A DNA stretch of 64,000 nt, from NCBI RefSeq assembly GCF_023093535.1, contig NZ_CP095757.1, forward strand, positions 1,736,001-1,800,000. Reading direction: 5' to 3'. Position 1 is the stretch's first letter. Each line of letters starts with the position of its first letter. Source of the stretch: Halovivax limisalsi (lineage in GTDB: Archaea; Halobacteriota; Halobacteria; Halobacteriales; Natrialbaceae). A program made the translations under genes and the position numbers. Below are positions 1 to 64,000 of this stretch, piece by piece. The notes below the pieces were generated by a model, which saw only the letters and a list, made by a program, of their open reading frames with translations, was not told where the DNA came from and searched no databases.

Positions 1-214
1 TCTCCCGGAGCCCGTAGGCCGCCGTCACGACGCCCATCAACAGCGCCACCGTTCCGACGCGCCGGCCGGCGGCGTCGCGATCGATATCGGCCGCTTCGTC
101 GAAATCGCTGTGGAGGTCGACCCGGCCGCGAACGGCGATGAGGTAGCCCAGGCCGCCCATCGCGAGCCCGCCGAGGACCCAGACGGCGCCGCTGAGCCAG
201 TGTACCGCTACCAT
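1..214 (-). CDS. Small two-helix membrane protein, C-terminus cut by window edge (DUF3784-like)
   Basis: The reading frame starts at the ATG complement at 212-214 and runs off the left edge, so only about 71 residues are visible. They show a hydrophobic N-terminal helix (about residues 5-27), a polar acidic loop with the segment DLHSDFDEAADIDRD, then a second hydrophobic helix beginning near residue 54. This helix-loop-helix layout with a charged connector resembles the DUF3784 type of small membrane protein, but the match is from memory and the C-terminus is missing. No function is assigned. The gene is divergent from the Lrp-type regulator at 483. Confidence 0.55.
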   Translation of the reverse strand, partial: MVAVHWLSGAVWVLGGLAMGGLGYLIAVRGRVDLHSDFDEAADIDRDAAGRRVGTVALLMGVVTAAYGLRE

Positions 215-445
215 CGCTCGGACTCGGGAGGCCGGCCGAATAAACGTCCCGATCGACGCCGTCCCGACCCGCTCGGAACGGACGTGATCCCGTCCGTATC
301 GCCCGCTCTCGGATCGATACCGTCCCGATGCGACCGCCCGTACGCGGGACGTACTCGACGGGGACCGACCCGGAGACCGCCGAACGCGATACTCCCGTTC
401 GCTTCCGGTCGGTAATTTTCTATGCGCGAGTGACGGTTTCCGATA

Positions 446-460
446 CAAAAGATATTTTTC
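446..460 (+). promoter_or_regulatory. TATA-like element of the Lrp/AsnC gene
   Basis: An AT-rich stretch (AAAGATATTTTTCC) sits about 25-35 bp upstream of the ATG at 483 in otherwise GC-rich DNA. This is the usual spacing of a haloarchaeal promoter for a leaderless or near-leaderless transcript. Confidence 0.45.
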
Positions 461-482
461 CGCTGGAGCAAAATCGTACGAC

Positions 483-911
483 ATGAGCAGCCAGTCGACG
501 CGAGAGCGGATTCTCGACGTCCTGGAGGCCGACGCGCAGGCCTCCTACGCCGAGATCGCCGAGCGGGCCGATGTCTCGAAGCCGACGGTCCGCAAGTACA
601 TCGAGGAACTGGAATCGGAGGGGGTGATCGTCGGCTACTCGGCGGACGTCGACCCGAAGAAGCTCTCGAGTCAGTTGATCGCGCTGGTCGGGATGGACGT
701 CGATAGCGAGCGCTACATCGAGGCCACCCAGGAGCTCAAGTCGATCGACGCGGTCGAGACGCTCTACAGTTGTACCGGCGATCACATGCTCCTCGCGGAG
801 GTGCGCGCCCCCGACGGCGACGCCCTCGGCGATCTCATCAACTCCTCGATCCTCGGCGTCGAGGGCATCACCGCGGCTCACCCGTGCTTCCTCCAGGAAC
901 GCCTGAAATGA
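483..911 (+). CDS. Lrp/AsnC family transcriptional regulator
   Basis: A 142-residue protein with the two-part Lrp/AsnC build. An N-terminal winged helix (about residues 4-55, with the recognition region VSKPTVRKYIEELE) is followed by a C-terminal RAM/ACT-like effector domain (about 65-140, including DAVETLYSCTGDHMLLAEV). In this family the RAM domain binds amino acids or other small ligands and drives oligomerisation, and the protein acts in the cytoplasm as a feast/famine DNA-binding regulator. The length is typical. The ATG at 483 lies 25-30 bp after a TATA-like element, so a leaderless transcript is likely. No obvious target operon adjoins it; the nearest nitrogen gene is the glutamate dehydrogenase 12 kb away. 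The target and ligand are unknown. Confidence 0.9.
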   Translation: MSSQSTRERILDVLEADAQASYAEIAERADVSKPTVRKYIEELESEGVIVGYSADVDPKKLSSQLIALVGMDVDSERYIEATQELKSIDAVETLYSCTGDHMLLAEVRAPDGDALGDLINSSILGVEGITAAHPCFLQERLK

Positions 912-1037
912 GTCCCTGACGCGGGCGGGATCGATCGAGGAAGCGTGCAGACGGGTTCGCCTGCCGCCGACGACCAATTCGGCGTTTCTACCGGAGTGGT
1001 CGACCGGCCGACGACGTGAGCGTCAGGGGTCGGACGG

Positions 1038-1397
1038 CTACTCGGCGATCTGATCGCGAAGCTGGTTCTTCGCTTCCGTGCGCCGCTTCTTCGAGCAGTG
1101 GGGCGCCTCGTCGCTGAAGTCCACCTCGATCTCGTCGAGGGTGCGCCGGTAGATGTTCGTCCGGCGGCCCTCCGCCGAGAGCGTCCGCCCCTCGCACTCG
1201 AGCAGGCCGGCGTCGACGAGTTCCTCGATCCGTCGATAACACGTCGCGATCGGGATCTCGATGTCGTCGCTCAGCGCCTGGGCGGATTTCGGCGTATCCG
1301 CCGCACACAGGATTTCGGCGCTGTACTTGCTCCCGAGTGCCGAGAGTATTGCCGTCGATTCGTCGTCGGCGCCCGCCGGTCGCTCGCTCCGTGACAT
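1038..1397 (-). CDS. Winged-helix transcriptional regulator
   Basis: A 119-residue protein starting at the ATG complement at 1395-1397; an in-frame upstream start would add seven residues and is less likely. Residues about 15-85 form an ArsR/MarR-like winged helix: STAILSALGSKYSAEILCAA is helix 1-2, IPIATCYRRIEELVDAGLL the recognition helix, and EGRTLSAEGRRTNIYRRT the wing. The charged C-terminal tail contains one Cys but no metal site. It is probably a cytoplasmic DNA-binding regulator found widely in haloarchaea. Its target is unknown and no operon partner is visible, since the Lrp gene upstream is convergent and an intergenic stretch follows. Confidence 0.82.
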   Translation of the reverse strand: MSRSERPAGADDESTAILSALGSKYSAEILCAADTPKSAQALSDDIEIPIATCYRRIEELVDAGLLECEGRTLSAEGRRTNIYRRTLDEIEVDFSDEAPHCSKKRRTEAKNQLRDQIAE

Positions 1398-1418
1398 CGA
1401 TATACCCAACCTAACCAA

Positions 1419-1745
1419 TTATCAATGTTGAATCTTGTGGCTCGATCGAATCTCGTTCAAGCTGATCGGTCGGAAAATCCCTTCCGCGATTCCAGGATAT
1501 GAACGCGAAACGACGTGATAGTAATGGAGTGTTGTCGGTGATCGACACCGTTCGACCGAACAAGGCGGGGATATCACGGACGGCCGTCCGTACCGGACAC
1601 CATCGATCGTTGTTTCGACGTCCCGCCGGACGAGACCGCGCGAATCCGCCATCCCACGCGGGCGGTCAGACGCGCCTCTGCCCGCATCGGCTCGATTCGC
1701 GGACGCCGATGGATCAGCAGCCGGGCCGTCGGACAGCCCGGCCGA
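1419..1745. other. Intergenic region, about 330 bp
   Basis: The stretch between the winged-helix gene and the 41-residue membrane protein gene holds no convincing coding frame. The edge next to 1397 is AT-rich (AACCAATTATCAATG) and probably carries the minus-strand promoter of the winged-helix gene. I see nothing else in it. Confidence 0.5.
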
Positions 1746-1871
1746 TCATCGATACACGTAGGCGAGCCAGAGGACGGTGACGAGGACACTCAGGGCGAGG
1801 ACGCCCCAGCCGGTGAGCGTCATCGGGAGCGCCGGTTCGGTTTCGAGGACGACGGGCGCGTGTTCGAGCAT
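1746..1871 (-). CDS. 41-residue single-pass membrane protein
   Basis: A short frame of 41 codons, from the ATG complement at 1869-1871 to a TGA at 1746-1748. The protein begins MLEHAPVVLETEPALP and then has one strong transmembrane helix (about residues 18-37) ending in YVYR. An AT-rich TATA-like element (complement of CCCTTAACCTTTC, around 1890-1902) lies about 25 bp upstream, as expected for a leaderless haloarchaeal gene. Good promoter placement plus a clean hydrophobic helix make it likely to be real. It resembles small conserved haloarchaeal membrane proteins I recall, but no function is known. Confidence 0.65.
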   Translation of the reverse strand: MLEHAPVVLETEPALPMTLTGWGVLALSVLVTVLWLAYVYR

Positions 1872-2056
1872 GGTTGAGCGACTGGCGTGGTGGCCCTTAA
1901 CCTTTCAGATGTCGAGTTCTGGACGGTCGCCGTCGTGTTCGACCGCTCCCGCCGGGCCCCTCTCGATCCCCGTCGATTCGGCCGCAGCCGACGACGAGCG
2001 CGCGGAGCGTGGCGCGGAGTCGCGCCGTTTTTGTCCGTGCCGGCCGAATCGGCGGT

Positions 2057-3136
2057 ATGCTACGGCTGGGTTTCGTCGTGAATCCGATCGCCGGGATGGG
2101 CGGTCGTGTCGGGTTGAAGGGGACCGACGGCCTGTTCGAGGAAGCGCGCGACCGCGGTGCAGAGCCCCGGGCGCCGGATCGGGCGGGCGAGGCGATCGCC
2201 GCGTTTCTCGATCGGGCGCCGGAGTCGGTGATCGTCACGGCGGGTGCGCCGATGGGCGCCGACGTGATCCGAGCGGCCGGCGGCGACCCGACCGTCGTCT
2301 ACCGGCCGGACGGAGACGAGCTTTCGGAGACTACGGCGGCGGACACGCGCGCGGCCGTCGAGGCGTTCCTCGACGAGGGGGTGGATCTGATCTGTTTCGT
2401 CGGCGGCGACGGGACCGCCGTCGACGTGGCGACCGTCCTCGATCGACGCGGGGGCGAGACGCCGATGCTCGGCGTCCCCGCGGGCGTGAAGATCTACTCG
2501 GCCGTCTTCGGCGTCACGCCCGCCGACGCGGGCCGGGTCGCGGCCTCGTTCGACGACGTCGAACGCCGGGAAGTCAACGACATCGACGAGGAGGCGTATC
2601 GGCAGGGCGAGGTGCGAACCGAACTCAAGGCCGTCGTTCCCGTCCCCGTCACGCGGGCGGTCCAGTCGGGGAAACAACTCGCTCGCGGTACGGTGGAGAC
2701 GCTCGCGAGCGGGTACGCGCGCGATATCGAGGACGATCGGACGTACGTGTTCGGCCCGGGCGGCACGGTGGGTGCGATCGAGGCCGAACTCGGCATCGAC
2801 GCCTCGCCGCTGGGCGTCGACGTCTGGCGCGGCGGCTCGCTCCTGGCCAGGGACGCCGACGAATCCACCATCCGCTCGACGATGGGCGAGCCGGCCACGG
2901 TGGTCGTCTCGCCGATCGGCGGGCAGGGATTCGTCTTCGGACGGGGGAATCACCAGCTCTCGCCGGCGGTGCTCGAACGCGCCGCGGAAATCGATGTCGT
3001 CGCGTCCGACGAGAAACTCGACGCGCTCGACGTGTTGCGGGTCGACGTCGACGACGAAGATCTCGCGGCGTCGCTTCGCGGGTGGATGGAGGTCCGCACG
3101 GGCCGGTTCACGACCCGACTCGTCAAGGTCGTCTAG
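2057..3136 (+). CDS. ATP-NAD kinase family protein
   Basis: A 359-residue protein of the NAD kinase/diacylglycerol kinase-like superfamily, COG3199 type. The NPIAGMGG motif at residues 9-16 and GGDGT at 116-120 are the family signatures; GGDGT contacts the phosphate donor. The length matches the archaeal subgroup, which is longer than classical NadK. The predicted role is phosphorylation of NAD to NADP in the cytoplasm, although substrates of this subgroup are less certain than for canonical NadK. I chose the ATG at 2057 because an upstream in-frame start would add 16 arginine-rich residues, and because a TATA-like GTTTTTG lies about 25 bp upstream. It stands alone, divergent from the 41-residue protein gene. 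Confidence 0.85.
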   Translation: MLRLGFVVNPIAGMGGRVGLKGTDGLFEEARDRGAEPRAPDRAGEAIAAFLDRAPESVIVTAGAPMGADVIRAAGGDPTVVYRPDGDELSETTAADTRAAVEAFLDEGVDLICFVGGDGTAVDVATVLDRRGGETPMLGVPAGVKIYSAVFGVTPADAGRVAASFDDVERREVNDIDEEAYRQGEVRTELKAVVPVPVTRAVQSGKQLARGTVETLASGYARDIEDDRTYVFGPGGTVGAIEAELGIDASPLGVDVWRGGSLLARDADESTIRSTMGEPATVVVSPIGGQGFVFGRGNHQLSPAVLERAAEIDVVASDEKLDALDVLRVDVDDEDLAASLRGWMEVRTGRFTTRLVKVV

Positions 3137-3139
3137 CCT

Positions 3140-3165
3140 GACCGCGGTCGAACGGAGCCGCGGTC
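3140..3165 (+). terminator. GC-rich stem-loop after the NAD kinase-like gene
   Basis: GACCGCGG (3140-3147) pairs perfectly with CCGCGGTC (3158-3165) across a 10-nt loop, immediately after the TAG at 3134-3136. Archaeal termination relies mainly on U-tracts and none follows here, so a termination role is only a suggestion. Confidence 0.3.
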
Positions 3166-3576
3166 CACCGGCCCGGTCCCCGATCGCACGTTCCTCGGCC
3201 GACCTCGGACCACGCGGCGACCGCGGACCGATCAGGACGGTACCGTATAGCCCCGTTCACGCGGCACCTCGATTTTTCCTCGGCACCTCCGTTTCACTCG
3301 ACTGGCCGTTGATCACTCGCTTCGTCTCCTCCTCCGAATGCGTTCGTTCGATTGGCACGGCCGGGGAAATGCGTATTTGGACCGACACGAACTGCCGTTT
3401 CGAAAGTCCATGCCGCTCCGGTGTCGTCTGTCGATTGGCGGCGTAACATGGGGTCTGACCGAATGGATGCTAAGATTTCACCGTCTGTAGTTTTGCCTAG
3501 TGTGTGTACAGATATATCGATCTTCATTCTAGGCCTATAGTGATCTTTAAGGTCGAGACCTCCCCTATGCCCAGGT
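3166..3576. other. Intergenic region upstream of phoU-like gene
   Basis: About 410 bp with no convincing gene. The last 110 bp become AT-rich and contain a GCCTAG/CTAGGC inverted pair (3495-3500 and 3529-3534) and a TTTAAG element near 3545-3550, about 30 bp before the ATG at 3577. This part is the likely promoter and control region of the AbrB-PhoU gene. Confidence 0.5.
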
Positions 3577-4608
3577 ATGGAAACGCGAAAAGTCCAGCGA
3601 CTGGGACCCTCCACGCTGGCGATAACCCTCCCGGCCGACTGGGCGAGCGCGCAGAACGTCGAGAAGGGCGACGAGATATCGATCCGGACGGGGACCAACG
3701 GCGCGCTCTCGGTGCTCCCGGAGTCGGTCCAGGTGGACGAACCCAAGGCGATCGTCCACTGCGACGCGCTGGACGCCGACGCCGTGGAGCGAGCGATCGT
3801 GGCCCAGTACGTCCTCGGCCGTCGGATCATCCACGTCGAACACGACGACGGGACGCTCGATTCCGACATCATCAACGCCGTCTACCGGGCGGAGACCCAG
3901 TTGATGGGGCTGGGCGTCGTCGAGGAGACGCCCGAGAGCATCGCCATTCGCTGCTCCGTCGATCCCGAGGACTTCACCCTCGACAATCTGCTCGAACGCC
4001 TCGAACGGACCGGCCGGACGATGCGCGGCGAGGCGATCAAGGCGCTCGCACACGGCAATCCCGACCTGGCACAGCGAGCGCTCAACCGGGAGCGCCAGGC
4101 CAACAAGATCTTCGTCCTGCTGCTCCGGTTGATCTTCACCGCGTACGGCAACCCGACGCTGGCGCGCTCGATCGGACTCGACGACGGGTTCCCGTTGATC
4201 GGCTACCGGTCGATCGCGAAGAACCTCGAACTCACCGCCGACAACGCCGAGGACATCGCCGACATCGTCCTGGCGAACGAGGGCCACACCCTCTCGGTCG
4301 AGAACGCCGTCATGCGCGAAATCCGCGACCTGACCGAGGAGGTCGACGACATCACGACGCTCGCGGTCGAGGCGGCCGTCGAGCGCGAGTACGACCTGGC
4401 TATCGAAGCCCGCACCAGCTTCGAGGACATCTCCACGCACGAACGCGAGATCCTCGAGAACTTACCGGAGATGGCCAACGACGAACTCCTCCAGGTCCGC
4501 GAGGTCCTCGTCAGCCTGGAGCAAACGGCCCAGTACGCGGTCAGAAACGCCGAGATCGCCGCGAACCTGGCGCTCAACGAACCCTCCGAGCACACGACGA
4601 TTCTGTGA
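3577..4608 (+). CDS. AbrB/SpoVT-PhoU domain phosphate uptake regulator
   Basis: A 343-residue protein. Residues 1-50 form an AbrB/SpoVT-type swapped-hairpin DNA-binding domain (METRKVQRLGPSTLAITLPA, then the GDEISIRTG strand). The remainder is largely helical and holds two PhoU-like three-helix repeats (about 110-210 and 215-335, with the heptad-like segments AVERAIVAQYVLGRR and LEQTAQYAVRNAEIAANLAL). Archaeal AbrB-PhoU fusions are predicted to couple phosphate status to transcription of phosphate uptake genes. No pst genes are adjacent, so its regulon lies elsewhere. The ATG follows a TTTAAG element by about 30 bp, which suggests a leaderless transcript. Confidence 0.9.
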   Translation: METRKVQRLGPSTLAITLPADWASAQNVEKGDEISIRTGTNGALSVLPESVQVDEPKAIVHCDALDADAVERAIVAQYVLGRRIIHVEHDDGTLDSDIINAVYRAETQLMGLGVVEETPESIAIRCSVDPEDFTLDNLLERLERTGRTMRGEAIKALAHGNPDLAQRALNRERQANKIFVLLLRLIFTAYGNPTLARSIGLDDGFPLIGYRSIAKNLELTADNAEDIADIVLANEGHTLSVENAVMREIRDLTEEVDDITTLAVEAAVEREYDLAIEARTSFEDISTHEREILENLPEMANDELLQVREVLVSLEQTAQYAVRNAEIAANLALNEPSEHTTIL

Positions 4609-4707
4609 GCGAGAATCGCCGACCGGGCCACCGGTTCGGCGGGCCGTGCGATCGGTTCCGCGCCCGGAATAACCACAGTTAAGACCGTTCCAGCCCGAGC
4701 CGCGGGC

Positions 4708-4893
4708 ATGGACGAGCATACGGAATCGACGGACCGGGGCGTTGGACTGACGCTACTTTTCGGGGCGCTCGCGGTGCTTTCGGCCGGCGTCATGGCCGTG
4801 GGGGCGCCGGCCGAAACCGCCGCGTGGGGCTTCGCGGCGGCGGTCGCGTTCGGTTGTCTCTCGGTTGTCGCCGCCCACCGTTACTGGGCGTGA
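4708..4893 (+). CDS. Small two-helix membrane protein (DUF7525-like)
   Basis: A 61-residue protein with two transmembrane helices (about residues 12-31 and 37-58) and a short acidic cytoplasmic N-terminus. ACAGTTAAGACC about 30 bp before the ATG matches the same promoter element seen before the gene at 5000. It resembles the haloarchaeal DUF7525 family as I remember it. The function is unknown. It probably forms its own transcription unit. Confidence 0.7.
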   Translation: MDEHTESTDRGVGLTLLFGALAVLSAGVMAVGAPAETAAWGFAAAVAFGCLSVVAAHRYWA

Positions 4894-4999
4894 GATCGCC
4901 CTCGACCGTCCGGCGCTTTCGTTCTCCGGATCGGCTTCCAGGCCGTGAACCGTCCTGCCAACAGTTAAGACTCGCCGCGCCGTAGAGGAGCGCGTACGG

Positions 5000-5224
5000 A
5001 TGAGCCAGTACTCAGACGAGGACAAACGCATCCTCTCGCACCTCCGCGAGAGTGCGGCCCGGGGAGAACAGTACTTCCGGGCGAAGAACATCGCGGACGC
5101 GATCGGGCTCTCGGCCAAGCAGGTCGGCGCTCGACTCCCCCAACTGGCCGAGAAGTCCGAGGACGTCGACATCGAAAAGTGGGGCCGCGCGCGCTCGACG
5201 ACGTGGCGCGTGACGCTCAGCTAG
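5000..5224 (+). CDS. Small winged-helix-like protein (DUF7123-like)
   Basis: A 74-residue protein, entirely soluble, with the segment YFRAKNIADAIGLSAKQVGA followed by LPQLAEKS and a C-terminal strand ending TTWRVTLS. The pattern (helix, helix-turn-helix, beta wing) fits a minimal winged helix and matches what I recall as the conserved haloarchaeal DUF7123 family. AACAGTTAAGACTC lies about 25-30 bp before the ATG. Its targets are unknown. The next gene starts 68 bp downstream and could be cotranscribed. Confidence 0.78.
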   Translation: MSQYSDEDKRILSHLRESAARGEQYFRAKNIADAIGLSAKQVGARLPQLAEKSEDVDIEKWGRARSTTWRVTLS

Positions 5225-5292
5225 GGTCCTCGGAACGCGACAGAAAGCCAGCGGGTCGTCGGACTTTTATCTGGCGGCGGCGATGCATCGGT

Positions 5293-5742
5293 ATGACCGT
5301 ACGGGTCGAGCGGACGATGCAGTTCGACGCTCCGCCGGAGGCGGTGTGGGCGTTCATCGCCGATCCGGCTAATCGGGCGCGCGCGATAAGCGTCGTCGAG
5401 AACTTCTCGGTCGATTCCGCCGACGACCGGCGGTGTACCTGGCAGGTGCGCCTCCCGATCCCCTTCCTGAACCGGACGACGACCGTCGAAACGCGTGACC
5501 TCGCCCGTGACCCGCCGCGATTCGTCGAGTTCACCGGCAAGTCGTCGGTGCTCGAGGTGACGGGTCGACACGAGATTACGGCGACCGAGGACGGCAGCCG
5601 CCTCGACAACGAGTTCGTCGTCGACGGGCGAGTGCCGGGCGTCGAACGGTACTTCACCAGACAGCTCGACGACGAACTCGACAACCTCCGGCGGGAGGCG
5701 ACTCGCTCGATCGACGCCGTCTCGAGCGGTGGTGCCGAATGA
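5293..5742 (+). CDS. SRPBCC (START/polyketide cyclase-like) family protein
   Basis: A 149-residue protein with the START/Bet v 1 grip fold pattern. The opening strand (MTVRVERTMQFDAPPEAVWA) leads into helix FIADPANRARAI. Alternating strands follow, and then a long amphipathic C-terminal helix (RQLDDELDNLRREATRSI). Such proteins bind hydrophobic ligands or act on them; the ligand cannot be inferred here. I chose the ATG at 5293 because it begins the canonical first strand. The stop overlaps the start of the nitrilase gene (ATGA), so the two are probably translationally coupled. Confidence 0.82.
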   Translation: MTVRVERTMQFDAPPEAVWAFIADPANRARAISVVENFSVDSADDRRCTWQVRLPIPFLNRTTTVETRDLARDPPRFVEFTGKSSVLEVTGRHEITATEDGSRLDNEFVVDGRVPGVERYFTRQLDDELDNLRREATRSIDAVSSGGAE

Positions 5743-6602
5743 CGGCCGATCCGACGTCCGACTCCGCTTCCGAAGCGACGTCTGGCTCTCCGGCGGACGC
5801 GGTCCGGATCGCCCTCGCGCAACTCGAGGTCGAGGCCGACGCCGTCGAATCGAATCGCCGGCGCGCGATCGAGGCCGTCGGGCGGGCGGCCGATCGCGGG
5901 GCCGACATCGTCTGCCTGCCGGAACTGTTCACGGTCGGCTACTTCGCGTTCGACGCCTACGAATCGGCGGCCGAGCCGCTCGAGGGTGAGACGTTCGGCG
6001 TGCTCGCCGACGCAGCCGCCCGTCACGAGATCGCCGTTCTCGGCGGCTCGATCGTCGAAGATCTAGCGGCGACGTCGGCGCCGACGCCGGCGGCCTCGGG
6101 GCTGGCGAACACGAGCGCGCTCTTCGACGCGACCGGCGAGCGCCGCCTGGTCTATCGCAAACACCACCTCTTCGGCTACGACTCCGCCGAATCCGACCTC
6201 CTCGTCCCGGGGGAGGCCGTCGACGTCTGCGAGCTCGCTGGATTCACCGTCGGCGTCACCACGTGTTACGACCTGCGATTTCCCGAACTGTACCGCGACC
6301 TCGTCGACCAGGGCGCGACGCTCGTCCTCGTTCCGAGCGCGTGGCCCTACCCCCGCGTCGAGCACTGGCGAACCCTCTCGCGCACCCGAGCGATCGAGAA
6401 TCAGTGCTACGTCGCGACGATCAACGGCGCGGGCTCGTTCGACGACGCCACGCTGCTGGGCCGGTCGACCGTCTACGACCCCTGGGGGACGACGCTCGCC
6501 TCGACGGGCGACGAGCCGGACCTCGTGCTGGCCGACCTCGATCCCGGCCGCGTGGATCGCGTGCGCGAGACGTTCCCCGCACTCGCGGACCGGCGACGCT
6601 AA
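5739..6602 (+). CDS. Carbon-nitrogen hydrolase (nitrilase superfamily)
   Basis: A 287-residue enzyme with the nitrilase catalytic triad: Glu62 in LPELFTVGY, Lys141 in YRKHHLFGY and Cys176 in TTCYDLRFPELYR. The length is typical of branch 10-13 amidases such as omega-amidase or N-carbamoylputrescine amidase types. It hydrolyses a C-N bond of an amide or carbamoyl compound in the cytoplasm; the exact substrate is not evident. The first 18 residues are a polar, low-complexity extension. The start codon overlaps the preceding SRPBCC gene by 4 bp, so the pair forms a small operon. Confidence 0.9.
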   Translation: MTADPTSDSASEATSGSPADAVRIALAQLEVEADAVESNRRRAIEAVGRAADRGADIVCLPELFTVGYFAFDAYESAAEPLEGETFGVLADAAARHEIAVLGGSIVEDLAATSAPTPAASGLANTSALFDATGERRLVYRKHHLFGYDSAESDLLVPGEAVDVCELAGFTVGVTTCYDLRFPELYRDLVDQGATLVLVPSAWPYPRVEHWRTLSRTRAIENQCYVATINGAGSFDDATLLGRSTVYDPWGTTLASTGDEPDLVLADLDPGRVDRVRETFPALADRRR

Positions 6603-7144
6603 CGAGGGCTCCGCCGCCCCTGGCCCCGGCGTCTCGACCGATTCGGCTCGGGATCGAGCCGATGGACGCTCCGAGTCCACCGGCATCCTGGCCGGATTCG
6701 CGTTCGCTCGCCCGCGACGGACCGGGGCCCTTTTGAGGCTGTACGCCAAACGCACGAGTGCCGGTACTCGACGCTTTTCACGTTGATACCGGTACGCGAC
6801 TGGGGACGCCGCTCGCACGTCGTCGATTCGCCGCTCGGACGAATCGTCCGCCCGGTCCGGCGTGCCGGCCGCCGGACCGTCTCCCGAGCCCGACTCGACC
6901 CGACGCCGTTTTCGAGGTCTCGATCGACCGGCCAGAGAGACGGAGACTACTGTCCGTCCGCCAGAAATTCCGAACCCGTCAGCACCTCGCGCGCACGTCC
7001 GCCCGGTGCCGACCGGGCTTGCTATTCGCTTCTCACATCGGTTCGCATCCGGATCACCGCGAGCGTGACGGTCGCGGTGCGATCGGTTCGATCGAGGAGC
7101 TGCGGGCAACGGTTCGACCCGATGCTCGGCGGTGCCGGGAGGTG
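6603..7144. other. Intergenic region between convergent genes, about 540 bp
   Basis: This stretch lies between the ends of the nitrilase gene (+) and the aldehyde dehydrogenase gene (-). Open frames exist on both strands, but their translations are Arg/Pro-rich with none of the acidic bias of the real genes here. I see no domain, promoter or RNA gene. It is unusually long for a convergent gap in this genome and may be a decayed gene. Confidence 0.4.
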
Positions 7145-8680
7145 TCAGTCGTCCTGGGTGGTGATGTCGGCGGAGAGGCCCTGGGCCATCTCGATCTCTT
7201 TGGAGTTGTTCATCGTCCACGCGGTGCGCTCGGTGACGGCTTCGATCGCCTCGCGGGCGCTCGGGTAGCCGTTGCCGGACTTCTTGACGCCGCCGAAGGG
7301 GAGCTGGACCTCCGCGCCGATGCAGGGCAGGTTGGCGTAGGCCAGGCCGAGGTCGGCGCGATCGCGGAAGTAGTTGATCTGGCGGTAGTCCTCGGAGATG
7401 ATGGCGCCGGCCAGGCCGTAGGGCGTGTCGTTGTGGATCTCGACGGCGCGCTCGATGTCACCCGAGTACTCCATCAGCGCGACGTGGGGGCCGAAACACT
7501 CCTCCTTGATGCAGCGCAGGTCCGTGTCGTAGTCGATCTCGTAGACGAACGGGCCGACCCAGTTCCCGTCCTCGTGACCGGCCGGGATCTCGTCGCCGTC
7601 GAGTTCGAAGCGGTCGACGAGTACCTCCGCGCCCTCCTTCCGGGCGAGTTCGTTGTGGCGCCGAATCTTCTCGACGTGGGCGGGCTCGATCGCCGGCCCC
7701 ATGAACGTGTTCTCGTCGAGCGGGTCGCCGACGGCGACGGCCTCGGCGGTCTCGACGTAGCGCTCTTTGAACTCGTCGTAGACGTCCTCGTGGACGATGA
7801 GGCGCTCGGAGGAGACGCAGCGCTGACCGGTCGTCTTGAAGCTCGACATGATCGCCGAGTGGACGGCGATGTCGAGGTCCGCTTCCTCGGTGATGACGAT
7901 CCCGTTCTTGCCGCCCATCTCGCAGGCCGCGAGTTTGCCGGGCTCGCCGCCGACCTTGCCGGCGATCTCGTGGCCGACCTCGGCGGAGCCCGTGAAGAGG
8001 ACGGTGTCGACGCGACCGTCGTCGGTGATCGCGGCGCCGGCGTCGCCGAAGCCCTGGACCATGTTGAAGACGCCGTCGGGGATACCCGCGTCGTCCATCA
8101 TCTCGGCGATGATCTGGCCGCACCAGGGCGTCTGTTCGGCGGGCTTCCAGACGACGGTGTTGCCCTCGACCAGCGCGATGGCCATGTGCCAGAACGGAAT
8201 GGCGACCGGGAAGTTCCAGGGCGTGATGCAGCCGATGACGCCGCGGGGCTTGCGGCGCATGTAGGCGTCCTTCGAGCCGACTTCGCTCGGGACGACGTCG
8301 CCGTGCGGGTGGCGGGCGTTGCCCGCGGCCCACTCGACCATGTGATAGGCCTCGACGACGTCCGCCCGCCCTTCGGAGATCTCCTTGCCGCACTCTTTGG
8401 TGACGATCTCGGCCAGTTCGTCCGTGCGGTCGCGCAGTTCGTGGTAGATGTCCCAGAGGTACTCCGCGCGATCGATGTAGGAGAGCTCGCGCCACTCCTC
8501 GAAGGCGTCGTCCGCGGCCGCGAGCGCGGCGTCGACGTCGTCCTCCGTGCCGCGCCGGACGGTCGCGAGCGCCTCGCCCGTCGCCGGATTGGTGCTCTCG
8601 AAGCTCTTGGTCCCCGTCCCGTCGGTCCACTCGCCGTCGACGTAGTGACCGAACGTTCCTGCGTCGCTGTCTGGTGTCAT
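7145..8680 (-). CDS. Aldehyde dehydrogenase family protein
   Basis: A 511-residue NAD(P)-dependent aldehyde dehydrogenase. The catalytic cysteine is Cys288 in TTGQRC, the general base Glu254 in ACEMGGKNG, the cofactor-loop motif is PWNFPVAIPFW (about 154-164) and FTGSAEVG (229-236) is the Rossmann segment. A C-terminal tail of about 20 residues (MNNSKEIEMAQGLS) extends past the usual end. It oxidises an aldehyde to the acid in the cytoplasm; the substrate cannot be set from sequence, although semialdehydes of amino acid or sugar catabolism are common for the class. It is monocistronic, ending 540 bp from the convergent nitrilase gene. Confidence 0.92.
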   Translation of the reverse strand: MTPDSDAGTFGHYVDGEWTDGTGTKSFESTNPATGEALATVRRGTEDDVDAALAAADDAFEEWRELSYIDRAEYLWDIYHELRDRTDELAEIVTKECGKEISEGRADVVEAYHMVEWAAGNARHPHGDVVPSEVGSKDAYMRRKPRGVIGCITPWNFPVAIPFWHMAIALVEGNTVVWKPAEQTPWCGQIIAEMMDDAGIPDGVFNMVQGFGDAGAAITDDGRVDTVLFTGSAEVGHEIAGKVGGEPGKLAACEMGGKNGIVITEEADLDIAVHSAIMSSFKTTGQRCVSSERLIVHEDVYDEFKERYVETAEAVAVGDPLDENTFMGPAIEPAHVEKIRRHNELARKEGAEVLVDRFELDGDEIPAGHEDGNWVGPFVYEIDYDTDLRCIKEECFGPHVALMEYSGDIERAVEIHNDTPYGLAGAIISEDYRQINYFRDRADLGLAYANLPCIGAEVQLPFGGVKKSGNGYPSAREAIEAVTERTAWTMNNSKEIEMAQGLSADITTQDD

Positions 8681-8869
8681 ACTCGACGTAAATTTCTCCG
8701 ACGGGAATCAAAAACCCTGCTATCGACCGGGTCGATTCGATCGCGTCGACCGGCCTCGATCGACGAACGGCGCTCCTCGCCACCGACGGGCTCGCTCGGC
8801 CGAACGGACGGGTGACGCGTCGGTCTTCGCGCCGCTCGCGTTCGTCGGCCGGTGACCTTCGACCGCTGG

Positions 8870-9679
8870 CTACCCCTCCGAGAGCGCGGCCCACTTCTCC
8901 AGCTCGCTTCGAAGGCGGGTGGAGTCGAAGCGGTGATCCGGCCGGAGTCTGACGAAATCCAGGAAGTCCCTGGCGTCGAGCAGGTCTTCGGCGGCGTACT
9001 GCTCGCTCGCCGCGGCGACGGCCGATCGCACGCCAACGCGCGGTTCGAGGATGGCGAGCGCGCAGGCCAGATCGTACGCCCGCGCGGCCGCCTGCCGGTC
9101 CGGCAGCACCTTCGTGGCGTCGATGAAGTAGAGGTCGCCGTCGGCGACGAGCAGGTTCTCGGCGCGGAGGTCGCCGTGGGCCAGCCCGTTGTCGTGCATC
9201 GTCGCGAGCGTCGCGAACAGCTCGGGGGCGAGCGCCCGGACCCGGGTCGCGTCGAGGTCGTCGACCGACTCGAACGCGGGCAGGTACTCGAGGACGAGGA
9301 CGCCGAGGCCGTTGGCCTCGAACGCCTCGATCGGCTCCGGGGCGTTACAGCCGATCTCGCGCATCCGCTGGGTCGCCTCGTACTCGTGCTCGACCATCGC
9401 GAGCGGCGTCTCGAATCTGGTGAAAAAGCCCCCCGACCCCGACGAGAGCGCGCCGGCGTTGCGCCCCGCCGTCAACAGCGCGTGGACGCGGGTGTGCTGT
9501 TTCGTGACGATCTTGACGAACCACTCGTCGTCGACGATGCACGGAATCGAGAGCCAGTTGTCGGCCGCCAGGAACTCGACGCGGACGGCGTCGCGATCGT
9601 ACCGTCGGGCGAGGATCGTCGCCACTCGCTCGAGGCGATCCCAGGGGACGGTCCCGCGGGCGAGCTGGCGAATGTCCAT
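8870..9679 (-). CDS. RIO-like serine/threonine protein kinase
   Basis: A 269-residue protein. An N-terminal winged-helix-like part (1-45) precedes a compact kinase fold: the ATP-binding lysine in WFVKIVTK (Lys56), a hinge in LVLEYLPAFE (about 128-137), the catalytic loop HGDLRAENLL (168-177) and the metal-binding IDATK (186-190). HGDL in place of HRDL and the lack of an activation segment are RIO features. RIO kinases usually act in small-subunit ribosome maturation, but this one diverges from RIO1/RIO2, so its target is uncertain. It is divergent from the membrane protein gene at 9931. Confidence 0.82.
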   Translation of the reverse strand: MDIRQLARGTVPWDRLERVATILARRYDRDAVRVEFLAADNWLSIPCIVDDEWFVKIVTKQHTRVHALLTAGRNAGALSSGSGGFFTRFETPLAMVEHEYEATQRMREIGCNAPEPIEAFEANGLGVLVLEYLPAFESVDDLDATRVRALAPELFATLATMHDNGLAHGDLRAENLLVADGDLYFIDATKVLPDRQAAARAYDLACALAILEPRVGVRSAVAAASEQYAAEDLLDARDFLDFVRLRPDHRFDSTRLRSELEKWAALSEG

Positions 9680-9930
9680 CGACCGAACGGACGTCCCGGG
9701 CGCCTATAATCGTCCCGGCAGCGGCTCGGCTGCCGAAACGATCCCCGACCGGACCGCGCCACGAGTCGCCGACGGCGGTGGAACGGCCCTCGCCACCGCA
9801 CGGCGAGTACCGAATTCGCCTCGCGGCCACCGTTGCCTCTCACTGCCGGCACCGCACCGAGCGATTACGGGTGTCGTTCGCGTTTCGGTACCGTTTTTAC
9901 CCGCCGCTCGCGTTGGTTCGCCCGACGGAC

Positions 9931-11304
9931 ATGTACGCGATCGACGATCTGAGCGACGCGGTCGACGTCACCGAGGAGCTGTTGACGCCCGTCGACGCTC
10001 GGTTCTGGCTCAAACTCGTCGTCGTCGCGTTCTTCGTTTCCGGCGCCGGATTCGGCCTCCCGTCGATTCCGACGACCGACGGAACCTCGGTCAGGGTCGA
10101 CCCCGCGGTCGAGGACGCGTTCGGGGAGGCCGGAGTCGAGGTGCCGATGGAATCGCTGCTCGCGCTGCTCGCACTCGTCGTGGCCGTTGGACTCGCCATC
10201 TGGCTGGTCCTGACGCTGATTCGCGCGGCGATGGAGTTCGTCCTCGTGGACGCGCTGGTCTCCGGGGAGGTCCACATCAGAGCGGCGTCGCGCCGCTACG
10301 CCGGTCGGGCCCTCTCGCTGTTCGCGTTCATCCTCGTCGCGAGCGTCCTCGTCTTCGCGCCGGTGGCCCTCGCCGGCTATCGAGCGTACGTCGACGCCGG
10401 ATCGATCGAGGCCCTGTCGCTCTCGTCGCTCGCCGGCCTCGCCGCCGCCGGCGCGATCTCTACCCTCGCCTACACCGTCGTGATCCGGCTGACGACGGCG
10501 CTGGTCGTCCCCATCATGTACGCGGCAGACGTGGGCGTCCTCGCCGGCTGGCGACGGTTGGCGGGACTGATCCGTTCGGACCCGGCCGAGTACGCCGTCT
10601 ACCTGACGATCGCGACGATCGCCGGCTTCGTCGCCGCGATCCTCGTCACGACGATCCTCGCGATCGCGATGGTCGTCGTGGCCGTCCCGTTCGTCCTGCT
10701 TGGCGTCGTTTCGCTCCTGCTCGGCCCGCTCGCGTTGCCGGCGATCGTCCTCCTCCTGTTCCTGTTCGTCGTCGCGCTGGTTCTTTGCAAGGGAGCGATC
10801 GAACTGCCGGTCGTCGTCTACCTGCGGTACTACGCGCTGTTCGTCCTGGGGGACACGGACGAGCGATACGATCTCGTTCCGGATCGTCGTCGACGCGTCC
10901 GCGCTGGCGACGCCTGGGCCGGCGGACAGCGGTGGGACCGCGATGGCGCCGACGAGTGGGACGCCGACTCGGCCGCGGCGGCCGAGTCGGACGCGGGGAC
11001 GGAGTCGGACGCGACCGGCGAAGCCGGTCGTCGGCGGGGCCAGTCGGACGGTCACGGCTGGGACGTCGGATCGGCGCCGGCGACCGAGTCGGCCGCGGAC
11101 GAGTCGACCGACGACGCCGAACATGGGGACGGGTCGGCGGGCCACGGCTGGGATGGGTCTGACCGGACCCAGGATCGAACTGCCGATACGACCGAGGAAG
11201 CCCTCGGAGCGGAGGACGATGCCGGGACCGAGGACGACGCCGAGGTCGAAGACGACGACCGTTCGGGTTCGGACGGCTGGTCGTACCGGGACGAGGATCG
11301 GTAA
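9931..11304 (+). CDS. Polytopic membrane protein with acidic C-terminal tail (DUF7544-like)
   Basis: A 457-residue protein that starts MYAIDDLSDAVDVTEELL, the usual opening of a haloarchaeal membrane family I recall as DUF7544. About six transmembrane helices fall between residues 28 and 310. A soluble tail of about 140 residues follows, rich in Asp, Glu, Gly and Ser (with repeated GHGWD and DGSAG-type motifs), and ends WSYRDEDR. The tail probably lies in the cytoplasm and is typical halophilic disordered sequence. I chose the ATG at 9931 because upstream in-frame starts add Arg-rich residues. The function is unknown. Confidence 0.8.
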   Translation: MYAIDDLSDAVDVTEELLTPVDARFWLKLVVVAFFVSGAGFGLPSIPTTDGTSVRVDPAVEDAFGEAGVEVPMESLLALLALVVAVGLAIWLVLTLIRAAMEFVLVDALVSGEVHIRAASRRYAGRALSLFAFILVASVLVFAPVALAGYRAYVDAGSIEALSLSSLAGLAAAGAISTLAYTVVIRLTTALVVPIMYAADVGVLAGWRRLAGLIRSDPAEYAVYLTIATIAGFVAAILVTTILAIAMVVVAVPFVLLGVVSLLLGPLALPAIVLLLFLFVVALVLCKGAIELPVVVYLRYYALFVLGDTDERYDLVPDRRRRVRAGDAWAGGQRWDRDGADEWDADSAAAAESDAGTESDATGEAGRRRGQSDGHGWDVGSAPATESAADESTDDAEHGDGSAGHGWDGSDRTQDRTADTTEEALGAEDDAGTEDDAEVEDDDRSGSDGWSYRDEDR

Positions 11305-11445
11305 CCACGAGCGGGGGATCGTGGCCGAGAGACGAGGATCGATCCCCCGGGCGTGATCGTGGCCTGCCGGGAACCTGCGAGCACCGTGGATCCGTCTCGA
11401 TGCCGGTTCGGTGCGTTTATTTCTCGGCTGGTGGAACGTATCCGC

Positions 11446-12588
11446 ATGGACGTTACGCTCCCCGACGAGCACCGGATGATCCAGCAGACCGTCCGGGATT
11501 TCTGCGAAACCGAACTCGAGCCGATCGCCCAGGAGATCGAGGACGAACACCGCTTCCCGGCCGAAATATTCGAGCAGCTGGCCGACCTCGACGTGATGGG
11601 CGTCCCGATCACCGAGGAGTACGGCGGCCTCGGCGGCGACACCCTGATGTACGCAATCGTCACCGAGGAGATCGGCCGGGTGTCGGGGTCCGTCGGCCTC
11701 TCCTACGCCGCGCACACGTCGCTGGCGACGAAACCGATCGAGCTGTTCGGCACCGACGAACAGAAGGAGCGCTGGCTCCGCCCGCTGGCGACGGGCGAGT
11801 ACCTCGGCGGGTGGGCGCTGACGGAACCCGGTAGCGGCTCGGACGCCTCCGACATGGACACGACCGCCCGGAAGGACGGCGACGAGTGGATCATCGACGG
11901 CACGAAGCAGTTCATCACGAACGCCTCCGAAGCCGGCTCGGTGCTCGTGAAAGCCGTCACCGACCCCGACGCCGGCTACGACGGGATCTCCACGTTCATC
12001 GTCGACCCGGAGGAAGACGACGGCTTCGAGGTGACGACCGTCTGGGACAAGATGGGGCTGAACGCTTCGCCGACCTGCGAACTCTCGCTCGATTCGGTTC
12101 GCGTTCCCGAGGACCGGCTCCTCGGCGAGGAGGGCGAGGGGTGGACACAGACGATGAAGACCCTGGACGGCGGTCGCATCTCGATCGCCGCGCTCTCGAC
12201 CGGGCTCGCACAGGGCGCCTTCGAGCACGCGAAGGAGTACGCGACCCAGCGCGAACAGTTCGACCGGCCGATCAGCGAGTTCGACGCCATCCGCGACAAG
12301 CTCGTCGACATGCACCGCAAGACCGAGCGCGCCCGCCTGCTCACCCACAGGGCCGCCTGTCTGTACGACGACGGCGAGCCGGTCACCAAGGACTCCGCGC
12401 TCGCGAAGCTCGACGCGAGCGAGGCCGCTCGCGAGGTCGCAGAGGACGCCGTCCAGGTCCTGGGCGGCTACGGCTACACGACCGACTTCGCGCCCCAGCG
12501 CTTCTACCGCGACGCGAAACTCATGGAGATCGGCGAGGGGACGAGCGAGATTCAGCACCTCGTCATCGGGCGCGAACTCGGCCTGTAG
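11446..12588 (+). CDS. Acyl-CoA dehydrogenase
   Basis: A 380-residue FAD enzyme with the three acyl-CoA dehydrogenase regions: helical N-terminus (2-115, [14 protein letters not shown]), beta middle (120-225, [17 protein letters not shown]) and C-terminal helical domain ([12 protein letters not shown]). The catalytic base is the Glu of EGTSE, about residue 364, as in short-chain/butyryl-CoA dehydrogenases. It oxidises an acyl-CoA to the 2-enoyl-CoA and passes electrons to an electron-transfer flavoprotein. The chain length cannot be set from sequence. The ATG at 11446 gives the usual family length. It is convergent with the glutamate dehydrogenase gene, 36 bp apart. Confidence 0.93.
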
Positions 12589-12624
12589 GGATTCGTCGAT
12601 CGTTCCGGCTGGCTCGGAACCGGA

Positions 12625-13878
12625 TCAGGGCCAGGTGCCGTTGCGCTCGGCCGCCGCGGCCACGCGGTCGATGGCGATCACGTAGGCCGCGGTGCGGGGA
12701 TCGTCGGACGCGATCGACTCCAGGGTCTCGACCAGCGCATCGAACGCCGCGACGATCGTCTCTTCGAGTTCTCGGTTGACCCGCTCTTCGCTCCAGGAGA
12801 CGCGCTGGCGGTTCTGCACCCACTCGTAGTAGGAGACGACCACGCCCCCGGCGTTCGCGAGGATGTCGGGGACGTAGAAGACCTCGTTCTCCAGGAGGAC
12901 CTCGTCGGCCGCGGGCGTCGTCGGACCGTTCGCCGCCTCCGAGATCACGTCCGCCTGCACGTCGGCCGCGAGCTCGGCGTCGACGGCGTTCTCGAGGGCC
13001 GCGGGGATCAGGAGGTCAACGTCCATCGTCAGGAGGGCGTCGTCCGCGAAGGGTTCCGCGTCCGCGAAGCCGACCACGCTCCCGGTTTCGTCTTTGTGTT
13101 CTTTCACCGCGATCGGGTCGAGTCCGTCGCGATCGACGATCGCGCCGCGGGAATCGGAGACGGCCACGACCGTCGCGCCCGCCTCGGCGGCGAGTTTCGC
13201 GCTGATCCAGCCGGCGTTGCCGTAGCCCTGGACCGCGACGGTGGCGTCGTCGAGATTTCGCCCGAGGTACTCGAACGCCTCGCGGGCGGCGATGACGGTC
13301 GAGCGCCCCGTCGCCTCGACGCGCCCCTCGCTCCCGCCGGTCTCGAGCGCCTTGCCGGTGAACGAGCCCGGCGCGGTGGTCCCCTCGAGCGTCTCGTAGG
13401 TGTCTTTGAGCCAGTTCATCTCCCGCGGACCGGTGTTGACGTCCGGCGCGGGGATGTCGCGGTCCTCGCCGACGAGCGGCCGGAGTTCGGTGCCGTACGC
13501 GCGCGTTAGCCGTTCCAGCTCGGCCGTCGAGAGCGCCGCCGGATCGACGACGATGCCGCCTTTCCCGCCGCCGAACGGAACGTCGACGAGGGCGCACTTG
13601 TAGGTCATCCACCCCGAGAGCGCGACGACCTCCTCGCGCGTGACGTCCGGGTGGTACCGGATCCCGCCCTTGTACGGGCCGCGGTCGCCGTTAAACTGTG
13701 AGCGGAACGCGGGAAATCGCTCGAGGGTGCCGTCGTCGCGTTCGATCGTCAGGTTTGTCTCGAGGACGCGCTCCGGATGGGACAATCGATCGAGGACGTC
13801 GGGGGCGACGTCGACGTACGAACTCGCCGTCTCGAGTTGCGACCGGAGGTTCTCGAACGGAGTCGTCGATTCGCTCAT
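12625..13878 (-). CDS. gdhB: Glutamate dehydrogenase (Glu/Leu/Phe/Val dehydrogenase family)
   Basis: A 417-residue enzyme with the GDH substrate-binding segment [14 protein letters not shown] (67-80), Lys94 in GWMTYKCAL and the catalytic lysine in PFGGGKGGI (Lys106). The Rossmann motif [11 protein letters not shown] follows, at about 215-225. It interconverts glutamate with 2-oxoglutarate plus ammonium in the cytoplasm. The length and motifs match haloarchaeal GDH, which exists in NAD- and NADP-linked paralogues; cofactor use is not certain, so the gdhB symbol is tentative. The ATG at 13878 is preferred over one two codons upstream. The CitE-type gene lies 165 bp upstream on the same strand. 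Confidence 0.92.
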
Positions 13879-14043
13879 ACGCACGCTACACAGCCCCCTC
13901 CCTTAGAGCCTGCTCTCTATGTCATACTTTCCGGTCCGGCGGAACTGTCATGGCCGTCGAGCTTCCGCCGACCCGTTTTCGAGCTGCGGATCGTCGCACG
14001 GGTGAGACAGCGTGGCCCGGCCGAGTCGTCACTCGGTGTGGCG

Positions 14044-14910
14044 TCATCGGACCTGACTGTCGTCAGACGCCGCCTCGGCGCGTCGAACGATCCGTTCGGC
14101 TTGAGCGACCAGCGGCGCGTCGATCATTTCGCCGTCGACTTCGAAGACGCCGCGTCCCTCGGCGTCGGCCTCGGCTTTGGCCTCGAGGACGTCTTCGGCC
14201 CAGGCGAGCTCGTCCGGGTCGGGCGTGAACGCGTCGTTGATCGGCCCGACCTGGGCCGGGTGGATCGCGAGTTTGCCGTCGTAGCCCAGTTCGATCGCGA
14301 ACGCGGTCTCCTCGCGCAGTCCGGCCTCGTCGCCGAAGTCGGTGTAGACGGTGTCGATCGCGTCGCAGTCGTTGGCCGCGGCGGCGACGACTCGCTCGCG
14401 GGCGTAGAGAACCTCGGTTCCCTCGCTCGTTCGTGTGGCGCCGACGTCGGCCGCGAAATCCTCCGCCCCGAAGAGCAACGCGTCGGTGGCCGTCTCCGCC
14501 GCGATCGCGTCCGCGTCGAGTACGCCCCGGGCCGTCTCGATCAGCGCCAGGATCGGGAGCGATCGCCCCCGGGCCTCGAGCGCGTCCGCGACGTCGCGAA
14601 CGTCGGCCGCGGACTCGACCTTCGGGAGCACGATGGCGTCGAGGCGCCGCGCGGCCTCGTCGTCGGCGATGGCGTCGAGGTCGGCGCTGGCGCGGTCGGC
14701 CTCGGCGTTGATCCGGACGCACACTTCACACGCCGGATCGAAATCATCGGCCGTCAGTACGGTTCGTACCGTGCGCCGAGCCTCCGGTTTCTCGGCCGGC
14801 GAGACGGCGTCTTCGAGATCGAAGACGATGACGTCGGCGCCGGCCGACGGTGCCTTTCGCAGCAACGCCGACTGATCGCCGGGCGTGAACATGACGCTGC
14901 GTCGTACCAT
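14044..14910 (-). CDS. CitE/HpcH-type lyase, possible beta-methylmalyl-CoA or malyl-CoA lyase
   Basis: A 288-residue TIM-barrel enzyme of the HpcH/HpaI-CitE family. The motifs are RSVMFTPGDQ at the start, VFDLEDAVSP (about 29-38), LPKVESAADV, the Mg-ligand region LALIETARG and FGAEDFAADVGA, and GYDGKLAIHP near residue 225. It has the size of stand-alone CitE-like lyases and lacks a citrate lyase complex around it. The expected reaction is reversible aldol cleavage of a 3-hydroxyacyl-CoA such as malyl- or beta-methylmalyl-CoA. That fits the neighbouring glutamate dehydrogenase and MaoC genes, which recall methylaspartate-cycle steps; the assignment is inferred. An upstream in-frame start would add Arg-rich residues, so ATG 14910 is preferred. 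Confidence 0.85.
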   Translation of the reverse strand: MVRRSVMFTPGDQSALLRKAPSAGADVIVFDLEDAVSPAEKPEARRTVRTVLTADDFDPACEVCVRINAEADRASADLDAIADDEAARRLDAIVLPKVESAADVRDVADALEARGRSLPILALIETARGVLDADAIAAETATDALLFGAEDFAADVGATRTSEGTEVLYARERVVAAAANDCDAIDTVYTDFGDEAGLREETAFAIELGYDGKLAIHPAQVGPINDAFTPDPDELAWAEDVLEAKAEADAEGRGVFEVDGEMIDAPLVAQAERIVRRAEAASDDSQVR

Positions 14911-15284
14911 GACCGGTCGTTTCGCGGCCGACGAATTGAACGTGTGGGTTCGGCGCCGCCGCTTGGCGCTTCTCTCCCCCACGGTGCCGACCGATCTCGC
15001 TCGGGCGCCCGCCCGTTCGCCGCATCGCTGGTACTGAACCGTCACCCGACCGTCGACTGACCGTTCTCGATCGAGTCGATGCGGTTCGCCAGCGAGATGG
15101 ATTCGGATCGTCCCGGTTCGATTGCCTCGCTCGGAATATACTGGTCTGGCGCCCTAGGGAATAACTTCGAATAAATATAAAGAAAAAGGAACAATAAATT
15201 AAATACGGTGAAGGCTGTTTTCCCACCAAGGATGCCATCTGCACACAGGCTTCCAGCACGGATCGATCGACGGGTGATCCGGCC
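14911..15284. other. Divergent intergenic region with AT-rich promoter core
   Basis: About 370 bp between the divergent lyase (-) and exported hydrolase (+) genes. Positions about 15160-15210 are strikingly AT-rich (GAATAAATATAAAGAAAAAG and AATAAATTAAATA), 75-120 bp before the hydrolase ATG. Promoter elements are probable, and a 5' leader of 50 bp or more on the hydrolase mRNA. No coding frame is convincing. Confidence 0.5.
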
Positions 15285-17207
15285 ATGACCGACACATCGG
15301 AGTCCAGCAATTCAACGACGAGGCGGCGAATTCTGCAGTCGACGGCGACGGGGGTTGCGGGAACGGCGATCTTCGCCAACGGCGCCGCGGCCCACCCACG
15401 GTCCCTTCGGCGCCGTCCGCGAAACGAAGTGGTCGTCGAAAATGGGCGATCGCAGCCGACGTTCAGGAACTCGACGGCGGTCCGCGAGGACGTCTGGGTG
15501 GAGACGACCACCGATACCGACGGTTCCGGGTCGCCGGACCGCGTCCACGTCGAGGTCGCCTACCCATCCGACGCGGGACCGTCGAACCAACTCCCCGTGG
15601 TGCTCGAGCCAAGTCCGTACTACGGCGGGCTCAACTCGGGCTCCTCGCACTCGATGGACGACGAGCTCTACGTCCCGGACGAGACGATCGATCGACGTGC
15701 TCGCGGCGGCACCGAGGACGCGATCATCACCTCCGAAGACGACCTCGTCGAGTTCACCGGCTCCGAGGGGGATCCGATCGGGCCGAGCGCCTACGAGGAG
15801 GAGTTCCGGCCGCGCGGATTCGCGTGGGCGTACGCGGCCTCGATCGGCACCGAACAGTCGACCGGCTGTCCGACGATCGGCGGGTCGAAGGAGATCGAGG
15901 CGATGAAGGCGGTCGTCGACTGGTTCAACGGTCGAGCGACGGCGTACACCTCGCGATCCGGCGGTTCGACCGTCGAGGCCGACTGGACGAACGGCGCGAC
16001 CGGCATGCTCGGGGTGTCGTACAACGGCACCCTGCCCAACGGCGTCGCGGCGACGGGCGTCGACGGCCTCGAGACGATCGTGCCGATCGCGGCGATCTCG
16101 AGCTGGTACACCTACTACCGCGCGAACGGGGCCGTCATCGCGACGGGCGCCGGTGCCGGTGCGGCGATGGACACCGATTCGCTCTTCGATTCCGTGCTCA
16201 CCCGCTCCGGATCGTACGTCTGTGACTCCGTCCGTCAGGAGCTCATCGACGGACAGGATCGCGTCACCGGGAACAAGAACGACTTCTGGGACGACCGCGA
16301 CTACGTCCTCGACGTCGACCAGGTCGAGGCGTCGGTGCTGGTCGTCCACGGCCTGCACGACACGAACGTCAAGACGCGAAACGCCGGCCGCTGGTACGAT
16401 GCCCTGACCGAGGGCCAGGTCGATACGGAACACCGCATGTGGCTGATGCAGGCCGCGCACGCCGATCCGATCAACCAACACCCGAACCGCTGGCTCGACG
16501 CGCTGAACGTCTGGCTCACCCACTGGCTACAGGAACCGGGCGACGCGATCGACGACGTCCCGATCGCGACGGTCGAGCGCCCCGACGGCTCGTTCGACGA
16601 ATACGACGCCTGGCCGCACCAGGACGTCGAGCGCGTCAACGTCTCGGCCGTCTACGGCGGCGACGGACCGGGTGGGCTCTCGACGCAGGCGATGATCGGC
16701 GACATGCGCGAGGAGACGTTCGCCGATAATCCCAGCACGCCGACGACGTCGCTCGTCGACGAACTCGACTCGGAGTACTCGCTGGTCTACCGGACGAATC
16801 AGCTCCAGACGGACCTGCACGTCTCGGGGACCATCGAACCGAACCTGGCAATCTCCTGCAACGAGCCCGCTGCGCTCCTGACAGCGATCCTCGTCGAGTA
16901 CGATCAGTACGACAACGCGTCGATCGTCTGTCGCGGCTGGATGAACGCCAACAACTTCGAATCGCTCTACCAGTCCTACCAGCTCGGCTCGGAGACGGGC
17001 CTGTACCGCGCCCGCTTCCCGATGCAGATGGACGACTACATCTTCGACTCGGGCAACCGACTGGGCATCGTGCTGCGCTCCAGCGACTACGACTTCACCA
17101 AGCGACCGTCGCACTACCCCGAACTATCGGTCGTCCCCGGCTGGAGCAGCTTCGACATCCCGGTCGTCGGCGGGATCCAGGCCTTCCGAAACGCGAACGG
17201 CGCCTGA
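15285..17207 (+). CDS. Exported X-Pro dipeptidyl-peptidase-like (CocE/NonD) hydrolase
   Basis: A 640-residue protein with a twin-arginine signal (TTRRRILQSTATGVAGTAIF, about residues 11-30), no lipobox cysteine, and a mature part like the PepX/CocE family. The alpha/beta hydrolase core spans about 60-430; ATGMLGVSYNGTLPNG (about 237-252) contains the nucleophile-elbow GVSYNG with Ser as expected. VLVVHGLHDTNVKTR (about 350-364) supplies the acid residue and MQAAHADP the His. A C-terminal jelly-roll domain follows (about 450-635). It is likely secreted and folded by the Tat route, hydrolysing X-Pro peptides or esters outside the cell. Its role fits the two peptide ABC transporters in the window. 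Confidence 0.88.
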   Translation: MTDTSESSNSTTRRRILQSTATGVAGTAIFANGAAAHPRSLRRRPRNEVVVENGRSQPTFRNSTAVREDVWVETTTDTDGSGSPDRVHVEVAYPSDAGPSNQLPVVLEPSPYYGGLNSGSSHSMDDELYVPDETIDRRARGGTEDAIITSEDDLVEFTGSEGDPIGPSAYEEEFRPRGFAWAYAASIGTEQSTGCPTIGGSKEIEAMKAVVDWFNGRATAYTSRSGGSTVEADWTNGATGMLGVSYNGTLPNGVAATGVDGLETIVPIAAISSWYTYYRANGAVIATGAGAGAAMDTDSLFDSVLTRSGSYVCDSVRQELIDGQDRVTGNKNDFWDDRDYVLDVDQVEASVLVVHGLHDTNVKTRNAGRWYDALTEGQVDTEHRMWLMQAAHADPINQHPNRWLDALNVWLTHWLQEPGDAIDDVPIATVERPDGSFDEYDAWPHQDVERVNVSAVYGGDGPGGLSTQAMIGDMREETFADNPSTPTTSLVDELDSEYSLVYRTNQLQTDLHVSGTIEPNLAISCNEPAALLTAILVEYDQYDNASIVCRGWMNANNFESLYQSYQLGSETGLYRARFPMQMDDYIFDSGNRLGIVLRSSDYDFTKRPSHYPELSVVPGWSSFDIPVVGGIQAFRNANGA

Positions 17208-17272
17208 GTCGACGGCTCGAAGCACCATCACGCTTCGATTCGCTTTTGGCCCGGCGGAACGATCCCCCGATC

Positions 17273-17731
17273 ATGCCCGGACTGTACTACGAGGAGTTCG
17301 AAGTCGGCGAGACGATCGAACACGATCGCCGGCGGACCATCTCCGAGAGCGACAACCAGCGCTTCTGCGACATGACGATGAACCAGCAGCCGTTACACCT
17401 CGACGCCGAGTTCGCGGCCGAGACCGACTTCGAGGGCCGGCTGGTCAACGGGCTCTACACGATGGCGCTGGCCGTCGGTATCACCATTCCGGAGACCACC
17501 GACGGCACGATCGTCGCGAACCTCTCCTACGACGAGGTCTCGCACCCGAAACCGGTCTACCACGGCGACACGATCGCCGTCCAGTCGACGGTGACCGACA
17601 AGCGCGAGACGTCCGACGGCGACCGCGGCGTGGTCACCATGCTGGTCGAGGTCTTCAACCAGGACGACGAACTCGTCTGCGAGTTCGAACGGACGGTCCT
17701 CTCGCGCAAGCGAGCGACTGTCGACGACTGA
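17273..17731 (+). CDS. MaoC-like hot-dog dehydratase
   Basis: A 152-residue single hot-dog domain. The opening MPGLYYEEFEVGETIEHDRR is the standard MaoC start. The hydratase signature follows as SESDNQRFCDMTMNQQPLHL (Asp and His-type catalytic positions) and VNGLYTMALAVGI is the central helix. It should hydrate or dehydrate an enoyl-CoA or 3-hydroxyacyl-CoA in the cytoplasm. Haloarchaeal MaoC/CitE neighbours suggest mesaconyl- or other branched acyl-CoA substrates, but that is inference. I prefer ATG 17273 to the in-frame start nine codons upstream because it begins the conserved domain. It lies 65 bp after the exported hydrolase gene. Confidence 0.85.
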   Translation: MPGLYYEEFEVGETIEHDRRRTISESDNQRFCDMTMNQQPLHLDAEFAAETDFEGRLVNGLYTMALAVGITIPETTDGTIVANLSYDEVSHPKPVYHGDTIAVQSTVTDKRETSDGDRGVVTMLVEVFNQDDELVCEFERTVLSRKRATVDD

Positions 17732-17867
17732 TCACTCGCCGTTCGCCCGGAGGCCAGGGAAGCAAACCGACGGCATTCGAGGAGCGCCCGCGGTCGACCC
17801 CGAGTCGCGCGTTCGGACGATCCCGTCGATCACGTACCTTTTTGCTGTACGCGCCGGAGACGTAGCC

Positions 17868-18647
17868 ATGGTCGACGTCCTCGATAACAAGCGGGTCGCG
17901 ACCCGTCTGCGCATCCTCGTCGAGATCGCGGAGCGTCAACCGGCCGTGAGCCAGGGCGAAATCGCCGAGGAGGTCGGCGTCACGAGCCAGGCCGTCAGCG
18001 AGTACATCCGCGAACTGGTCGACGAGGGCTTCGTCGAGAAGGAAGCCCGGTCGCGCTATCGCGTCACGAACGAGGGCGTCGACTGGCTCTTTCGCGCCGC
18101 GGACGACGTCCGACGGTTCGCCGATCACGTCACCGAGGACGTCCTCGGGACGATGGGCGAGGACGCCGCGATCGCGACCGAGTCGGTGTCCGAGGGCGAC
18201 CCCGTCTCGCTCTCGGTCGAGGACGGCCTCCTCACCGCGTCGCCGGGAACCGAGGGGAGTGCGACCGGCATCGCCTCGACCGACGCCGACGCCGGCACCG
18301 ACGTGGGCGTCACGAACTTCGAAGGGGTGATCGACCTCGACCCCGGTACCGTCACGGTCGTGCAGGTGCCACCGGTGCGAGCCGGCGGCAGCCGCGCCGT
18401 CGACGACGAAACCGTCGCGTCGATCGTGGAGGACGCCGATCGCGTCGTCGCGAGCGGCGTCGAAGCCGTCGTCGTCCTCCGTGAACTCGGCGTCGCACCG
18501 GCGGTCACGGTCGCCGCCGGCGAGGTAGCCGTCGCCGCGACCGAGCGCGGACTCGACGTCGCCGTCGTGGCGACGACGGGCGCCGTCGGTCGGGTGACGG
18601 ACAGCCTCCGCGACGGTGACGTCTCCTACGAAGTACTCGAGGGGTAG
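17868..18647 (+). CDS. MarR-like winged-helix regulator with C-terminal sensor domain
   Basis: A 259-residue protein. The N-terminal winged helix covers about residues 5-70 (SQGEIAEEVGVTSQAVSEYI is the HTH, VEKEARSRYRVTNEGVDWLF the wing). Residues 70-150 are an acidic linker, and the C-terminal part (about 150-258) is a Val/Ala-rich alpha/beta domain ending DVSYEVLEG. It matches a haloarchaeal/euryarchaeal architecture, which I recall as DUF7839. The ligand and target are unknown. CGTACCTTTTTGC about 30 bp before the ATG is a possible TATA element. It converges with the PAC2 gene. Confidence 0.8.
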   Translation: MVDVLDNKRVATRLRILVEIAERQPAVSQGEIAEEVGVTSQAVSEYIRELVDEGFVEKEARSRYRVTNEGVDWLFRAADDVRRFADHVTEDVLGTMGEDAAIATESVSEGDPVSLSVEDGLLTASPGTEGSATGIASTDADAGTDVGVTNFEGVIDLDPGTVTVVQVPPVRAGGSRAVDDETVASIVEDADRVVASGVEAVVVLRELGVAPAVTVAAGEVAVAATERGLDVAVVATTGAVGRVTDSLRDGDVSYEVLEG

Positions 18648-18698
18648 GTTCCCGGTCCGCCGAACAGCCGCTTCAAAATCGTCCCGGTCCGAAATCGA

Positions 18699-19466
18699 TC
18701 AGCCGATGTAGCGGAGGTCGTCGTCGCTCGGGAGGTCCATGCCGCCCTGGGCTTCCATCTCCTGAATCTTGCCGATGACGTCTTCGAGTTCGTCCGCCCG
18801 TTCGTCGAGCGAGTCGTAATCGACGTCGAAGCCGAGCACCGTCTCGAGGACGTCGAGGACGGCTCGCGCGCTCTTGGGATCGACCAGGTAGCCGCTGGTT
18901 TCGCCCATGAGACAGGTCGCGTCGATACCACGACGCGCGCCTAACCCGAGGAGCAGTCCCGAGATCCCGACGATGCCGCCGGCGGGCTCGTCCTCGCGAA
19001 ATTCGACGCCGGCGTCTTCGAGCGGTTCGATCATCGACTCGTCGGTGACGGCGCCGACGACGGCGTACTCCTCGATGAGCTCGCCGGTGGGGACGCCGCC
19101 GAGCGCGAACACCTCGCTGACGCCGAATTCCTCGGCGACGTCGAGGTAGGCGTCCGCCAGCACGTAGTGTCCCTCCGCGTGCTGGGCCTGGTGATCGCCC
19201 GTGAAGACGAGCATGTCGCGGGCGTCGTCCGGCGAAATCGCGTGAACCTCCGTGCAGGTCAGCGAGGCGACGCCGCCCTCGACGGACACCTGCGGGGGAA
19301 ACGCGTGCGAGTAGATCCGTCGAACGAGCGTGGTCTGCTCGTCGAGCTCTTCCAGCAAGTGATCCGCGGCGAGCGAGCCGACGTGACCGACGCCGGGGAG
19401 TCCCTCGATCACGACCGGATCGTCGAGGGTCGGATCCGCGACGGTATCGACGGCGAGTTCGTCCAT
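18699..19466 (-). CDS. PAC2-family proteasome assembly chaperone-like protein
   Basis: A 255-residue protein of the archaeal PAC2 family (COG2047/COG1938 type). Typical segments are DPVVIEGLPGVGHVGSLAADH near residues 17-37, TGDHQAQHAEGHYVLAD in the middle and GLLLGLGARRGIDATCLMGE (about 170-190). The C-terminal region is helical and acidic. Members are related to eukaryotic proteasome assembly chaperones, but activity in archaea is largely inferred. It is the last gene of the L44e-S27e-aIF2-alpha-Nop10 operon, starting 5 bp after Nop10, which is a conserved archaeal arrangement and supports a link with ribosome or protein-quality functions. Confidence 0.9.
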   Translation of the reverse strand: MDELAVDTVADPTLDDPVVIEGLPGVGHVGSLAADHLLEELDEQTTLVRRIYSHAFPPQVSVEGGVASLTCTEVHAISPDDARDMLVFTGDHQAQHAEGHYVLADAYLDVAEEFGVSEVFALGGVPTGELIEEYAVVGAVTDESMIEPLEDAGVEFREDEPAGGIVGISGLLLGLGARRGIDATCLMGETSGYLVDPKSARAVLDVLETVLGFDVDYDSLDERADELEDVIGKIQEMEAQGGMDLPSDDDLRYIG

Positions 19467-19471
19467 ATGTG

Positions 19472-19654
19472 CTACCCCCGAAGCCGACGCTTAAGTGCGC
19501 GTCGGTACTCGCCGCGTGGGTCGCCCGGCGTCAACGACGCCGGCACGCTGTTCTCCGCGGTCGCACCGCACTCGGGACAGCGCGAGTCGAGCGTGTAGAC
19601 CGGCCGCTCGTGCTCGGACTGCCACTCGGAACAGCGTCGAATGTCGGATTTCAT
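19472..19654 (-). CDS. nop10: H/ACA RNP protein Nop10
   Basis: A 60-residue protein with the archaeal Nop10 pattern. It opens MKSDIRRCSEWQSEHERPVY, with a zinc-ribbon cysteine knuckle CPECG at about 29-33, and closes with the linear helix-forming segment DPRGEYRRALKRRLRG. Nop10 binds Cbf5 and is part of the H/ACA ribonucleoprotein that converts uridine to pseudouridine in rRNA. The usual first CxxC is reduced to a single Cys at residue 8, which is common in haloarchaea. It is placed between aIF2-alpha and PAC2 in a conserved operon. Confidence 0.93.
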   Translation of the reverse strand: MKSDIRRCSEWQSEHERPVYTLDSRCPECGATAENSVPASLTPGDPRGEYRRALKRRLRG

Positions 19655-19678
19655 GTTCGGAACGCAGAGCGGTCGCGG

Positions 19679-20479
19679 TTACTCCTCGTCCGTTCGCCGG
19701 TCGCGGTGGAACTGGCCGCTGCCGCCTTCGTCCTCGATGGCCGCGATCGCGCGATCGGCGCTGGATTCGAGGTGATCCTCCGCCGTCTTGTAATTGGGTG
19801 CCTGGACCCTGATTCGGTACTCCGGTGCGCCGACGTAGGTCACGTCGAGTTCGATCTCGTCGGGCAGTTCGCCGTTGCCCTCGGCGGCCGAAAGCGCCTC
19901 GCGGACGCCGTCGACGCCGGATGCGGAGGGGTTCTCGAGGTCCACGTAGCCGGTGACGGTGACGTACGGGACGGAGACGTTCTCGCGCGCGGTGTCGACC
20001 AGCGCCTCGATCTCCTCGTCCGTGAGGTCGGTCTCTGAGAGCGCTTCGCTCCCGTGGATGGCCGCCTGTTTGAACCCGTCGTAGAGGCTGCCGTGGGCCG
20101 CGAGTAGCTCGTTTGCGATCTGGGTGTACTGCTCGCCGTCCAGCGACTCGCCGAACGCGAGTTCCATCCAGTTGTCGGCTTTCTGTTCGTTCTTCCAGTC
20201 CTGGATCTTCTCCGAGCGCTGGTGGTCATTGACGTCCTTGATCGAGAGGTCGATCTGCTGGGCCGACCGATCGACGTCGAGGACCTTGCAAACGGTGATC
20301 TGACCCTCGCTGACGTGGTCACGGACGTTCTTGATCCAGCCGCTCGCGACCTCCGAGACGTGCGCGAGGCCGCGTTTGTCCTCGTACTCCTGGAGGTCGA
20401 CGAAGACGCCGAAGTCCTCGATCTCGTCGATCTTGCCGACGACGAGCTCGCCCGGTTCCGGCCAGCCGCTGTACTTCAT
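19679..20479 (-). CDS. Translation initiation factor aIF2 subunit alpha
   Basis: A 266-residue protein with three domains. There is an N-terminal S1/OB fold (residues 1-85; [20 protein letters not shown] and [16 protein letters not shown] are the S1 strands). A helical domain (90-175) and a C-terminal alpha/beta domain (180-266) contacting the gamma subunit follow. With aIF2-beta and gamma it delivers initiator Met-tRNA to the small ribosomal subunit. The start ATG overlaps the S27e stop by 4 bp (ATGA), which indicates translational coupling. The initiator-type tRNA-Met gene lies about 1.3 kb away on the other strand. Confidence 0.96.
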
Positions 20480-20649
20480 CGTGACTCGACTGTTTCGACG
20501 ATCTCGTGTTCGATCGCGGCGTTGCCGCCGGTCGGACGGACGAGCGTCGTTCCGCAGACGGCGCAGGCCACCTCGGTCGAGGCCCGGCCGAAGACGATCT
20601 GTTCGTTCTCACAGTCGCCACAGCGGACGGAGTAGAATGATCCTGCCAT
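20476..20649 (-). CDS. rps27e: 30S ribosomal protein S27e
   Basis: A 57-residue zinc-ribbon ribosomal protein. The four metal ligands are visible as CGDC (about residues 10-13) and CAVCG (about 29-33) around a beta ribbon that includes [11 protein letters not shown]. The usual archaeal length is 55-65. I chose the ATG at 20649 because the upstream in-frame extension is Arg/Pro-rich and overlaps L44e. It lies 5 bp after L44e and overlaps aIF2-alpha. Confidence 0.95.
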
Positions 20650-20654
20650 CGTGA

Positions 20655-20939
20655 TCACTCCTGGAATTCGAGTCGGCCGGCGCGCCATCCCTCGCGGAGG
20701 TGGGCCTTGCCGCACTCGCTGCAGCGGTACTTGAGGTCGGTCTTTTTCGTCGGTTTGTTCCCACTGGGAACTTTCGAGAACTTCCCGGAGTTCCCGATCG
20801 TCGACGTCTGGCGCCGGCGCTGGCGGTCGGCGACCTTCTTCATGCCGGTCGAGCGGCCCGTCCGGACCTTTTCGACTTCGTGTTCGTGGTGTTCGTGACA
20901 GTGCGGACAGTACGTATTGAAGCGGCGTGGCATCTCCAT
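20655..20939 (-). CDS. rpl44e: 50S ribosomal protein L44e
   Basis: A 94-residue protein with the L44e zinc-binding pairs CPHC (11-14) and CSEC (about 74-77) and the conserved tail [18 protein letters not shown]. The central basic region [13 protein letters not shown] contacts rRNA near the E site. The start [10 protein letters not shown] matches known haloarchaeal L44e; a second ATG two codons in is possible. A TTTTAAAC TATA element (20974-20981 region) lies about 35 bp upstream. This is the first gene of the five-gene translation operon. Confidence 0.96.
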
Positions 20940-20969
20940 TGGTGGCTCACTTACCGATCCGTTGGGCAG

Positions 20970-20985
20970 CCCCGTTTAAAACGCG
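20970..20985 (-). promoter_or_regulatory. TATA-like promoter of the L44e operon
   Basis: GTTTAAAACGCG (complement of a TTTTAAAC box) lies about 35 bp upstream of the L44e ATG at 20939, in GC-rich surroundings. It is the only AT-rich element in this gap with a suitable distance, so it probably drives the whole translation operon. Confidence 0.5.
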
Positions 20986-21398
20986 TTTGGTTCGACGTCG
21001 AGCCGTCGCCCGTCGACGAATGATTCGCGGTTGCCCGGTTCCATCGGTGTGCTTCCAGCCGACACGAGCTCGCTTGACGCACTCTAATTAGTTTTGTACC
21101 CGCTCACGTGCGTGCGTTGCTTCGCGGCGGTCACTATTGTCGCCCTGCGGGTAGTTGTGATACGAGCGTGCGAGGCTGTGACTGATTGGAACCGGATGCT
21201 GTGGTGGTCTTCAGCGATGATTGGAACCGGACTGTGAAGCATCCAGCGCGCGACTCGCGGCAGAATGTCAGCGCCAGGGGCGCAACCGACGGATCTCGTT
21301 CCGCCGCCGACGACGCATTCTCATCGCCGATCAGCCGTTGTCGGCCGTAAACGGTCGACTCCGAAGGGCTTACGGTCTGGCTGTCCGAAGCCGTCGGT
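20986..21398. other. Intergenic region with a 14-bp direct repeat
   Basis: About 410 bp between the L44e promoter and the HAH_0734-like gene. It contains the direct repeat TGATTGGAACCGGA at 21183-21196 and 21218-21231, 35 bp apart. An AT-rich patch (TCTAATTAGTTTTG, about 21083-21096) lies nearby. No convincing gene; short frames here lack haloarchaeal composition. Confidence 0.45.
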
Positions 21399-21656
21399 AT
21401 GAAGAAGGTGATCATTCGCGGCGACCCGGGCATCCGCAAGGACGCCGTGATCGAGGTCGACGGCGAGGAGTACGTCTGCTTCGCCATCAACCGAAACGGC
21501 GAGTGGCACGGGCCGGATCGGGTCCAGCTCTGGTGTACCGTCGGATCCGAATCCGAACGGGAGGCGTTCGAACGACGCCAGTACATCCCGCACTTCCTCT
21601 CGGTCGAGCACGTCGATGCCGAGGAGGTCACCGTCCTCGAAGCCAGCGCGGCCTGA
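21399..21656 (+). CDS. HAH_0734-family small protein
   Basis: An 85-residue acidic soluble protein that I recognise as the conserved haloarchaeal HAH_0734 family: MKKVIIRGDPGIRKDAVIEV at the start, a central NRNGEWHGPDRVQLWCTVG segment and a C-terminal strand VTVLEASAA. The pattern is mainly beta with one helix (SEREAFERRQYIP). No catalytic or metal motif is seen and the function is unknown. The gene lies 78 bp before tRNA-Met, a position between the translation operon and tRNA that hints at, but does not prove, a translation-related role. Confidence 0.8.
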   Translation: MKKVIIRGDPGIRKDAVIEVDGEEYVCFAINRNGEWHGPDRVQLWCTVGSESEREAFERRQYIPHFLSVEHVDAEEVTVLEASAA

Positions 21657-21734
21657 CCCGCTTCACCGCGCGACGAACCCACACACGGCACCCGAATCAC
21701 AACCCTTATCTGGCGTTCTCGGATACCATGAGGT

Positions 21735-21809
21735 AGCGGGATGGGATAGCCAGGAGATTCCGGCGGGCTCATAACCCGCAGATCGGTAGTTCAAATCTAC
21801 CTCCCGCTA
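21735..21809 (+). tRNA. tRNA-Met (CAT), initiator type
   Basis: The 75-nt gene folds as a normal cloverleaf. The acceptor AGCGGGA pairs with TCCCGCT, the anticodon stem GCGGG pairs with CCCGC around loop CTCATAA, and the T-arm is GGTAG-TTCAAAT-CTACC with discriminator A at 21809. Three consecutive G:C pairs at the base of the anticodon stem and the weak A1:U72 pair are hallmarks of initiator tRNA, so this should carry the start methionine delivered by aIF2. CCA is not encoded. No intron is present. The DNA immediately 3' becomes AT-rich and foreign-looking. Confidence 0.95.
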
Positions 21810-21826
21810 CTTCTTTGCTGCGAGCA
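21785..21826 (+). repeat. Left copy of an imperfect 42-bp tRNA-end repeat (attL-like)
   Basis: This stretch covers the T-arm, acceptor 3' strand and 17 bp of flank of the initiator-type tRNA-Met gene. It matches 25992-26033 in the same orientation without gaps at about 33 of 42 positions. Integration of elements at tRNA 3' ends leaves such duplications, but here the second copy is diverged. Confidence 0.5.
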
Positions 21827-21843
21827 AATTCGCGAGCAGCAAA
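21814..21843 (+). terminator. Stem-loop just after tRNA-Met
   Basis: TTTGCTGC (21814-21821) pairs perfectly with GCAGCAAA (21836-21843). The loop contains a second copy of GCGAGCA. It lies 5 nt after the tRNA discriminator base, where a 3' processing or termination signal would be expected. Confidence 0.35.
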
Positions 21844-22363
21844 CGTCACATGAGGTAGTTTGAACGAAACCGAGGTTCTGCAGGAGGAGCAAGCTGTTTC
21901 AACAGATGGCAATCGTCCATCACACCTCGGACGAGTTGTACAACCTTGTCACTGTCAACGGAACGACTGTCAGTGGTTGTGCGATCCGTTGCGAAAAGAG
22001 GGCGTGAGGCCGTAATCAAGCATCACGAGTTTGCCACGTTGTTCACGTAATTAGTGCGTGTAACAATGAGGCTTCACGGCCATCAATAGCTGAATAAAAA
22101 ACAGCTTAGTTGATCAAGCGTACGATTTGCAAAGTTGTTCATTGATGCTCTGGAATCGAGCGTTCCGTAATATATTTCCACATGAGCAGGTTTAAGTAGT
22201 CGGTGTATTGTCTTTCCGCAACAAATAATAACTATTAATAACACAATTAAAGGATTATAATACGATAAGACGCCAAAATAACATTACTACAATTATTTTT
22301 GATAATTATAAAAAATTTATTTTAGAGAAAGATTAAAGTACTTCCTACTTTTTACCAAATAAT
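21844..22363. other. Low-GC region without a recognisable gene
   Basis: About 520 bp. GC drops sharply after about 22080 (for example 22230-22330 is mostly A/T). No open frame is convincing; short stop-rich frames hint at decayed coding DNA that I cannot identify. The end carries GATTAAAGTA (22331-22340), about 27 bp before the ATG at 22364, a likely promoter of the PKD-type protein gene. Confidence 0.45.
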
Positions 22364-25039
22364 ATGGACCGACGTGACTTGCTCAGTTCGCTCGGTGTCC
22401 TTGGAACGGGCGTGGCAGTCGGAGCCAGTGGACGGAAATTACACGACTCTAATACTCAAGAGGAATCGAAATATGTGAGCAACTTCCAGGATGTGGTTAA
22501 TGCGGTGGTTCCGGTCTGGAATTCAGAAGCCAAGCGACAGTGGTTGCGAATCCCACAAGGTGAAAGTGTCGGCAAACACCTAATTAGTAATGGAAACCTT
22601 TCATATTTTGGTGCTACATACGAATCAAACGCTGATGCGAGGGATGGGGACCCTGTATGGCGCCACAAATTTGCACTCACTGGAAACTGGTATTCTATAG
22701 ACGAAGGGGTCGCTGTTGACGAAGAACCGACCGAGTGGTCTTGTGAACCTACGCTCCAGCCGGTGGCTAATCGGGAATTCAACATGGGTCATCGAGAAGG
22801 TGCAAAGTCGATTATGAAGGTAACTCCTAACAGCAGCAGTTCACTATCATTGTCGCCGTTATATGGCCAGAATACACTCGGGATAATCGGTCCTGAAAAT
22901 TTCACCTCTTTTCTTGACACTTCATTAGAAAAGGCAGAAATGGCCGAGAGCAAGCTCGCGGAAGAAATTGTAAATTCGGGGGTGAACCCGGAGAATATTG
23001 ACGTCGAAACCGCACTGGCAAATTATGGCGGCGAAGTCGCCAGTGAGCGAGGAGAAGCCCTCTCGACGACTAACTTCGGGGATGTGATCTCGCTGGGACT
23101 CGGCGTTGCCGCCCTCTCGACGACGACCTCGGCATTTACGATGGCTGGCTTGGCATATGTGGCTGGAACGATAATTCTTGATTATATCAGTAGCCCGCCA
23201 CCAAACCGGTTTGATCCGTCCGAGGTATCCTTTTCCTTTAGACCTACCGAAAAAGGTCCTGGCCAGGCGCATTTCCTGGTCTTTGATGTCCTTGTGGAAC
23301 CGAATACCGGCGGATCGGTTACTGTGCAGTCGACGTTCGAATTTGGAGACGGATATGGACTCGTCGATTCGTACTTTTGGGGAATCGATATTGAGCCTCT
23401 TCCGGATCCGACCCTTATTGAACAGTCATGCGTAAATTCGGACACGTTGTCGAAAAACGGCGCATCAATACCTGATACATCTGGTTATCGCAACGACTGG
23501 ACTTGTAATTATGAGGATGAGGACCCTATTACTACGGTCTTGCAGAGTCATATGGCGGTTGAGGGCAGTAGCGGACCCCATCCCGAGATTATAGAACCGA
23601 GGCCAGATGACAAATTTATAGTTGGCGAGCCAATAAAATTACGGACGGACGAAAGTGAAAACGTTATCGATTCGCGTTGGTTCATTCAACACAGCGACGA
23701 TGGTTGGTGCCGGGTCAGCCGGTTTTCTCGGACACTAGAATCTCACACGCCGTCGACGGGAGGTTACATGACCGTTGCCCTTGTGCAACGTAACGCGGCG
23801 GGGGTGAGCGGAGTCGACACCGTAGAAATATGGGTCGATGAATACCCAAAACTGACGAGCTTAGACCTTGATTATACTGTTCCGGTAGGCGAGACGACGA
23901 CGATCTCGGCGGCTGTCGAAGCGGAATCCGACGTAACCTTCGCTTGGGATGTCGGTCCGGTGGACAGCAGCGCATCTGATCACCGAGCTTCCGATGGTAC
24001 AAAGCGTAATGTTGACGAAAATGATGGGGGTGTCGAAGAATATGAAGATGAATATTCGTACGTACCAACCGTTACTGGAAAACATCAGGTATCCTTGCAA
24101 GCAACGGACGTAGACAACAATACGGTACAGGCAAAGGATTACTTTACTGTAACGTCCCAGCCGGAGGGGCCGGAAATAATCGAATTCGAAATCGGTTGTT
24201 ACACGGTTCCAGTTGATGAGTCGGTCACGATCGCTGCGACGGTGGAGTCGGTGACCGAACCCGACTGGTCCATTGATGTGAGCCTGTCGGATACCGTGGA
24301 CTCGTCGGCACGAAGTTCGGAAACAAAATTTGTTGGGGACGGTATTTACGAAAAGGAATGGCAGTACACTCCCTCTGAAGCTGGAAAATATGACGTCGAA
24401 CTAGCTGTTGAGGATGGCAACGGTAATACCGATAGCGTATCCGACTTCTTTGAAGCCAAGGATACTCTTTATAAACCCAATATTAAAGAGTTGAATATTA
24501 CGCCATATGACCCCGATGTTGGGGAATCAGTTGATATTTCGGCTGCTGTTGAATCTGGATCGGAGGTGAACTTTTTCTGGGATGTGGGTCCATCGGATAC
24601 GATTGAGAGTAAGGCAGTGAATCCTACGAGCACCGAATCTTGCACCGATACGTACCAAGATGAGCAGGAATACGTTCCCTCGCAGCCCGGGAAATATGAT
24701 GTCACTCTCACTGTTACAAACCAATTGAACCAACAGGATGAAGCGTATGACTTCTTTAATGCGAATGAGGATGATGACGGCGGCGGGGATCAACCAGAAC
24801 CGCCAGAAGTTTCTATTTCTGGGCCAGATTCCCTCCTTCCCGGTGATACTGCTACATATACTGCAGATGTAGCGGCTGGATCAGATCTTTCGTTCAATTG
24901 GGATGGTGACGTCAGCGGAAGTGGATCTTCGATCACAACCAGCTGGGATGACCAAGGTGATAAATATATAGAAGTAGCCGCCGAGAACGATGTGGGTGAA
25001 GATCTCGCCACGAAAACAGTAGATGTAAGTTGGAATTGA
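22364..25039 (+). CDS. Exported 891-residue protein with tandem PKD/Ig-like repeats
   Basis: The N-terminus MDRRDLLSSLGVLGTGVAVG is a twin-arginine signal without a lipobox. Residues about 30-400 match no family I know and include a long hydrophobic stretch (about 245-280, SLGLGVAALSTTTSAF onwards). From about residue 405 there are five beta-sandwich-like repeats of 90-105 residues. The middle ones open with V(D/G)E(S/T) and TISAAVE-type strands, contain FxWDVGP, and close with Y(V/T)P...GK(Y/H)xVxLxVxD, as in PKD domains. The protein ends VDVSWN with no PGF-CTERM anchor. The gene is clearly AT-richer than its neighbours with different codon use, pointing to horizontal transfer. A cell-surface or secreted binding role is likely; the ligand is unknown. 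Confidence 0.8.
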   Translation: MDRRDLLSSLGVLGTGVAVGASGRKLHDSNTQEESKYVSNFQDVVNAVVPVWNSEAKRQWLRIPQGESVGKHLISNGNLSYFGATYESNADARDGDPVWRHKFALTGNWYSIDEGVAVDEEPTEWSCEPTLQPVANREFNMGHREGAKSIMKVTPNSSSSLSLSPLYGQNTLGIIGPENFTSFLDTSLEKAEMAESKLAEEIVNSGVNPENIDVETALANYGGEVASERGEALSTTNFGDVISLGLGVAALSTTTSAFTMAGLAYVAGTIILDYISSPPPNRFDPSEVSFSFRPTEKGPGQAHFLVFDVLVEPNTGGSVTVQSTFEFGDGYGLVDSYFWGIDIEPLPDPTLIEQSCVNSDTLSKNGASIPDTSGYRNDWTCNYEDEDPITTVLQSHMAVEGSSGPHPEIIEPRPDDKFIVGEPIKLRTDESENVIDSRWFIQHSDDGWCRVSRFSRTLESHTPSTGGYMTVALVQRNAAGVSGVDTVEIWVDEYPKLTSLDLDYTVPVGETTTISAAVEAESDVTFAWDVGPVDSSASDHRASDGTKRNVDENDGGVEEYEDEYSYVPTVTGKHQVSLQATDVDNNTVQAKDYFTVTSQPEGPEIIEFEIGCYTVPVDESVTIAATVESVTEPDWSIDVSLSDTVDSSARSSETKFVGDGIYEKEWQYTPSEAGKYDVELAVEDGNGNTDSVSDFFEAKDTLYKPNIKELNITPYDPDVGESVDISAAVESGSEVNFFWDVGPSDTIESKAVNPTSTESCTDTYQDEQEYVPSQPGKYDVTLTVTNQLNQQDEAYDFFNANEDDDGGGDQPEPPEVSISGPDSLLPGDTATYTADVAAGSDLSFNWDGDVSGSGSSITTSWDDQGDKYIEVAAENDVGEDLATKTVDVSWN

Positions 25040-25110
25040 CGTATCTTCTGAGTTTTTGAACCACATCAGCGATTGTAATCTATTGTTTCACTTCTATTGG
25101 CACCGCCTAG

Positions 25111-25233
25111 TTCACACCTTCTCAGCCGGCTTTCGACCATTGAACGCTTGGTCGGACGATCGTGATTGTAGCGATACCTGAAGCGTTTTAGTCAGCGGCG
25201 GGCGCTGGACGGACCGCCCCCAGAAGGTGTGAA
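25111..25233. repeat. 12-bp perfect inverted repeat pair inside the transposase remnant
   Basis: TTCACACCTTCT at 25111-25122 and its exact reverse complement AGAAGGTGTGAA at 25222-25233 enclose about 100 bp of the decayed IS6-type transposase. Neither copy sits at an obvious element end, so their meaning is unclear. Confidence 0.4.
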
Positions 25234-25710
25234 AGCGGCCGATTCACATTGAGACAGTCTGGAACCTCTTTTCGACGGGGTTTCGCTCGCTGGAGTTGAG
25301 CTGGCCGCTTAATTTGGGGCACGCAAGGGCAGCCAGATCGCTGCCGGCATCAACGGGAAACTCTGTGTCGTGGTAATTCCGTTTCTCAACGAGTCGATGC
25401 AAAATCGACGCTGTAGGGTCAGTCCCGCGACAGCCGAACACGTCGATTTCAAGTAATAGCTTTATTCCCGTATTGATATTGGTGTGAAATTACTTTTTTG
25501 AACTATGTTTCGTTGACTGCGGCCGGCGACGGTGACGCCACCAGCGGGTCGGTTTTGAGTTCTGATAGCCACTATTCAGTTCTGGATCGCACCATGTAGC
25601 GGTTATGGCCGAGTAATTCGAGCACAGTGACGACTTCTCGAACTGACACTCCGTCGATAGAGACACACCCCGTCACTCGTCAGGGTGTTCGGGGTGCCCT
25701 CCTTCTCCAA
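25115..25710 (-). pseudogene. Decayed IS6-type (ISH) transposase
   Basis: Read on the minus strand, several frames join into the haloarchaeal IS6-family transposase order. GVSVREVVTVLELLG is the N-terminal helix-turn-helix part (about 25650-25600). A part ending SPSPAAVNET carries the first catalytic-region match (D changed to N). LLLEIDVFGCRGTDP then leads to EFPVDAG, the second Asp. ERNPVEKRFQTVSM contains the third acidic residue, and RYNHDRP with AFNGRKPAEKV is the end. At least three internal stops and frame changes interrupt it, so it is dead. The family match is from memory of this transposase type. No clear terminal inverted repeats were found. Confidence 0.78.
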
Positions 25711-25991
25711 AATCTCATTATACCCCTTTTAACGTCTTACTGAGGTGGTTGGTGAATTGCTTGGATACTTTTCGCCACCTCCTGCTCGTTCCTCAATGCC
25801 CTCTTTAGACAGCGGCCGCTGGTGAGTTCTGTTGGCGTGCGAGGTATAGCAATGTACTCACGGAGAACGTGAGCTTCACTTTGGCATGGATTGAGCGGTC
25901 CTTTAATCCTCAAAAATTCTAGCTATGAGCAGGGAGCGAGTGAGAACCACGACAAGTAATCGGCAGCCGTGAGCCAGTGAGGACGTCTCGG
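25711..25991. other. Gene-free stretch between transposase remnant and tRNA-like fragment
   Basis: About 280 bp of mixed composition. No coding frame is supported. The last 40 bp before 25992 (AGCCGTGAGCCAG...CTCGG) vaguely echo the D-arm half of tRNA-Met with the anticodon arm missing. Confidence 0.35.
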
Positions 25992-26033
25992 CGTGGTTCG
26001 AATCTCCCTCCGGCTACGCCTTGGCTGTGAGCA
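25992..26033 (+). repeat. Right copy of the tRNA-end repeat (attR-like tRNA fragment)
   Basis: GGTTCGAATCTCCCTCCGGC and its flanks resemble a tRNA T-loop plus acceptor 3' strand. The segment aligns with tRNA-Met 21785-21826 at about 33 of 42 positions, continuing 17 bp past the tRNA end. The T-stem no longer pairs and no anticodon arm is present, so it is not a functional tRNA. It may mark the right end of the integrated islet. Confidence 0.5.
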
Positions 26034-26530
26034 CTTTCGAGTGTGATACGTGTAGGGCCACGTACAAAGCGAGTAGTTGATCGCACCGCGGTGCAACTGC
26101 CGACGAGGTATTTCGCCCCGGTGAGGGACCGGACGAGTCGTTTCGACGGCCGACCGCTCCGTGGACCGATCGCGCGGTGAATCGCTTTGTCGAAGGGAGC
26201 GTTGATTACCACGTGTTCTGGGGAAGTTGGGGATGACGGGCAATTGCCTATTGGCCGGATCGGTCAGTTGCTCGTCGCGCCAGCAGTCCGAATCCAGGAG
26301 GCCCGGATTTCGACTATTACTGCCGTTCAAAACTGGGTATCAGCGTGGTAATTTGTTTTTGGACCGTCGCGGACACTGAAATCGGTCTGAAACCCGTTCA
26401 ACCGAGCACAACGTGGCGCGATTCGAGGAATCGATTTGCCCGACCGTTCGTTTTAAATATAATAAATAAAATATTTCCCCAAGTCCGGTAGATATTATCC
26501 GATATCGTGTCACTCGGAACCAAAAAATCA
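26034..26530. other. Intergenic region before the first ABC operon
   Basis: About 500 bp. The first 300 bp are of average GC with no supported gene. From about 26400 the DNA becomes AT-rich (TTTTAAATATAATAAATAAA near 26451-26470) and forms the upstream control region of the transporter operon. Confidence 0.45.
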
Positions 26531-26545
26531 AAAACTATTTACCGT
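26531..26545 (+). promoter_or_regulatory. TATA-like promoter of the plus-strand peptide ABC operon
   Basis: AAACTATTTACCG is centred about 28 bp before the ATG at 26566 and is preceded by an A-rich tract (CCAAAAAATCAAAA). That spacing is right for a leaderless haloarchaeal transcript starting at the solute-binding protein gene. Confidence 0.55.
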
Positions 26546-26565
26546 GTTAGTGAAATCCAAACGCT

Positions 26566-28476
26566 ATGCCACGACGGGCCTTTCGACCGTTGAAGCGACG
26601 TGCTCTATTAAAAACCTCCGGTGCAGCTGGCATTGCTGCGTTAGCTGGCTGCACCGGCGGCGGCGACGGGAGCGATGGATCGGACGGCGGTGATGGCGGT
26701 GATCCGAGCGAGGAACTTCCGGACGTCGAGCTGTACGATGCAGACGGAAACCGGATCGAGCCGCTACTGATTTATGACGCCGGGAGTTCCAACGCGGAGG
26801 ACATCGCCGCCGAGATGAAACGGAATCTCGAATCGATCGGCGTCAACCTCCAGACGGAGGCTCGGCCGGAGGTGCTCGGCCAGGACTTCAACTCCGAGCC
26901 GTTACCGGACGCGAATCCGGAGGAGTTCGAGTGGGGGCCTGTGGGCTACAATGCCGGACCGCCGGACAAGACCCGGACCGTTTACCCCTGGGACCTCCTC
27001 ATTGGAATTCGAGCCAACTCGTATCCGCGAACCCCCGGCGACACCGACACGTTCTGGCAGAAAGATTCGGCTGTCAACGCCTACGGTTACGTTCCCGAGG
27101 CCGATCTGAATTCGATGTACGAGGAGTTCCGTAACTCCACCGATCAGGAGGAACGTCAGGATCTCATCGATCAGATCATGGGGACGCTAACCGAGGAGTT
27201 GCCGGCGAACTTCATGTCCCAGAGTCTCGACTTTTATGGCTTCCAGAACGACATCAATACGACGGACGATTTCAACGCCTACGGTGCGGAGCTGTCCCAG
27301 ATCGAACGGTACCGTAACGATCAGACGGTCGGCGGCGACTACATCCAGCTGGAGGGAACGCCGTTATCGACTCTCCTCCCGACGGAAATTTCCGATGACA
27401 ACTCCGCGATGCGGGTCGCGCTCATGTCCGACGGTGCCTACGCCATTCGAAAGGATGACGAGGTCATCCCGCTTCACATCGGCATCGAGGACTCCGGCGA
27501 TTCGACGGTCTGGGTTTGTACGGTTCGGGACAACCTGCAATTCGGCCAGTCCGCGGACGGAACCGACTACGGTCAGATGACGGCCGAAGACTGGGTGTTC
27601 CAGCTTGAGAACCTTCACGCCGTCGGGTACGACAGCCCTGAAAACGTCGAACTCTGGGACGGTTCGAGCCCGCCGAGCGAGAGCATCAGTTCGTATAGCG
27701 CGGTCGAGAACGTCGAACAGACCGGTGAACTGGAGTTCCAGCTGGAACTACCGGAAGCAGATCCGCTATTCCCGCTCCGACCGGTCATCTGGGGCGAAAT
27801 GGTCCTCCCGAAGGCGTTGTACGAAGCGTACGCTCCGGACGCGCAGGCACTTCGGGAATCGACCGAGATTCAGGAGTTTACCTGGACCGGCAACCTCGGC
27901 CCGTACCAGTACGAGGACCGCGTCGCCGGCGCCGCAGGGTCGTTCACGACCACTCGAAACGACGAGTACTACATGCGCGAACACACGGAGGGAAGCAACG
28001 TCAAGGATATGGACGAGGCCTTCGTGGACGCGCCGTACTTCGAGCGGTACCAGTTCAACAACGTTCCCGAGGATTCCTCGCGCGTCGAGCAGTTGCGAAA
28101 CGGGGAAGGAGACGAGATGCTTCTACCGACCGACAACATCGCGGAGTTCCAGCAGGCAGTCGAATCGGTCCGCGTCGAGAAACAGCGCGTACCGTGGATC
28201 AGCTTCCTGTTCTTCAATCAGCGATCCAACGGGAGCATCCTCTCACGGGAACGCGACGGACGCGAGGCGATGGCGCTGGTCATCGACAAGCAGACGATTT
28301 CGAACGATATCCAGCAAGGTTACACCGAACCCGCCGTCACGTTCCAGCCGACCTGGTCGAACTGGTACAACGAGGACGCGGTGAACGTCTACGGAGTCGA
28401 TATCGGCACGGAAGAAGTCGAGGAGGCGCGCGAGCTGCTCCGGCAGAACGACAACTTCGAACTCGACGAAGTCTGA
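26566..28476 (+). CDS. Peptide-type ABC transporter solute-binding lipoprotein, apparently circularly permuted
   Basis: A 636-residue SBP_bac_5 family protein. A twin-arginine motif (KRRALLK) leads to lipobox LAGC with Cys29, then an acidic Gly/Asp/Ser linker (30-50). Next, residues about 50-250 resemble the C-terminal lobe of ordinary members: IGVNLQTE, then NAYGYVPEADLNSMYEE and DQEERQDLIDQIMG. Only after this does the usual N-terminal part begin (about 254: GGDYIQLEGTPL, STVWVCTVRDNLQFG, TAEDWVFQLENL). The protein stops after the helix EEARELLRQNDNFELDEV, which normally precedes the segment placed at its front. Function: capture of peptides or related solutes at the outer face of the membrane for the permeases downstream. 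First gene of a five-gene operon; the next starts 43 bp later. Confidence 0.85.
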   Translation: MPRRAFRPLKRRALLKTSGAAGIAALAGCTGGGDGSDGSDGGDGGDPSEELPDVELYDADGNRIEPLLIYDAGSSNAEDIAAEMKRNLESIGVNLQTEARPEVLGQDFNSEPLPDANPEEFEWGPVGYNAGPPDKTRTVYPWDLLIGIRANSYPRTPGDTDTFWQKDSAVNAYGYVPEADLNSMYEEFRNSTDQEERQDLIDQIMGTLTEELPANFMSQSLDFYGFQNDINTTDDFNAYGAELSQIERYRNDQTVGGDYIQLEGTPLSTLLPTEISDDNSAMRVALMSDGAYAIRKDDEVIPLHIGIEDSGDSTVWVCTVRDNLQFGQSADGTDYGQMTAEDWVFQLENLHAVGYDSPENVELWDGSSPPSESISSYSAVENVEQTGELEFQLELPEADPLFPLRPVIWGEMVLPKALYEAYAPDAQALRESTEIQEFTWTGNLGPYQYEDRVAGAAGSFTTTRNDEYYMREHTEGSNVKDMDEAFVDAPYFERYQFNNVPEDSSRVEQLRNGEGDEMLLPTDNIAEFQQAVESVRVEKQRVPWISFLFFNQRSNGSILSRERDGREAMALVIDKQTISNDIQQGYTEPAVTFQPTWSNWYNEDAVNVYGVDIGTEEVEEARELLRQNDNFELDEV

Positions 28477-28519
28477 ACCGGCGGGGTAGCTCGTCGATTT
28501 TCAAGGACGTTAACAACAC

Positions 28520-29584
28520 ATGAAGTGGTATATCTTACGTCGATTGGTGTGGGCGGGGTTCGCAACGGCGATTATTCTCACCGTCACGTTCGTTCTGATG
28601 GATCAGACGCCGAAAACGCGCATCATGGAGGCGCAGATGCGGGCGGCGATGGCCGGTGAAAACCTCACCACGGCGGTACAGGCCGAGCGCCAGCAAATGG
28701 GGCTCGACATGCCGTTTCACGAACGGTACCTGCAGTTCATGACGAACGTCTTCGAGGGTGACTGGGGCTGGTCGATCGAATACCAGAAGCCGGTGATCGA
28801 CGTCATGAAGCGTGCGATCCCGTACTCGCTGATGTACGGGTTCCCGGCGATCATACTCTCGACGATTCTCGGGACGATCATCGGCCTCTACTCGGCGGTC
28901 AACCAGTACACGAAGAAGGACTATACCGCCACGTTCTTCGCCTTCTTCGGGCTCAGCATTCCGAACTTCTGGTTCGGGATCATCATGCTCCTCGTGTTCT
29001 CGTCCTGGCTCGGGTGGGTGCCCTACGAGTTCAACGGAAAACTGGCACTCGCGGCGGACGGGAGTTTCACCTGGCTCGAGACGACAGACGCGAGTCACCT
29101 CGCGTTCGTCGGAGATAACTTCGAGGGCGAGCGATACGTGGGTATTCTGAGTCCTGCGAACCTGAAGCAATTGCTCCTGCCGACGTTCGTCATCATGACG
29201 ACCTCGATTGCGACGGTGATGCGATACGCACGCGCCGAAGCGCTGGAGTACGTCGACGCAGACTTCGTCAAGACTGCGAAAGCCAAGGGCGTGAGTGCGC
29301 GTCGGATCACCGCGAAGCACATCTTCCGCCCGGCGTCGATCCCGCTGATGACGATCTTCGTCGGTCGGATCCTCGGTATCGTCCTCTTTGGGTCGTACCT
29401 CGTCGAGGTTGTCTTCGGCATCCCGGGGATCGGACTCGCCTCGTACGAGGCGATCGTCCGCCAGGACACGAGCCTGGTGGCGATCACCATTCTCATTCCG
29501 ACGTTTCTGGCGATCGTCGGCAACCTCGTCGAGGACATCATGTACGCGGTACTGGATCCGCGCATCGACTACGGTGATCGATAA
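28520..29584 (+). CDS. Peptide-type ABC transporter permease (DppB-like)
   Basis: A 354-residue membrane protein with six predicted helices, the first near residues 8-28. The EAA loop DADFVKTAKAKGVSARRITA (about residues 244-263) docks the ATPase. The DppB/OppB N-terminus (MKWYILRRLVWAGFATAIIL) is typical. With the next gene it forms the translocation pore for solute delivered by the binding protein. Its TAA stop overlaps the ATG of the next gene (TAATG), so the two permeases are coupled. The length is slightly above the usual 310-340 because of an external loop around residues 170-205. Confidence 0.93.
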   Translation: MKWYILRRLVWAGFATAIILTVTFVLMDQTPKTRIMEAQMRAAMAGENLTTAVQAERQQMGLDMPFHERYLQFMTNVFEGDWGWSIEYQKPVIDVMKRAIPYSLMYGFPAIILSTILGTIIGLYSAVNQYTKKDYTATFFAFFGLSIPNFWFGIIMLLVFSSWLGWVPYEFNGKLALAADGSFTWLETTDASHLAFVGDNFEGERYVGILSPANLKQLLLPTFVIMTTSIATVMRYARAEALEYVDADFVKTAKAKGVSARRITAKHIFRPASIPLMTIFVGRILGIVLFGSYLVEVVFGIPGIGLASYEAIVRQDTSLVAITILIPTFLAIVGNLVEDIMYAVLDPRIDYGDR

Positions 29585-30819
29585 TGAGCGAACCGACTGA
29601 CTCTCCGGCGGTCGACGACGGTCTCGAGGAGCCGCGAGAGACGTTCGAGTCCGTCGACTGGGACCAGATCGACCTCGCGAACAGCGGCCGATCGCCCGGC
29701 CAGTACCTCTGGATGGGCTTTCTCGCGATCTGGCTGTTCGGCGTCCTGTTCGACATCTACTCGCAGTTCGTCTCCGCGGCTGCAGAACCCGCCGAACTCC
29801 CGGTTATCGGAACCGTCGCCCCGGAAGACTGGCTCTGGGTCTTGACGCTCGCCTGTCTCGTCTACTACGGCGTCAGACCGCTGTATCAGAGCCCCCGGAT
29901 GACGATGCACTACTGGAAACAGTTCCGGAAGAACAAGGCCGCCGTCATCAGCGGGTTGTTCCTTTCAGTGATCCTGGTCGTCGGGGGGATCGGTGCGCGG
30001 GTCTTGCCGTTCCCAGAGCGGAACCCGGGCTTCGAGGAGTTGCCGCCGTTCTGGATGTCGATCGAGAAGTATCACGTCGGGAATAACTGTCCCGGCGGCA
30101 CCACGATGGAGGCCGGTGTTGAGATCTGCCACGGTAGCATGCAGTACCCGCTCGGGACGACTGGATCGGGCGAGGACATCCTGCTGCTGATCGTTCACGG
30201 GATGGAAGTGAGCATGATGGTCGGCCTGGCCGCGACGTTACTCAGCGTCGTCGTCGCGACGGTCGTGGGACTGTCTGCCGCCTACTTCGGCGGGCTCGTC
30301 GACGAGGTTCTGATGCGCTACGTCGATCTCCAGATGACATTCCCGTCGTTCTTCCTCTTCCTGTTGCTGGCCTACACGATCGGTGGAAGCCTCTTCATCC
30401 TGATCATGATCTTCGGCCTGTTCGGCTGGGGTGCAACGGCGCGAATCATCAGGGCGGAGGCGTTACAACGCAAAGCAGAGCCCTACATGCAGGCCGCAAA
30501 GAGCGCCGGGGCGACGAGTAAGTGGTCGATCCGACGCCACCTCCTGCCGAACACGACTAACAGCATCATCACGGCCGCGACGCTGACGATCCCGAGCATC
30601 ATCCTCGCGGAGGCGGCGATCGCGTTCCTGGCCCTCTCGGATCCGACGATCCCTTCGTGGGGTCGCGTGATCGCGGACGGGCGGGGATCCCTGCAAAGTT
30701 CGTGGTGGATCTCGACGTTCCCGGGTATCTTCCTGTTCTTTACGATCCTGGCGTTCAACTTCATCGGCGACGCGCTGCGCGACGCGCTCGACCCGCGACA
30801 CGGAGGTGCCGAGTCATGA
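29584..30819 (+). CDS. Peptide-type ABC transporter permease (DppC-like)
   Basis: A 411-residue membrane protein, partner of the DppB-like permease. The N-terminus is extended by about 100 residues with two extra hydrophobic helices (about 42-62 and 80-98) before the usual OppC-type first helix (about 122-145, AVISGLFLSVILVVGGIG). An external loop of about 60 residues with two Cys (NNCPGG and EICHGS) follows. The EAA loop is AEPYMQAAKSAGATSKWSIR (about 299-318). The end of the protein is the conserved ALRDALDPRH. It overlaps the next ATPase gene by 4 bp (ATGA). Confidence 0.92.
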   Translation: MSEPTDSPAVDDGLEEPRETFESVDWDQIDLANSGRSPGQYLWMGFLAIWLFGVLFDIYSQFVSAAAEPAELPVIGTVAPEDWLWVLTLACLVYYGVRPLYQSPRMTMHYWKQFRKNKAAVISGLFLSVILVVGGIGARVLPFPERNPGFEELPPFWMSIEKYHVGNNCPGGTTMEAGVEICHGSMQYPLGTTGSGEDILLLIVHGMEVSMMVGLAATLLSVVVATVVGLSAAYFGGLVDEVLMRYVDLQMTFPSFFLFLLLAYTIGGSLFILIMIFGLFGWGATARIIRAEALQRKAEPYMQAAKSAGATSKWSIRRHLLPNTTNSIITAATLTIPSIILAEAAIAFLALSDPTIPSWGRVIADGRGSLQSSWWISTFPGIFLFFTILAFNFIGDALRDALDPRHGGAES

Positions 30820-31910
30820 GCACGGAATACGGCGACCGAGACGGTGTACAGGGCGCGACGGGAGCGACGGCGGCGGCCGATTCGCTCCTCTCGGTGACCG
30901 ACCTTCACACGTACTTCGAGACGGATGCCGGCGAGGTGAAGGCCGTCGACGGCGTCTCCTTTAGCGTCGACCGCGGCGAAACCGTCGCCATCGTCGGCGA
31001 GAGCGGGTCCGGTAAGACCGTCACGAGCGAGTCGATCACGCGGCTCTTCAAGAGTCCGCCGGGCTTCATTCCGCAGGGTTCGGTCAGGGTCAACGGACGC
31101 GAGGTGACCGAGATGAGCGAATCCGAACTTCGGAAGCTGCGCGGCGGCGAGGTCAGCCACATCTTCCAGAACCCGCAGGGCGCGCTCAACCCGGTCTACT
31201 CGATCGGCTGGCAGATCCGCGAGGCGATCACGCTCCACCAGGACCTCTCCGAGGAGGAAGCCACCGAACGAGCCGTCGAATTGCTGACCCAGGTCGGGAT
31301 TCCGGAGGCCAGTTCCCGGCTCGACGACTACCCGCACGAGTTCTCCGGCGGGATGAAACAGCGGGTGATCATCGCGATCGCGCTGGCTTGCGAGCCGGAC
31401 CTCCTGATCGCGGACGAGCCGACGACGGCGCTGGACGTGACGATCCAGGCCCAGATCCTGAAGCTACTCAACCGGCTCCAGGACGAACTCGACATGGGCG
31501 TCCTGTTTATCACCCACGACCTGGGCGTCGTCGCGGAGGTCGCCGATCGCGTCGTCGTCATGTACGCCGGCAAGGTGATGGAGCGCGGATCGGTGTACGA
31601 GATCTTCGAGAACCCGTCGCACCCGTACACGCGAGCCCTGCTCGAGTGCCTGCCCGGGAAGGGGAATCTCGGCGGGATTCCTGGCGAACTGCCCGATCCG
31701 CTCGATCCGCCGGAGGGCTGTCGGTTCGCGGATCGGTGTCCGTACGCCATCGACGAGTGCACCTACGGCGAGCAGCCGCCGGAGCACTCGGTGCAGGGTT
31801 CGGCCGATCACGAGGTCTCCTGCGTCCACTTCCGATCGGACATGGATCCGAACACGGTCCTCGAAGCCGATCGCGATCTGACCGCTTCGCCCGGGGGTGA
31901 GCCTCGATGA
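30816..31910 (+). CDS. Peptide-type ABC transporter ATP-binding protein (DppD-like)
   Basis: A 364-residue ATPase. Walker A is GESGSGKT (61-68), the Q-loop Gln118 is in [12 protein letters not shown], and the signature FSGGMKQR lies at about 175-182. Walker B is [13 protein letters not shown] and the H-loop His is in [10 protein letters not shown]-terminal oligopeptide-transporter domain follows with the Cys pattern [14 protein letters not shown] and a last Cys near VSCVHF, spaced as in canonical members. It powers uptake through the two permeases, working as a heterodimer with the next gene product. The ATG at 30816 overlaps the permease stop; a longer in-frame extension is Arg-rich and rejected. 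Confidence 0.95.
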
Positions 31911-33259
31911 GTCGATCGACCGATCCGCTCCTCGAGGTGCGCGACCTGAAGAAACACTACCCGATCACCCAGGGATTCATGGACACGGAGGTCGGTCGGG
32001 CCCGCGCGGTCGACGGAATCAGCTTCGAGATCCAGCGCGGCGAGACCTTCGGGATCGTCGGCGAGTCCGGCTGCGGCAAGTCGACGGCGGCGACGTCGAT
32101 GATCCGCCTCGAGGAGCCGACGAGCGGCCAGGTCATCTTCGACGGCGAGGACATCACCGAGTACTCCGCCGAGGAGCTCCGGCGCTTCCGCCGAGAGGTC
32201 CAGATGATCTTCCAGGATCCCGATTCGAGTTTCGATCCCCGGATGAGCGTCGGCGAGTCCGTCGCCGAACCCCTGACGGTTCAGGGGATGACCGACAAAT
32301 CCCGTCGCCGGGAGATCGTCGCCGACCTGCTGGAGCGCGTCGGCCTCTCGGCGTCGGACATGGAGCGCTATCCCCACGAGTTCTCCGGCGGGCAGAAACA
32401 GCGCATCGGCCTGGCGCGAGCGCTGTCGGTCAACCCGCAGTTCATCGTCGCCGACGAACCCGTCTCGGCGCTCGACGTCTCCGTTCAGTCGGAGATCCTC
32501 CGGCTGCTCGACGAGTTCCAGCGAAACTTCGGCCTGACGATGCTGGTCATCAGCCACAATCTCGGCGTCGTGCGCGAGATCTGCGACCGGGTCGCCGTGA
32601 TGTATCTGGGCGAGTTCGTCGAGGTGGCGCCGACGGAGGAGCTGTTCACGAATCCCCAGCACCCCTACAGCCAGGCGTTACTGTCCTCGATTCCGACGCC
32701 CGACCCGCGCGAACGCGGGATGGGCCAGGAGCTGAAAGGCGACGTGCCGGACCCGTCCGCGCCGCCGGCCGGCTGTCGGTTCCACACCCGCTGTCCGAAG
32801 GTGATCCCCCCGGACGGGATCAACCTCCCGCAGGCGGAGTGGCGGAACCTGCTTCACTTCCGCAAGCAGGTCGAAGGCCCCGGGCTCGACCTCGAAAGTA
32901 TCGTCAAGATCCACGCGATCGAGGCCGACACGGTCGACGACGCGACGGAGGTATCGCCGTCGGACTTCGATCTCGAAACGCTGAATCGCTGGATTCGCAC
33001 CGAGTTCGACCTCCCGACGCAGCTATCGGATACCACCGCCGAGACGATCCTCGCGCACGCGATCGAGTCGATCGTCGACGACGAGCCGGACGCGGCCGAG
33101 AGCATTCTCGCGGAGAACTTCACGACGCCGTGTGAGACCCAGCGGCCGGCCCTCGAATCCAAGGGTCCGGGCCGCGAGTCGGCGTGTCTGCTCGAAAACC
33201 CGACGGAGCCGATCCAGTCGGGAATCGGCAGCCAGCCGTCACCGGGGTCGTCGGACTAA
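31907..33259 (+). CDS. Peptide-type ABC transporter ATP-binding protein (DppF-like) with C-terminal insertion
   Basis: A 450-residue ATPase and the last gene of the operon (ATGA overlap with DppD). Walker A is GESGCGKST, the Q-loop is in [12 protein letters not shown], the signature is FSGGQKQR and Walker [13 protein letters not shown]. The oligopeptide-transporter C-terminal domain starts [12 protein letters not shown] (about 285-297), but the next family cysteines come only at about 408 and 426 (CETQRPAL and SACLL). About 110 helical, acidic residues are inserted between the second and third Cys. The same insertion site is used in the other DppF-like protein of this window. The rest of the ATPase is normal. 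Confidence 0.94.
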
Positions 33260-33378
33260 TCCGTCACCGCCTCATCACCGTCCGCGCCGCGTGTACCGGT
33301 CGTCGTCACCCCCGACCGGTCAGCCGTCAGTCAGCATCGCTTCGACGGACTTTTGCCCGGAACCGACGATGAACGGGT

Positions 33379-33771
33379 ATGACGGCCGATAAGACGGATC
33401 AGTCCGACGGGTCCGGAGCCGACGCGTCGGCTGACTTCCCGACCGACGAGTCCGGAGCCGACGCGTCGGCTGACTTCCCGACCGACGAGTCGGGACGCCA
33501 GCCCGGCGAGGAGATACTCGGGGGGACGATCTCGGATCTGGCGCCGTCGACGACCGTCGAGGACGCCGACCCACCGTGGCTGGTCGAACTGGGCGGATCG
33601 ATCGGCGTCGGCCTCGGCGTCCTGGCGCTCGCCCTCGCGATCGTCGGGGTCACTGCGGCCTGGCTCGGCGTCCAACCGCTCGGCAACGTGGCGGTCGCCT
33701 TCGCGCTGATCACCATCGCGATCTCGTTTGTGCTGGGGCTCGTCTACCAGTTTTCCATCATGCAGTGGTGA
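33379..33771 (+). CDS. Two-helix membrane protein with duplicated acidic N-terminus
   Basis: A 130-residue protein. Residues about 1-70 are polar and acidic and contain the 13-residue unit SGADASADFPTDE twice in tandem, encoded by an exact 39-bp duplication. Two transmembrane helices follow (about 75-97 and 104-126), ending YQFSIMQW. The C-terminal half looks like a conserved haloarchaeal membrane domain (FALITIAISFVLGLVYQF). The function is unknown. The gene follows the ABC operon by 119 bp and precedes the convergent phosphoribosyltransferase. Confidence 0.72.
   Translation: MTADKTDQSDGSGADASADFPTDESGADASADFPTDESGRQPGEEILGGTISDLAPSTTVEDADPPWLVELGGSIGVGLGVLALALAIVGVTAAWLGVQPLGNVAVAFALITIAISFVLGLVYQFSIMQW
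33412..33489 (+). repeat. Exact tandem duplication of 39 bp
   Basis: The unit beginning TCCGGAGCCGACGCG at 33412-33450 is repeated without change at 33451-33489, in frame within the membrane protein gene. Perfect identity at third codon positions points to a recent duplication. Confidence 0.95.
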
Positions 33772-33829
33772 GCGAATGAGTGTCGGTTCGGTCGCGAACC
33801 GGTCGATCGAACGCGCGGGCGATCGCCGC

Positions 33830-34402
33830 TCAGTCGTCGCCGTCGGCGTCGACGATGACGACCTCGCCGTCGACGACGTCGACGTTGACGAGCGTCTTGA
33901 CGTGGTAGCCCGCGTCGTCGACCGCGTTCTCGCCGCCGACTTTCTTGATGACGGCGACGGTGTCGACGACCTCCGCGCCGATCTCGTCGAGCGCGGCGAG
34001 CACCGAGGCCAGCGTCCCGCCGGTCGAGAGCACGTCGTCGAGGACGAGGACCCGTTCGTCGGCCCGCACGTCGTTGATGTACATCTCGTTCTCCGAGTAG
34101 CCGGTCCGCTGTGCGATCGCGACCTCGCCGTCGAGTCCGTACTCCCGCTTGCGGATGACCGTCAGGGGAAGGTCGGTCATGAGCGAGACGGCCGTCGAGA
34201 TGTGAATGCCCATCGCCGCCGGCGTGACGATCCGGTCGACCTCGTCGAGGCGAGCCTTCCGGATGATCCGGATGACGATCTCGCGGAGCAAGCCCGGATC
34301 GAGTTTGGGGACGCCGTCGCTGACGGGGTGGACGAAGTACTGGTATCCGTCGTCTTTCTCGACGATGGGGGCCTCGCGCAGTGACCGCTCCAGTTGATCC
34401 AT
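33830..34402 (-). CDS. hpt: Archaeal HGPRTase-like phosphoribosyltransferase
   Basis: A 190-residue enzyme of the archaeal Hpt type. The PRPP-binding loop is [13 protein letters not shown] (about residues 105-117), preceded by the flexible segment [35 protein letters not shown] is the first phosphate loop. It is expected to convert hypoxanthine/guanine (or adenine) and PRPP to the nucleotide for purine salvage; haloarchaeal members are often annotated HGPRTase-like because activity is not proven for all. I chose the ATG at 34402 since the upstream extension is Arg-rich. Confidence 0.9.
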
Positions 34403-34576
34403 GCCGAGAGTGCTTCCGAGACGGAGTAAAAGCTGACGATGCGAGCGCGATTCCGCCCTGCGCACCCGCACGTGCTCGATGGAACCGAGGTAACTCGCGT
34501 CGATCGCGCGAGCGACCCACGTAGACGCGACGGGAGTTGCGACGAGCGGGGAGTCCGCCGCCGGGTGCCGAGTCCG

Positions 34577-35149
34577 TCAGTCGTCGCTGCCGTAGGCGAG
34601 TTCCGGCGGCTTGCTTCCGTACCCGAGGCGCATGTTCCGTTCGTGGTAGATGTGCGCGCCGGCGGTCACCGTAAACGTCACCGCGATGAGCGCGGTCCAG
34701 GCGATCGTCGGGATCGTCGTGAACGGGTAGACGTTCCCCCAGATCACGGCGACGAGTGCACAGCTCACGGCGCCCAGCGAGAGGTAGAGTTCGCGCCAGG
34801 CGAACTCGTGACCGGGGACGATTTCGAGGTAGACGCTCACGTTCCCCGTCTGGTCGGTCGATTCGATGACTCCAGCGTCCGAGTCGAACGAGAGGATCTC
34901 CGCCTCGTCCATCTTCGGGAGGTGAGTCTGCTGTAAGGTCGTGTAGACGCGCTTTCGCTGTTCGGGCGTCACATCCTCGAGGGTCGTTTCGTACTCCCAG
35001 GCGGCGACCTGCTGGGCGAGATCACCGAGCTCGACCGGTCGATCGTCCTGTTTCAGGTACTGCAGGACGTACCGGCGACGCTGGTTTCGGAGGACTTCGA
35101 ACACCTCACCTTTCGACAGGAACTCCGTTTGCGGACGGTCCGGTAGCAT
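34577..35149 (-). CDS. DUF7344-like winged-helix membrane protein
   Basis: A 190-residue protein. Residues about 10-95 fit the haloarchaeal DUF7344 winged-helix pattern (LSKGEVFEVLRNQRRRYVLQ and RKRVYTTLQQTHLPKMDEAE). Two transmembrane helices follow (about 118-137 and 145-165), and a short cytoplasmic tail ends YGSDD. The layout suggests a membrane-tethered DNA-binding regulator; targets are unknown. I take the ATG at 35149, preceded 4 nt upstream by the Shine-Dalgarno match GGTGAT. A TTG 17 codons upstream is also in frame but less likely. TATATA at 35221-35226 gives a transcript with a leader of about 50 nt. Confidence 0.78.
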   Translation of the reverse strand: MLPDRPQTEFLSKGEVFEVLRNQRRRYVLQYLKQDDRPVELGDLAQQVAAWEYETTLEDVTPEQRKRVYTTLQQTHLPKMDEAEILSFDSDAGVIESTDQTGNVSVYLEIVPGHEFAWRELYLSLGAVSCALVAVIWGNVYPFTTIPTIAWTALIAVTFTVTAGAHIYHERNMRLGYGSKPPELAYGSDD

Positions 35150-35218
35150 GTAGATCACCAGCGGAGTGGGCCAGTCGTGGGCGATTCTCCTTCCATTCAA
35201 TTTGGGCCACGAACGCGA

Positions 35219-35228
35219 CCTATATAAC
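35219..35228 (-). promoter_or_regulatory. TATA box of the DUF7344-like gene
   Basis: CCTATATAACG is the clearest TATA box in this part of the window. Transcription would start about 25 bp downstream, near 35198, which leaves a leader of about 50 nt that carries GGTGAT just before the ATG at 35149. Confidence 0.5.
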
Positions 35229-35313
35229 GTTCGTGACTAGTCGATCCGACGGAGGATCTCGCTGTCTTAACTGTGTTCCCTGTGACGGTAAGTCGGAACC
35301 GACCGTCCGACGC

Positions 35314-36537
35314 TCACACCGGCGCGTCGGCGTTCGCGTCGAGGACGACCGCGAGGGCGGTCGCGATCTCGCGGGCGAGGCCGTCCTTGTCGCCGACGTA
35401 CCTGGCGACGTCGTCCGCGTGGACGAGCAACGCCCGCGTCTCCTCGGCCCCCATCGCGCTCGCGTCGTTGGCCACGACGAACGCCAGGTCGACGCGTTCG
35501 AGCACGCCGCGGGCGGCGTCGATCATCGCCGCCTCGTCGCCGGTCGTCTCTGCTTTGAACCCGACGATCGGGAGCGACGGGTCGGCCTCGCGAACGGCGT
35601 CGATGAGCTTCTCGGTCGGTTCGAGTTCGAGGGTTCGCGACTGACCCGAGCGCAGTTTCTCCTCGGCCGCGGTCGTCGTGTAGTCGCCGATCGCGGCCGC
35701 GGAGACGAGCGCGTCCGCGTCGGTCGCCGCCGCTCGCGTCGCCTCGACCATCTCCGCGGTAGTCGAGATCGTCCGGAGGGTGGCGTAGTCGATCGATCCG
35801 TCGGCGGGCGTCGAGGGGCGATCGACCGGGTGCGGGCCGACGGGGCCGTGGACGAGCGTCACCGAGGCGCCCATGGCGTAGCACGCGCGGGCGACGGCCC
35901 GGCCCATCCGCCCGGACGCTCCGTTCGTGATGACCCGGACCGGATCGATCGGCTCGCTCGTCGCGCCCGCGGTGACGACGACGTGGCTCCCCTCGAGCGG
36001 CCGATCGCCGGCCGCGCGGGCGACGGCCGTACAGATCGACGCCTCGGTCGCGATCTTCGCCTTTCCCTCCTCGACGCGGGGCTCGACGAACGCGACGCCC
36101 CACGACTCGACGGTCTCGATCGCCTCGAGGACGCCCGGGTGGTCGTACATCGGCTCGTGCATCGCGGGCGCGACGACGACCGGGACGCCGGCGCCGATGG
36201 CCGTCGTCGCCGTCGTCGTCACGGGGGTGTCGTCGACAGCGGCCGCGAGCTTGCCCACGGTGTTGGCCGTCGCGGGCGCGATCAGGAGGACGTCGGCCCA
36301 GCCGTCAGTCCCGCAGAGTTCGACGTGCTCGACGCCGCCCGTCAGTTCCGTGACGACCGCGTCGTCGGTCGCGTACGCGACGGCGTCCGGGTGGACGATC
36401 CCCGCTGCGCTGTCCGTCATCACCGCTCGCACCGACGCGCCCCGCCGTCTGAGCTCGTGGGCGAGTTCGACCGTCTTCACGGCGGCGATCGACCCCGTCA
36501 CCCCGAGGGCGACCGAGACGTCGTCCAACATCGACAT
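35314..36537 (-). CDS. coaBC: Bifunctional phosphopantothenoylcysteine decarboxylase/phosphopantothenate-cysteine ligase
   Basis: A 407-residue fusion of the two coenzyme A biosynthesis activities. The N-terminal CoaC flavoprotein part (1-180) has the FMN motif LGVTGSIAAVKTVELAHELR, PATANTVGKLA and VVAPAMHEPMYDHP. The catalytic His/Asn loop lies within these. The C-terminal CoaB part (about 190-400) begins with VVVTAGATSEPIDPVRVI and NGASGRMG, the nucleotide-binding region. It makes 4'-phosphopantothenoyl-cysteine and decarboxylates it to 4'-phosphopantetheine. The length is normal for archaea. The start MSMLDD at 36537 is chosen over an Arg-rich upstream extension. Confidence 0.94.
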   Translation of the reverse strand: MSMLDDVSVALGVTGSIAAVKTVELAHELRRRGASVRAVMTDSAAGIVHPDAVAYATDDAVVTELTGGVEHVELCGTDGWADVLLIAPATANTVGKLAAAVDDTPVTTTATTAIGAGVPVVVAPAMHEPMYDHPGVLEAIETVESWGVAFVEPRVEEGKAKIATEASICTAVARAAGDRPLEGSHVVVTAGATSEPIDPVRVITNGASGRMGRAVARACYAMGASVTLVHGPVGPHPVDRPSTPADGSIDYATLRTISTTAEMVEATRAAATDADALVSAAAIGDYTTTAAEEKLRSGQSRTLELEPTEKLIDAVREADPSLPIVGFKAETTGDEAAMIDAARGVLERVDLAFVVANDASAMGAEETRALLVHADDVARYVGDKDGLAREIATALAVVLDANADAPV

Positions 36538-36644
36538 GACCCGACGTTCGGGCGGATCGGGGTTAACCGTTGCCGTACGGGCGCCGCGCGCGGTACCTTC
36601 CCCGGTGGGGAACCTTGAGTGCGGCGTGGCCACCCGCGGATCGC

Positions 36645-37412
36645 TTATCCGTCGTCGAGGACCTCGCTCGAATTGTCCCGGGGACGGTAGCCGAAGCCGG
36701 TCGTCGCCTCGAGCAGCGAGAAGTAGCGGTCGTCGTTTCGCGAAACGACGTGACAGGTCAGCGGCGAGTCGGCGATCGGTGCGGTGACGGCGCGCCGGAT
36801 GGCGTCGCGACAGTCGCGCGGACTGAGGTACATCGCGCGGGCGAAGCGGGCGTGGTCGTCGGCCTCCGCCTGGGTCTCGGCGAGGTCCGCCTCGCTCAGC
36901 AGCCAGCCGATGCGCAGGTTCAGGACCGTCAGCCCGTGTCGGTCCGCCACGTAATTGCCGAGCGCCTCGCCCGTCACCTTGCTCACCCCGTAGTATGAAT
37001 CGGGTCGCGGCGGATCGTCCGGCGTGACCGGCCGCGGGTCCTCGACGAGGGACTCCGGTTCGGACGGGTCGGCCGCGTTGTACATGTGGGCGACGTGATT
37101 CGTACTCGCGAAGACCACGCGGTCGACGCCGCACTCGAGGGCGGCGTAATAGGCGTTGTACGTCCCCTCGATGTTCGGCTCGACGACGTCGTCCCAGTCG
37201 GCGAACGGCGAGGGGTTGGCCGCGAGGTGGACGAGCACGTCGTGACCGTCGAGCACCGCGACGAATCGATCCCGATCCGCGACGTCGAGCCGAACGACGT
37301 CGTAGTCCTCGTGGTCGCTCCGCGCGATGATCGTCGTCTCGTGGTCGGCGAGCGCCTCGACGGCCTGCCCGCCGACGTTACCGGTTCCGCCGGTGATCGC
37401 GACGCGGGTCAT
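36645..37412 (-). CDS. NAD-dependent epimerase/dehydratase (extended SDR)
   Basis: A 255-residue enzyme with the Rossmann motif GGTGNVGG (8-15), Asp43-type cofactor contact in RLDVAD, and the catalytic Tyr141-xxx-Lys145 in YYGVSKVTGEALG. The ASTNHV segment at about 102-107 supplies the Ser/Thr. It is probably an NAD(P)-dependent sugar epimerase or dehydrogenase. Haloarchaeal NAD-dependent glucose-6-phosphate dehydrogenase (azf type) is also an SDR of this size, so that is an alternative. It is followed by coaBC 107 bp downstream. Confidence 0.86.
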   Translation of the reverse strand: MTRVAITGGTGNVGGQAVEALADHETTIIARSDHEDYDVVRLDVADRDRFVAVLDGHDVLVHLAANPSPFADWDDVVEPNIEGTYNAYYAALECGVDRVVFASTNHVAHMYNAADPSEPESLVEDPRPVTPDDPPRPDSYYGVSKVTGEALGNYVADRHGLTVLNLRIGWLLSEADLAETQAEADDHARFARAMYLSPRDCRDAIRRAVTAPIADSPLTCHVVSRNDDRYFSLLEATTGFGYRPRDNSSEVLDDG

Positions 37413-37547
37413 GGGCTCCCTTCGGCGGCCGCGGGGAAGAAACGCCGCCCGGAGTGTGACGCCCGATCGTCGCCGCGGGCTGGCCTGCCTCCGGCGGACC
37501 GGGCGCTGCCGTCGCCGAACCGAGTGTCACTTGTCGACGGGCGCGAC

Positions 37548-38309
37548 TCAGTCTCGGTCGACGTTCGGGTGCATCGTCGGGCGCTCGTCGTTCGGCTCGG
37601 CGAGCGCGTCGCGCAACCGTTCTCGGGCGCGTTCGTCGCGACGCCGGCGTTCCGCGTCGTCGATCTCCTCGCAGGCCGGCGGCACGTCGCGGTCGCGGCC
37701 GGTGAAGTAGCCCGCGGGCGCGACCCAGTCGTGGTAGAACGCCGTCTCGCTGTCCTGGACGGCTGCGAGGGCAACTTTGCTCCCGTGACCCGCCGCGACG
37801 ATCGCCTGGTGGGGCTCGTCCGCGATCCGTCCGGCCGCGTAGACGCCGTCGACCGCCGTCCGTCCAGTCTCGGCGGTCTGGACGACGTGCTTGCTCCCGC
37901 GCTGGCGTCGGCCCACGTCCAGCGGCGTGAGGTACTCGCTGTCTGGCCACGAGGCTGCGATCACTCGGCGCGCCGCGTAGCTCTCGTTCTCGCCCTCGAG
38001 TACGAACCCCGCCTCCGGCGATCCGTCCTCCCGTGGCGTGACCGACGGATTCTCGGCCCGCGGCGTGACCGCGACGATGCGGTCCGCCACGGTCGTACAC
38101 CCCGCCTCCGCGGCCTGCTCGCGAAGGAGCTCAAGGTACGTTCTGGCGTCGACGCCGCCAGGGAAGCCCGGGTAGTTCTCGAGGTGGGCGTTGCGCGCGA
38201 GGATGGACTCGTCGGCGGAGAGAATCACGGTTTCCAGTCCGGCGCGGGCCGTGAAGATGCCGGCGCTGCGGCCGGCCACGCCGCCACCGACGATCGCGAT
38301 ATCGTACAT
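37548..38309 (-). CDS. FAD-dependent thioredoxin-reductase-like protein lacking the CxxC pair
   Basis: A 253-residue flavoprotein. The FAD-binding motif is IVGGGVAGRSAG (about residues 5-16), LENYPGFPGGVDARTYLELL follows the TrxR pattern, and the second FAD motif is DGVYAAGRIADEPHQ. It lacks the redox CxxC of thioredoxin reductases and a full NADPH domain. About 55 charged residues rich in Arg, Asp and Glu form the C-terminus. It may be an oxidoreductase with a separate partner or an FAD-binding regulator. ATG 38309 begins the Rossmann strand directly. It is divergent from the SRPBCC gene at 38460. Confidence 0.83.
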   Translation of the reverse strand: MYDIAIVGGGVAGRSAGIFTARAGLETVILSADESILARNAHLENYPGFPGGVDARTYLELLREQAAEAGCTTVADRIVAVTPRAENPSVTPREDGSPEAGFVLEGENESYAARRVIAASWPDSEYLTPLDVGRRQRGSKHVVQTAETGRTAVDGVYAAGRIADEPHQAIVAAGHGSKVALAAVQDSETAFYHDWVAPAGYFTGRDRDVPPACEEIDDAERRRRDERARERLRDALAEPNDERPTMHPNVDRD

Positions 38310-38459
38310 AGGATCCGATCGGTCGCGCACCCAGTCAATGGTGTCGATCCGGCGGAGGATGGTTCGAACGGCGCGTGTCGATCCCGCGGCCGCTCCGTCA
38401 CCGTCCGCACCTCGGTCCCGGTCGAGAGAATTTTCTCGGTGCGGCCCGACCGGGCGTAT

Positions 38460-38981
38460 GTGGAACGGATCCTCGTCAGCACCGACGTCTATCGCGAACC
38501 GGCGGCCGTCTTCGAGGCGGTCGCCTCGTTCGAGGACTACCCGGCCTACGCCTCGCACCTGGATCGCGTCACCGTCGACGGGGACGGCGGCGTCGGCACG
38601 GACTACGAACTACACTTCTCCTGGTGGAAGCTGTCCTACGCGGTCCGCTCGACCGTCACCGAGATCGAACCGCCGGAGCGTCTCGGCTGGCGCCTGACGG
38701 CGGACCTCGACGCGGCCGGCGAGTGGCGCCTGGAACCGATCGCGTCGGCGGACGGCGACGACGGCGCGGCGACGCGGCTGTTCTTCGAGGCGACGTACGA
38801 CCCGCACACTGCCGACCCGGACGCGATCAGCCTGCCGCGACTGGTCTCGCTGGGGTGGGTGATCGACCGCGTGCGCCCGAAACTGTACGACGAGGCCGAG
38901 CGCGTCCTCGAACGGCTCGTCGCCGACGTCGAGGGACGGCCGCGCGAGATCGAGTTGACGGTCCACGAAACGCCGGGCTGA
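38460..38981 (+). CDS. SRPBCC-type (polyketide cyclase-like) coenzyme Q-binding family protein
   Basis: A 173-residue protein with the START/cyclase fold pattern: first strand ERILVSTDVYREPAAVFEAV, helix FEDYPAYASHLDRV, central strands YELHFSWWKLSYAVRST, and long C-terminal helix DEAERVLERLVADV. This resembles COQ10/RatA-type lipid-binding proteins, but no quinone genes lie nearby. I chose the GTG at 38460, just before the first strand; no ATG is available there. The ligand is unknown. Confidence 0.75.
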   Translation: MERILVSTDVYREPAAVFEAVASFEDYPAYASHLDRVTVDGDGGVGTDYELHFSWWKLSYAVRSTVTEIEPPERLGWRLTADLDAAGEWRLEPIASADGDDGAATRLFFEATYDPHTADPDAISLPRLVSLGWVIDRVRPKLYDEAERVLERLVADVEGRPREIELTVHETPG

Positions 38982-39042
38982 CGGCACCCGTTCGCGTCCG
39001 CGAGCGCTGCCGGCGACCGGATTGAACGCCGTTTCCGTCACC

Positions 39043-40110
39043 TCAGTACGAGTACTCGTGGTCGCCGGTTTCGCTCTCCAGGAAGGCGGTGAGCAGGTCG
39101 ACGGTGGCCCCGACGTCGTCGCGGTGGGCCGTCTCCGTGACGGTGTGGAGGTACCGCGTCGGGACGGAGATCGCGCCGACGGGCTTGGCGCCGTGGGTGT
39201 GCTGAAAGCCGGCCGTGTCGGTGCCGCCCGACGGCAGGATCTCGAACTGGTGGTCGATCGCTTCCGTTTCGGCGACGTCGCGCAGCCGTCGGTGCACCCT
39301 CGGGCTCGTGATGACGCTTCCGTCCTTGAGCTTGATCGCCGCGCCATCGCCGAGGCGGGTGACGTGCTCGCCCTCGTCGAAGTCGGGGACGTCGTTCGCA
39401 ACCGTAACGTCGAGCGCGATCGCCAAGTCCGGATCGACGTCGACGCCGAGGGCCCGCGCCCCGCGCAGACCTACCTCCTCCTGGACGGTCGCACAGAAGT
39501 GAATCGTCACCGCCGGATCCTCGATCGCCCGGGCGGCCTCGAGCATGGCGTAGAGACAGATGCGGTCGTCGAGGGCCTTTCCGGTGATCGTCTCGCCGAC
39601 GACTTTCGTCGACTGCTCCATCGTCACTAGGTCGCCCGGCGAGACGCGCTCGGTCACCTCCTCGTAGGGAAGCCCGAGGTCGACGGAGACGTCGTCGACG
39701 TCCGGCGTCGCCTCGCGGTCCGCTTCGTCGAGCGTGTGCGGGGGCGGCGAGCCGATGATGCCCGGCAGGTCACCGGCCTCGGTGTGGACGGTCACCCGCT
39801 GGGCCGCCAGCACCCGGGGATCCCAGCCGCCGAGCGCCTCGAGTTCGAGGAAGCCGTTGCCTTCGTCTTCGCCCTCGACGTGACTCACCATGAAGCCGAT
39901 CTCGTCCATGTGGGCGGCGACGGCGACCGAGTACGAACTGTCCCCCTCGATCGTCCCGACGACGTTGCCCATCGCGTCGGTTCGCACGCGATCGACCGTT
40001 TCTTCGAGGTCCTCGCGTACGAGGTCGCGAATCCGATCTTCGTAGCCGGGGACGCCGCTCGTCTCGGTCAGTTCGGCGACGCGGGGTTCGTCGAGCGTGT
40101 GATCTGCCAT
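39043..40110 (-). CDS. M42 family metallopeptidase (TET-type aminopeptidase)
   Basis: A 355-residue peptidase. The metal ligands are His67 and the nearby Asp69 in AAHMDEIGF, Asp in GKALDDRI, the catalytic pair in VQEEVGLRGA, Asp in ALDVT and the final His in RYLHTVTET. SGGTDTAGFQ is the conserved family segment. M42 enzymes assemble as dodecameric TET particles and trim short peptides in the cytoplasm. They often work after the proteasome or on imported peptides. It fits the two peptide ABC transporters and the PAC2 gene in the same window. The start ATG at 40110 is firm. Confidence 0.94.
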   Translation of the reverse strand: MADHTLDEPRVAELTETSGVPGYEDRIRDLVREDLEETVDRVRTDAMGNVVGTIEGDSSYSVAVAAHMDEIGFMVSHVEGEDEGNGFLELEALGGWDPRVLAAQRVTVHTEAGDLPGIIGSPPPHTLDEADREATPDVDDVSVDLGLPYEEVTERVSPGDLVTMEQSTKVVGETITGKALDDRICLYAMLEAARAIEDPAVTIHFCATVQEEVGLRGARALGVDVDPDLAIALDVTVANDVPDFDEGEHVTRLGDGAAIKLKDGSVITSPRVHRRLRDVAETEAIDHQFEILPSGGTDTAGFQHTHGAKPVGAISVPTRYLHTVTETAHRDDVGATVDLLTAFLESETGDHEYSY

Positions 40111-40240
40111 ACAGCCGATTCAAATCCCCGGTGTAAAAACGCGCGGATTACGGAACACGACAGAGCACCCTTCTCCTGTGCCGGGCGGCTCTCGGAACGC
40201 TGCGCGGATCGACGGGCCGGGTTAGCACCAGTGGCAGCCG

Positions 40241-40756
40241 TTACTCGGTCGGTTCGCCGAGTAGCGGGCCGTACTCCTCGTGTTCGAAACTCCCGACGAT
40301 GGTCCCGTCGATCGTCTGGACGTGCGTGTAGAGGACGCCTTCCGACTTGGCACTGTTGACGACCCCCTTCGCCAGTCGTCGGTCGTACCGGCTGGCGATC
40401 AGAACCGTGCGTTCGTCCGTCGGATCGATGAGTTCCGTCACGAGGTACATGTAACCCTCGACCTGTCGACCGTAGGCGAGATATTCGGTGAACGCGTCAG
40501 CATCGTAGAAGTCCTCGAACGCCTCGGCGTCGCTACCGCCCACGATGTGGCTGAAGCCCCACCAGTCCCGGTCGTCGTCGGTCGAGAGCATGTTCGTGTG
40601 ATTGGGCGAGAGCGTGAGAACTTCCCAGCCGTCGTCCTCGCGATCGGCTGCGAGCTGGTCTACCTCCGCGAGGAGTTGCTTGTAGGCCTCGATGTGCACG
40701 TCGGACTGCGACTGGAGTCGGTCCATGCGGGGATCCGTCGACCCGTTCTCGGTCAT
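40241..40756 (-). CDS. Conserved haloarchaeal protein (DUF7529-like)
   Basis: A 171-residue soluble acidic protein. DREDDGWEVLTLSPNHTNML, the Trp/Gly-rich DRDWWGFSHIVGG, VEGYMYLVTELIDP and the end THVQTIDGTIVGSFEHEEYG resemble the haloarchaeal DUF7529 family from memory. The function is unknown. It lies 94 bp after the small membrane protein gene of the second ABC operon and could be cotranscribed, but an independent promoter is also possible. Confidence 0.72.
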   Translation of the reverse strand: MTENGSTDPRMDRLQSQSDVHIEAYKQLLAEVDQLAADREDDGWEVLTLSPNHTNMLSTDDDRDWWGFSHIVGGSDAEAFEDFYDADAFTEYLAYGRQVEGYMYLVTELIDPTDERTVLIASRYDRRLAKGVVNSAKSEGVLYTHVQTIDGTIVGSFEHEEYGPLLGEPTE

Positions 40757-40850
40757 ATCCGCACTCGAGCGGGCGCGCGGATAACTCTTTTCGAGTCGCT
40801 CTCGACGCCGTACCGACGGTTGCGCTCGGTTCGGGCCCCACGGAATACGG

Positions 40851-41276
40851 CTACGCGCCGATTCCGACCTCGAGAAGGATCGAGATGGCCAGCGTGATAA
40901 TCGCAGCCAGAAACTGCTTCGAGGCGCTCGAGAGCCGCTCGTGTGGCGTCGGTTGCCGGACCCACCTGGCCGGCGGGGCGTCGTCTGCGAGTCGCTGGAC
41001 GCGCCCCGGCGATCCAATCGACCGATCGAAATCATCGCTCGGCTCGGGATCACCGCCCCGGGACGGCCACAGCCGAACGGTCGCGATCGCGAGTAGGACC
41101 CAGCCGGCACCGAAGAGCAGGTACTTGACCGTCGTGAGATCGCCACCGGCTCCGAGTGCGACGAGGAGCGCCCCGGCGGTGAGCAAGCCACCGAGGACGA
41201 GTGCGTAGGTGATCGCGTCGATCCAGGCTGGAATCCGTCGCCGGAGCCGGGTCCAGAGCGTTCGAGGGACGCCCAT
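40851..41276 (-). CDS. Three-helix membrane protein (DUF7555-like)
   Basis: A 141-residue protein with helices at about 17-39 (YALVLGGLLTAGALLVALGA), 49-66 and 118-138, and an acidic loop containing PPARWVRQP. I recall this as the haloarchaeal DUF7555 family. Its start ATG lies 2 bp after the stop of the DppF-like ATPase gene, so it is probably cotranscribed with the second ABC operon. Whether it takes part in transport is unknown. Confidence 0.78.
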   Translation of the reverse strand: MGVPRTLWTRLRRRIPAWIDAITYALVLGGLLTAGALLVALGAGGDLTTVKYLLFGAGWVLLAIATVRLWPSRGGDPEPSDDFDRSIGSPGRVQRLADDAPPARWVRQPTPHERLSSASKQFLAAIITLAISILLEVGIGA

Positions 41277-41278
41277 GC

Positions 41279-42616
41279 TTACCCGTGGCGGGCCTCGATG
41301 ATCGGCTCGGGATCCTGGAAGTCCGACCCGTGTCGGTGGCAGAAACTCTGGTGGTCGGTGCCGGAGACGTCGAAGTATTCCGGCTCTTCCTGGTCGCAGA
41401 TACTGCCGAAAACCTCGTTGAACCGTTCGACGGCGGCGGCCTCGCTTCTGTCGCGTGCGATGTCCGCGATCTCGTCGATCTCGGACTGAACGTTCGGCGG
41501 GATGTCGAGATCGCCGAAGAGATCCTCGATGGTCTCTTCGATCGTTCCGAACCGCGTCTCGCGACCGATTCGTTCGCGGACACGCTCCCTGATCGATCGA
41601 TCCGCCCGCGCTCGTTCGTTGAGCACTTCACGGAACTGGACGACGCGCGTCCAGACGTCGTCGTCGACCCCTTCGAACTGCTCCGGCTTGATGTGGGCCG
41701 GGCATCGCGTGCTGAACGGACAGCCGGCCGGCGGATACCGCGGGTTCGGCGGCGTTCCGTGAAGGGTGATCCGGTCGCCGCGAGCCGTCGGGTCGGGCTC
41801 GGGAATCGCGGACAGGAGCGCGTGCGTGTACGGGTTCGCCGGGTCACTGAACAGCTCCTCCGTCGGGCCGATCTCCATGATGTTGCCCAGGTACATCACG
41901 GCGACGCGATCGCAGATGTGCCGGACGACTGAGAGGTCGTGGGCGATGAAGAGGTAGGTGAGTCCGAACTCCTCCTGTAAGTCCTCGAGGAGGTTGATGA
42001 TTTCGGCCTGCACGGAGACGTCGAGCGCCGAGACCGGTTCGTCGAGGACGATGAACTCCGGTTCGAGCGCGAGCGTCCGCGCGATACCGATGCGCTGGCG
42101 CTGCCCGCCGGAGAACTGGTGCGGGTAGCGGAAGTAGTGTTCCCGCTGGAGGCCGACCGTGGCGAGGAGTTCCTTGACCTTCCGTTGGCGTTCCTGCGGG
42201 GTGCCGACCTCGTGGACGTCGAGGGGCTCCCGGACGATCTCCCCGATGGTCATCCGGTCGTTGAGACTCGAATCCGGATCCTGGAACACCATCTGGGCGT
42301 TCTTTCGCCACTCGTACAGCTCGTCCCGGGTGAGCGTCGTGATGTCCTTCCCGTCGAAGCGGATCTCGCCGTCGGTGGCTTCCTCGAGTTGGATCAGCGT
42401 CCGACCGAGGGTCGTCTTCCCGCAGCCTGATTCGCCAACCAGGCCGAGCGTTTCGCCGCGGTTGATGTCGAACGTGACGCCGTCGACCGCCTTGACGGGG
42501 GTGCCACCCAGGAGGCCGCCGCTCTCGTAGTACGTCTTCAATTCGTCGACCTCGATCATCGTCTCGCTCGCTTCCGTCGCCGCGGCCGTGTCGGTCGAAA
42601 CGGTTTCTTGACTCAT
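41279..42616 (-). CDS. Peptide-type ABC transporter ATP-binding protein (DppF-like) with C-terminal insertion
   Basis: A 445-residue ATPase. Walker A is GESGCGKTT, the Q-loop [12 protein letters not shown], the signature FSGGQRQR and Walker [13 protein letters not shown], with the H-loop in FIAHDLSVV. The C-terminal oligopeptide domain begins [12 protein letters not shown]; the next family Cys residues come only in GSICDQEEP and QSFCHRH near the end. About 100 helical charged residues, including [17 protein letters not shown], are inserted between the second and third Cys. It pairs with the DppD-like ATPase, whose gene overlaps by 4 bp. It belongs to the minus-strand operon. Confidence 0.94.
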
Positions 42617-43989
42617 TCGTACTCACCTCCGCCGCTCGTGCCGGAATCGTCGGTGGCGTATCCGTGCTGCTGGTGCAGGTTGACCGCACGCTCGGTGGAC
42701 ATGTCCTCGGGATACAGCAGGCAAGCGGCCGTGTGATCGTCGGTCTCCGTATCGACCGGAACGGACGACGGGTGGACGACGGAGCACTCCTCGAACGCTT
42801 TCGGACAGCGCGGCTGGAACCGACAGTACGTCGCCTTCTCGTTCGGCGTCGGCACGTTCCCCTCGATCGTCTCGAGTCGATCGCCGGTCTGGGTTCCGGG
42901 GATCGCTCGAAGGAGGCCGTTCGTGTAGGGATGCTTCGGCTCCGCGAAGAGCGTCTCGACGTCCGCCGATTCGACGATCTCGCCGGCGTACATGACGTTG
43001 ACCCGGTCAGTAACGTCGGCGATGACGCCCATGTCGTGGGTAATGAACATGATTCCGACGTCGCGGTCGTCCTGGATCTCGCGGAGTAAATCGAGTATCT
43101 GTGCCTGAATCGTCACGTCGAGCGCCGTCGTCGGTTCGTCACAGATGAGCATATCCGGTTCGCAGGCCAGCGCCATCGCGATCACGGCCCGCTGGCGCAT
43201 GCCGCCCGAGAACTGGTGGGGATACTCGGTCACGCGCCGGCGGGCGTCTGGGATCCCGACCGCTTCGAGCAGGTTGGCCGCTTCCTGGGTCGCCTCCTCT
43301 CCGGTGAGTCCCTGATGGAGTTTGAGCGCCTCCTTGATCTGGTTCCCGACGGTGTAGACGGGATTGAGACTCGTCAGCGGATCCTGGAAGATCATGGCGA
43401 TCCGGCCGCCGCGCATGAGCCGCTGGGATTCGCCCGACAGGTTGGTGATTTCGACGAATCCGTTCGTGATCGACGCTGGGGTCTCCGGATCGCCGTCGAC
43501 GACGAAGACGAAATCGTCGTCGCTGACGCCGTCGAACGGCTCGGTGAAGCCGGCTCCCACCAGCACCTCCAGGGGAACGTCGGCTTCCCGGTCGAATCCG
43601 AACTCGCCCGGCGTCGCCTCGACGGACGGGTGGTCGAAGACCGATTCGGGATCGTAGGTTTCGGAGAGCCGTCCGATGTCTGCGGTTCGATCCGGGAACT
43701 GTTCGGCGTACGCCTGGACGGTGTCCAGGTGGTTGAACCGAACCGTACTCCCCTGCAACACTCGCCCCGGCGAGTCGACCAGTCCCATGAGCGAGCGTGC
43801 GGTGACGCTCTTTCCCGAGCCGGACTCGCCGACGATTCCGACCGTCTCGCCGGGGTGGATCTCGAACGAGATGCCGTCGACCGCCCGGATGGTCTCCTTC
43901 TCGGTGAAGAAGGCCGTCTGGAGGTTGTTCACCGAGATGATCGGTTCCGCCGTCGAGTCGCTCGATTCGATTGGTGATTCCATGGACAT
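42613..43989 (-). CDS. Peptide-type ABC transporter ATP-binding protein (DppD-like) with insertion before the Q-loop
   Basis: A 458-residue ATPase. Walker A is GESGSGKS (54-61), but the Q-loop Gln ([12 protein letters not shown]) is at residue 202, about 140 residues later, against about 50 in the sister DppD at 30816. The insertion (about 86-178) has its own alternating charged segments ([20 protein letters not shown] and [15 protein letters not shown]). Signature FSGGMRQR, Walker B and H-loop are normal. The C-terminal oligopeptide domain has normal Cys spacing ([14 protein letters not shown]). Expected to drive solute uptake with DppF. The ATG at 43989 abuts the permease stop. Confidence 0.93.
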
Positions 43990-45782
43990 TAGCCACCACC
44001 TCCGGCAGCTGCGCCTCCCTCTCCACTTTCGATATCCGCCTCCGGATCGATCGCGTCGCGCAAGCCGTCGCCAAGTGCGTTAAACGCCAGGACGACCAGG
44101 ACGATCATCAGTCCGGAGATGGTGGAGATGTGCCACGCTCCCTGGGAGAGATACGGCTGTCCCGAGGCGATGAGTCGACCCCACTCTGGGGTCGGTGGAT
44201 TGATTCCCAGCCCGAGGAACGAGAGGGCTGCCGTCGTGATGATGATCCCACCGAGGATCAGCGACGCGTAGATCAGCATGTATCCGGCCACGTACGGCGC
44301 CATGTGCTTGCGCATCGTCGTCAGCGGTCGCTGGCCGTAGCTCTTCGCGGCGTCGATCCACTCTTCTTCGGCCACCTGCAGCGAGGGCCCGCGGATGGAC
44401 CGCCACAGGCTCGGCCAGAAGACGAAGCCGAAGATGAGCGCGAGCAGCAATCCACCGTCCATCGGCTCGGACAACGGGTGATCACTCTGGTTGAACAGCA
44501 CCGAGATCATCATCACGAGGAGGAACGCGGGAATCGAGATGATCGTGTCGCTCGCCATCACGACGAGGGTGTCTGCAACCCCCTTGTAGTAGGCACTGAT
44601 CAACGAGAACAGCAGGGCGATCAGACCGCCGAGACTGATCGAAACGATCCCGATTATCAGCGATGTCTGGGCACCGTATGCCAGGTGGGTCATCATGTTG
44701 TGGCCGTTCGGCGTCGTTCCGGCCGGCTGCCAGCGTCCGTAGTCGTCGTAACTCCAGGGACCGACGTCCGAACTGCCACCGGTCGAGTGGCTATTTACGT
44801 TCGCCGCTCCGTGGGTCGACGAGACGACCTCTCCGTCCGAAAGGTACTGGAATTCGTGTTGATATGACCCGTAGATCCCCGTTTCGGCCGTCACCGGACT
44901 GATCGTCGGAGCCCAAAATCCGAGAACGACGAACATCACGACGACGACCAAGCCGAACATGCCCCACGTGTGGCCTCGGAACCGGCGAATCGTGTCGTCT
45001 CGGGGCGTCCAGTCGGCCTCCCGATAGTGCTCCCGGAAGACGTTGTATCCCTTCCAGAGCCACGCGAGCAGTGCGAAAGCGTACGCGTAGACCACCACCA
45101 CCCTGAGCACCCAGGCCCACTTGGGCGAAAGACCGAGGAAGGTCCCTTCCCAGCCGCTCCCGGTCGGCGATCGATGGCCGACGTTGTCGATGACGTTGCG
45201 ATCGGTCAGCGACGGCAACTCGCCGATCGACTCGAAGATCGACCCCCAGAAACTCAATTCGCTCGATACGATTCCGCCGAGCGGTGTAAACGCCAGGAGT
45301 CCGGTTAGCACCGTCAGTATGCCGGTCACGAAGAGCCTGTCGAGATACACTCGTCCCCGTCGGGTCAGGTCGAGACCGAATCGATCCGCGACGTGCCACG
45401 GGAGGACGTACCCGGAGATGAGCGTGGCGACGACGAACAGGATTCCGATCACGATCAGGTCGTGTGCGAAGGCGCTCGCGATCGTATTCACCGGTTCGCT
45501 CACGCCGCTCATCCCGATCGCCGACACCGCCGACGCGATGCCGTCGCCGACGTTTCCGCCGATCCAACCGGGGATCTGTTTGATACCGTCCAGCGTGAAC
45601 GATACGGCCCCTGTCAACCCGCCGACTGATCCGGCGTACTTCGGCAATTCGATCAGTATCAGGAACGCGAATACGCCGAACCAGACGAGCGCGGGTCGCG
45701 GATTCTCGAGAATGCGCTCGCGGAGACTATTCCTGGCCGCAACTGACCGATCGTTCGCCTCCGTCGTCGTTGGGTCACTCAT
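43989..45782 (-). CDS. Peptide-type ABC transporter permease (DppC-like) with long N-terminal extension
   Basis: A 597-residue permease, twice the usual 300. Residues about 30-290 add several transmembrane helices (for example about 32-50, 112-131, 153-172 and 226-245) not found in ordinary OppC/DppC. A canonical first helix follows (WGMFGLVVVVMFVVLGFW), with an external loop containing STHGAANVNSHSTGG and the BPD_transp_1 core. The EAA loop EEWIDAAKSYGQRPLTTMRK lies near residue 470, and the tail DALGDGLRDAIDPEA is conserved. It forms the channel with DppB, whose stop overlaps its start by 4 bp. The role of the extension is unknown. Confidence 0.92.
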   Translation of the reverse strand: MSDPTTTEANDRSVAARNSLRERILENPRPALVWFGVFAFLILIELPKYAGSVGGLTGAVSFTLDGIKQIPGWIGGNVGDGIASAVSAIGMSGVSEPVNTIASAFAHDLIVIGILFVVATLISGYVLPWHVADRFGLDLTRRGRVYLDRLFVTGILTVLTGLLAFTPLGGIVSSELSFWGSIFESIGELPSLTDRNVIDNVGHRSPTGSGWEGTFLGLSPKWAWVLRVVVVYAYAFALLAWLWKGYNVFREHYREADWTPRDDTIRRFRGHTWGMFGLVVVVMFVVLGFWAPTISPVTAETGIYGSYQHEFQYLSDGEVVSSTHGAANVNSHSTGGSSDVGPWSYDDYGRWQPAGTTPNGHNMMTHLAYGAQTSLIIGIVSISLGGLIALLFSLISAYYKGVADTLVVMASDTIISIPAFLLVMMISVLFNQSDHPLSEPMDGGLLLALIFGFVFWPSLWRSIRGPSLQVAEEEWIDAAKSYGQRPLTTMRKHMAPYVAGYMLIYASLILGGIIITTAALSFLGLGINPPTPEWGRLIASGQPYLSQGAWHISTISGLMIVLVVLAFNALGDGLRDAIDPEADIESGEGGAAAGGGG

Positions 45783-46846
45783 TGTTCGTACCCCACGCGC
45801 GGATCGATTATCGTGTAGAGCAGGTCCTGTAGTACGTTCATCCCGATGATGATCACCGTGTAGAAGAAGAGCAACCCGCCGGCGAGATTCAGGTCACCCT
45901 CCGTCATCGCGTCGAAGAAGATGCTCCCGAGTCCGTTGATATTGAAGATATACTCGATGATGACCGAGCCGCCGATCAGAATGTACGCCTCGTTCATGAT
46001 GACCGGCACGAGCGGGATCAGCGCATTGCGGAAGACGTGCTTCCAGATGATGACACGTTCAGTGAGTCCCTTCGCTCGAGCCGTCTCGACGTAGTTCGAA
46101 TTGATATTCTCGAGGACTGCCGTGCGGCCGATCCGCGTTTCGACGGCCATCGACGCCGATCCGAGCACGATTGCGGCCGGAAGGATGAACTTTACCTCGG
46201 CGGCAAAGGCACCCCAGTCGATCGTCAGCGGCGAGGGAATCACGCCGAGGATCTCGGTCCAGCCGGTCGAATAGAAGTCGAGATCGGGCGTCCCCGCAAC
46301 GCTGGAAATGTCGGGCCCGAGTGTGTACCAGTCGAAACCGAACGGGCCGCCGCCGTTGTGTGTCTGTCGGAGCGCGAAAATGAGCATGATCGACAGCCAG
46401 AAGTTCGGCATCGCTTGCCAGAGGATCGCGCTGATCGACGCCGTGTAATCGCCCTTGGTGTTCGGATTGAGTCCCGCGTAGAGGCCGAGCGGGATGCCGA
46501 TAAATATCGGAAGTAGAATTGCCCAGAATCCGAGCCAGAGCGTCGGCGGCCCCGACTGGGCGATTATCTCCGTCACCTCTTGGCCTTGTCTGATGACTTC
46601 CGATTGGCCTAGATCGCCCGTCAGGAAACTCGCTATGAAGTCGATATACTGCCGCCAGAGCGGATCGTTGAGCCCCATCTGTCGCCGCAAGGCCTCGGCA
46701 GCTCCGGGTTGACGATTCGGACCAAGTATTGCAGATACCGGATCGATCGGCCCCATCCGGAGCATGACGAAAATGAACGTCATGACTAGGAACAGGACCG
46801 GTATCGAGAGGAGTAGCCGTTTGAAGAAGTAGCCCCACCGACTCAT
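45779..46846 (-). CDS. Peptide-type ABC transporter permease (DppB-like)
   Basis: A 355-residue permease with the OppB/DppB start (MSRWGYFFKRLLLSIPVLFL), a six-helix layout and the EAA loop NSNYVETARAKGLTERVIIW (about 249-268). An expanded outer loop (about 170-215, GGGPFGFDWYTLGPD) is present. It ends with the conserved DLLYTIIDPRVGYEQ. It is separated from the binding-protein gene by about 300 bp that include TATA-like sequences, so it may also have its own promoter. It overlaps the DppC-like gene by 4 bp. Confidence 0.93.
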   Translation of the reverse strand: MSRWGYFFKRLLLSIPVLFLVMTFIFVMLRMGPIDPVSAILGPNRQPGAAEALRRQMGLNDPLWRQYIDFIASFLTGDLGQSEVIRQGQEVTEIIAQSGPPTLWLGFWAILLPIFIGIPLGLYAGLNPNTKGDYTASISAILWQAMPNFWLSIMLIFALRQTHNGGGPFGFDWYTLGPDISSVAGTPDLDFYSTGWTEILGVIPSPLTIDWGAFAAEVKFILPAAIVLGSASMAVETRIGRTAVLENINSNYVETARAKGLTERVIIWKHVFRNALIPLVPVIMNEAYILIGGSVIIEYIFNINGLGSIFFDAMTEGDLNLAGGLLFFYTVIIIGMNVLQDLLYTIIDPRVGYEQ

Positions 46847-47148
46847 ACACCGTCACCCACCAGTCGATGTCGTGCGCCCCTTCCTTCCCGTGTGCCCTTT
46901 CCTTTGTGCATCCGTCTCATTTTTGACTTCGACGGAACGGTTGTAAACGTTCTGTTATTGCCTGGCAAGATTTATACGAGTCCAAAGAACGGAGTCGGGG
47001 CCTTCGAATTCTTTGAGATATAATCAGTGGAAATTTCTTACTTTTGCCCGCCCCCGACGGCCTCATAGCCGGTTTGCACGGACACGAAAACGATGCGATC
47101 GAACCGGGAATCGGACGAAATAGGCGCTCCCGAACAGCGATGCGGTAC
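46847..47148 (-). other. Spacer between binding-protein and permease genes with possible internal promoter
   Basis: About 300 bp within the operon. On the minus strand it has an A-rich tract after the binding-protein stop (GGCAAAAGTAAGAAATTTCC) and TATA-like elements GATTATATCTC (about 47020) and CGTATAAATCTTG (about 46975). Termination after the abundant binding-protein transcript plus a second start for the permease genes is a plausible reading. No gene is seen. Confidence 0.45.
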
Positions 47149-49062
47149 CTAGGCTTCGTCTTCGAGGTTCGTCTGCCAGTCCATGTAGTAGCCGTTGTTC
47201 TCGCCGGGCATGCCGCTCGTGTCGGTGTTCTTCGGCTCGAGCGGGTAGAGACCGTAGGCGGCGATCGGGAAGCTCCATCCCCAGCCGATCCCATACATCT
47301 CGAGGCTGCCGTCGTACCCCTGCTGAATCAGCGTACTGAACTGCGTCGGCTCCACGCTGGCGTTGACGCCGGTCCCGTTGAGCTTCGACTGGATGTTCTC
47401 GGCGACGTTGATCGCCGTGGCGTCGTCGGCCGTACTGATCGTGAGTTCGTACGGATCGTCGGGCGTGAAGCCCGCCTCCTCGAGGACCTGCGTGGCGCCC
47501 TCGATGTCGGTCTCGTTGGCGCTGTAGGGGTGGTTGTCGACGAATTCCTGGTGGCCTTCGTCACCGGTCGGCCAGATCGACGGCGGCGTGAAGCTGAACG
47601 CCGGAGTGGGAACTCCTTTGTAGAAGTTGTCGACGATCTCCTGGCGGTTCATCACGTAGCCGACGGCCTTTCGGACGGCCTCCGGCGTGTTTGCGACGTT
47701 GAACGCGTAGTAGGAGACCGCAAGCGCATCGATGCCGAGGTAATTGACGGTCTCTCCGTTCTCTTCGATCTGGTACGTTCCGACCTCCCGGTCGAGATCG
47801 TCCGTCGTCTCGACGGTCTGCTGGTCCGGGTTGAAGACGTTGGTCGGGATCGGGAAGATGTCGAAGTTCTGCTCGACGACGTTCGTCCAGATCGGTTCCG
47901 GCTGTTCGACGATCATGTAATTGATCGCGTCGAGCTCCGGACCGCTGCCGTGGTAGTTGTCGTACGCGGACAGCTGGACGTCCTCTTCCTGCGTGAAGCT
48001 CTCGAGGATGAAGGGGCCGGTCCCGTTGGCCGCTTCGCCCGTCGACATCTGCGACTGCGTGTACTCCCCGTCCACGTTGGGGACGTCGTCGACCAGCCCG
48101 GCCGGCGTCATGACGTACGAGCTGTAAGAGAGGATCTCGAGCGGGTTCGGGTGCGGGTTCTGCAGCGACATCTCGACCGTGTAGTCGTCGACGGCCTCGA
48201 CACCGAGGGAACCCGGCGCAACGCCACCTTCCTCGCCCTCCTCGTACTGGAGGCCCATTCCGACGGGCATGGAGATGACGAAGCTGGTCATCAGGCTGTT
48301 CGGCGATTCGGCGGCGCGTCGCATCGTGTACACGACGTCCTCGGCCGTGAACTCCGATCCGTCGTGGAACTGGACGCCCTGCTTGAGCTCGAAGGTGAGG
48401 ACGGTGTTGTCCTCGTTCGACTCGAAGTTCTCGACGAGAACGTTCTCGATTTCCAGCGTGCCGTTGCGGAAGTTCGTCAGCTTGTCGTAAATCTGGTGAA
48501 TGACCCGTCCGGAGTAGACGTCGGTCGACGTGATCGGGTCGAGCGTGCTGAACGTGTTGATCTGTTCGTTGAGCTGATTGTCGGAGCGGTCGACCGTCGT
48601 CTCGTTGTGCTGCATGTACCGGGTGCCGAGAACGCCGGTCCGCGGCACATCGACGACGTCGTACCAGTACCGACGGGTCTTTTGGTGGAACTGGGGGTGC
48701 CACACGGCGGCTTCGCGGGCGGCCTCCTCCATGTCCACGTAGCGCTCGTTGCGCTCTTCCTCCGCGTCCGGACCGGTGTTCTCCGTAACGAAGTCCCACG
48801 CGGCCTGGGCCTTGTCTGCCGGCGTCGCGAACTCCTGCTCGTCACCGCCGTCTTCACCGTCTTCGCCGTCTTCGCCGTCACTGCCGTCACTCCCATCGCT
48901 GCCGTCACTACCGTCGCCGCCGTCCTCGCCGTCTTCGCCGTCGTCACCGTCGCCGAAGAGGGCCGAACAGCCGGCGAGTCCCACCGACGCACTCCCACCA
49001 AGGAGGGCGAGCATTTGCCGACGCTTGCTATCCACATCTTGCCGATCTGCAGTATCGGACAT
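47149..49062 (-). CDS. Peptide-type ABC transporter solute-binding lipoprotein, apparently circularly permuted
   Basis: A 637-residue SBP_bac_5 protein. Twin-arginine KRRQMLALLGG leads to lipobox LAGC with Cys32. An unusually long Asp/Gly/Glu/Ser linker (38-75) follows. Residues about 79-160 (AQAAWDFVTENTGPDAEEER, MEEAAREAAVWHPQFHQ, YWYDVVDVPRTGVLG) correspond to the extreme C-terminal end of ordinary haloarchaeal members. The usual N-terminal part starts only near residue 168 (INTFSTLDPITSTDVYSGRV), continues with LKQGVQFHDGSEFTAEDVVY, and the protein stops at NNGYYMDWQTNLEDEA, just where that front segment would normally follow. Function: capture of peptide-like solutes outside the cell. 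First gene of the minus-strand operon. Confidence 0.87.
   Translation of the reverse strand: MSDTADRQDVDSKRRQMLALLGGSASVGLAGCSALFGDGDDGEDGEDGGDGSDGSDGSDGSDGEDGEDGEDGGDEQEFATPADKAQAAWDFVTENTGPDAEEERNERYVDMEEAAREAAVWHPQFHQKTRRYWYDVVDVPRTGVLGTRYMQHNETTVDRSDNQLNEQINTFSTLDPITSTDVYSGRVIHQIYDKLTNFRNGTLEIENVLVENFESNEDNTVLTFELKQGVQFHDGSEFTAEDVVYTMRRAAESPNSLMTSFVISMPVGMGLQYEEGEEGGVAPGSLGVEAVDDYTVEMSLQNPHPNPLEILSYSSYVMTPAGLVDDVPNVDGEYTQSQMSTGEAANGTGPFILESFTQEEDVQLSAYDNYHGSGPELDAINYMIVEQPEPIWTNVVEQNFDIFPIPTNVFNPDQQTVETTDDLDREVGTYQIEENGETVNYLGIDALAVSYYAFNVANTPEAVRKAVGYVMNRQEIVDNFYKGVPTPAFSFTPPSIWPTGDEGHQEFVDNHPYSANETDIEGATQVLEEAGFTPDDPYELTISTADDATAINVAENIQSKLNGTGVNASVEPTQFSTLIQQGYDGSLEMYGIGWGWSFPIAAYGLYPLEPKNTDTSGMPGENNGYYMDWQTNLEDEA
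48838..48955 (-). repeat. Low-complexity codon repeat encoding the acidic linker
   Basis: Imperfect GGC-GAA-GAC and GGC-AGT-GAC triplets repeat along the linker codons (plus strand reads GTCTTCGCCGTC and GTCACTGCC units). This encodes a run of DGE and DGS motifs behind the lipid anchor and is prone to slippage. Confidence 0.8.
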
Positions 49063-49372
49063 GGGCGGGCATTGTCAGACATCTCGTAAATATCTACCGA
49101 AGCGCTGCGATTCCTGAACACGGACTATGCTCTCCGTTAATCATTCGGTCTCGGGGAATTACCCACGTCAAAATTCATTAATTAGTTCGGATCGTTTCCC
49201 TTTTTATGAAAGTAAGGTTGACGGCCTACCGCCCGCGAGCCGCTTCGGCGGCGAACCGGCGTGACGGAGCGCTCTGCGCGTTCGGTCGGCCGCGTATTCG
49301 TCGAGACCGTATTCGAGTTCGTCGGGGACGGGAACCACGAGGTATTAATCGTTCGGCCGATTATCGCCTCGC
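49063..49372. other. Divergent promoter region of the second ABC operon and the thiolase gene
   Basis: About 310 bp. On the minus strand GTAGATATTTACGAG (about 49080-49094) is a TATA candidate 25-30 bp before the binding-protein ATG. An AT-rich block (AAATTCATTAATTAG, about 49171-49185) lies in the middle. On the plus strand GGTATTAATCG (about 49341) is about 27 bp before the thiolase ATG. No gene is seen. Confidence 0.5.
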
Positions 49373-50536
49373 ATGAGCGGTGTACGAGTCGCCGGCGTCG
49401 GATTGACTCCGTTCGGGAGTACGCCAGACCGGACTGGTCGTGCGCTGTTCGCCGACGCCGCGGCGGCAGCGTTCGAGGACTGTTCGGTACCGCGAACCGA
49501 CGTCGAGTCGGTGCGGTACGGGAATTTCATGGGCGAACTCGCGGAGCACCAGGGTCACCAGGGGCCGTTGATGGCCGAGGCCGCCGGCGTGCGGGCGCCG
49601 GCGACGCGGTACGAATCGGCGTGTGCCTCGGCGGCGACCGCGATCAAAGACGCCGTCACCAGCATTCGACACGGCGAGTGCGACGTCTGTCTCGTCGGCG
49701 GCGCCGAGCGGATGACGAATCTGGGCACCGCCGGTGCGACGGAAGCGCTGGCCATCGCGGCCGACGATCTGTGGGAGGTCCGCGCCGGCGTCACGTTCCC
49801 CGGCGCCTACGGGCTCATGGCTCGCGCGTATTTCGACCGGTACGGTGGGAGTCGCGAAGATCTCGCGCACATCGCGGTGAAGAACCACGAGAACGCGCTC
49901 GAAAACGAGAAGGCCCAGTTCCAGCGCGCGATCACCGTCGGGGACGTCCTGGAGGCGCCGTCGGTGGCCGAACCGCTCGGCCTCTACGACGCCTGTCCCA
50001 TCTCCGACGGCGCCGCCGCGCTCGTCCTCGTCAGCGAGGAGTACGCGGCCGCAACCGATATCGAGGCGCGGGTCGGGATCACGGGCTTCGGACAGGGCGG
50101 CGATCGGATGGCGTTGCACGACCGCGAGTACCTGGCCCGCTCGCCGGCGGCGGACGAGGCGGCCGCCGCTGCCTACGACGATGCGGGCGTCACCGCCGAG
50201 GACGTGGCTGCGGCGGAGGTCCACGACTGCTTCACGATCGCGGAGGTGCTCGCCATCGAGTCGCTGGGGATCGCCGAACTGGGGGAAGGTATCTCGGCCG
50301 CGCGCGAGGGCTACACGACCGCCGACGGACCGGTTCCCGTCAACCTCTCCGGCGGATTGAAGGCCAAGGGCCACCCGGTCGGGGCGACCGGCGCCTCCCA
50401 GATCGTCGAACTGACCCGGTTGCTCCGCGGCGATCATCCGCACAGCGACGCCGTCGACGGGGACGTCGCCGCGGCACACAACGCGGGTGGGACCGTCGCC
50501 TCCTGCGTGGTTCACGTCCTGGAGGTGGTCGAATGA
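49373..50536 (+). CDS. Thiolase family protein (acetoacetyl-CoA thiolase/SCP2-like)
   Basis: A 387-residue thiolase-fold enzyme. The nucleophile is Cys84 in ESACASAATAI, the VHDCFTIAE segment carries the second active-site region, and the catalytic His is in GGLKAKGHPVGATG near the end. SCP2-like archaeal thiolases of this kind often work with a DUF35 partner, and such pairs serve as acetoacetyl-CoA thiolase in the mevalonate pathway or in acyl-CoA metabolism. The DUF35 gene overlaps the stop by 4 bp here. Which direction and substrate apply is not certain. Confidence 0.9.
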   Translation: MSGVRVAGVGLTPFGSTPDRTGRALFADAAAAAFEDCSVPRTDVESVRYGNFMGELAEHQGHQGPLMAEAAGVRAPATRYESACASAATAIKDAVTSIRHGECDVCLVGGAERMTNLGTAGATEALAIAADDLWEVRAGVTFPGAYGLMARAYFDRYGGSREDLAHIAVKNHENALENEKAQFQRAITVGDVLEAPSVAEPLGLYDACPISDGAAALVLVSEEYAAATDIEARVGITGFGQGGDRMALHDREYLARSPAADEAAAAAYDDAGVTAEDVAAAEVHDCFTIAEVLAIESLGIAELGEGISAAREGYTTADGPVPVNLSGGLKAKGHPVGATGASQIVELTRLLRGDHPHSDAVDGDVAAAHNAGGTVASCVVHVLEVVE

Positions 50537-50922
50537 GCGACGACGGCGCGAGGGACGCCGGGTTCGACGACTGGCTCGACGCGCTCGAGTCGGGCGACCC
50601 GTACTACCTCGCGTGCGAGAACGGACACGGCTCGCTCCCGCCCCGGACCGTCTGCCCGGACTGCGGGAGCGACGCGATCGAGCGAGAATCGCTCTCGATC
50701 GACGGCGTCGTCGAGTCCGTCACCGTGGTGCACGTCCCCACCCCGGCGTTCGCAGACGACGCCCCTTACGCGACGGCGATCGTCGACCTCGGCCCCGTCC
50801 GGGTCACGGGTCGCGTCGTCGACGCCGATCCGGACACCGTCGACATCGGCATGCCGGTCACGCTCTCCACGACGGAGACGGTGACCACCGGCGAGCGCCA
50901 GGTCGCCTTCGAACCCCGATAA
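50533..50922 (+). CDS. DUF35 Zn-ribbon/OB-fold acyl-CoA-binding partner of the thiolase
   Basis: A 129-residue protein. A helical N-terminus (FDDWLDALESGDPYYLACEN) leads to a rubredoxin-like zinc ribbon with CPDCG (about 46-50) and a degenerate first knuckle (a single Cys27 in LACENG). An OB fold follows (about 60-128, VESVTVVHVPTPAFADD). DUF35 proteins bridge thiolase to HMG-CoA synthase in archaea and channel acetoacetyl-CoA. The ATGA overlap indicates coupled synthesis with the thiolase. No HMG-CoA synthase gene is adjacent. Confidence 0.9.
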   Translation: MSDDGARDAGFDDWLDALESGDPYYLACENGHGSLPPRTVCPDCGSDAIERESLSIDGVVESVTVVHVPTPAFADDAPYATAIVDLGPVRVTGRVVDADPDTVDIGMPVTLSTTETVTTGERQVAFEPR

Positions 50923-50968
50923 TCAGTCCGCCCTCTATCCGTCGAACAGGTTGGCCGACAGCCGTATT

Positions 50969-52093
50969 TCACTCCGCTCGATCCGGCGCCTCCAGCTCGC
51001 CGAGACAGCGCTCGACGGGGTCGAGGACGTCGTCGGCGATCGTGTACGGGTCGGTCTCTCCCCGATCGACGGCGGCCGCGAGGTCGTCGATGCCGCCGAT
51101 CCGCCCGAGTTCGTCCTCCAGGAGGTCGTGCAGGTCCGCCCGGAGCAGCGTCCTGATCTCCTCGGCGTGGCGTCGACGCGTTCGCGTCGTCCGTTCGCCC
51201 GACTCGTCGAGGTACCGTCGGTGGGCCTCGATCGCGTCGATGAGGTCGGCGACGCCCTCGCCATCGGTCGCGATCGTTTCGACGATCGACGGCCGCCACG
51301 ACCCCTCGTCCGGGTGTCGGTCGCCGGCAGCCGTCCCGTCGGCATCGGCCATCGCGTCGGGACCGTGGTGGCCCGCCTGCACGCCGAACGTGGGGCCCTC
51401 GCCGAGCTCGATCATCTCCGTGAGTTCCTGGACGGTCCGGTCGGCGCCGTCGCGATCGGCCTTGTTGACGACGAAGACGTCCGCGATCTCGAGAATGCCG
51501 GCCTTCAGCGTCTGGACCGCGTCGCCCGACCCCGGCGGAACGAGGACGGCGACGGTGTCGGCGGTGCGGACGACGTCGATCTCGTTCTGGCCGGCGCCGA
51601 CGGTCTCGATGATGATCGTGTCCATCCCGAAGGCGTCCATCGCTTTGACGGCGTCCGCCGTCGCGGTCGAGAGCCCGCCGAGGGTCCCCCGCGCGCTCAT
51701 CGAGCGGACGAAGACGTCCATGTCGCCGACCGTCGAGGCCATTCGGATGCGGTCGCCGAGGACCGACCCGCCGGAAAAGGGCGAGGAGGGATCGATCGCG
51801 ACGATCCCGACCGACTGCCCGTCGTCGCGGTAGGTCTCCGCGAGTTTGTCGACGAGCGTCGACTTGCCGGCGCCGGGCGAGCCGGTGACCCCGATAACGT
51901 CTGCGTTGCCGGTGTGGGCGTACAGATCGGAGACGAGCCGCCGATACCCGGGAGCGCGGTTCTCGATCTTCGAGATGACCCGGGCCAGTGCGCGATACTC
52001 GCCGTCGAGGAGCGCGTTCAGCAGCTCGTCCAGTTCGGCGCGTTCGTCTCCCGAACCGGCGCGTGCGTCCTCGCCTGCGTCGCGTCCGCTCAT
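50969..52093 (-). CDS. meaB: Methylmalonyl-CoA mutase-associated GTPase MeaB
   Basis: A 374-residue G3E-family GTPase. Walker A is GSPGAGKST (71-79), SPFSGGSVLGDRIRM is the switch region, ETVGAGQNE the G3 site and VVNKAD the G4 motif. An insert of about 35 residues rich in His/Asp/Gly (VQAGHHGPDAMADADG) follows the GTPase core and is unlike bacterial MeaB. MeaB loads and protects the adenosylcobalamin of methylmalonyl-CoA mutase. The B12-binding subunit gene lies directly upstream with a 4-bp overlap. Confidence 0.94.
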   Translation of the reverse strand: MSGRDAGEDARAGSGDERAELDELLNALLDGEYRALARVISKIENRAPGYRRLVSDLYAHTGNADVIGVTGSPGAGKSTLVDKLAETYRDDGQSVGIVAIDPSSPFSGGSVLGDRIRMASTVGDMDVFVRSMSARGTLGGLSTATADAVKAMDAFGMDTIIIETVGAGQNEIDVVRTADTVAVLVPPGSGDAVQTLKAGILEIADVFVVNKADRDGADRTVQELTEMIELGEGPTFGVQAGHHGPDAMADADGTAAGDRHPDEGSWRPSIVETIATDGEGVADLIDAIEAHRRYLDESGERTTRTRRRHAEEIRTLLRADLHDLLEDELGRIGGIDDLAAAVDRGETDPYTIADDVLDPVERCLGELEAPDRAE

Positions 52094-52506
52094 CGCTCCG
52101 GTGCGTTCTCGCGGACGAACTCGATCGTCTCCTCGATCGACGTGCCCGGTCCGAAGATGGCGGCGACGCCCTCGTCCTCGAGGCCCTGGCGATCCTCCTC
52201 GGGGATCACGCCGCCGACGAGGACGAGCGTGTCATCCGCGGCCCCGTAGGATTCCAGGCCGTCCATGATCTTCGGCACGAGCGTGTTGTGCGCCCCCGAG
52301 AGGATCGAGATCCCGAGGACGTCGACGTCCTCCTGGACGGCCGCCTGGACGATCTCCTCGGGCGCGTTGTGGAGCCCGGAGTAGATCACTTCGAACCCGG
52401 CGTCGCGGAACGCGCGGGCGATGACGTGGGCGCCCCGATCGTGTCCGTCGAGGCCGACCTTCGCGACGAGACAGCGGATCGATCGGCCCTCCGCGTCGGT
52501 ACTCAT
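52090..52506 (-). CDS. Methylmalonyl-CoA mutase B12-binding (small) subunit
   Basis: A 138-residue cobalamin-binding domain. The motif DGHDRG (20-25) supplies the lower-ligand His22, followed by the SGLHNAPEEIV region, GISILSGAHNT and GGVIPEEDRQGL, all typical of the mutase C-terminal domain. Here it is a separate polypeptide, as in archaea, and would join a large catalytic subunit encoded elsewhere. The reaction is interconversion of methylmalonyl-CoA and succinyl-CoA. ATG 52506 is preferred over an Arg-rich upstream extension. It is coupled to MeaB. Confidence 0.93.
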   Translation of the reverse strand: MSTDAEGRSIRCLVAKVGLDGHDRGAHVIARAFRDAGFEVIYSGLHNAPEEIVQAAVQEDVDVLGISILSGAHNTLVPKIMDGLESYGAADDTLVLVGGVIPEEDRQGLEDEGVAAIFGPGTSIEETIEFVRENAPER

Positions 52507-52690
52507 GGCCGAGATTTCACTGGCATGGCGTTTGACTCTAACGGAATGTCGCGATCGAACACCGACAGCGTCCGCCAGCCGGTCGTCTCGGCCGACGGTC
52601 ATCGGATCGTCGTTCCCGTGGCGCGTTCGCGTGGCCGGACCGCGATCGGATCGCCGTTCTTCGCGAGGACTCGCGTTCCGACGCGAACCA

Positions 52691-52700
52691 AAGGCTAAAG
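52691..52700 (+). promoter_or_regulatory. TATA-like element before the HD-domain gene
   Basis: AAGGCTAAAGAG lies about 30 bp before an ATG at 52726 and about 65 bp before the GTG start of the HD gene. This suggests a transcript start near 52720-52726. Confidence 0.4.
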
Positions 52701-52725
52701 AGTGAAACTGACGAATATCCCCACA

Positions 52726-52776
52726 ATGAACGTCGTTCGTGTCTATCGGAGGGATCTCTCGTGGGCGTCGAAATAA
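52726..52776 (+). other. Possible 16-codon upstream open frame overlapping the HD gene start
   Basis: ATG at 52726 opens 16 codons (MNVVRVYRRDLSWASK) and a TAA at 52774-52776, in a different frame from the HD gene. The stop overlaps the start region of the main gene, and the ATG sits at the position expected for a leaderless transcript. It may be a regulatory or coupling frame, or chance. Confidence 0.3.
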
Positions 52777-53435
52777 CCGAACCGGAGATCAGCGAGGCCG
52801 AGTACGCCGAGATGGAGCGATTCGTCTTCGAGTACCTCTCCGCCAGCGTCGAGAAGGAAGACGACGGCGGCCGGATGCGCTGGTACCCCTGGCACTCCGC
52901 CGAGTACCGGCACAATCACATCCGCAACGTCGCCGAGCTGGCGGCCGACATCGCGCAGGCGGAGGGAGCGAACGTCGACGTGACCCGGACCGCGGCGATC
53001 TTTCACGACGTGGCCAAACTCGAGACCGCGCAAGATCGCCACGCCGAGGCCGGTGCCCGCATCGCACGCGAGTACCTCGCCGCCCAGGGCGACTACCCGA
53101 GTTCGTTCGTGGACCAGGTCTGTCGGGCCGTCGAGAACCACTCCTACCAGGGACCGGTCACCGACCTGCCCCTCGAGACGCAGTGTCTGATCGAGGCGGA
53201 CCTCCTCGACAAGGTCGGCGCAAACGGCACCGCGCTGATGCTCCTGCGGATGGGCTACGAGTCGCGGGTCCACATGGACGCCGACGAGATGGTTTCGCGC
53301 GTTCTCGAACGCGGGGTCGACGCCGCGGAGCGCGTCGAGAGCCAGACGGCGACGGACATCGCCCACCGGCGACTCAAGCGCGTCAAGTGGTTCCGCGAGT
53401 GGCTCGAAGACGAGATCGCCGGCATGGGCGAGTGA
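52761..53435 (+). CDS. HD-domain phosphohydrolase-like protein
   Basis: A 224-residue protein with the HD metal site: His51/His53 in YRHNHIRNVAE, His82-Asp83 in AAIFHDVAKLE and a further acidic residue in the LIEADLLDKVG segment. HENHS-type motif NHSYQGP contributes His. Members hydrolyse nucleotides or phosphate esters; the substrate is unknown. I take the GTG at 52761, which is preceded 8 nt upstream by a strong Shine-Dalgarno-like GGAGGG. This is unusual here, where most genes are leaderless. Confidence 0.85.
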   Translation: MGVEITEPEISEAEYAEMERFVFEYLSASVEKEDDGGRMRWYPWHSAEYRHNHIRNVAELAADIAQAEGANVDVTRTAAIFHDVAKLETAQDRHAEAGARIAREYLAAQGDYPSSFVDQVCRAVENHSYQGPVTDLPLETQCLIEADLLDKVGANGTALMLLRMGYESRVHMDADEMVSRVLERGVDAAERVESQTATDIAHRRLKRVKWFREWLEDEIAGMGE

Positions 53436-53587
53436 CGCGTTCGCCGAATCGGTCGGTGTCCATTCGGTCACTGCCCCGCTCGATCCGATACCGATTGTAA
53501 CCGAACCGGTTCTACTCGCACTCGATTCGGGTGCGATCGCTCCCAGCGTTTGGCAATCGTTCTCCTTCCGCGGGAACCGCCGTTTCC

Positions 53588-53618
53588 GTATAGGTACGCG
53601 GGGGTCCTACCTGTATAC
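53588..53618. promoter_or_regulatory. Inverted repeat overlapping the DoxX gene promoter
   Basis: GTATAGGTA (53588-53596) and TACCTGTATAC (53608-53618) form a near-palindrome. The right arm coincides with the position of the TATA box expected for a leaderless start at 53636. It may be an operator for a dimeric regulator. Confidence 0.4.
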
Positions 53619-53635
53619 GTAGAGGTGCAAGGACG

Positions 53636-54193
53636 ATGTCAACGACGACCCGAAACCGACTCGAGGCCCAGTACGGCAGACTCTCCATCAACGGCCGGCC
53701 CCACGCGCTCAGCGCGGTGACGATCGTGGCGCTCCGACTCGTGATGGGCGGCGTGATGCTGTTCGCCGGCCTCGGTAAGGTGAGCGAGTGGCCGTTCGAC
53801 GCGAGCGGCTTCCTCGTCCACGGTGTCGACCCGGCGAGCCCGGTCAGCGGACTCTACGCGACGATGGCCGGGACGCCCGTCGTGCTCGAGGCGATCAACG
53901 TGATCGTACCGGCGACGCAGCTCCTGATCGGCGTCGCGCTGCTCACGGGTGCGTTCGTCCGACTCGCCGCGCTGGGCGGGGCCGTGCAGATGGTCCTGTT
54001 CTACCTCGGCGGGTGGGCCGGCGACTGGCTGGCGCTGTTCGACTCGACGCTGGTCTACGCGTTCGTCTTCCTCGCGCTCGGGGCGTTCGCGGCCGGTCGG
54101 ATGGCCGGACTCGACGCCTACATCGAGCGCCTCCGCGTCGGCGATCGACGACTGATCGAGCGGTTCCCGCGGCTCAGGTACGTTCTGGGCTGA
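53636..54193 (+). CDS. DoxX family membrane protein
   Basis: A 185-residue protein with four transmembrane helices (about 28-48, 78-103, 107-128 and 135-155), and the DoxX signature RLVMGGVMLFAGLGKVSEWPF in the first. The C-terminal tail is amphipathic (RVGDRRLIERFPRLRYVLG). DoxX-like proteins are tied to redox and thiosulfate/quinone chemistry in some archaea, but the role here is unknown. An inverted repeat overlaps the putative promoter just upstream. Confidence 0.9.
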   Translation: MSTTTRNRLEAQYGRLSINGRPHALSAVTIVALRLVMGGVMLFAGLGKVSEWPFDASGFLVHGVDPASPVSGLYATMAGTPVVLEAINVIVPATQLLIGVALLTGAFVRLAALGGAVQMVLFYLGGWAGDWLALFDSTLVYAFVFLALGAFAAGRMAGLDAYIERLRVGDRRLIERFPRLRYVLG

Positions 54194-54245
54194 GCGGACG
54201 GTCGATCCGAGCGAACGGCGACCCCGACCGATGTTTTGTGATCGA

Positions 54246-54929
54246 TTACAGCAGCCCTGACGCCCCGAGGCCGAGGAAGAGGGCGCCGAACCCGGCGAGG
54301 ACGACGCCGCTGAGCGTCGCGATGACCGGCGCGAGTTCGTCGACCCTGTCGCCCACCTCGACCAGCGTGGCGGGAAAGACGACGATCCAGACGACGATCC
54401 CGCCGAAGAAGCCGATCAGGAGCGTCGGCGAGCCGGTTTCGACGACGAGCGTGCCGGCGAGGTCGGTTCCCACCAGCGGTACGTGGGAGAAGACGTCGAG
54501 GGTCCCCTCCTTCAGCAGTCCTACGCCGACCGTCACCCAGAACCCGATCTGATAGGGGTTCGTCGCGGCGAGGACGAACGTCTTTTTGAACCCAGCTGCG
54601 GCGCCGGCGTCGTCCTCGATGCGCGAGGCGAACGCCTTGCGGGCGCTCCGGAACGCGTCGATCGCGAAGTAACACATGAGGAGGCCGCCGAACAGGTACA
54701 GCAGCGGGCGGATCGCCGGCTGCGCGTCGATCACGGTGACGACGCCGACCAGCGTGAGGACGAAGAACAGGGCGTCCGCGGTGAACGCCCCGAGCCCGGC
54801 CGTAAAGCCGGGGACCCAGCCCCGGAGCACGCTCTCCTCGGCGATGATGGCGTTCATCGGCCCCGGCGGCGCCGCGAGCGCCAGGCCGAAGATCGCGCCG
54901 ACGACGAGCGTACCGACCGACTCGAACAC
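54246..54929 (-). CDS. LysE/RhtB family amino acid exporter
   Basis: A 227-residue membrane protein with six helices. The family start GLALAAPPGPMNAIIAEESV (about 14-33) is clear, and ATNPYQIGFWVTVGVG (about 122-137) is the mid-protein signature. Such carriers export amino acids such as lysine, threonine or homoserine. I chose the GTG at 54929, which opens the first helix and gives the usual length; the in-frame upstream part is polar. It converges with the DoxX gene. Confidence 0.88.
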   Translation of the reverse strand: MFESVGTLVVGAIFGLALAAPPGPMNAIIAEESVLRGWVPGFTAGLGAFTADALFFVLTLVGVVTVIDAQPAIRPLLYLFGGLLMCYFAIDAFRSARKAFASRIEDDAGAAAGFKKTFVLAATNPYQIGFWVTVGVGLLKEGTLDVFSHVPLVGTDLAGTLVVETGSPTLLIGFFGGIVVWIVVFPATLVEVGDRVDELAPVIATLSGVVLAGFGALFLGLGASGLL

Positions 54930-55043
54930 GTGGCCGTCTCGGCGCGACGCGATCAAAAATGTCCCGGTGGCGGCGAAGCGGAACGAATTCGAGCTGTTCC
55001 GGTGTATGCGACCGTCCGACTGCACCGCCACCGTGAACGGTGT

Positions 55044-57539
55044 TCAGGCCTTGGCCTGCCAGCTTCGCACGCTGTCGGCGCTGACACCGTCGACGTCGGA
55101 CGCGATTGCGTCCGGGTCGGCCTCGGAGAGGTCGTCGACGCTCTCGATGCCGGCTTCGGCCAGTTTCTCCGCGGTCTTCGCGCCGATACCGTCGAGCGAT
55201 TCGAGGTCGGAGCCGCTTTCGGCCTCGCGAGCCTGGTACTCGCGGTAGTTGCAGATCGGACAGCCCAGTTCCCAGGGGTCGTCGTCATCGTTGTGGACGA
55301 CGAGTTCGGGCAGGTCGTGCTCGTCGCAGCGCTCGTCCGTGACTTCGATCTCCCCCCGGCGGGGCAGCGGGAGCGAGTAGTCGCAGTCGGGGTAGCGCGT
55401 ACAGCCGACCAGTCGTGACCCGCTTTGTAGGGTCTTGATCGCGAGTTCACCGCCGTGCTCGTCGTGGCACTCGGGACAGTCACCGATCAGCGGTCCCTCG
55501 CCGGCGTCGTCCGCGGCGCACTGCGGACAGCCGTGGACGAACGTCTGGCGCCCGGCGAGCATCTTGATCTCCTTGAGGTCGTGCTCGTCGCAGGTCTCCT
55601 CGAGGATGTGGGGCTTGCCGGTCGACGGGAGCTGGAGGGTGTACTCGCAGTCGGGGTAGCCGTCGCAGCCGACGAAGTACGAACCGTAGCGGCTCCGCCG
55701 GACGAGCAGATCCTCGCCGCACTCCGGACACGGCCCCAGGCGCTTGTCGTCCTTGAGCGACTGGCGGAGGTGGTCGCCGATCTCCTCGCGCGAGTCGGCC
55801 AGTTCCGCGAAGATCTCCTCGAGCATCTCCCGGGACTCCTCGGTGACGTCGTCCAGCGTGGCCTCGCCGGAGGCGATGGCGTCCATGTCGGCTTCGAGCT
55901 GGGCGGTCATCTCCTCGCTGACGACCTCGTCGGCGAACTGCTCGGCCGCGTCGACGACGGCCATCGCGAGCTTCGTCGGTCGCGGCGGATCGTCCTCGAC
56001 GTAGCCGCGTTCGTATAGCTTTTCTACAATATTGTGCCGCGTCGACTTCGTGCCGATCCCCATGTCCTCCATGGTCTCGATCAGCCGGGATTGACCGTAG
56101 CGTCGCGGCGGCTGCGTCTGCTTGGCCTCGATCTCGGCGTCGGTGAGCGCGAGGGTCTCGCCCTCGTCGACGTCGGGAACGAAGTTCTCGCTGGTGTTGA
56201 AGTACGGGTAGACCGCGTGGTAGCCGGGTTCGACCAGCCGTTTGCCGTTGGCCTTGAGCGAGTGGTCCTCGACGTCGGCGACCACCTTGAGGTGTTCCCA
56301 GCGGGCCGCCTCGGCCAGCGTCGCGTAGAACCGCCGGACGACGAGTTCGAAGATCTCCCACTCGTCGTCGGAGACGTCGCCGCGCGAGGGGATCTCGCCC
56401 GTCGGGTGGATCGGCGGGTGGTCGGTCGTCTCCTCGTCGCCCTCCGTGGCCACGAGGTCGTCGTCGGCATCGAGGAGGTCTTCCGCACTCTCCCCGAGCG
56501 TTGGGTGGCCGACGAACTCGTCGAGCAGCGCTTCGGGGTCGAGATCGTCGGGGTAGACCGTGTTATCGGTGCGCGGGTACGTCATGTAGCCCGCGGTGTA
56601 GAGGTCCTCCGCGATCGACATCGCGCGCTTGGCCGAGTAGCCGATCGCGCTGGCCGCGCGGATGAACTGCGTGGTGTTGAACGGGGCCGGCGGCGCGTCG
56701 GTTCGCGTCCGGCGATTGACGTCGGTGACCGTCGCCTCGCTCGCCGACGCGAGCGTCTCGAAGACGCTCTCGGCGACCGACTCGTCCCAGACGCGTTCGG
56801 CCTCGTTGTCGTCCTCGTCGAGGTAGTAGTACTGCGCGTCGAAGGCGTCGCCCGCGCCGCCGTCTTTTGCGAGATCAGCGAACAGTTCCCAGTAGTCGTC
56901 GGGGTCGAACGCCTCGATCTCGCGCTCGCGGTCGACGATCAGCTTCAGGGTGGGACTCTGGACCCGGCCGACGGAGATGAAGTCGTTGCCGAGCTGGCCG
57001 GCCGACAGCGAGAGAAAGCGGGTGAGCGACGCGCCCCAGATGAGGTCGATGATCTGGCGGGCCTCGCCAGCGGCCGCCAGGTCGAAGTCCAGCGACTCCG
57101 GCTCGTTGAACGCGCGGGTGACCTCGTTCTCGGTGATCGAGGAGAAGCGCACCCGCTGGATCGGGACGTCCTCGTCGACGTCGCGGACGATCTCGTAAGC
57201 TTCCTTGCCGATGAGTTCGCCCTCGCGGTCGTAGTCGGTCGCGATCGTCACCGTCTCGGCCCGCCGGGCGAGGATCCGCAGCGTCGAGACGATGTCCTCC
57301 TTCGTCGGGCGCTTCTCGACGCTCGCGTCGATCAGCTCGACGGGTTCGACGTCCCGCCAGTCGCCGTACTCCGGGGGGAAGTCGACGCCAACGACGTGCC
57401 CGGAGAGCCCGACGCACCGTTTCCCGCCCCACTCGTAGACGTTGACGCCGCTCTCGCGCGTCGACTGCATCGAGCCGCCGCTCAGGATCTCCGCGATCCG
57501 CCTCGCCGCGTTGTCCTTCTCGGTGACGATCAGTTCCAC
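55044..57539 (-). CDS. topA: DNA topoisomerase I (type IA) with C-terminal HhH tail
   Basis: An 831-residue enzyme. The Toprim domain opens ELIVTEKDNAARRIAEILSG, with the acidic metal site in ATDYDREGELIG. The catalytic Tyr is in YMTYPRTDNT near residue 320. Several four-Cys zinc ribbons follow (CPECGEDLLV, CDGYPDCEY, CPECHDEHGG, CTRYPDCDY). The last 50 residues form a helix-hairpin-helix (DGIGAKTAEKLAEAGIESVD). It relaxes negative supercoils. The start is GTG at 57539, directly before the conserved ELIVTEKD. Longer than bacterial-type minimal enzymes because of the extra ribbons and HhH. Confidence 0.96.
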   Translation of the reverse strand: MELIVTEKDNAARRIAEILSGGSMQSTRESGVNVYEWGGKRCVGLSGHVVGVDFPPEYGDWRDVEPVELIDASVEKRPTKEDIVSTLRILARRAETVTIATDYDREGELIGKEAYEIVRDVDEDVPIQRVRFSSITENEVTRAFNEPESLDFDLAAAGEARQIIDLIWGASLTRFLSLSAGQLGNDFISVGRVQSPTLKLIVDREREIEAFDPDDYWELFADLAKDGGAGDAFDAQYYYLDEDDNEAERVWDESVAESVFETLASASEATVTDVNRRTRTDAPPAPFNTTQFIRAASAIGYSAKRAMSIAEDLYTAGYMTYPRTDNTVYPDDLDPEALLDEFVGHPTLGESAEDLLDADDDLVATEGDEETTDHPPIHPTGEIPSRGDVSDDEWEIFELVVRRFYATLAEAARWEHLKVVADVEDHSLKANGKRLVEPGYHAVYPYFNTSENFVPDVDEGETLALTDAEIEAKQTQPPRRYGQSRLIETMEDMGIGTKSTRHNIVEKLYERGYVEDDPPRPTKLAMAVVDAAEQFADEVVSEEMTAQLEADMDAIASGEATLDDVTEESREMLEEIFAELADSREEIGDHLRQSLKDDKRLGPCPECGEDLLVRRSRYGSYFVGCDGYPDCEYTLQLPSTGKPHILEETCDEHDLKEIKMLAGRQTFVHGCPQCAADDAGEGPLIGDCPECHDEHGGELAIKTLQSGSRLVGCTRYPDCDYSLPLPRRGEIEVTDERCDEHDLPELVVHNDDDDPWELGCPICNYREYQAREAESGSDLESLDGIGAKTAEKLAEAGIESVDDLSEADPDAIASDVDGVSADSVRSWQAKA

Positions 57540-57811
57540 GCCGTCTCACCTCCGCCGGCCGTCGCTCGCGTTCGCATCGGCCGGGGCTACGCCGGTCGCC
57601 CCCATAACCGTTTCGGCGAAACCGCAAGACAGCGCGGGTGTGCGCGCCGTACGCGGGCGATGCGCGCCTGCGCGAACGACCGTGTATGGCTGACGGGGGC
57701 GTCGGGTGTATGGCCGACCGTGGTGGACGATCGCCGTTGATCCGTGTGGTACGCCTCGCGTGAGATAACGCGGTTAGAACCATTTAACATGAAAGCTCAA
57801 TTATCGAACGC

Positions 57812-58057
57812 ATGGCGCGTAACGGTAGTCCTCAGATCACGATTGGTACGCTCATTTCGAATGTCGTGGTTCCGCTACTAATCGCAGGTGTAGCGGCAAC
57901 GCTCGGGGCAGGGGCCTCGAACGCAGTTGTGGGTCACGATTCGGGGCTGATCGGCATCATCCTGTGGCTCTTCTTCGGGGCGATTTTCTACGCGCTCTCA
58001 CTTCCGTTGTACTGGTTCGTCTTCGTGCGCGAGTGGCGAATACGGCCGGAGTGCTGA
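57812..58057 (+). CDS. Small two-helix membrane protein
   Basis: An 81-residue protein with a Gly/Ala-rich first helix (about 10-34) and a second strongly hydrophobic helix with aromatic residues (about 45-72, LWLFFGAIFYALSLPLYWFV), ending in a basic RPEC tail. No family is recognised. TTAGAACCATTTAAC lies 25-40 bp before the ATG at 57812. The composition (slightly lower GC) differs a little from its neighbours. The function is unknown. Confidence 0.6.
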   Translation: MARNGSPQITIGTLISNVVVPLLIAGVAATLGAGASNAVVGHDSGLIGIILWLFFGAIFYALSLPLYWFVFVREWRIRPEC

Positions 58058-58178
58058 CCCACCGACCGCCGGCTCGGCCACGACACCGCTCGACAACCGA
58101 TAGTGGGGCGCTTTCGACAGGAGGATCACGACGACAGCTAGGCGGTAGACACGGGTTAGAATCGAACGACGGTCCGAT

Positions 58179-59567
58179 TCACACCTGATGTAACCGCCAC
58201 CGATCGACGTAGCACTCGACGCCCGCGTCGGTCTCGACGAACTCCACTGGGATTCGATCGCCGGCGGCCGACAGCGTCTCGAACTCGCCTTCGTCGATAT
58301 CGACGGGAATCAGCGGTTGCCACTCGCCTTCGCCGTCGATCGGGCCGCCGATCCGCAGCCGGAGTGTCCCGCCGCTCGGCTCCACTTCGGCGCGCTTGAT
58401 CCCGCGGTAGGACTCGTAGGTCCCGCTGAACGCGTCGAACCGGTCGCGGCGCCGGAAGAACGGTAGCGTCTCGGGGTCCGGCCCGGTGAGCGCCGCGAAG
58501 ACGCCCTTTCCGAGTTCCGCCAGGCCGTAGCCCGGACTCGCGTTCGCGAGGAGGGCGATGGCGAGGTCGCGATCGGGACTGAACCCGGCGTAGGCGGTCG
58601 AGACGGCGATCGAGCCGCCGTGGCCGATCAGGGTGTCGCCGGCCACATTGCGCGTTCGCCAGCCGTAGCCGTACGGGCCGGCCGGCGTCTTGGCGTGGGG
58701 CTCGTAGGCCCGCTGCAGGACGGATTCGTCGACGAGTCTGGTTCCGTCGAGTTCGCCGCCGCGGAGGTGCAGCCGGCAGTACCGGACGAGGTCGGTCACG
58801 GGTGCGAGCAGGCCGCCGGCGGCCGCGCTGTGCTCGCGAATCGGCAGCGGATGGGGCTCGAGTTCGTCGTCGGGAGCGAAGTACGGCGTCATCCGATCCT
58901 CGAAGGCCTCGAACCGGTCGCCGTCGAACGTCGAGCGATCCATCCCGAGCGGGTCGAGGATCTCTTCGGTGACGTAGTCGGTGTACGGTCGGTCGGTGAC
59001 CGCTTCGATGACTTCCCCGACGAGCGTATAGCCCGAGTTGCAGTACAGCCACCGCTCGCCCGGCTCGCCGACGAGCTCGTCGGTCGCACCCTCGATGTGG
59101 GCCAGTACGTCCTCGCGCGATCCGAGCGGGATCCCGGCCTCCCCGGTACCCATCTGTCTGCCCAGAAGGGCTTCGCTCGCCGCGAGCGATGGGAAGCCGG
59201 ACGTGTGCGAGAGGAGGTGGTGAAGGGTGATCTCCTCGGGGACGTCGACGTCCAGGTGCGCGGTGACCGAATCGTCGAGCGAGAGATCGCCGGCCTCGAC
59301 GAGCTGGAGCGTCGCCAGCGAGGCGAACGACTTCGAGACCGAGCCGATCCCGTAGATCGTCTCGGGCGTCGCCGGCTCGTTGGTCGCCAGATCGCGCGAG
59401 CCGTAGCCCCTCGCGTACCGGACCCCCTCGCGGTCCGCGATCGCGAGGCTCAGCCCTGGAATGTCGTCCTCGGCAAGTCGCGTTCGCAGCACCGAATCGA
59501 TCGTGGAGAGTGTGTCGGCGTCGAGCGACCCCCGATCGTTCGAGCTCTCTCGGTCGTTTGGTGGCAT
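58179..59567 (-). CDS. Serine hydrolase of the beta-lactamase/penicillin-binding-protein class C type
   Basis: A 462-residue protein. The catalytic triad motifs are Ser76-Val-Ser-Lys79 in GIGSVSKSF, Tyr175-Cys-Asn177 in LYCNSGYT (the YxN motif), and HGG in IGHGGSIAVS. Residues 1-360 are the catalytic domain and about 365-462 a beta-sheet C-terminal domain (FFRRRDRFDAFSGTYESYRG). There is no signal peptide, so it is probably cytoplasmic. Archaeal members are esterases or peptidases rather than true beta-lactamases; the substrate is unknown. ATG 59567 gives the best start. It is divergent from the MATE gene. Confidence 0.9.
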   Translation of the reverse strand: MPPNDRESSNDRGSLDADTLSTIDSVLRTRLAEDDIPGLSLAIADREGVRYARGYGSRDLATNEPATPETIYGIGSVSKSFASLATLQLVEAGDLSLDDSVTAHLDVDVPEEITLHHLLSHTSGFPSLAASEALLGRQMGTGEAGIPLGSREDVLAHIEGATDELVGEPGERWLYCNSGYTLVGEVIEAVTDRPYTDYVTEEILDPLGMDRSTFDGDRFEAFEDRMTPYFAPDDELEPHPLPIREHSAAAGGLLAPVTDLVRYCRLHLRGGELDGTRLVDESVLQRAYEPHAKTPAGPYGYGWRTRNVAGDTLIGHGGSIAVSTAYAGFSPDRDLAIALLANASPGYGLAELGKGVFAALTGPDPETLPFFRRRDRFDAFSGTYESYRGIKRAEVEPSGGTLRLRIGGPIDGEGEWQPLIPVDIDEGEFETLSAAGDRIPVEFVETDAGVECYVDRWRLHQV

Positions 59568-59711
59568 ACGCCTTCGTTCTCGGGCGACCGACATGAACGT
59601 TCAGTCGGTTGGCATACCGACTTCCCGCTCGGCGACCGGTCGTCCCGGCAAGCCGCTCGCGGATTGCCATCCTTTAACTTGCGACCTCCCGACCGTCCAC
59701 CCGAGTCTTCC

Positions 59712-61211
59712 GTGTCGCAGCCAGATCGAAAGGGGATCGACGTGACGACGGGGGCGATCACGCCCAAGCTGTTCGCCCTGTCGTGGCCGCTCGTTCTCGG
59801 GAACCTCCTCCAGACGGTCTACAACCTGGCCGATATGTTCTGGGTGGGGATGATTCCCGGCGACCAGGACATCGGCGTCGCGGCGGTCTCGCTCATGTTT
59901 CCGCTGTCGTGGATGTTCGTCTCGACGGCGATGGGCCTGACCGCGTCGACGATCGCGCTCGTCTCCCAGTACGTCGGGGCGGACCGGCGTCGGCAGGCGG
60001 ACCGGGCCGTCGCGCAGTCGATCCTCCTCGCGATCGTCGTCTCGGTCGTCCTCGCGGCCTTCGGCCTCGCGTTCAGGGAACCGATCCTCCGGCTGATGGG
60101 CGCTGAAGGGCCCGTATTCACCGCCGCGCTGGTCTACATCGAGGTGATATTTCTCACCCTTCCGCTGACGTTCCTGTTCTTCGTGTTCCGGTCGTCGCTG
60201 CAGGGCGCCGGGGATACGCGGACCGCGATGTGGCTCGTTCTCATCTCGGCCGGCCTCAACGTCGTCATCGACCCGCTGTTCATCCTCGGCTGGGGCCCCG
60301 TCCCGGCGATGGGGACGCGGGGTGCGGCGATCGCCACCCTCATCTCGCGGGGCGTCGCGACCGTCGCCGGAATTTACATCCTCCTCGAGGGAACCTACGG
60401 CGTCAAACTCTACGTGCGCGACTTGCGCCCCGACTGGGCCCTTCTCTACCGGTTGGTCGACGTCGGGTATCCGGCCACGCTCGACGGCTGGGTTCGCAGT
60501 TTCGCCGCCGTGGCGATGGCCGGCTTCGTGGCCCGTTTCGGCTACACCGCGACGGCCGCGTACGGCATCGGCATCAGGTTGATGTCCGTCACCTGGTCGG
60601 TCTCGGGCGCCGTCGGCCAGGCGACGGCGACCGGGGTCGGCCAGAACCTCGGCGCGAACGCGCCGGACCGGGCCCGGACCGTCGCACGGACGGCCGTGCT
60701 CGGAACGATGGGTTTCATCGCCGCCTGCGCCGCACTGGTGTTCGCGTTCCCGTACCAGGCGATGGCCATCTTCGTGGACAATTCCGACACCATCGAAGAG
60801 GGTGTACGATTCATGCGCATCGTCTCACCGTTCTGGGCACTCTTCGCGGCCGTGATGGTAATCCAGGGCGCGTTCCGCGGCGCCGGGAGTACCCGCTCGG
60901 CGATGATCCTCTCCGTCCTCTCGCGGTGGGTGTTTCGCGTCCCGGTCGCGCTCGCCCTCGCCTTTACCGCGGTGACGATCCCCTACACCGACATCACCGT
61001 CCCGACCGTCCCGGGCGTGGATCTCGGCGTCGACGGTATCTGGATCGCGTTCGCGGTCGGGATGGCCGCCTCGTTCGTGGTCGCCGTGCTCTGGCTCCGC
61101 TTTGGCAACTGGACCGAAGCCGTCATCGAAGACGAGGGCCCGACCGCAGGCGCCCCCGCCGGGGAAGCGGTCGGCGAAGACGACGACTCGCCGGAGCTCA
61201 TCGACGACTGA
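59712..61211 (+). CDS. MATE family efflux transporter
   Basis: A 499-residue transporter with twelve predicted helices in two six-helix halves (about 25-235 and 260-460). MATE features are FALSWPLVLGNLLQTVYNLA and DMFWVGMIPG near the start, FRSSLQGAGDTRTAMW (about 165-180) and the second-half FRGAGSTRSAMILS. It exports drugs or metabolites by Na+ or H+ antiport. The C-terminal tail is acidic (EDDDSPELIDD). The start GTG at 59712 follows the divergent serine hydrolase promoter region; longer in-frame extensions are antisense to that gene. Confidence 0.93.
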   Translation: MSQPDRKGIDVTTGAITPKLFALSWPLVLGNLLQTVYNLADMFWVGMIPGDQDIGVAAVSLMFPLSWMFVSTAMGLTASTIALVSQYVGADRRRQADRAVAQSILLAIVVSVVLAAFGLAFREPILRLMGAEGPVFTAALVYIEVIFLTLPLTFLFFVFRSSLQGAGDTRTAMWLVLISAGLNVVIDPLFILGWGPVPAMGTRGAAIATLISRGVATVAGIYILLEGTYGVKLYVRDLRPDWALLYRLVDVGYPATLDGWVRSFAAVAMAGFVARFGYTATAAYGIGIRLMSVTWSVSGAVGQATATGVGQNLGANAPDRARTVARTAVLGTMGFIAACAALVFAFPYQAMAIFVDNSDTIEEGVRFMRIVSPFWALFAAVMVIQGAFRGAGSTRSAMILSVLSRWVFRVPVALALAFTAVTIPYTDITVPTVPGVDLGVDGIWIAFAVGMAASFVVAVLWLRFGNWTEAVIEDEGPTAGAPAGEAVGEDDDSPELIDD

Positions 61212-61468
61212 TCGGACGATTCACGGCCGACGGCTCGAAGCCGTCGACCGAGTCCCAGCCCACGGTCGTCCGGAGCCGGGGCGGAGTGGCCTGCTGACGG
61301 GACTCGATCGAGGGCTGGCGATCGCTGTCGCGGCCGGTGTTCGGGTCTCCGACCGTGGCCCGGCTCTCGCGAGTCAGTCTCCCTACAACAATCGACTGTA
61401 GTCCGCGGCGCTACAATAATCAATTTACGGACACGTTGACGGCCCTCGCGGCCGTCCGATCCGATACG

Positions 61469-62776
61469 ATGATCGAGCCGACGGATCGCGAGCCGAACCG
61501 GGCCGTGTGGCGGTTCTACGCCTACCGGGTGAGCGTCTCGAACGGCTTCTACCTGCCCGTCAGCGTGGTTTACCTGCAGCAGGTGCGCGGATTCGCTCTC
61601 GGCGATATCGGCTTCGTCATGGGCGCCTTTTCCGTGGCGATGGTGCTCGCGGAGATTCCGACGGGGTACGTCGGCGATCGGCTCAGCAGACCGCACTGTC
61701 TCCTCCTCGGAAACACGATAATTGCGACGTTCATGGCCGCCTACACGGTCGTCGAGACGCCGCTCGCGTACGCCGCGCTCCACGCGTTCTGGGCCGTCGG
61801 CTGGGCGTTTCGTTCGGGCACGGCGGACGCGTGGCTCTACGAACTCCTCGCGAGGGCGGGCGAGGCCGACGAGTTCACTCGCGTTCGGGGGCGCGCGACG
61901 ACGGTCGAGCTGGGATTCGAAGCGGTTACGGCCGCGGCCGCGGGCCTGCTCGTCACCCTCGGCTGGTCGCTCCCCTTCCTGGCCAACGCGCTCGTCGCGG
62001 TGCTCGGAATCCCGCTGTTGCTCACCGCGCCGCGCTCGCGCCAGACGGCAGCCGCGGCAACCGACTCGGACGCGATAGCCGAGCGAGCGACCGACCCGGA
62101 CGCGACGGATGCGGGAGCCGACGCGCCCGCCACGGAGCCGTTCACCACTCGCGAGGCGCTCCGGTCGCTCCGGGCGCTGATCGTCCGCACCGATATCCGG
62201 TGGTTCGTCGCCTACGCGGGCCTGTTCTCGGTGCTGTACCAGGTCGTCCGGGTGTTCGAGCAACCCGGCCTCGAATCGGTCGGGATCCCGGTCGCCGGCT
62301 TTGGGCTGCTCTACGCCGCGTTCAAACTCGTCTCCGGGGCCGCGGCGGCGACCGCGGGGTGGATTCGCGATCGACTGGGCGTCCGGCTGACGTACACCCT
62401 CCTCGTCCCGATCTACGGCGTCGCGTCTGTCGCCCTTGCGATCACGCCGCTCGCGCTCGTCCCGCTCTTTTTCGCCAATCGCGGCATCAAGGCCGTCATC
62501 CGGCCGATACGGAACCAGTACCTGAACGACCGAATCGAGGACGCCGGCCGAGCGACGATCCTCTCGGGGGTGTCGATGATCCTCATGCTTTCCGGTGGCG
62601 CGGCGAAACTGCTCGTCGGTGCGCTGGCCGACGCGGTGGGACTGGTCCCCGTGCTGGCCGCCGGCGGCGTCCTCGTCGTCGCCTCGGCCGTCGGCTTGCT
62701 CTCCGTCACGTCCCCGTTCGGCGAGTCCGTCTCGGACCGGGTCGAACCGCCCGTCGATCCGGATCCGGGCGACTGA
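61469..62776 (+). CDS. MFS transporter
   Basis: A 435-residue membrane protein with twelve predicted helices. The loop 2-3 signature is ETPTGYVGDRLSRPH-like (EIPTGYVGDRLSRPHCLLLG, about 68-87). A Pro/Asp-rich central loop of about 35 residues (ATDSDAIAERATDPDATD) separates the two halves. The ATG at 61469 is at the start of the conserved region RFYAYRVSVSNGFYLP. The substrate is unknown. It is downstream of the MATE gene, with a 257-bp gap, so it is likely a separate unit. Confidence 0.9.
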   Translation: MIEPTDREPNRAVWRFYAYRVSVSNGFYLPVSVVYLQQVRGFALGDIGFVMGAFSVAMVLAEIPTGYVGDRLSRPHCLLLGNTIIATFMAAYTVVETPLAYAALHAFWAVGWAFRSGTADAWLYELLARAGEADEFTRVRGRATTVELGFEAVTAAAAGLLVTLGWSLPFLANALVAVLGIPLLLTAPRSRQTAAAATDSDAIAERATDPDATDAGADAPATEPFTTREALRSLRALIVRTDIRWFVAYAGLFSVLYQVVRVFEQPGLESVGIPVAGFGLLYAAFKLVSGAAAATAGWIRDRLGVRLTYTLLVPIYGVASVALAITPLALVPLFFANRGIKAVIRPIRNQYLNDRIEDAGRATILSGVSMILMLSGGAAKLLVGALADAVGLVPVLAAGGVLVVASAVGLLSVTSPFGESVSDRVEPPVDPDPGD

Positions 62777-62905
62777 TCCCCGCGGTGCCGTCGCCGACCG
62801 ACCGGCCCGACGGTCGCACCGATCGGACGCAATGTCGGACCCACCGGTACGGGTGAGCCGGAGCGCGCCGCAAGGATTAGGGGTCCGTCTCACAACGCCT
62901 CACTC

Positions 62906-63808
62906 GTGACCCCCGACGACACGTCCGACCCGGACCCGGCTGGTTCGGACCCGTTCGCGCTCGTCGGCAACGAGATCAGGGCGGCCATCGTCCGGGAACT
63001 CGGCGGCTCCGACGTGCGCGGCGGGCCACCGGTGGCGTTCTCCGACCTCCGGGACCGAGTCGACGTCGACGTCAGGAGCAGCCAGTTCAACTACCACCTC
63101 GGCCAGCTCGTCGGTCACTTCGTCGAGCGAACCGACGCGGGCTATCGCATCCGTCCCGAAGGGCGCGTCCTCTACCAGGCGCTGTCGGCGGGCTCGTTCG
63201 ATCGCCGGGTCAGCGAGTCGAGAGCGGCCGCGGGCTTCGACTGTCACTACTGCGAAGCGCCCGTCGACGCGGTCGTTCACGAGGGCGAACTTCGGATCCA
63301 GTGTCCCGACTGCGACTACCGATACGACGTCACGACCGTTCCGCCGGGGATCGACGCGGCGGCCGACCTCGACCTCGACGGGATCGCCCGCTTTACCCAC
63401 CAGATCCACCTCGCGTTCGCCCGCGGCGTCTGTCCGACCTGCGGCCGCCAGCCGACCGCGACGGTGCTCGAACCCGAAGAGACGCCGTTTTCCACGGACG
63501 ACCGCCGGGTCGTCTCCGCCTACCTCCGCTGTCAAAATTGCGACGACGCGCGCTACCTGTCGATCGGCGAGGCCGTCCTGGCCGACGCGACACTGCGCGC
63601 GTTCTGTCACGACCACGGCCTCGACGTCCTGACGACCCCGCTCTGGGAACTCGAGTTCGCCGCGACCGACCGCACCGTCACCGTCGAGTCCCGCGACCCG
63701 TGGCGACTCTCGCTCGTCGTGGCTCTCGACGACGAGCGACTGAAGCTCGTCGTCGACGGCGACCTAACGGTACTCGATCGCAACCGCGAGCGGATCGAGG
63801 ATGCGTGA
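62906..63808 (+). CDS. ArsR-type winged-helix regulator with zinc ribbons (DUF7351-like)
   Basis: A 300-residue protein. The N-terminal ArsR-like winged helix spans about 15-95 (FALVGNEIRAAIVRELGG, SSQFNYHLGQLVGHFVERTD). A zinc ribbon (CHYCEAPVDA and CPDCDYRYD, about 113-140) and a second pair (CPTCGRQ, about 177-183; CQNCDDARY, about 211-219) follow, then a C-terminal beta-rich domain (WRLSLVVALDDERLKLVV). It is a conserved haloarchaeal regulator architecture; ligand and targets are unknown. The GTG at 62906 starts the family-like acidic N-terminus. Confidence 0.83.
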   Translation: MTPDDTSDPDPAGSDPFALVGNEIRAAIVRELGGSDVRGGPPVAFSDLRDRVDVDVRSSQFNYHLGQLVGHFVERTDAGYRIRPEGRVLYQALSAGSFDRRVSESRAAAGFDCHYCEAPVDAVVHEGELRIQCPDCDYRYDVTTVPPGIDAAADLDLDGIARFTHQIHLAFARGVCPTCGRQPTATVLEPEETPFSTDDRRVVSAYLRCQNCDDARYLSIGEAVLADATLRAFCHDHGLDVLTTPLWELEFAATDRTVTVESRDPWRLSLVVALDDERLKLVVDGDLTVLDRNRERIEDA

Positions 63809-63859
63809 CGTCGCGGTCGACCCGGACCGTTTTGGTGGCCCGGGAGTCAATTCGCGTAC

Positions 63860-64000
63860 GTGAAACGCGCCTCGCTCGCGGACGAACGCGAAACTGGACC
63901 CGAATCCGCACGCGGAGACGGCTCCAAATCGACTGCGGACTCGTCGACGAAATCGCCGTCCCTCGTTCGCCGGACGCTTTCGACCGCACTCGATACGTCG
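63860..64000 (+). CDS. Start of a truncated gene at the window edge
   Basis: A GTG at 63860 opens a frame that continues through the right edge (47 codons visible). The visible part is polar with several Ser, Thr and Lys (MKRASLADERETGPES) and then RRTLSTALDTS. It may be the cytoplasmic N-terminus of a longer protein. No domain can be recognised from this piece, and the frame itself is only modestly supported. Confidence 0.4.
   Translation, partial: MKRASLADERETGPESARGDGSKSTADSSTKSPSLVRRTLSTALDTS

What the first reader, a model, noticed from the sequence alone, without database searches (positions are those of the whole stretch)
26566..28476. Solute-binding protein of the first ABC operon looks circularly permuted
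Reading the protein by eye, residues about 50-250 carry blocks that in ordinary SBP_bac_5 proteins form the C-terminal lobe (IGVNLQTE, NAYGYVPEADLNSMYEE, DQEERQDLIDQIMG). The usual N-terminal lobe (VGGDYIQLEGTPL, TVRDNLQFG, TAEDWVFQLENL) starts only near 254. The chain then ends with EEARELLRQNDNFELDEV, exactly the helix that normally precedes the first block. Because the N- and C-terminal segments of this fold lie in the same domain, a permutation is structurally feasible. The frame is intact with a normal signal and lipobox, so this is not a broken gene.
Basis: partly seen in the sequence, partly recalled or inferred. Interest (0 to 1): 0.7.

Follow-up and report, generated by a model that had tools for sequence, protein, structure and literature searches.

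The report
Circularly permuted peptide-importer binding protein
This salt-loving archaeon's nutrient-capturing transport protein is built with its two halves in swapped order yet is predicted to fold into the usual shape, and related proteins have made the same swap repeatedly, even between species of one genus, which makes a rarely seen way of evolving proteins directly testable.

Summary
Confirmed, and broader than claimed. The 636-aa protein at 26566-28476 is a natural circular permutant of a family-5 (cluster C, SBP_bac_5) solute-binding protein. The normally C-terminal block (residues ~50-250) comes first; the normally N-terminal block (254-636) follows and ends after the helix that usually precedes the first block. 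Rotating the sequence turns two Pfam stretches (113 bits) into one (122 bits, profile 11-360). Close haloarchaeal relatives carry the same blocks in canonical order. AlphaFold gives confident models of both forms.

It is not a one-off. In 12 genomes about a third of SBP_bac_5 candidates look permuted, and all 30 I read are, including three more in this genome. Trees of re-ordered sequences need 8 order switches; well-supported branches force 7. One origin is rejected (AU p ~1e-152). Same-genus orthologues in opposite orders reach 85% identity; another pair sits in collinear operons with a 90% identical permease. Alphaproteobacteria have permutants too. A tandem in-frame duplicated SBP resembles the intermediate expected in permutation-by-duplication.

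It most likely works as an ordinary lipid-anchored ABC-importer receptor, its anchor now on the other lobe. Natural SBP permutation is known in cluster B (TpMglB-2); I found no report for cluster C.

The parts
26566..28476 (+). Circularly permuted SBP_bac_5 (cluster C) solute-binding lipoprotein, 636 aa
26566..26652 (+). Tat signal peptide (KRR) and lipobox LAGC, Cys29
   Evidence: sequence; same layout in other members
26653..26715 (+). Gly/Asp-rich linker between the lipid anchor and block B
   Evidence: sequence; model pLDDT <50 at the start of the mature chain
26716..27315 (+). Block B (residues ~51-250): normally the C-terminal block (second part of lobe II plus the return to lobe I)
27292..27333 (+). 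Joint of the old C- and N-termini (ERYRNDQTVGGDYI); the end matches the linker end of canonical lipoproteins (e.g. RTVGGNYI in L029)
   Evidence: model pLDDT 62-74 here
27325..28473 (+). Block A (residues 254-636): normally the N-terminal block
28408..28443 (+). C-terminal helix (residues 615-626) that in canonical relatives directly precedes block B; marks the new C-terminus
28520..29584 (+). Permease 1 (DppB/OppB-like, BPD_transp_1)
29584..30819 (+). Permease 2 (DppC/OppC-like)
30813..31910 (+). ATPase 1 (ABC_tran + oligo_HPY)
   Evidence: start codon inferred
31907..33259 (+). ATPase 2 (ABC_tran + oligo_HPY)
47149..49062 (-). Second SBP_bac_5 in the window, canonical order: internal control
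   Evidence: profile 1-362 in one stretch; L231

Best explanation
The gene encodes the Tat-exported, lipid-anchored receptor of an Opp/Dpp-type ABC importer whose chain is circularly permuted. The old C- and N-termini, which lie close together in lobe I, are joined by a short linker. New termini are opened in a surface loop of lobe II, between a helix and the next strand (AppA residues ~343-345). The predicted fold and the operon are those of ordinary cluster C receptors, so it should capture its ligand by lobe closure and dock on the permeases as usual; the one architectural change is that the membrane tether enters lobe II instead of lobe I. The switch has happened several times at nearly the same site, most likely by in-frame tandem duplication followed by trimming (permutation by duplication). 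Shown by computation: the permutation, its recurrence, its co-occurrence with normal operons, purifying selection. Predicted: the fold. Inferred: ligand capture, docking, tether position, duplication route.
For: Permutation. Fold: permuted model pLDDT 88.4, pTM 0.81; canonical relative 92.1, 0.88; secondary structure agrees at 86.5% of 556 aligned residues after rotation. A sequential aligner gives the canonical model TM 0.83 (by target length) to 1xoc over 576 columns but the permuted model only 0.50 over 390, as expected for a permutant. Recurrence: 53-, 88- and 94-protein trees; AU tests. Different breakpoint in group C, whose helix moved to the N-terminus. In-place switching: L150 permuted versus L144 canonical, blocks 77% and 71% identical, permease 90%, operon collinear; Archaeoglobus-like pair 86% and 85% identical in opposite orders. 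Selection: dN/dS 0.05-0.23. Route: fused A-B-A-B SBP of 1,197 aa with 68% identical repeats; remnant of the old lipoprotein linker in the L150 joint.
Against: No experimental structure, ligand or transport data. I could not superpose model coordinates, so fold identity rests on confidence, matching secondary structure and homology. The tandem SBP belongs to a different subfamily from every permutant seen, so it shows only that the intermediate can exist. Some permutants (alphaproteobacterial) lack a lipobox, so tether relocation cannot be the general reason for the change.
Confidence: 0.93

Rival explanations
1. One ancient permutation, with later reversions or horizontal transfer, explains the scattered distribution instead of several gains.
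For: A permuted and a canonical clade are sisters in group A, and parsimony cannot tell two gains (A and B) from one gain plus one reversion. Group G is ancient and shared by haloarchaea and Alphaproteobacteria.
Against: All permutants as one clade is rejected (dlnL 655), A+B (p 3e-4) and C+D (p 1e-5) too. Group C has a different breakpoint. Group D and the Archaeoglobus-like group sit inside canonical clades in recent branches. Group D's operon is collinear with its canonical sister's.
Confidence: 0.15
2. The permuted topology is adaptive: it moves the membrane tether from lobe I to lobe II and so changes orientation or strain during docking (the idea Brautigam et al. raised for TpMglB-2).
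For: Independent switches converge on nearly one site; 29 of 33 permutants matched a simple lipobox pattern and three of the other four show an SAGC/GAGC cysteine; one switched protein with a C-terminal PGF-CTERM anchor would also end up tethered through lobe II. Same suggestion in PMC4990184.
Against: Alphaproteobacterial permutants are not lipoproteins by sequence. Lipobox frequency is the same in canonical relatives (31 of 35). The partner permease is hardly changed in group D (90% identical), and branch lengths of permuted L094 and canonical L095 are equal (0.155 and 0.156).
Confidence: 0.25
3. The permutation arose by fission into two genes and refusion in the other order, not by tandem duplication.
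For: One of the two standard models (PMC3320104).
Against: Among 308 block-bearing ORFs in 282 loci, the only pair with the two blocks of this subfamily in separate ORFs is a decayed gene with a premature stop (L104/L140); other block-B-only ORFs lay at locus edges or were weak partial hits. A tandem fused SBP does exist.
Confidence: 0.15
4. Artefact: assembly error, frameshift or pseudogene, with a chance resemblance of the front segment.
For: None found.
Against: Dozens of orthologues in independent genomes with the same order, purifying selection, intact leader and stop, single-contig genome.
Confidence: 0.01

Closest known systems
SBP_bac_5 / cluster C solute-binding proteins (AppA 1xoc, DppA 1dpe, OppA, NikA)
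   Same: Both blocks homologous over Pfam positions 11-360; same predicted secondary structure; same SBP-permease-permease-ATPase-ATPase operon.
   Different: Block order is rotated; termini lie in lobe II instead of lobe I; no permuted chain appeared among the PDB sequences listed for permuted profiles or proteins.
TpMglB-2 (Tp0684) of Treponema pallidum, proposed 'Cluster Bc' (PMC4990184)
   Same: Natural circular permutant of a lipid-anchored ABC-importer receptor that binds its ligand normally.
   Different: Cluster B (type I) fold; the permuted part is the N-lobe strands 1-3 moved to the C-terminus; the paper's phylogeny treats a single topology family. Here cluster C, lobe II break, repeated switches and same-genus pairs in both orders.
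Permutation-by-duplication families such as DNA methyltransferases and saposin/swaposin (PMC3320104)
   Same: Permutants with tandem-duplicate intermediates.
   Different: Here the leader peptide must stay at the N-terminus, so trimming must also remove the inner signal; some switches are recent enough to compare orthologous operons.

Membership tests
SBP_bac_5 (PF00496) | Score above Pfam's gathering cut-off (32.4 bits) | tested here: met
   113.2 bits
SBP_bac_5 (PF00496) | Canonical (collinear) order of the profile along the chain | tested here: not met
   Two stretches in swapped order; one stretch only after rotation. It is therefore filed as a permuted branch of the family, not as a canonical member.
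Cluster C ABC-importer receptor | Bilobed fold of AppA/DppA type | tested here: inconclusive
   Confident model (pLDDT 88.4) with matching secondary structure after rotation; no permutation-aware superposition was possible; sequential Foldseek TM only 0.50 by target length
Cluster C ABC-importer receptor | Export signal and operon with two permeases and two oligo_HPY ATPases | tested here: met
Cluster C ABC-importer receptor | Ligand binding and transport | not testable with these tools
   needs a bench assay
Natural circular permutant | Both blocks homologous to a canonical relative, in swapped order, with old termini joined and new termini inside the old chain | tested here: met
Cluster Bc (TpMglB-2 type) | Cluster B fold with N-lobe strands 1-3 at the C-terminus | tested here: not met
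   Homologous to cluster C only: Pfam and PDB matches are all family 5 or nickel/peptide receptors

The most novel reading that the evidence does not exclude
Circular permutation of cluster C receptors is a common, recurrent and apparently well tolerated switch at one hot site in prokaryotes, so that a large share (about a third in the sampled haloarchaea) of proteins annotated simply as ABC-transporter substrate-binding proteins are unrecognised permutants, produced repeatedly by tandem duplication and trimming and perhaps favoured because it moves the membrane tether to the other lobe.
Probability: 0.5. Interest if true: 0.85.

Novelty: new variant of a known kind. Interest (0 to 1): 0.72.

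Why it matters
Natural circular permutation is usually inferred between distant relatives, long after the event. Here orthologues in opposite orders are up to 85% identical, in the same genus or in collinear operons, and the switch recurs at nearly the same site. That lets one ask how permutants arise in a secreted protein that must keep its leader, why one site is reused, and whether topology or tether position matters for ABC import, with natural matched pairs. It also shows that linear-profile annotation and sequential structure search overlook a sizeable class: the Pfam hit simply stops at position ~285 with ~200 unexplained residues in front.

Tried and rejected
Deletion or extra-domain reading: rejected. 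Single origin: rejected by AU tests. L140 (G006) first looked like a split intermediate but is a decayed canonical gene with an in-frame stop, a damaged front part and a transposase-like sequence upstream. Very long open frames around L016, L151 and L158 are GC-rich run-on frames upstream of normal genes, not fusions. Foldseek on the permuted model could not be used as proof because it aligns sequentially. Literature searches for a permuted cluster C or SBP_bac_5 receptor found none; the library holds only open-licence papers, and CIRPIN's thousands of unnamed pairs (PMC12667903) could include it. The plasmid search with the PGF-CTERM permutant (L179) listed only two-piece matches; the one checked (L288) is canonical.

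Full report
What is there. The gene at 26566-28476 (+) is intact, with a Tat motif, a lipobox at Cys29 and a stop 43 bases before the first permease gene. It heads an ordinary Opp/Dpp-type operon: two permeases and two ATPases with the oligo_HPY tail.

Permutation test. As encoded, PF00496 hits in two stretches, the better being residues 308-627 on profile 11-275 (113.2 bits). The rear block alone scores 104.6 bits, the front block alone nothing, and the rotated protein one continuous stretch, profile 11-360, 121.9 bits. In pairwise alignment to the canonical relative L025, rotation raises the score from 631 to 927, with the optimum exactly at the joint. A profile of 42 permuted proteins maps onto AppA (1xoc) as 230-589 -> 13-342, 28-87 -> 345-404 and 122-222 -> 409-509. 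So the break is near AppA residue 343-345, in the loop after a helix of what is, from the known domain layout of OppA/DppA (my knowledge), lobe II.

Relatives. In 292 haloarchaeal genomes and a genome-contig scan, the same blocks occur in both orders. At the first classification there were 20 non-redundant permuted loci, and 10 more followed from genus code g27. After wider sampling the window's subfamily held 42 permuted and 46 canonical non-redundant proteins. In canonical relatives the homologue of the window protein's C-terminal helix runs straight into the homologue of its front block.

Recurrence. Trees were built on re-ordered sequences, so block order does not influence them. The 53-protein tree forces 3 changes of order, the 88-protein tree 4, with 5 in the best tree, and the 94-protein tree, which covers many family-5 subfamilies, 7 with 8 in the best tree (a short search with SH-aLRT support only). 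AU tests on a 48-protein subset reject all permutants as one clade (dlnL 655, p ~1e-152), A+B (p 3e-4) and C+D (p 1e-5); the groups were named after seeing the trees. Group C differs in anatomy too: its chain ends about 28 residues earlier and the helix sits after the lipobox at the N-terminus. Changes of label cannot by themselves separate gain from loss: for A and B, one gain plus one reversion is as short as two gains. Groups C, D and E lie inside canonical clades and are best read as gains.

Recent switches. Group D (L150) and its canonical sister (L144) share blocks at 77% and 71% identity, a 90% identical permease and a collinear operon. Their branch lengths are equal (0.155 and 0.156), so the permutant is not evolving faster. 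In the joint of L150, ESAGLPEDIEEPPAVEGSYNSV matches the canonical mature N-terminal linker SGEQGIPEETDELPSVSGSYDTV, a fossil of the old lipoprotein N-terminus. In another family of the phylum, three genomes of one genus carry a permuted gene and four carry a canonical one; L177 and L180 are 86% and 85% identical in the two blocks. One contig of that genus is 2,178,400 bases, which from memory is the size of Archaeoglobus fulgidus DSM 4304; that naming is an inference. There the SBP gene also faces away from its permease genes.

How common. PF00496 was searched in 13 genomes, 12 of which had hits. Of about 100 loci, about 32 matched the profile only to position ~257-303. All 25 fetched from these, plus the window gene, three others in this genome (L233, L234, L235) and L153, show block B before block A. 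Ten SBP_bac_5 genes were found in this genome; four are permuted. The window's other SBP (47149-49062) is canonical. On plasmids, one-piece full-length matches led to permuted receptors in Nitratireductor, Ketogulonicigenium, Neorhizobium and Roseomonas. The records with annotation call them only 'ABC transporter substrate-binding protein'.

Structure. AlphaFold models are confident: permuted pLDDT 88.4, pTM 0.81; canonical 92.1, 0.88. After rotation, secondary structure agrees at 86.5% of 556 aligned residues. Foldseek, which is sequential, matches the canonical model to 1xoc at TM 0.73/0.83 over 576 columns and the permuted one at only 0.43/0.50 over 390. The only low-confidence internal stretch is the joint.

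Function. dN/dS of 0.05-0.23 in permuted pairs, intact operons and a conserved partner permease argue for a working receptor. In E. coli DppABCDF, DppA binds peptide through R383 and D436, and the DppB scoop motif touches both lobes (PMC12136057). By numbering relative to the break near AppA 343, both ligand residues would fall in block B. The inferred consequence of the permutation is that the lipid tether enters lobe II. Brautigam et al. raised tethering as a possible reason for the permuted topology of TpMglB-2 (PMC4990184), but alphaproteobacterial permutants have no lipobox, so the idea cannot be general.

Route. Permutation by duplication predicts fused tandem intermediates (PMC3320104). 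One was found: a 1,197-aa haloarchaeal receptor, A-B-A-B, with 68% identical repeats of 557 aa and a short inner linker without a second signal peptide. It belongs to another subfamily, so it proves only that the intermediate is viable enough to persist. No intact split pair was found.

Novelty. Natural permutation of an ABC-importer receptor is known for cluster B (TpMglB-2). No report for cluster C was found in the open library, and no PDB sequence listed in the searches with permuted profiles or proteins is permuted. I therefore rate it a new variant of a known kind whose unusual features are recurrence, a reused site and recent matched pairs.

Noticed in passing
G000 contig 1: 197347, 1691910, 1694681 (L233, L234, L235): Three further SBP_bac_5 receptors in the same genome, in other subfamilies, are also circularly permuted.
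   Followed up: yes
L289:3614-7204 (-) (G002): Natural tandem-fused receptor A-B-A-B, 1,197 aa, repeats 68% identical, one Tat-like leader, inner linker without a signal peptide.
   Followed up: partly
L284, L285, L286, L287 (alphaproteobacterial plasmids): Permuted SBP_bac_5 receptors in bacteria, without a lipobox; the annotated ones lie next to permease genes.
   Followed up: partly
L179:1233-2996 (-) (G549): Permuted receptor with a C-terminal PGF-CTERM anchor; the same genome also holds a canonical relative.
   Followed up: partly
L177, L178, L182: In the Archaeoglobus-like genus the permuted SBP gene is divergent from its permease genes, whereas canonical relatives in neighbouring genera are co-directional with them.
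   Followed up: partly
L140:7100-8851: Decayed canonical copy in one genus-g27 genome: in-frame stop, damaged front part, transposase-like sequence just upstream.
   Followed up: partly
window 22364-25039 (+): Putative Tat-exported 891-aa protein with PKD domains upstream of the operon.
   Followed up: no
window 33830-34471 (-): Phosphoribosyltransferase-domain protein downstream of the operon.
   Followed up: no
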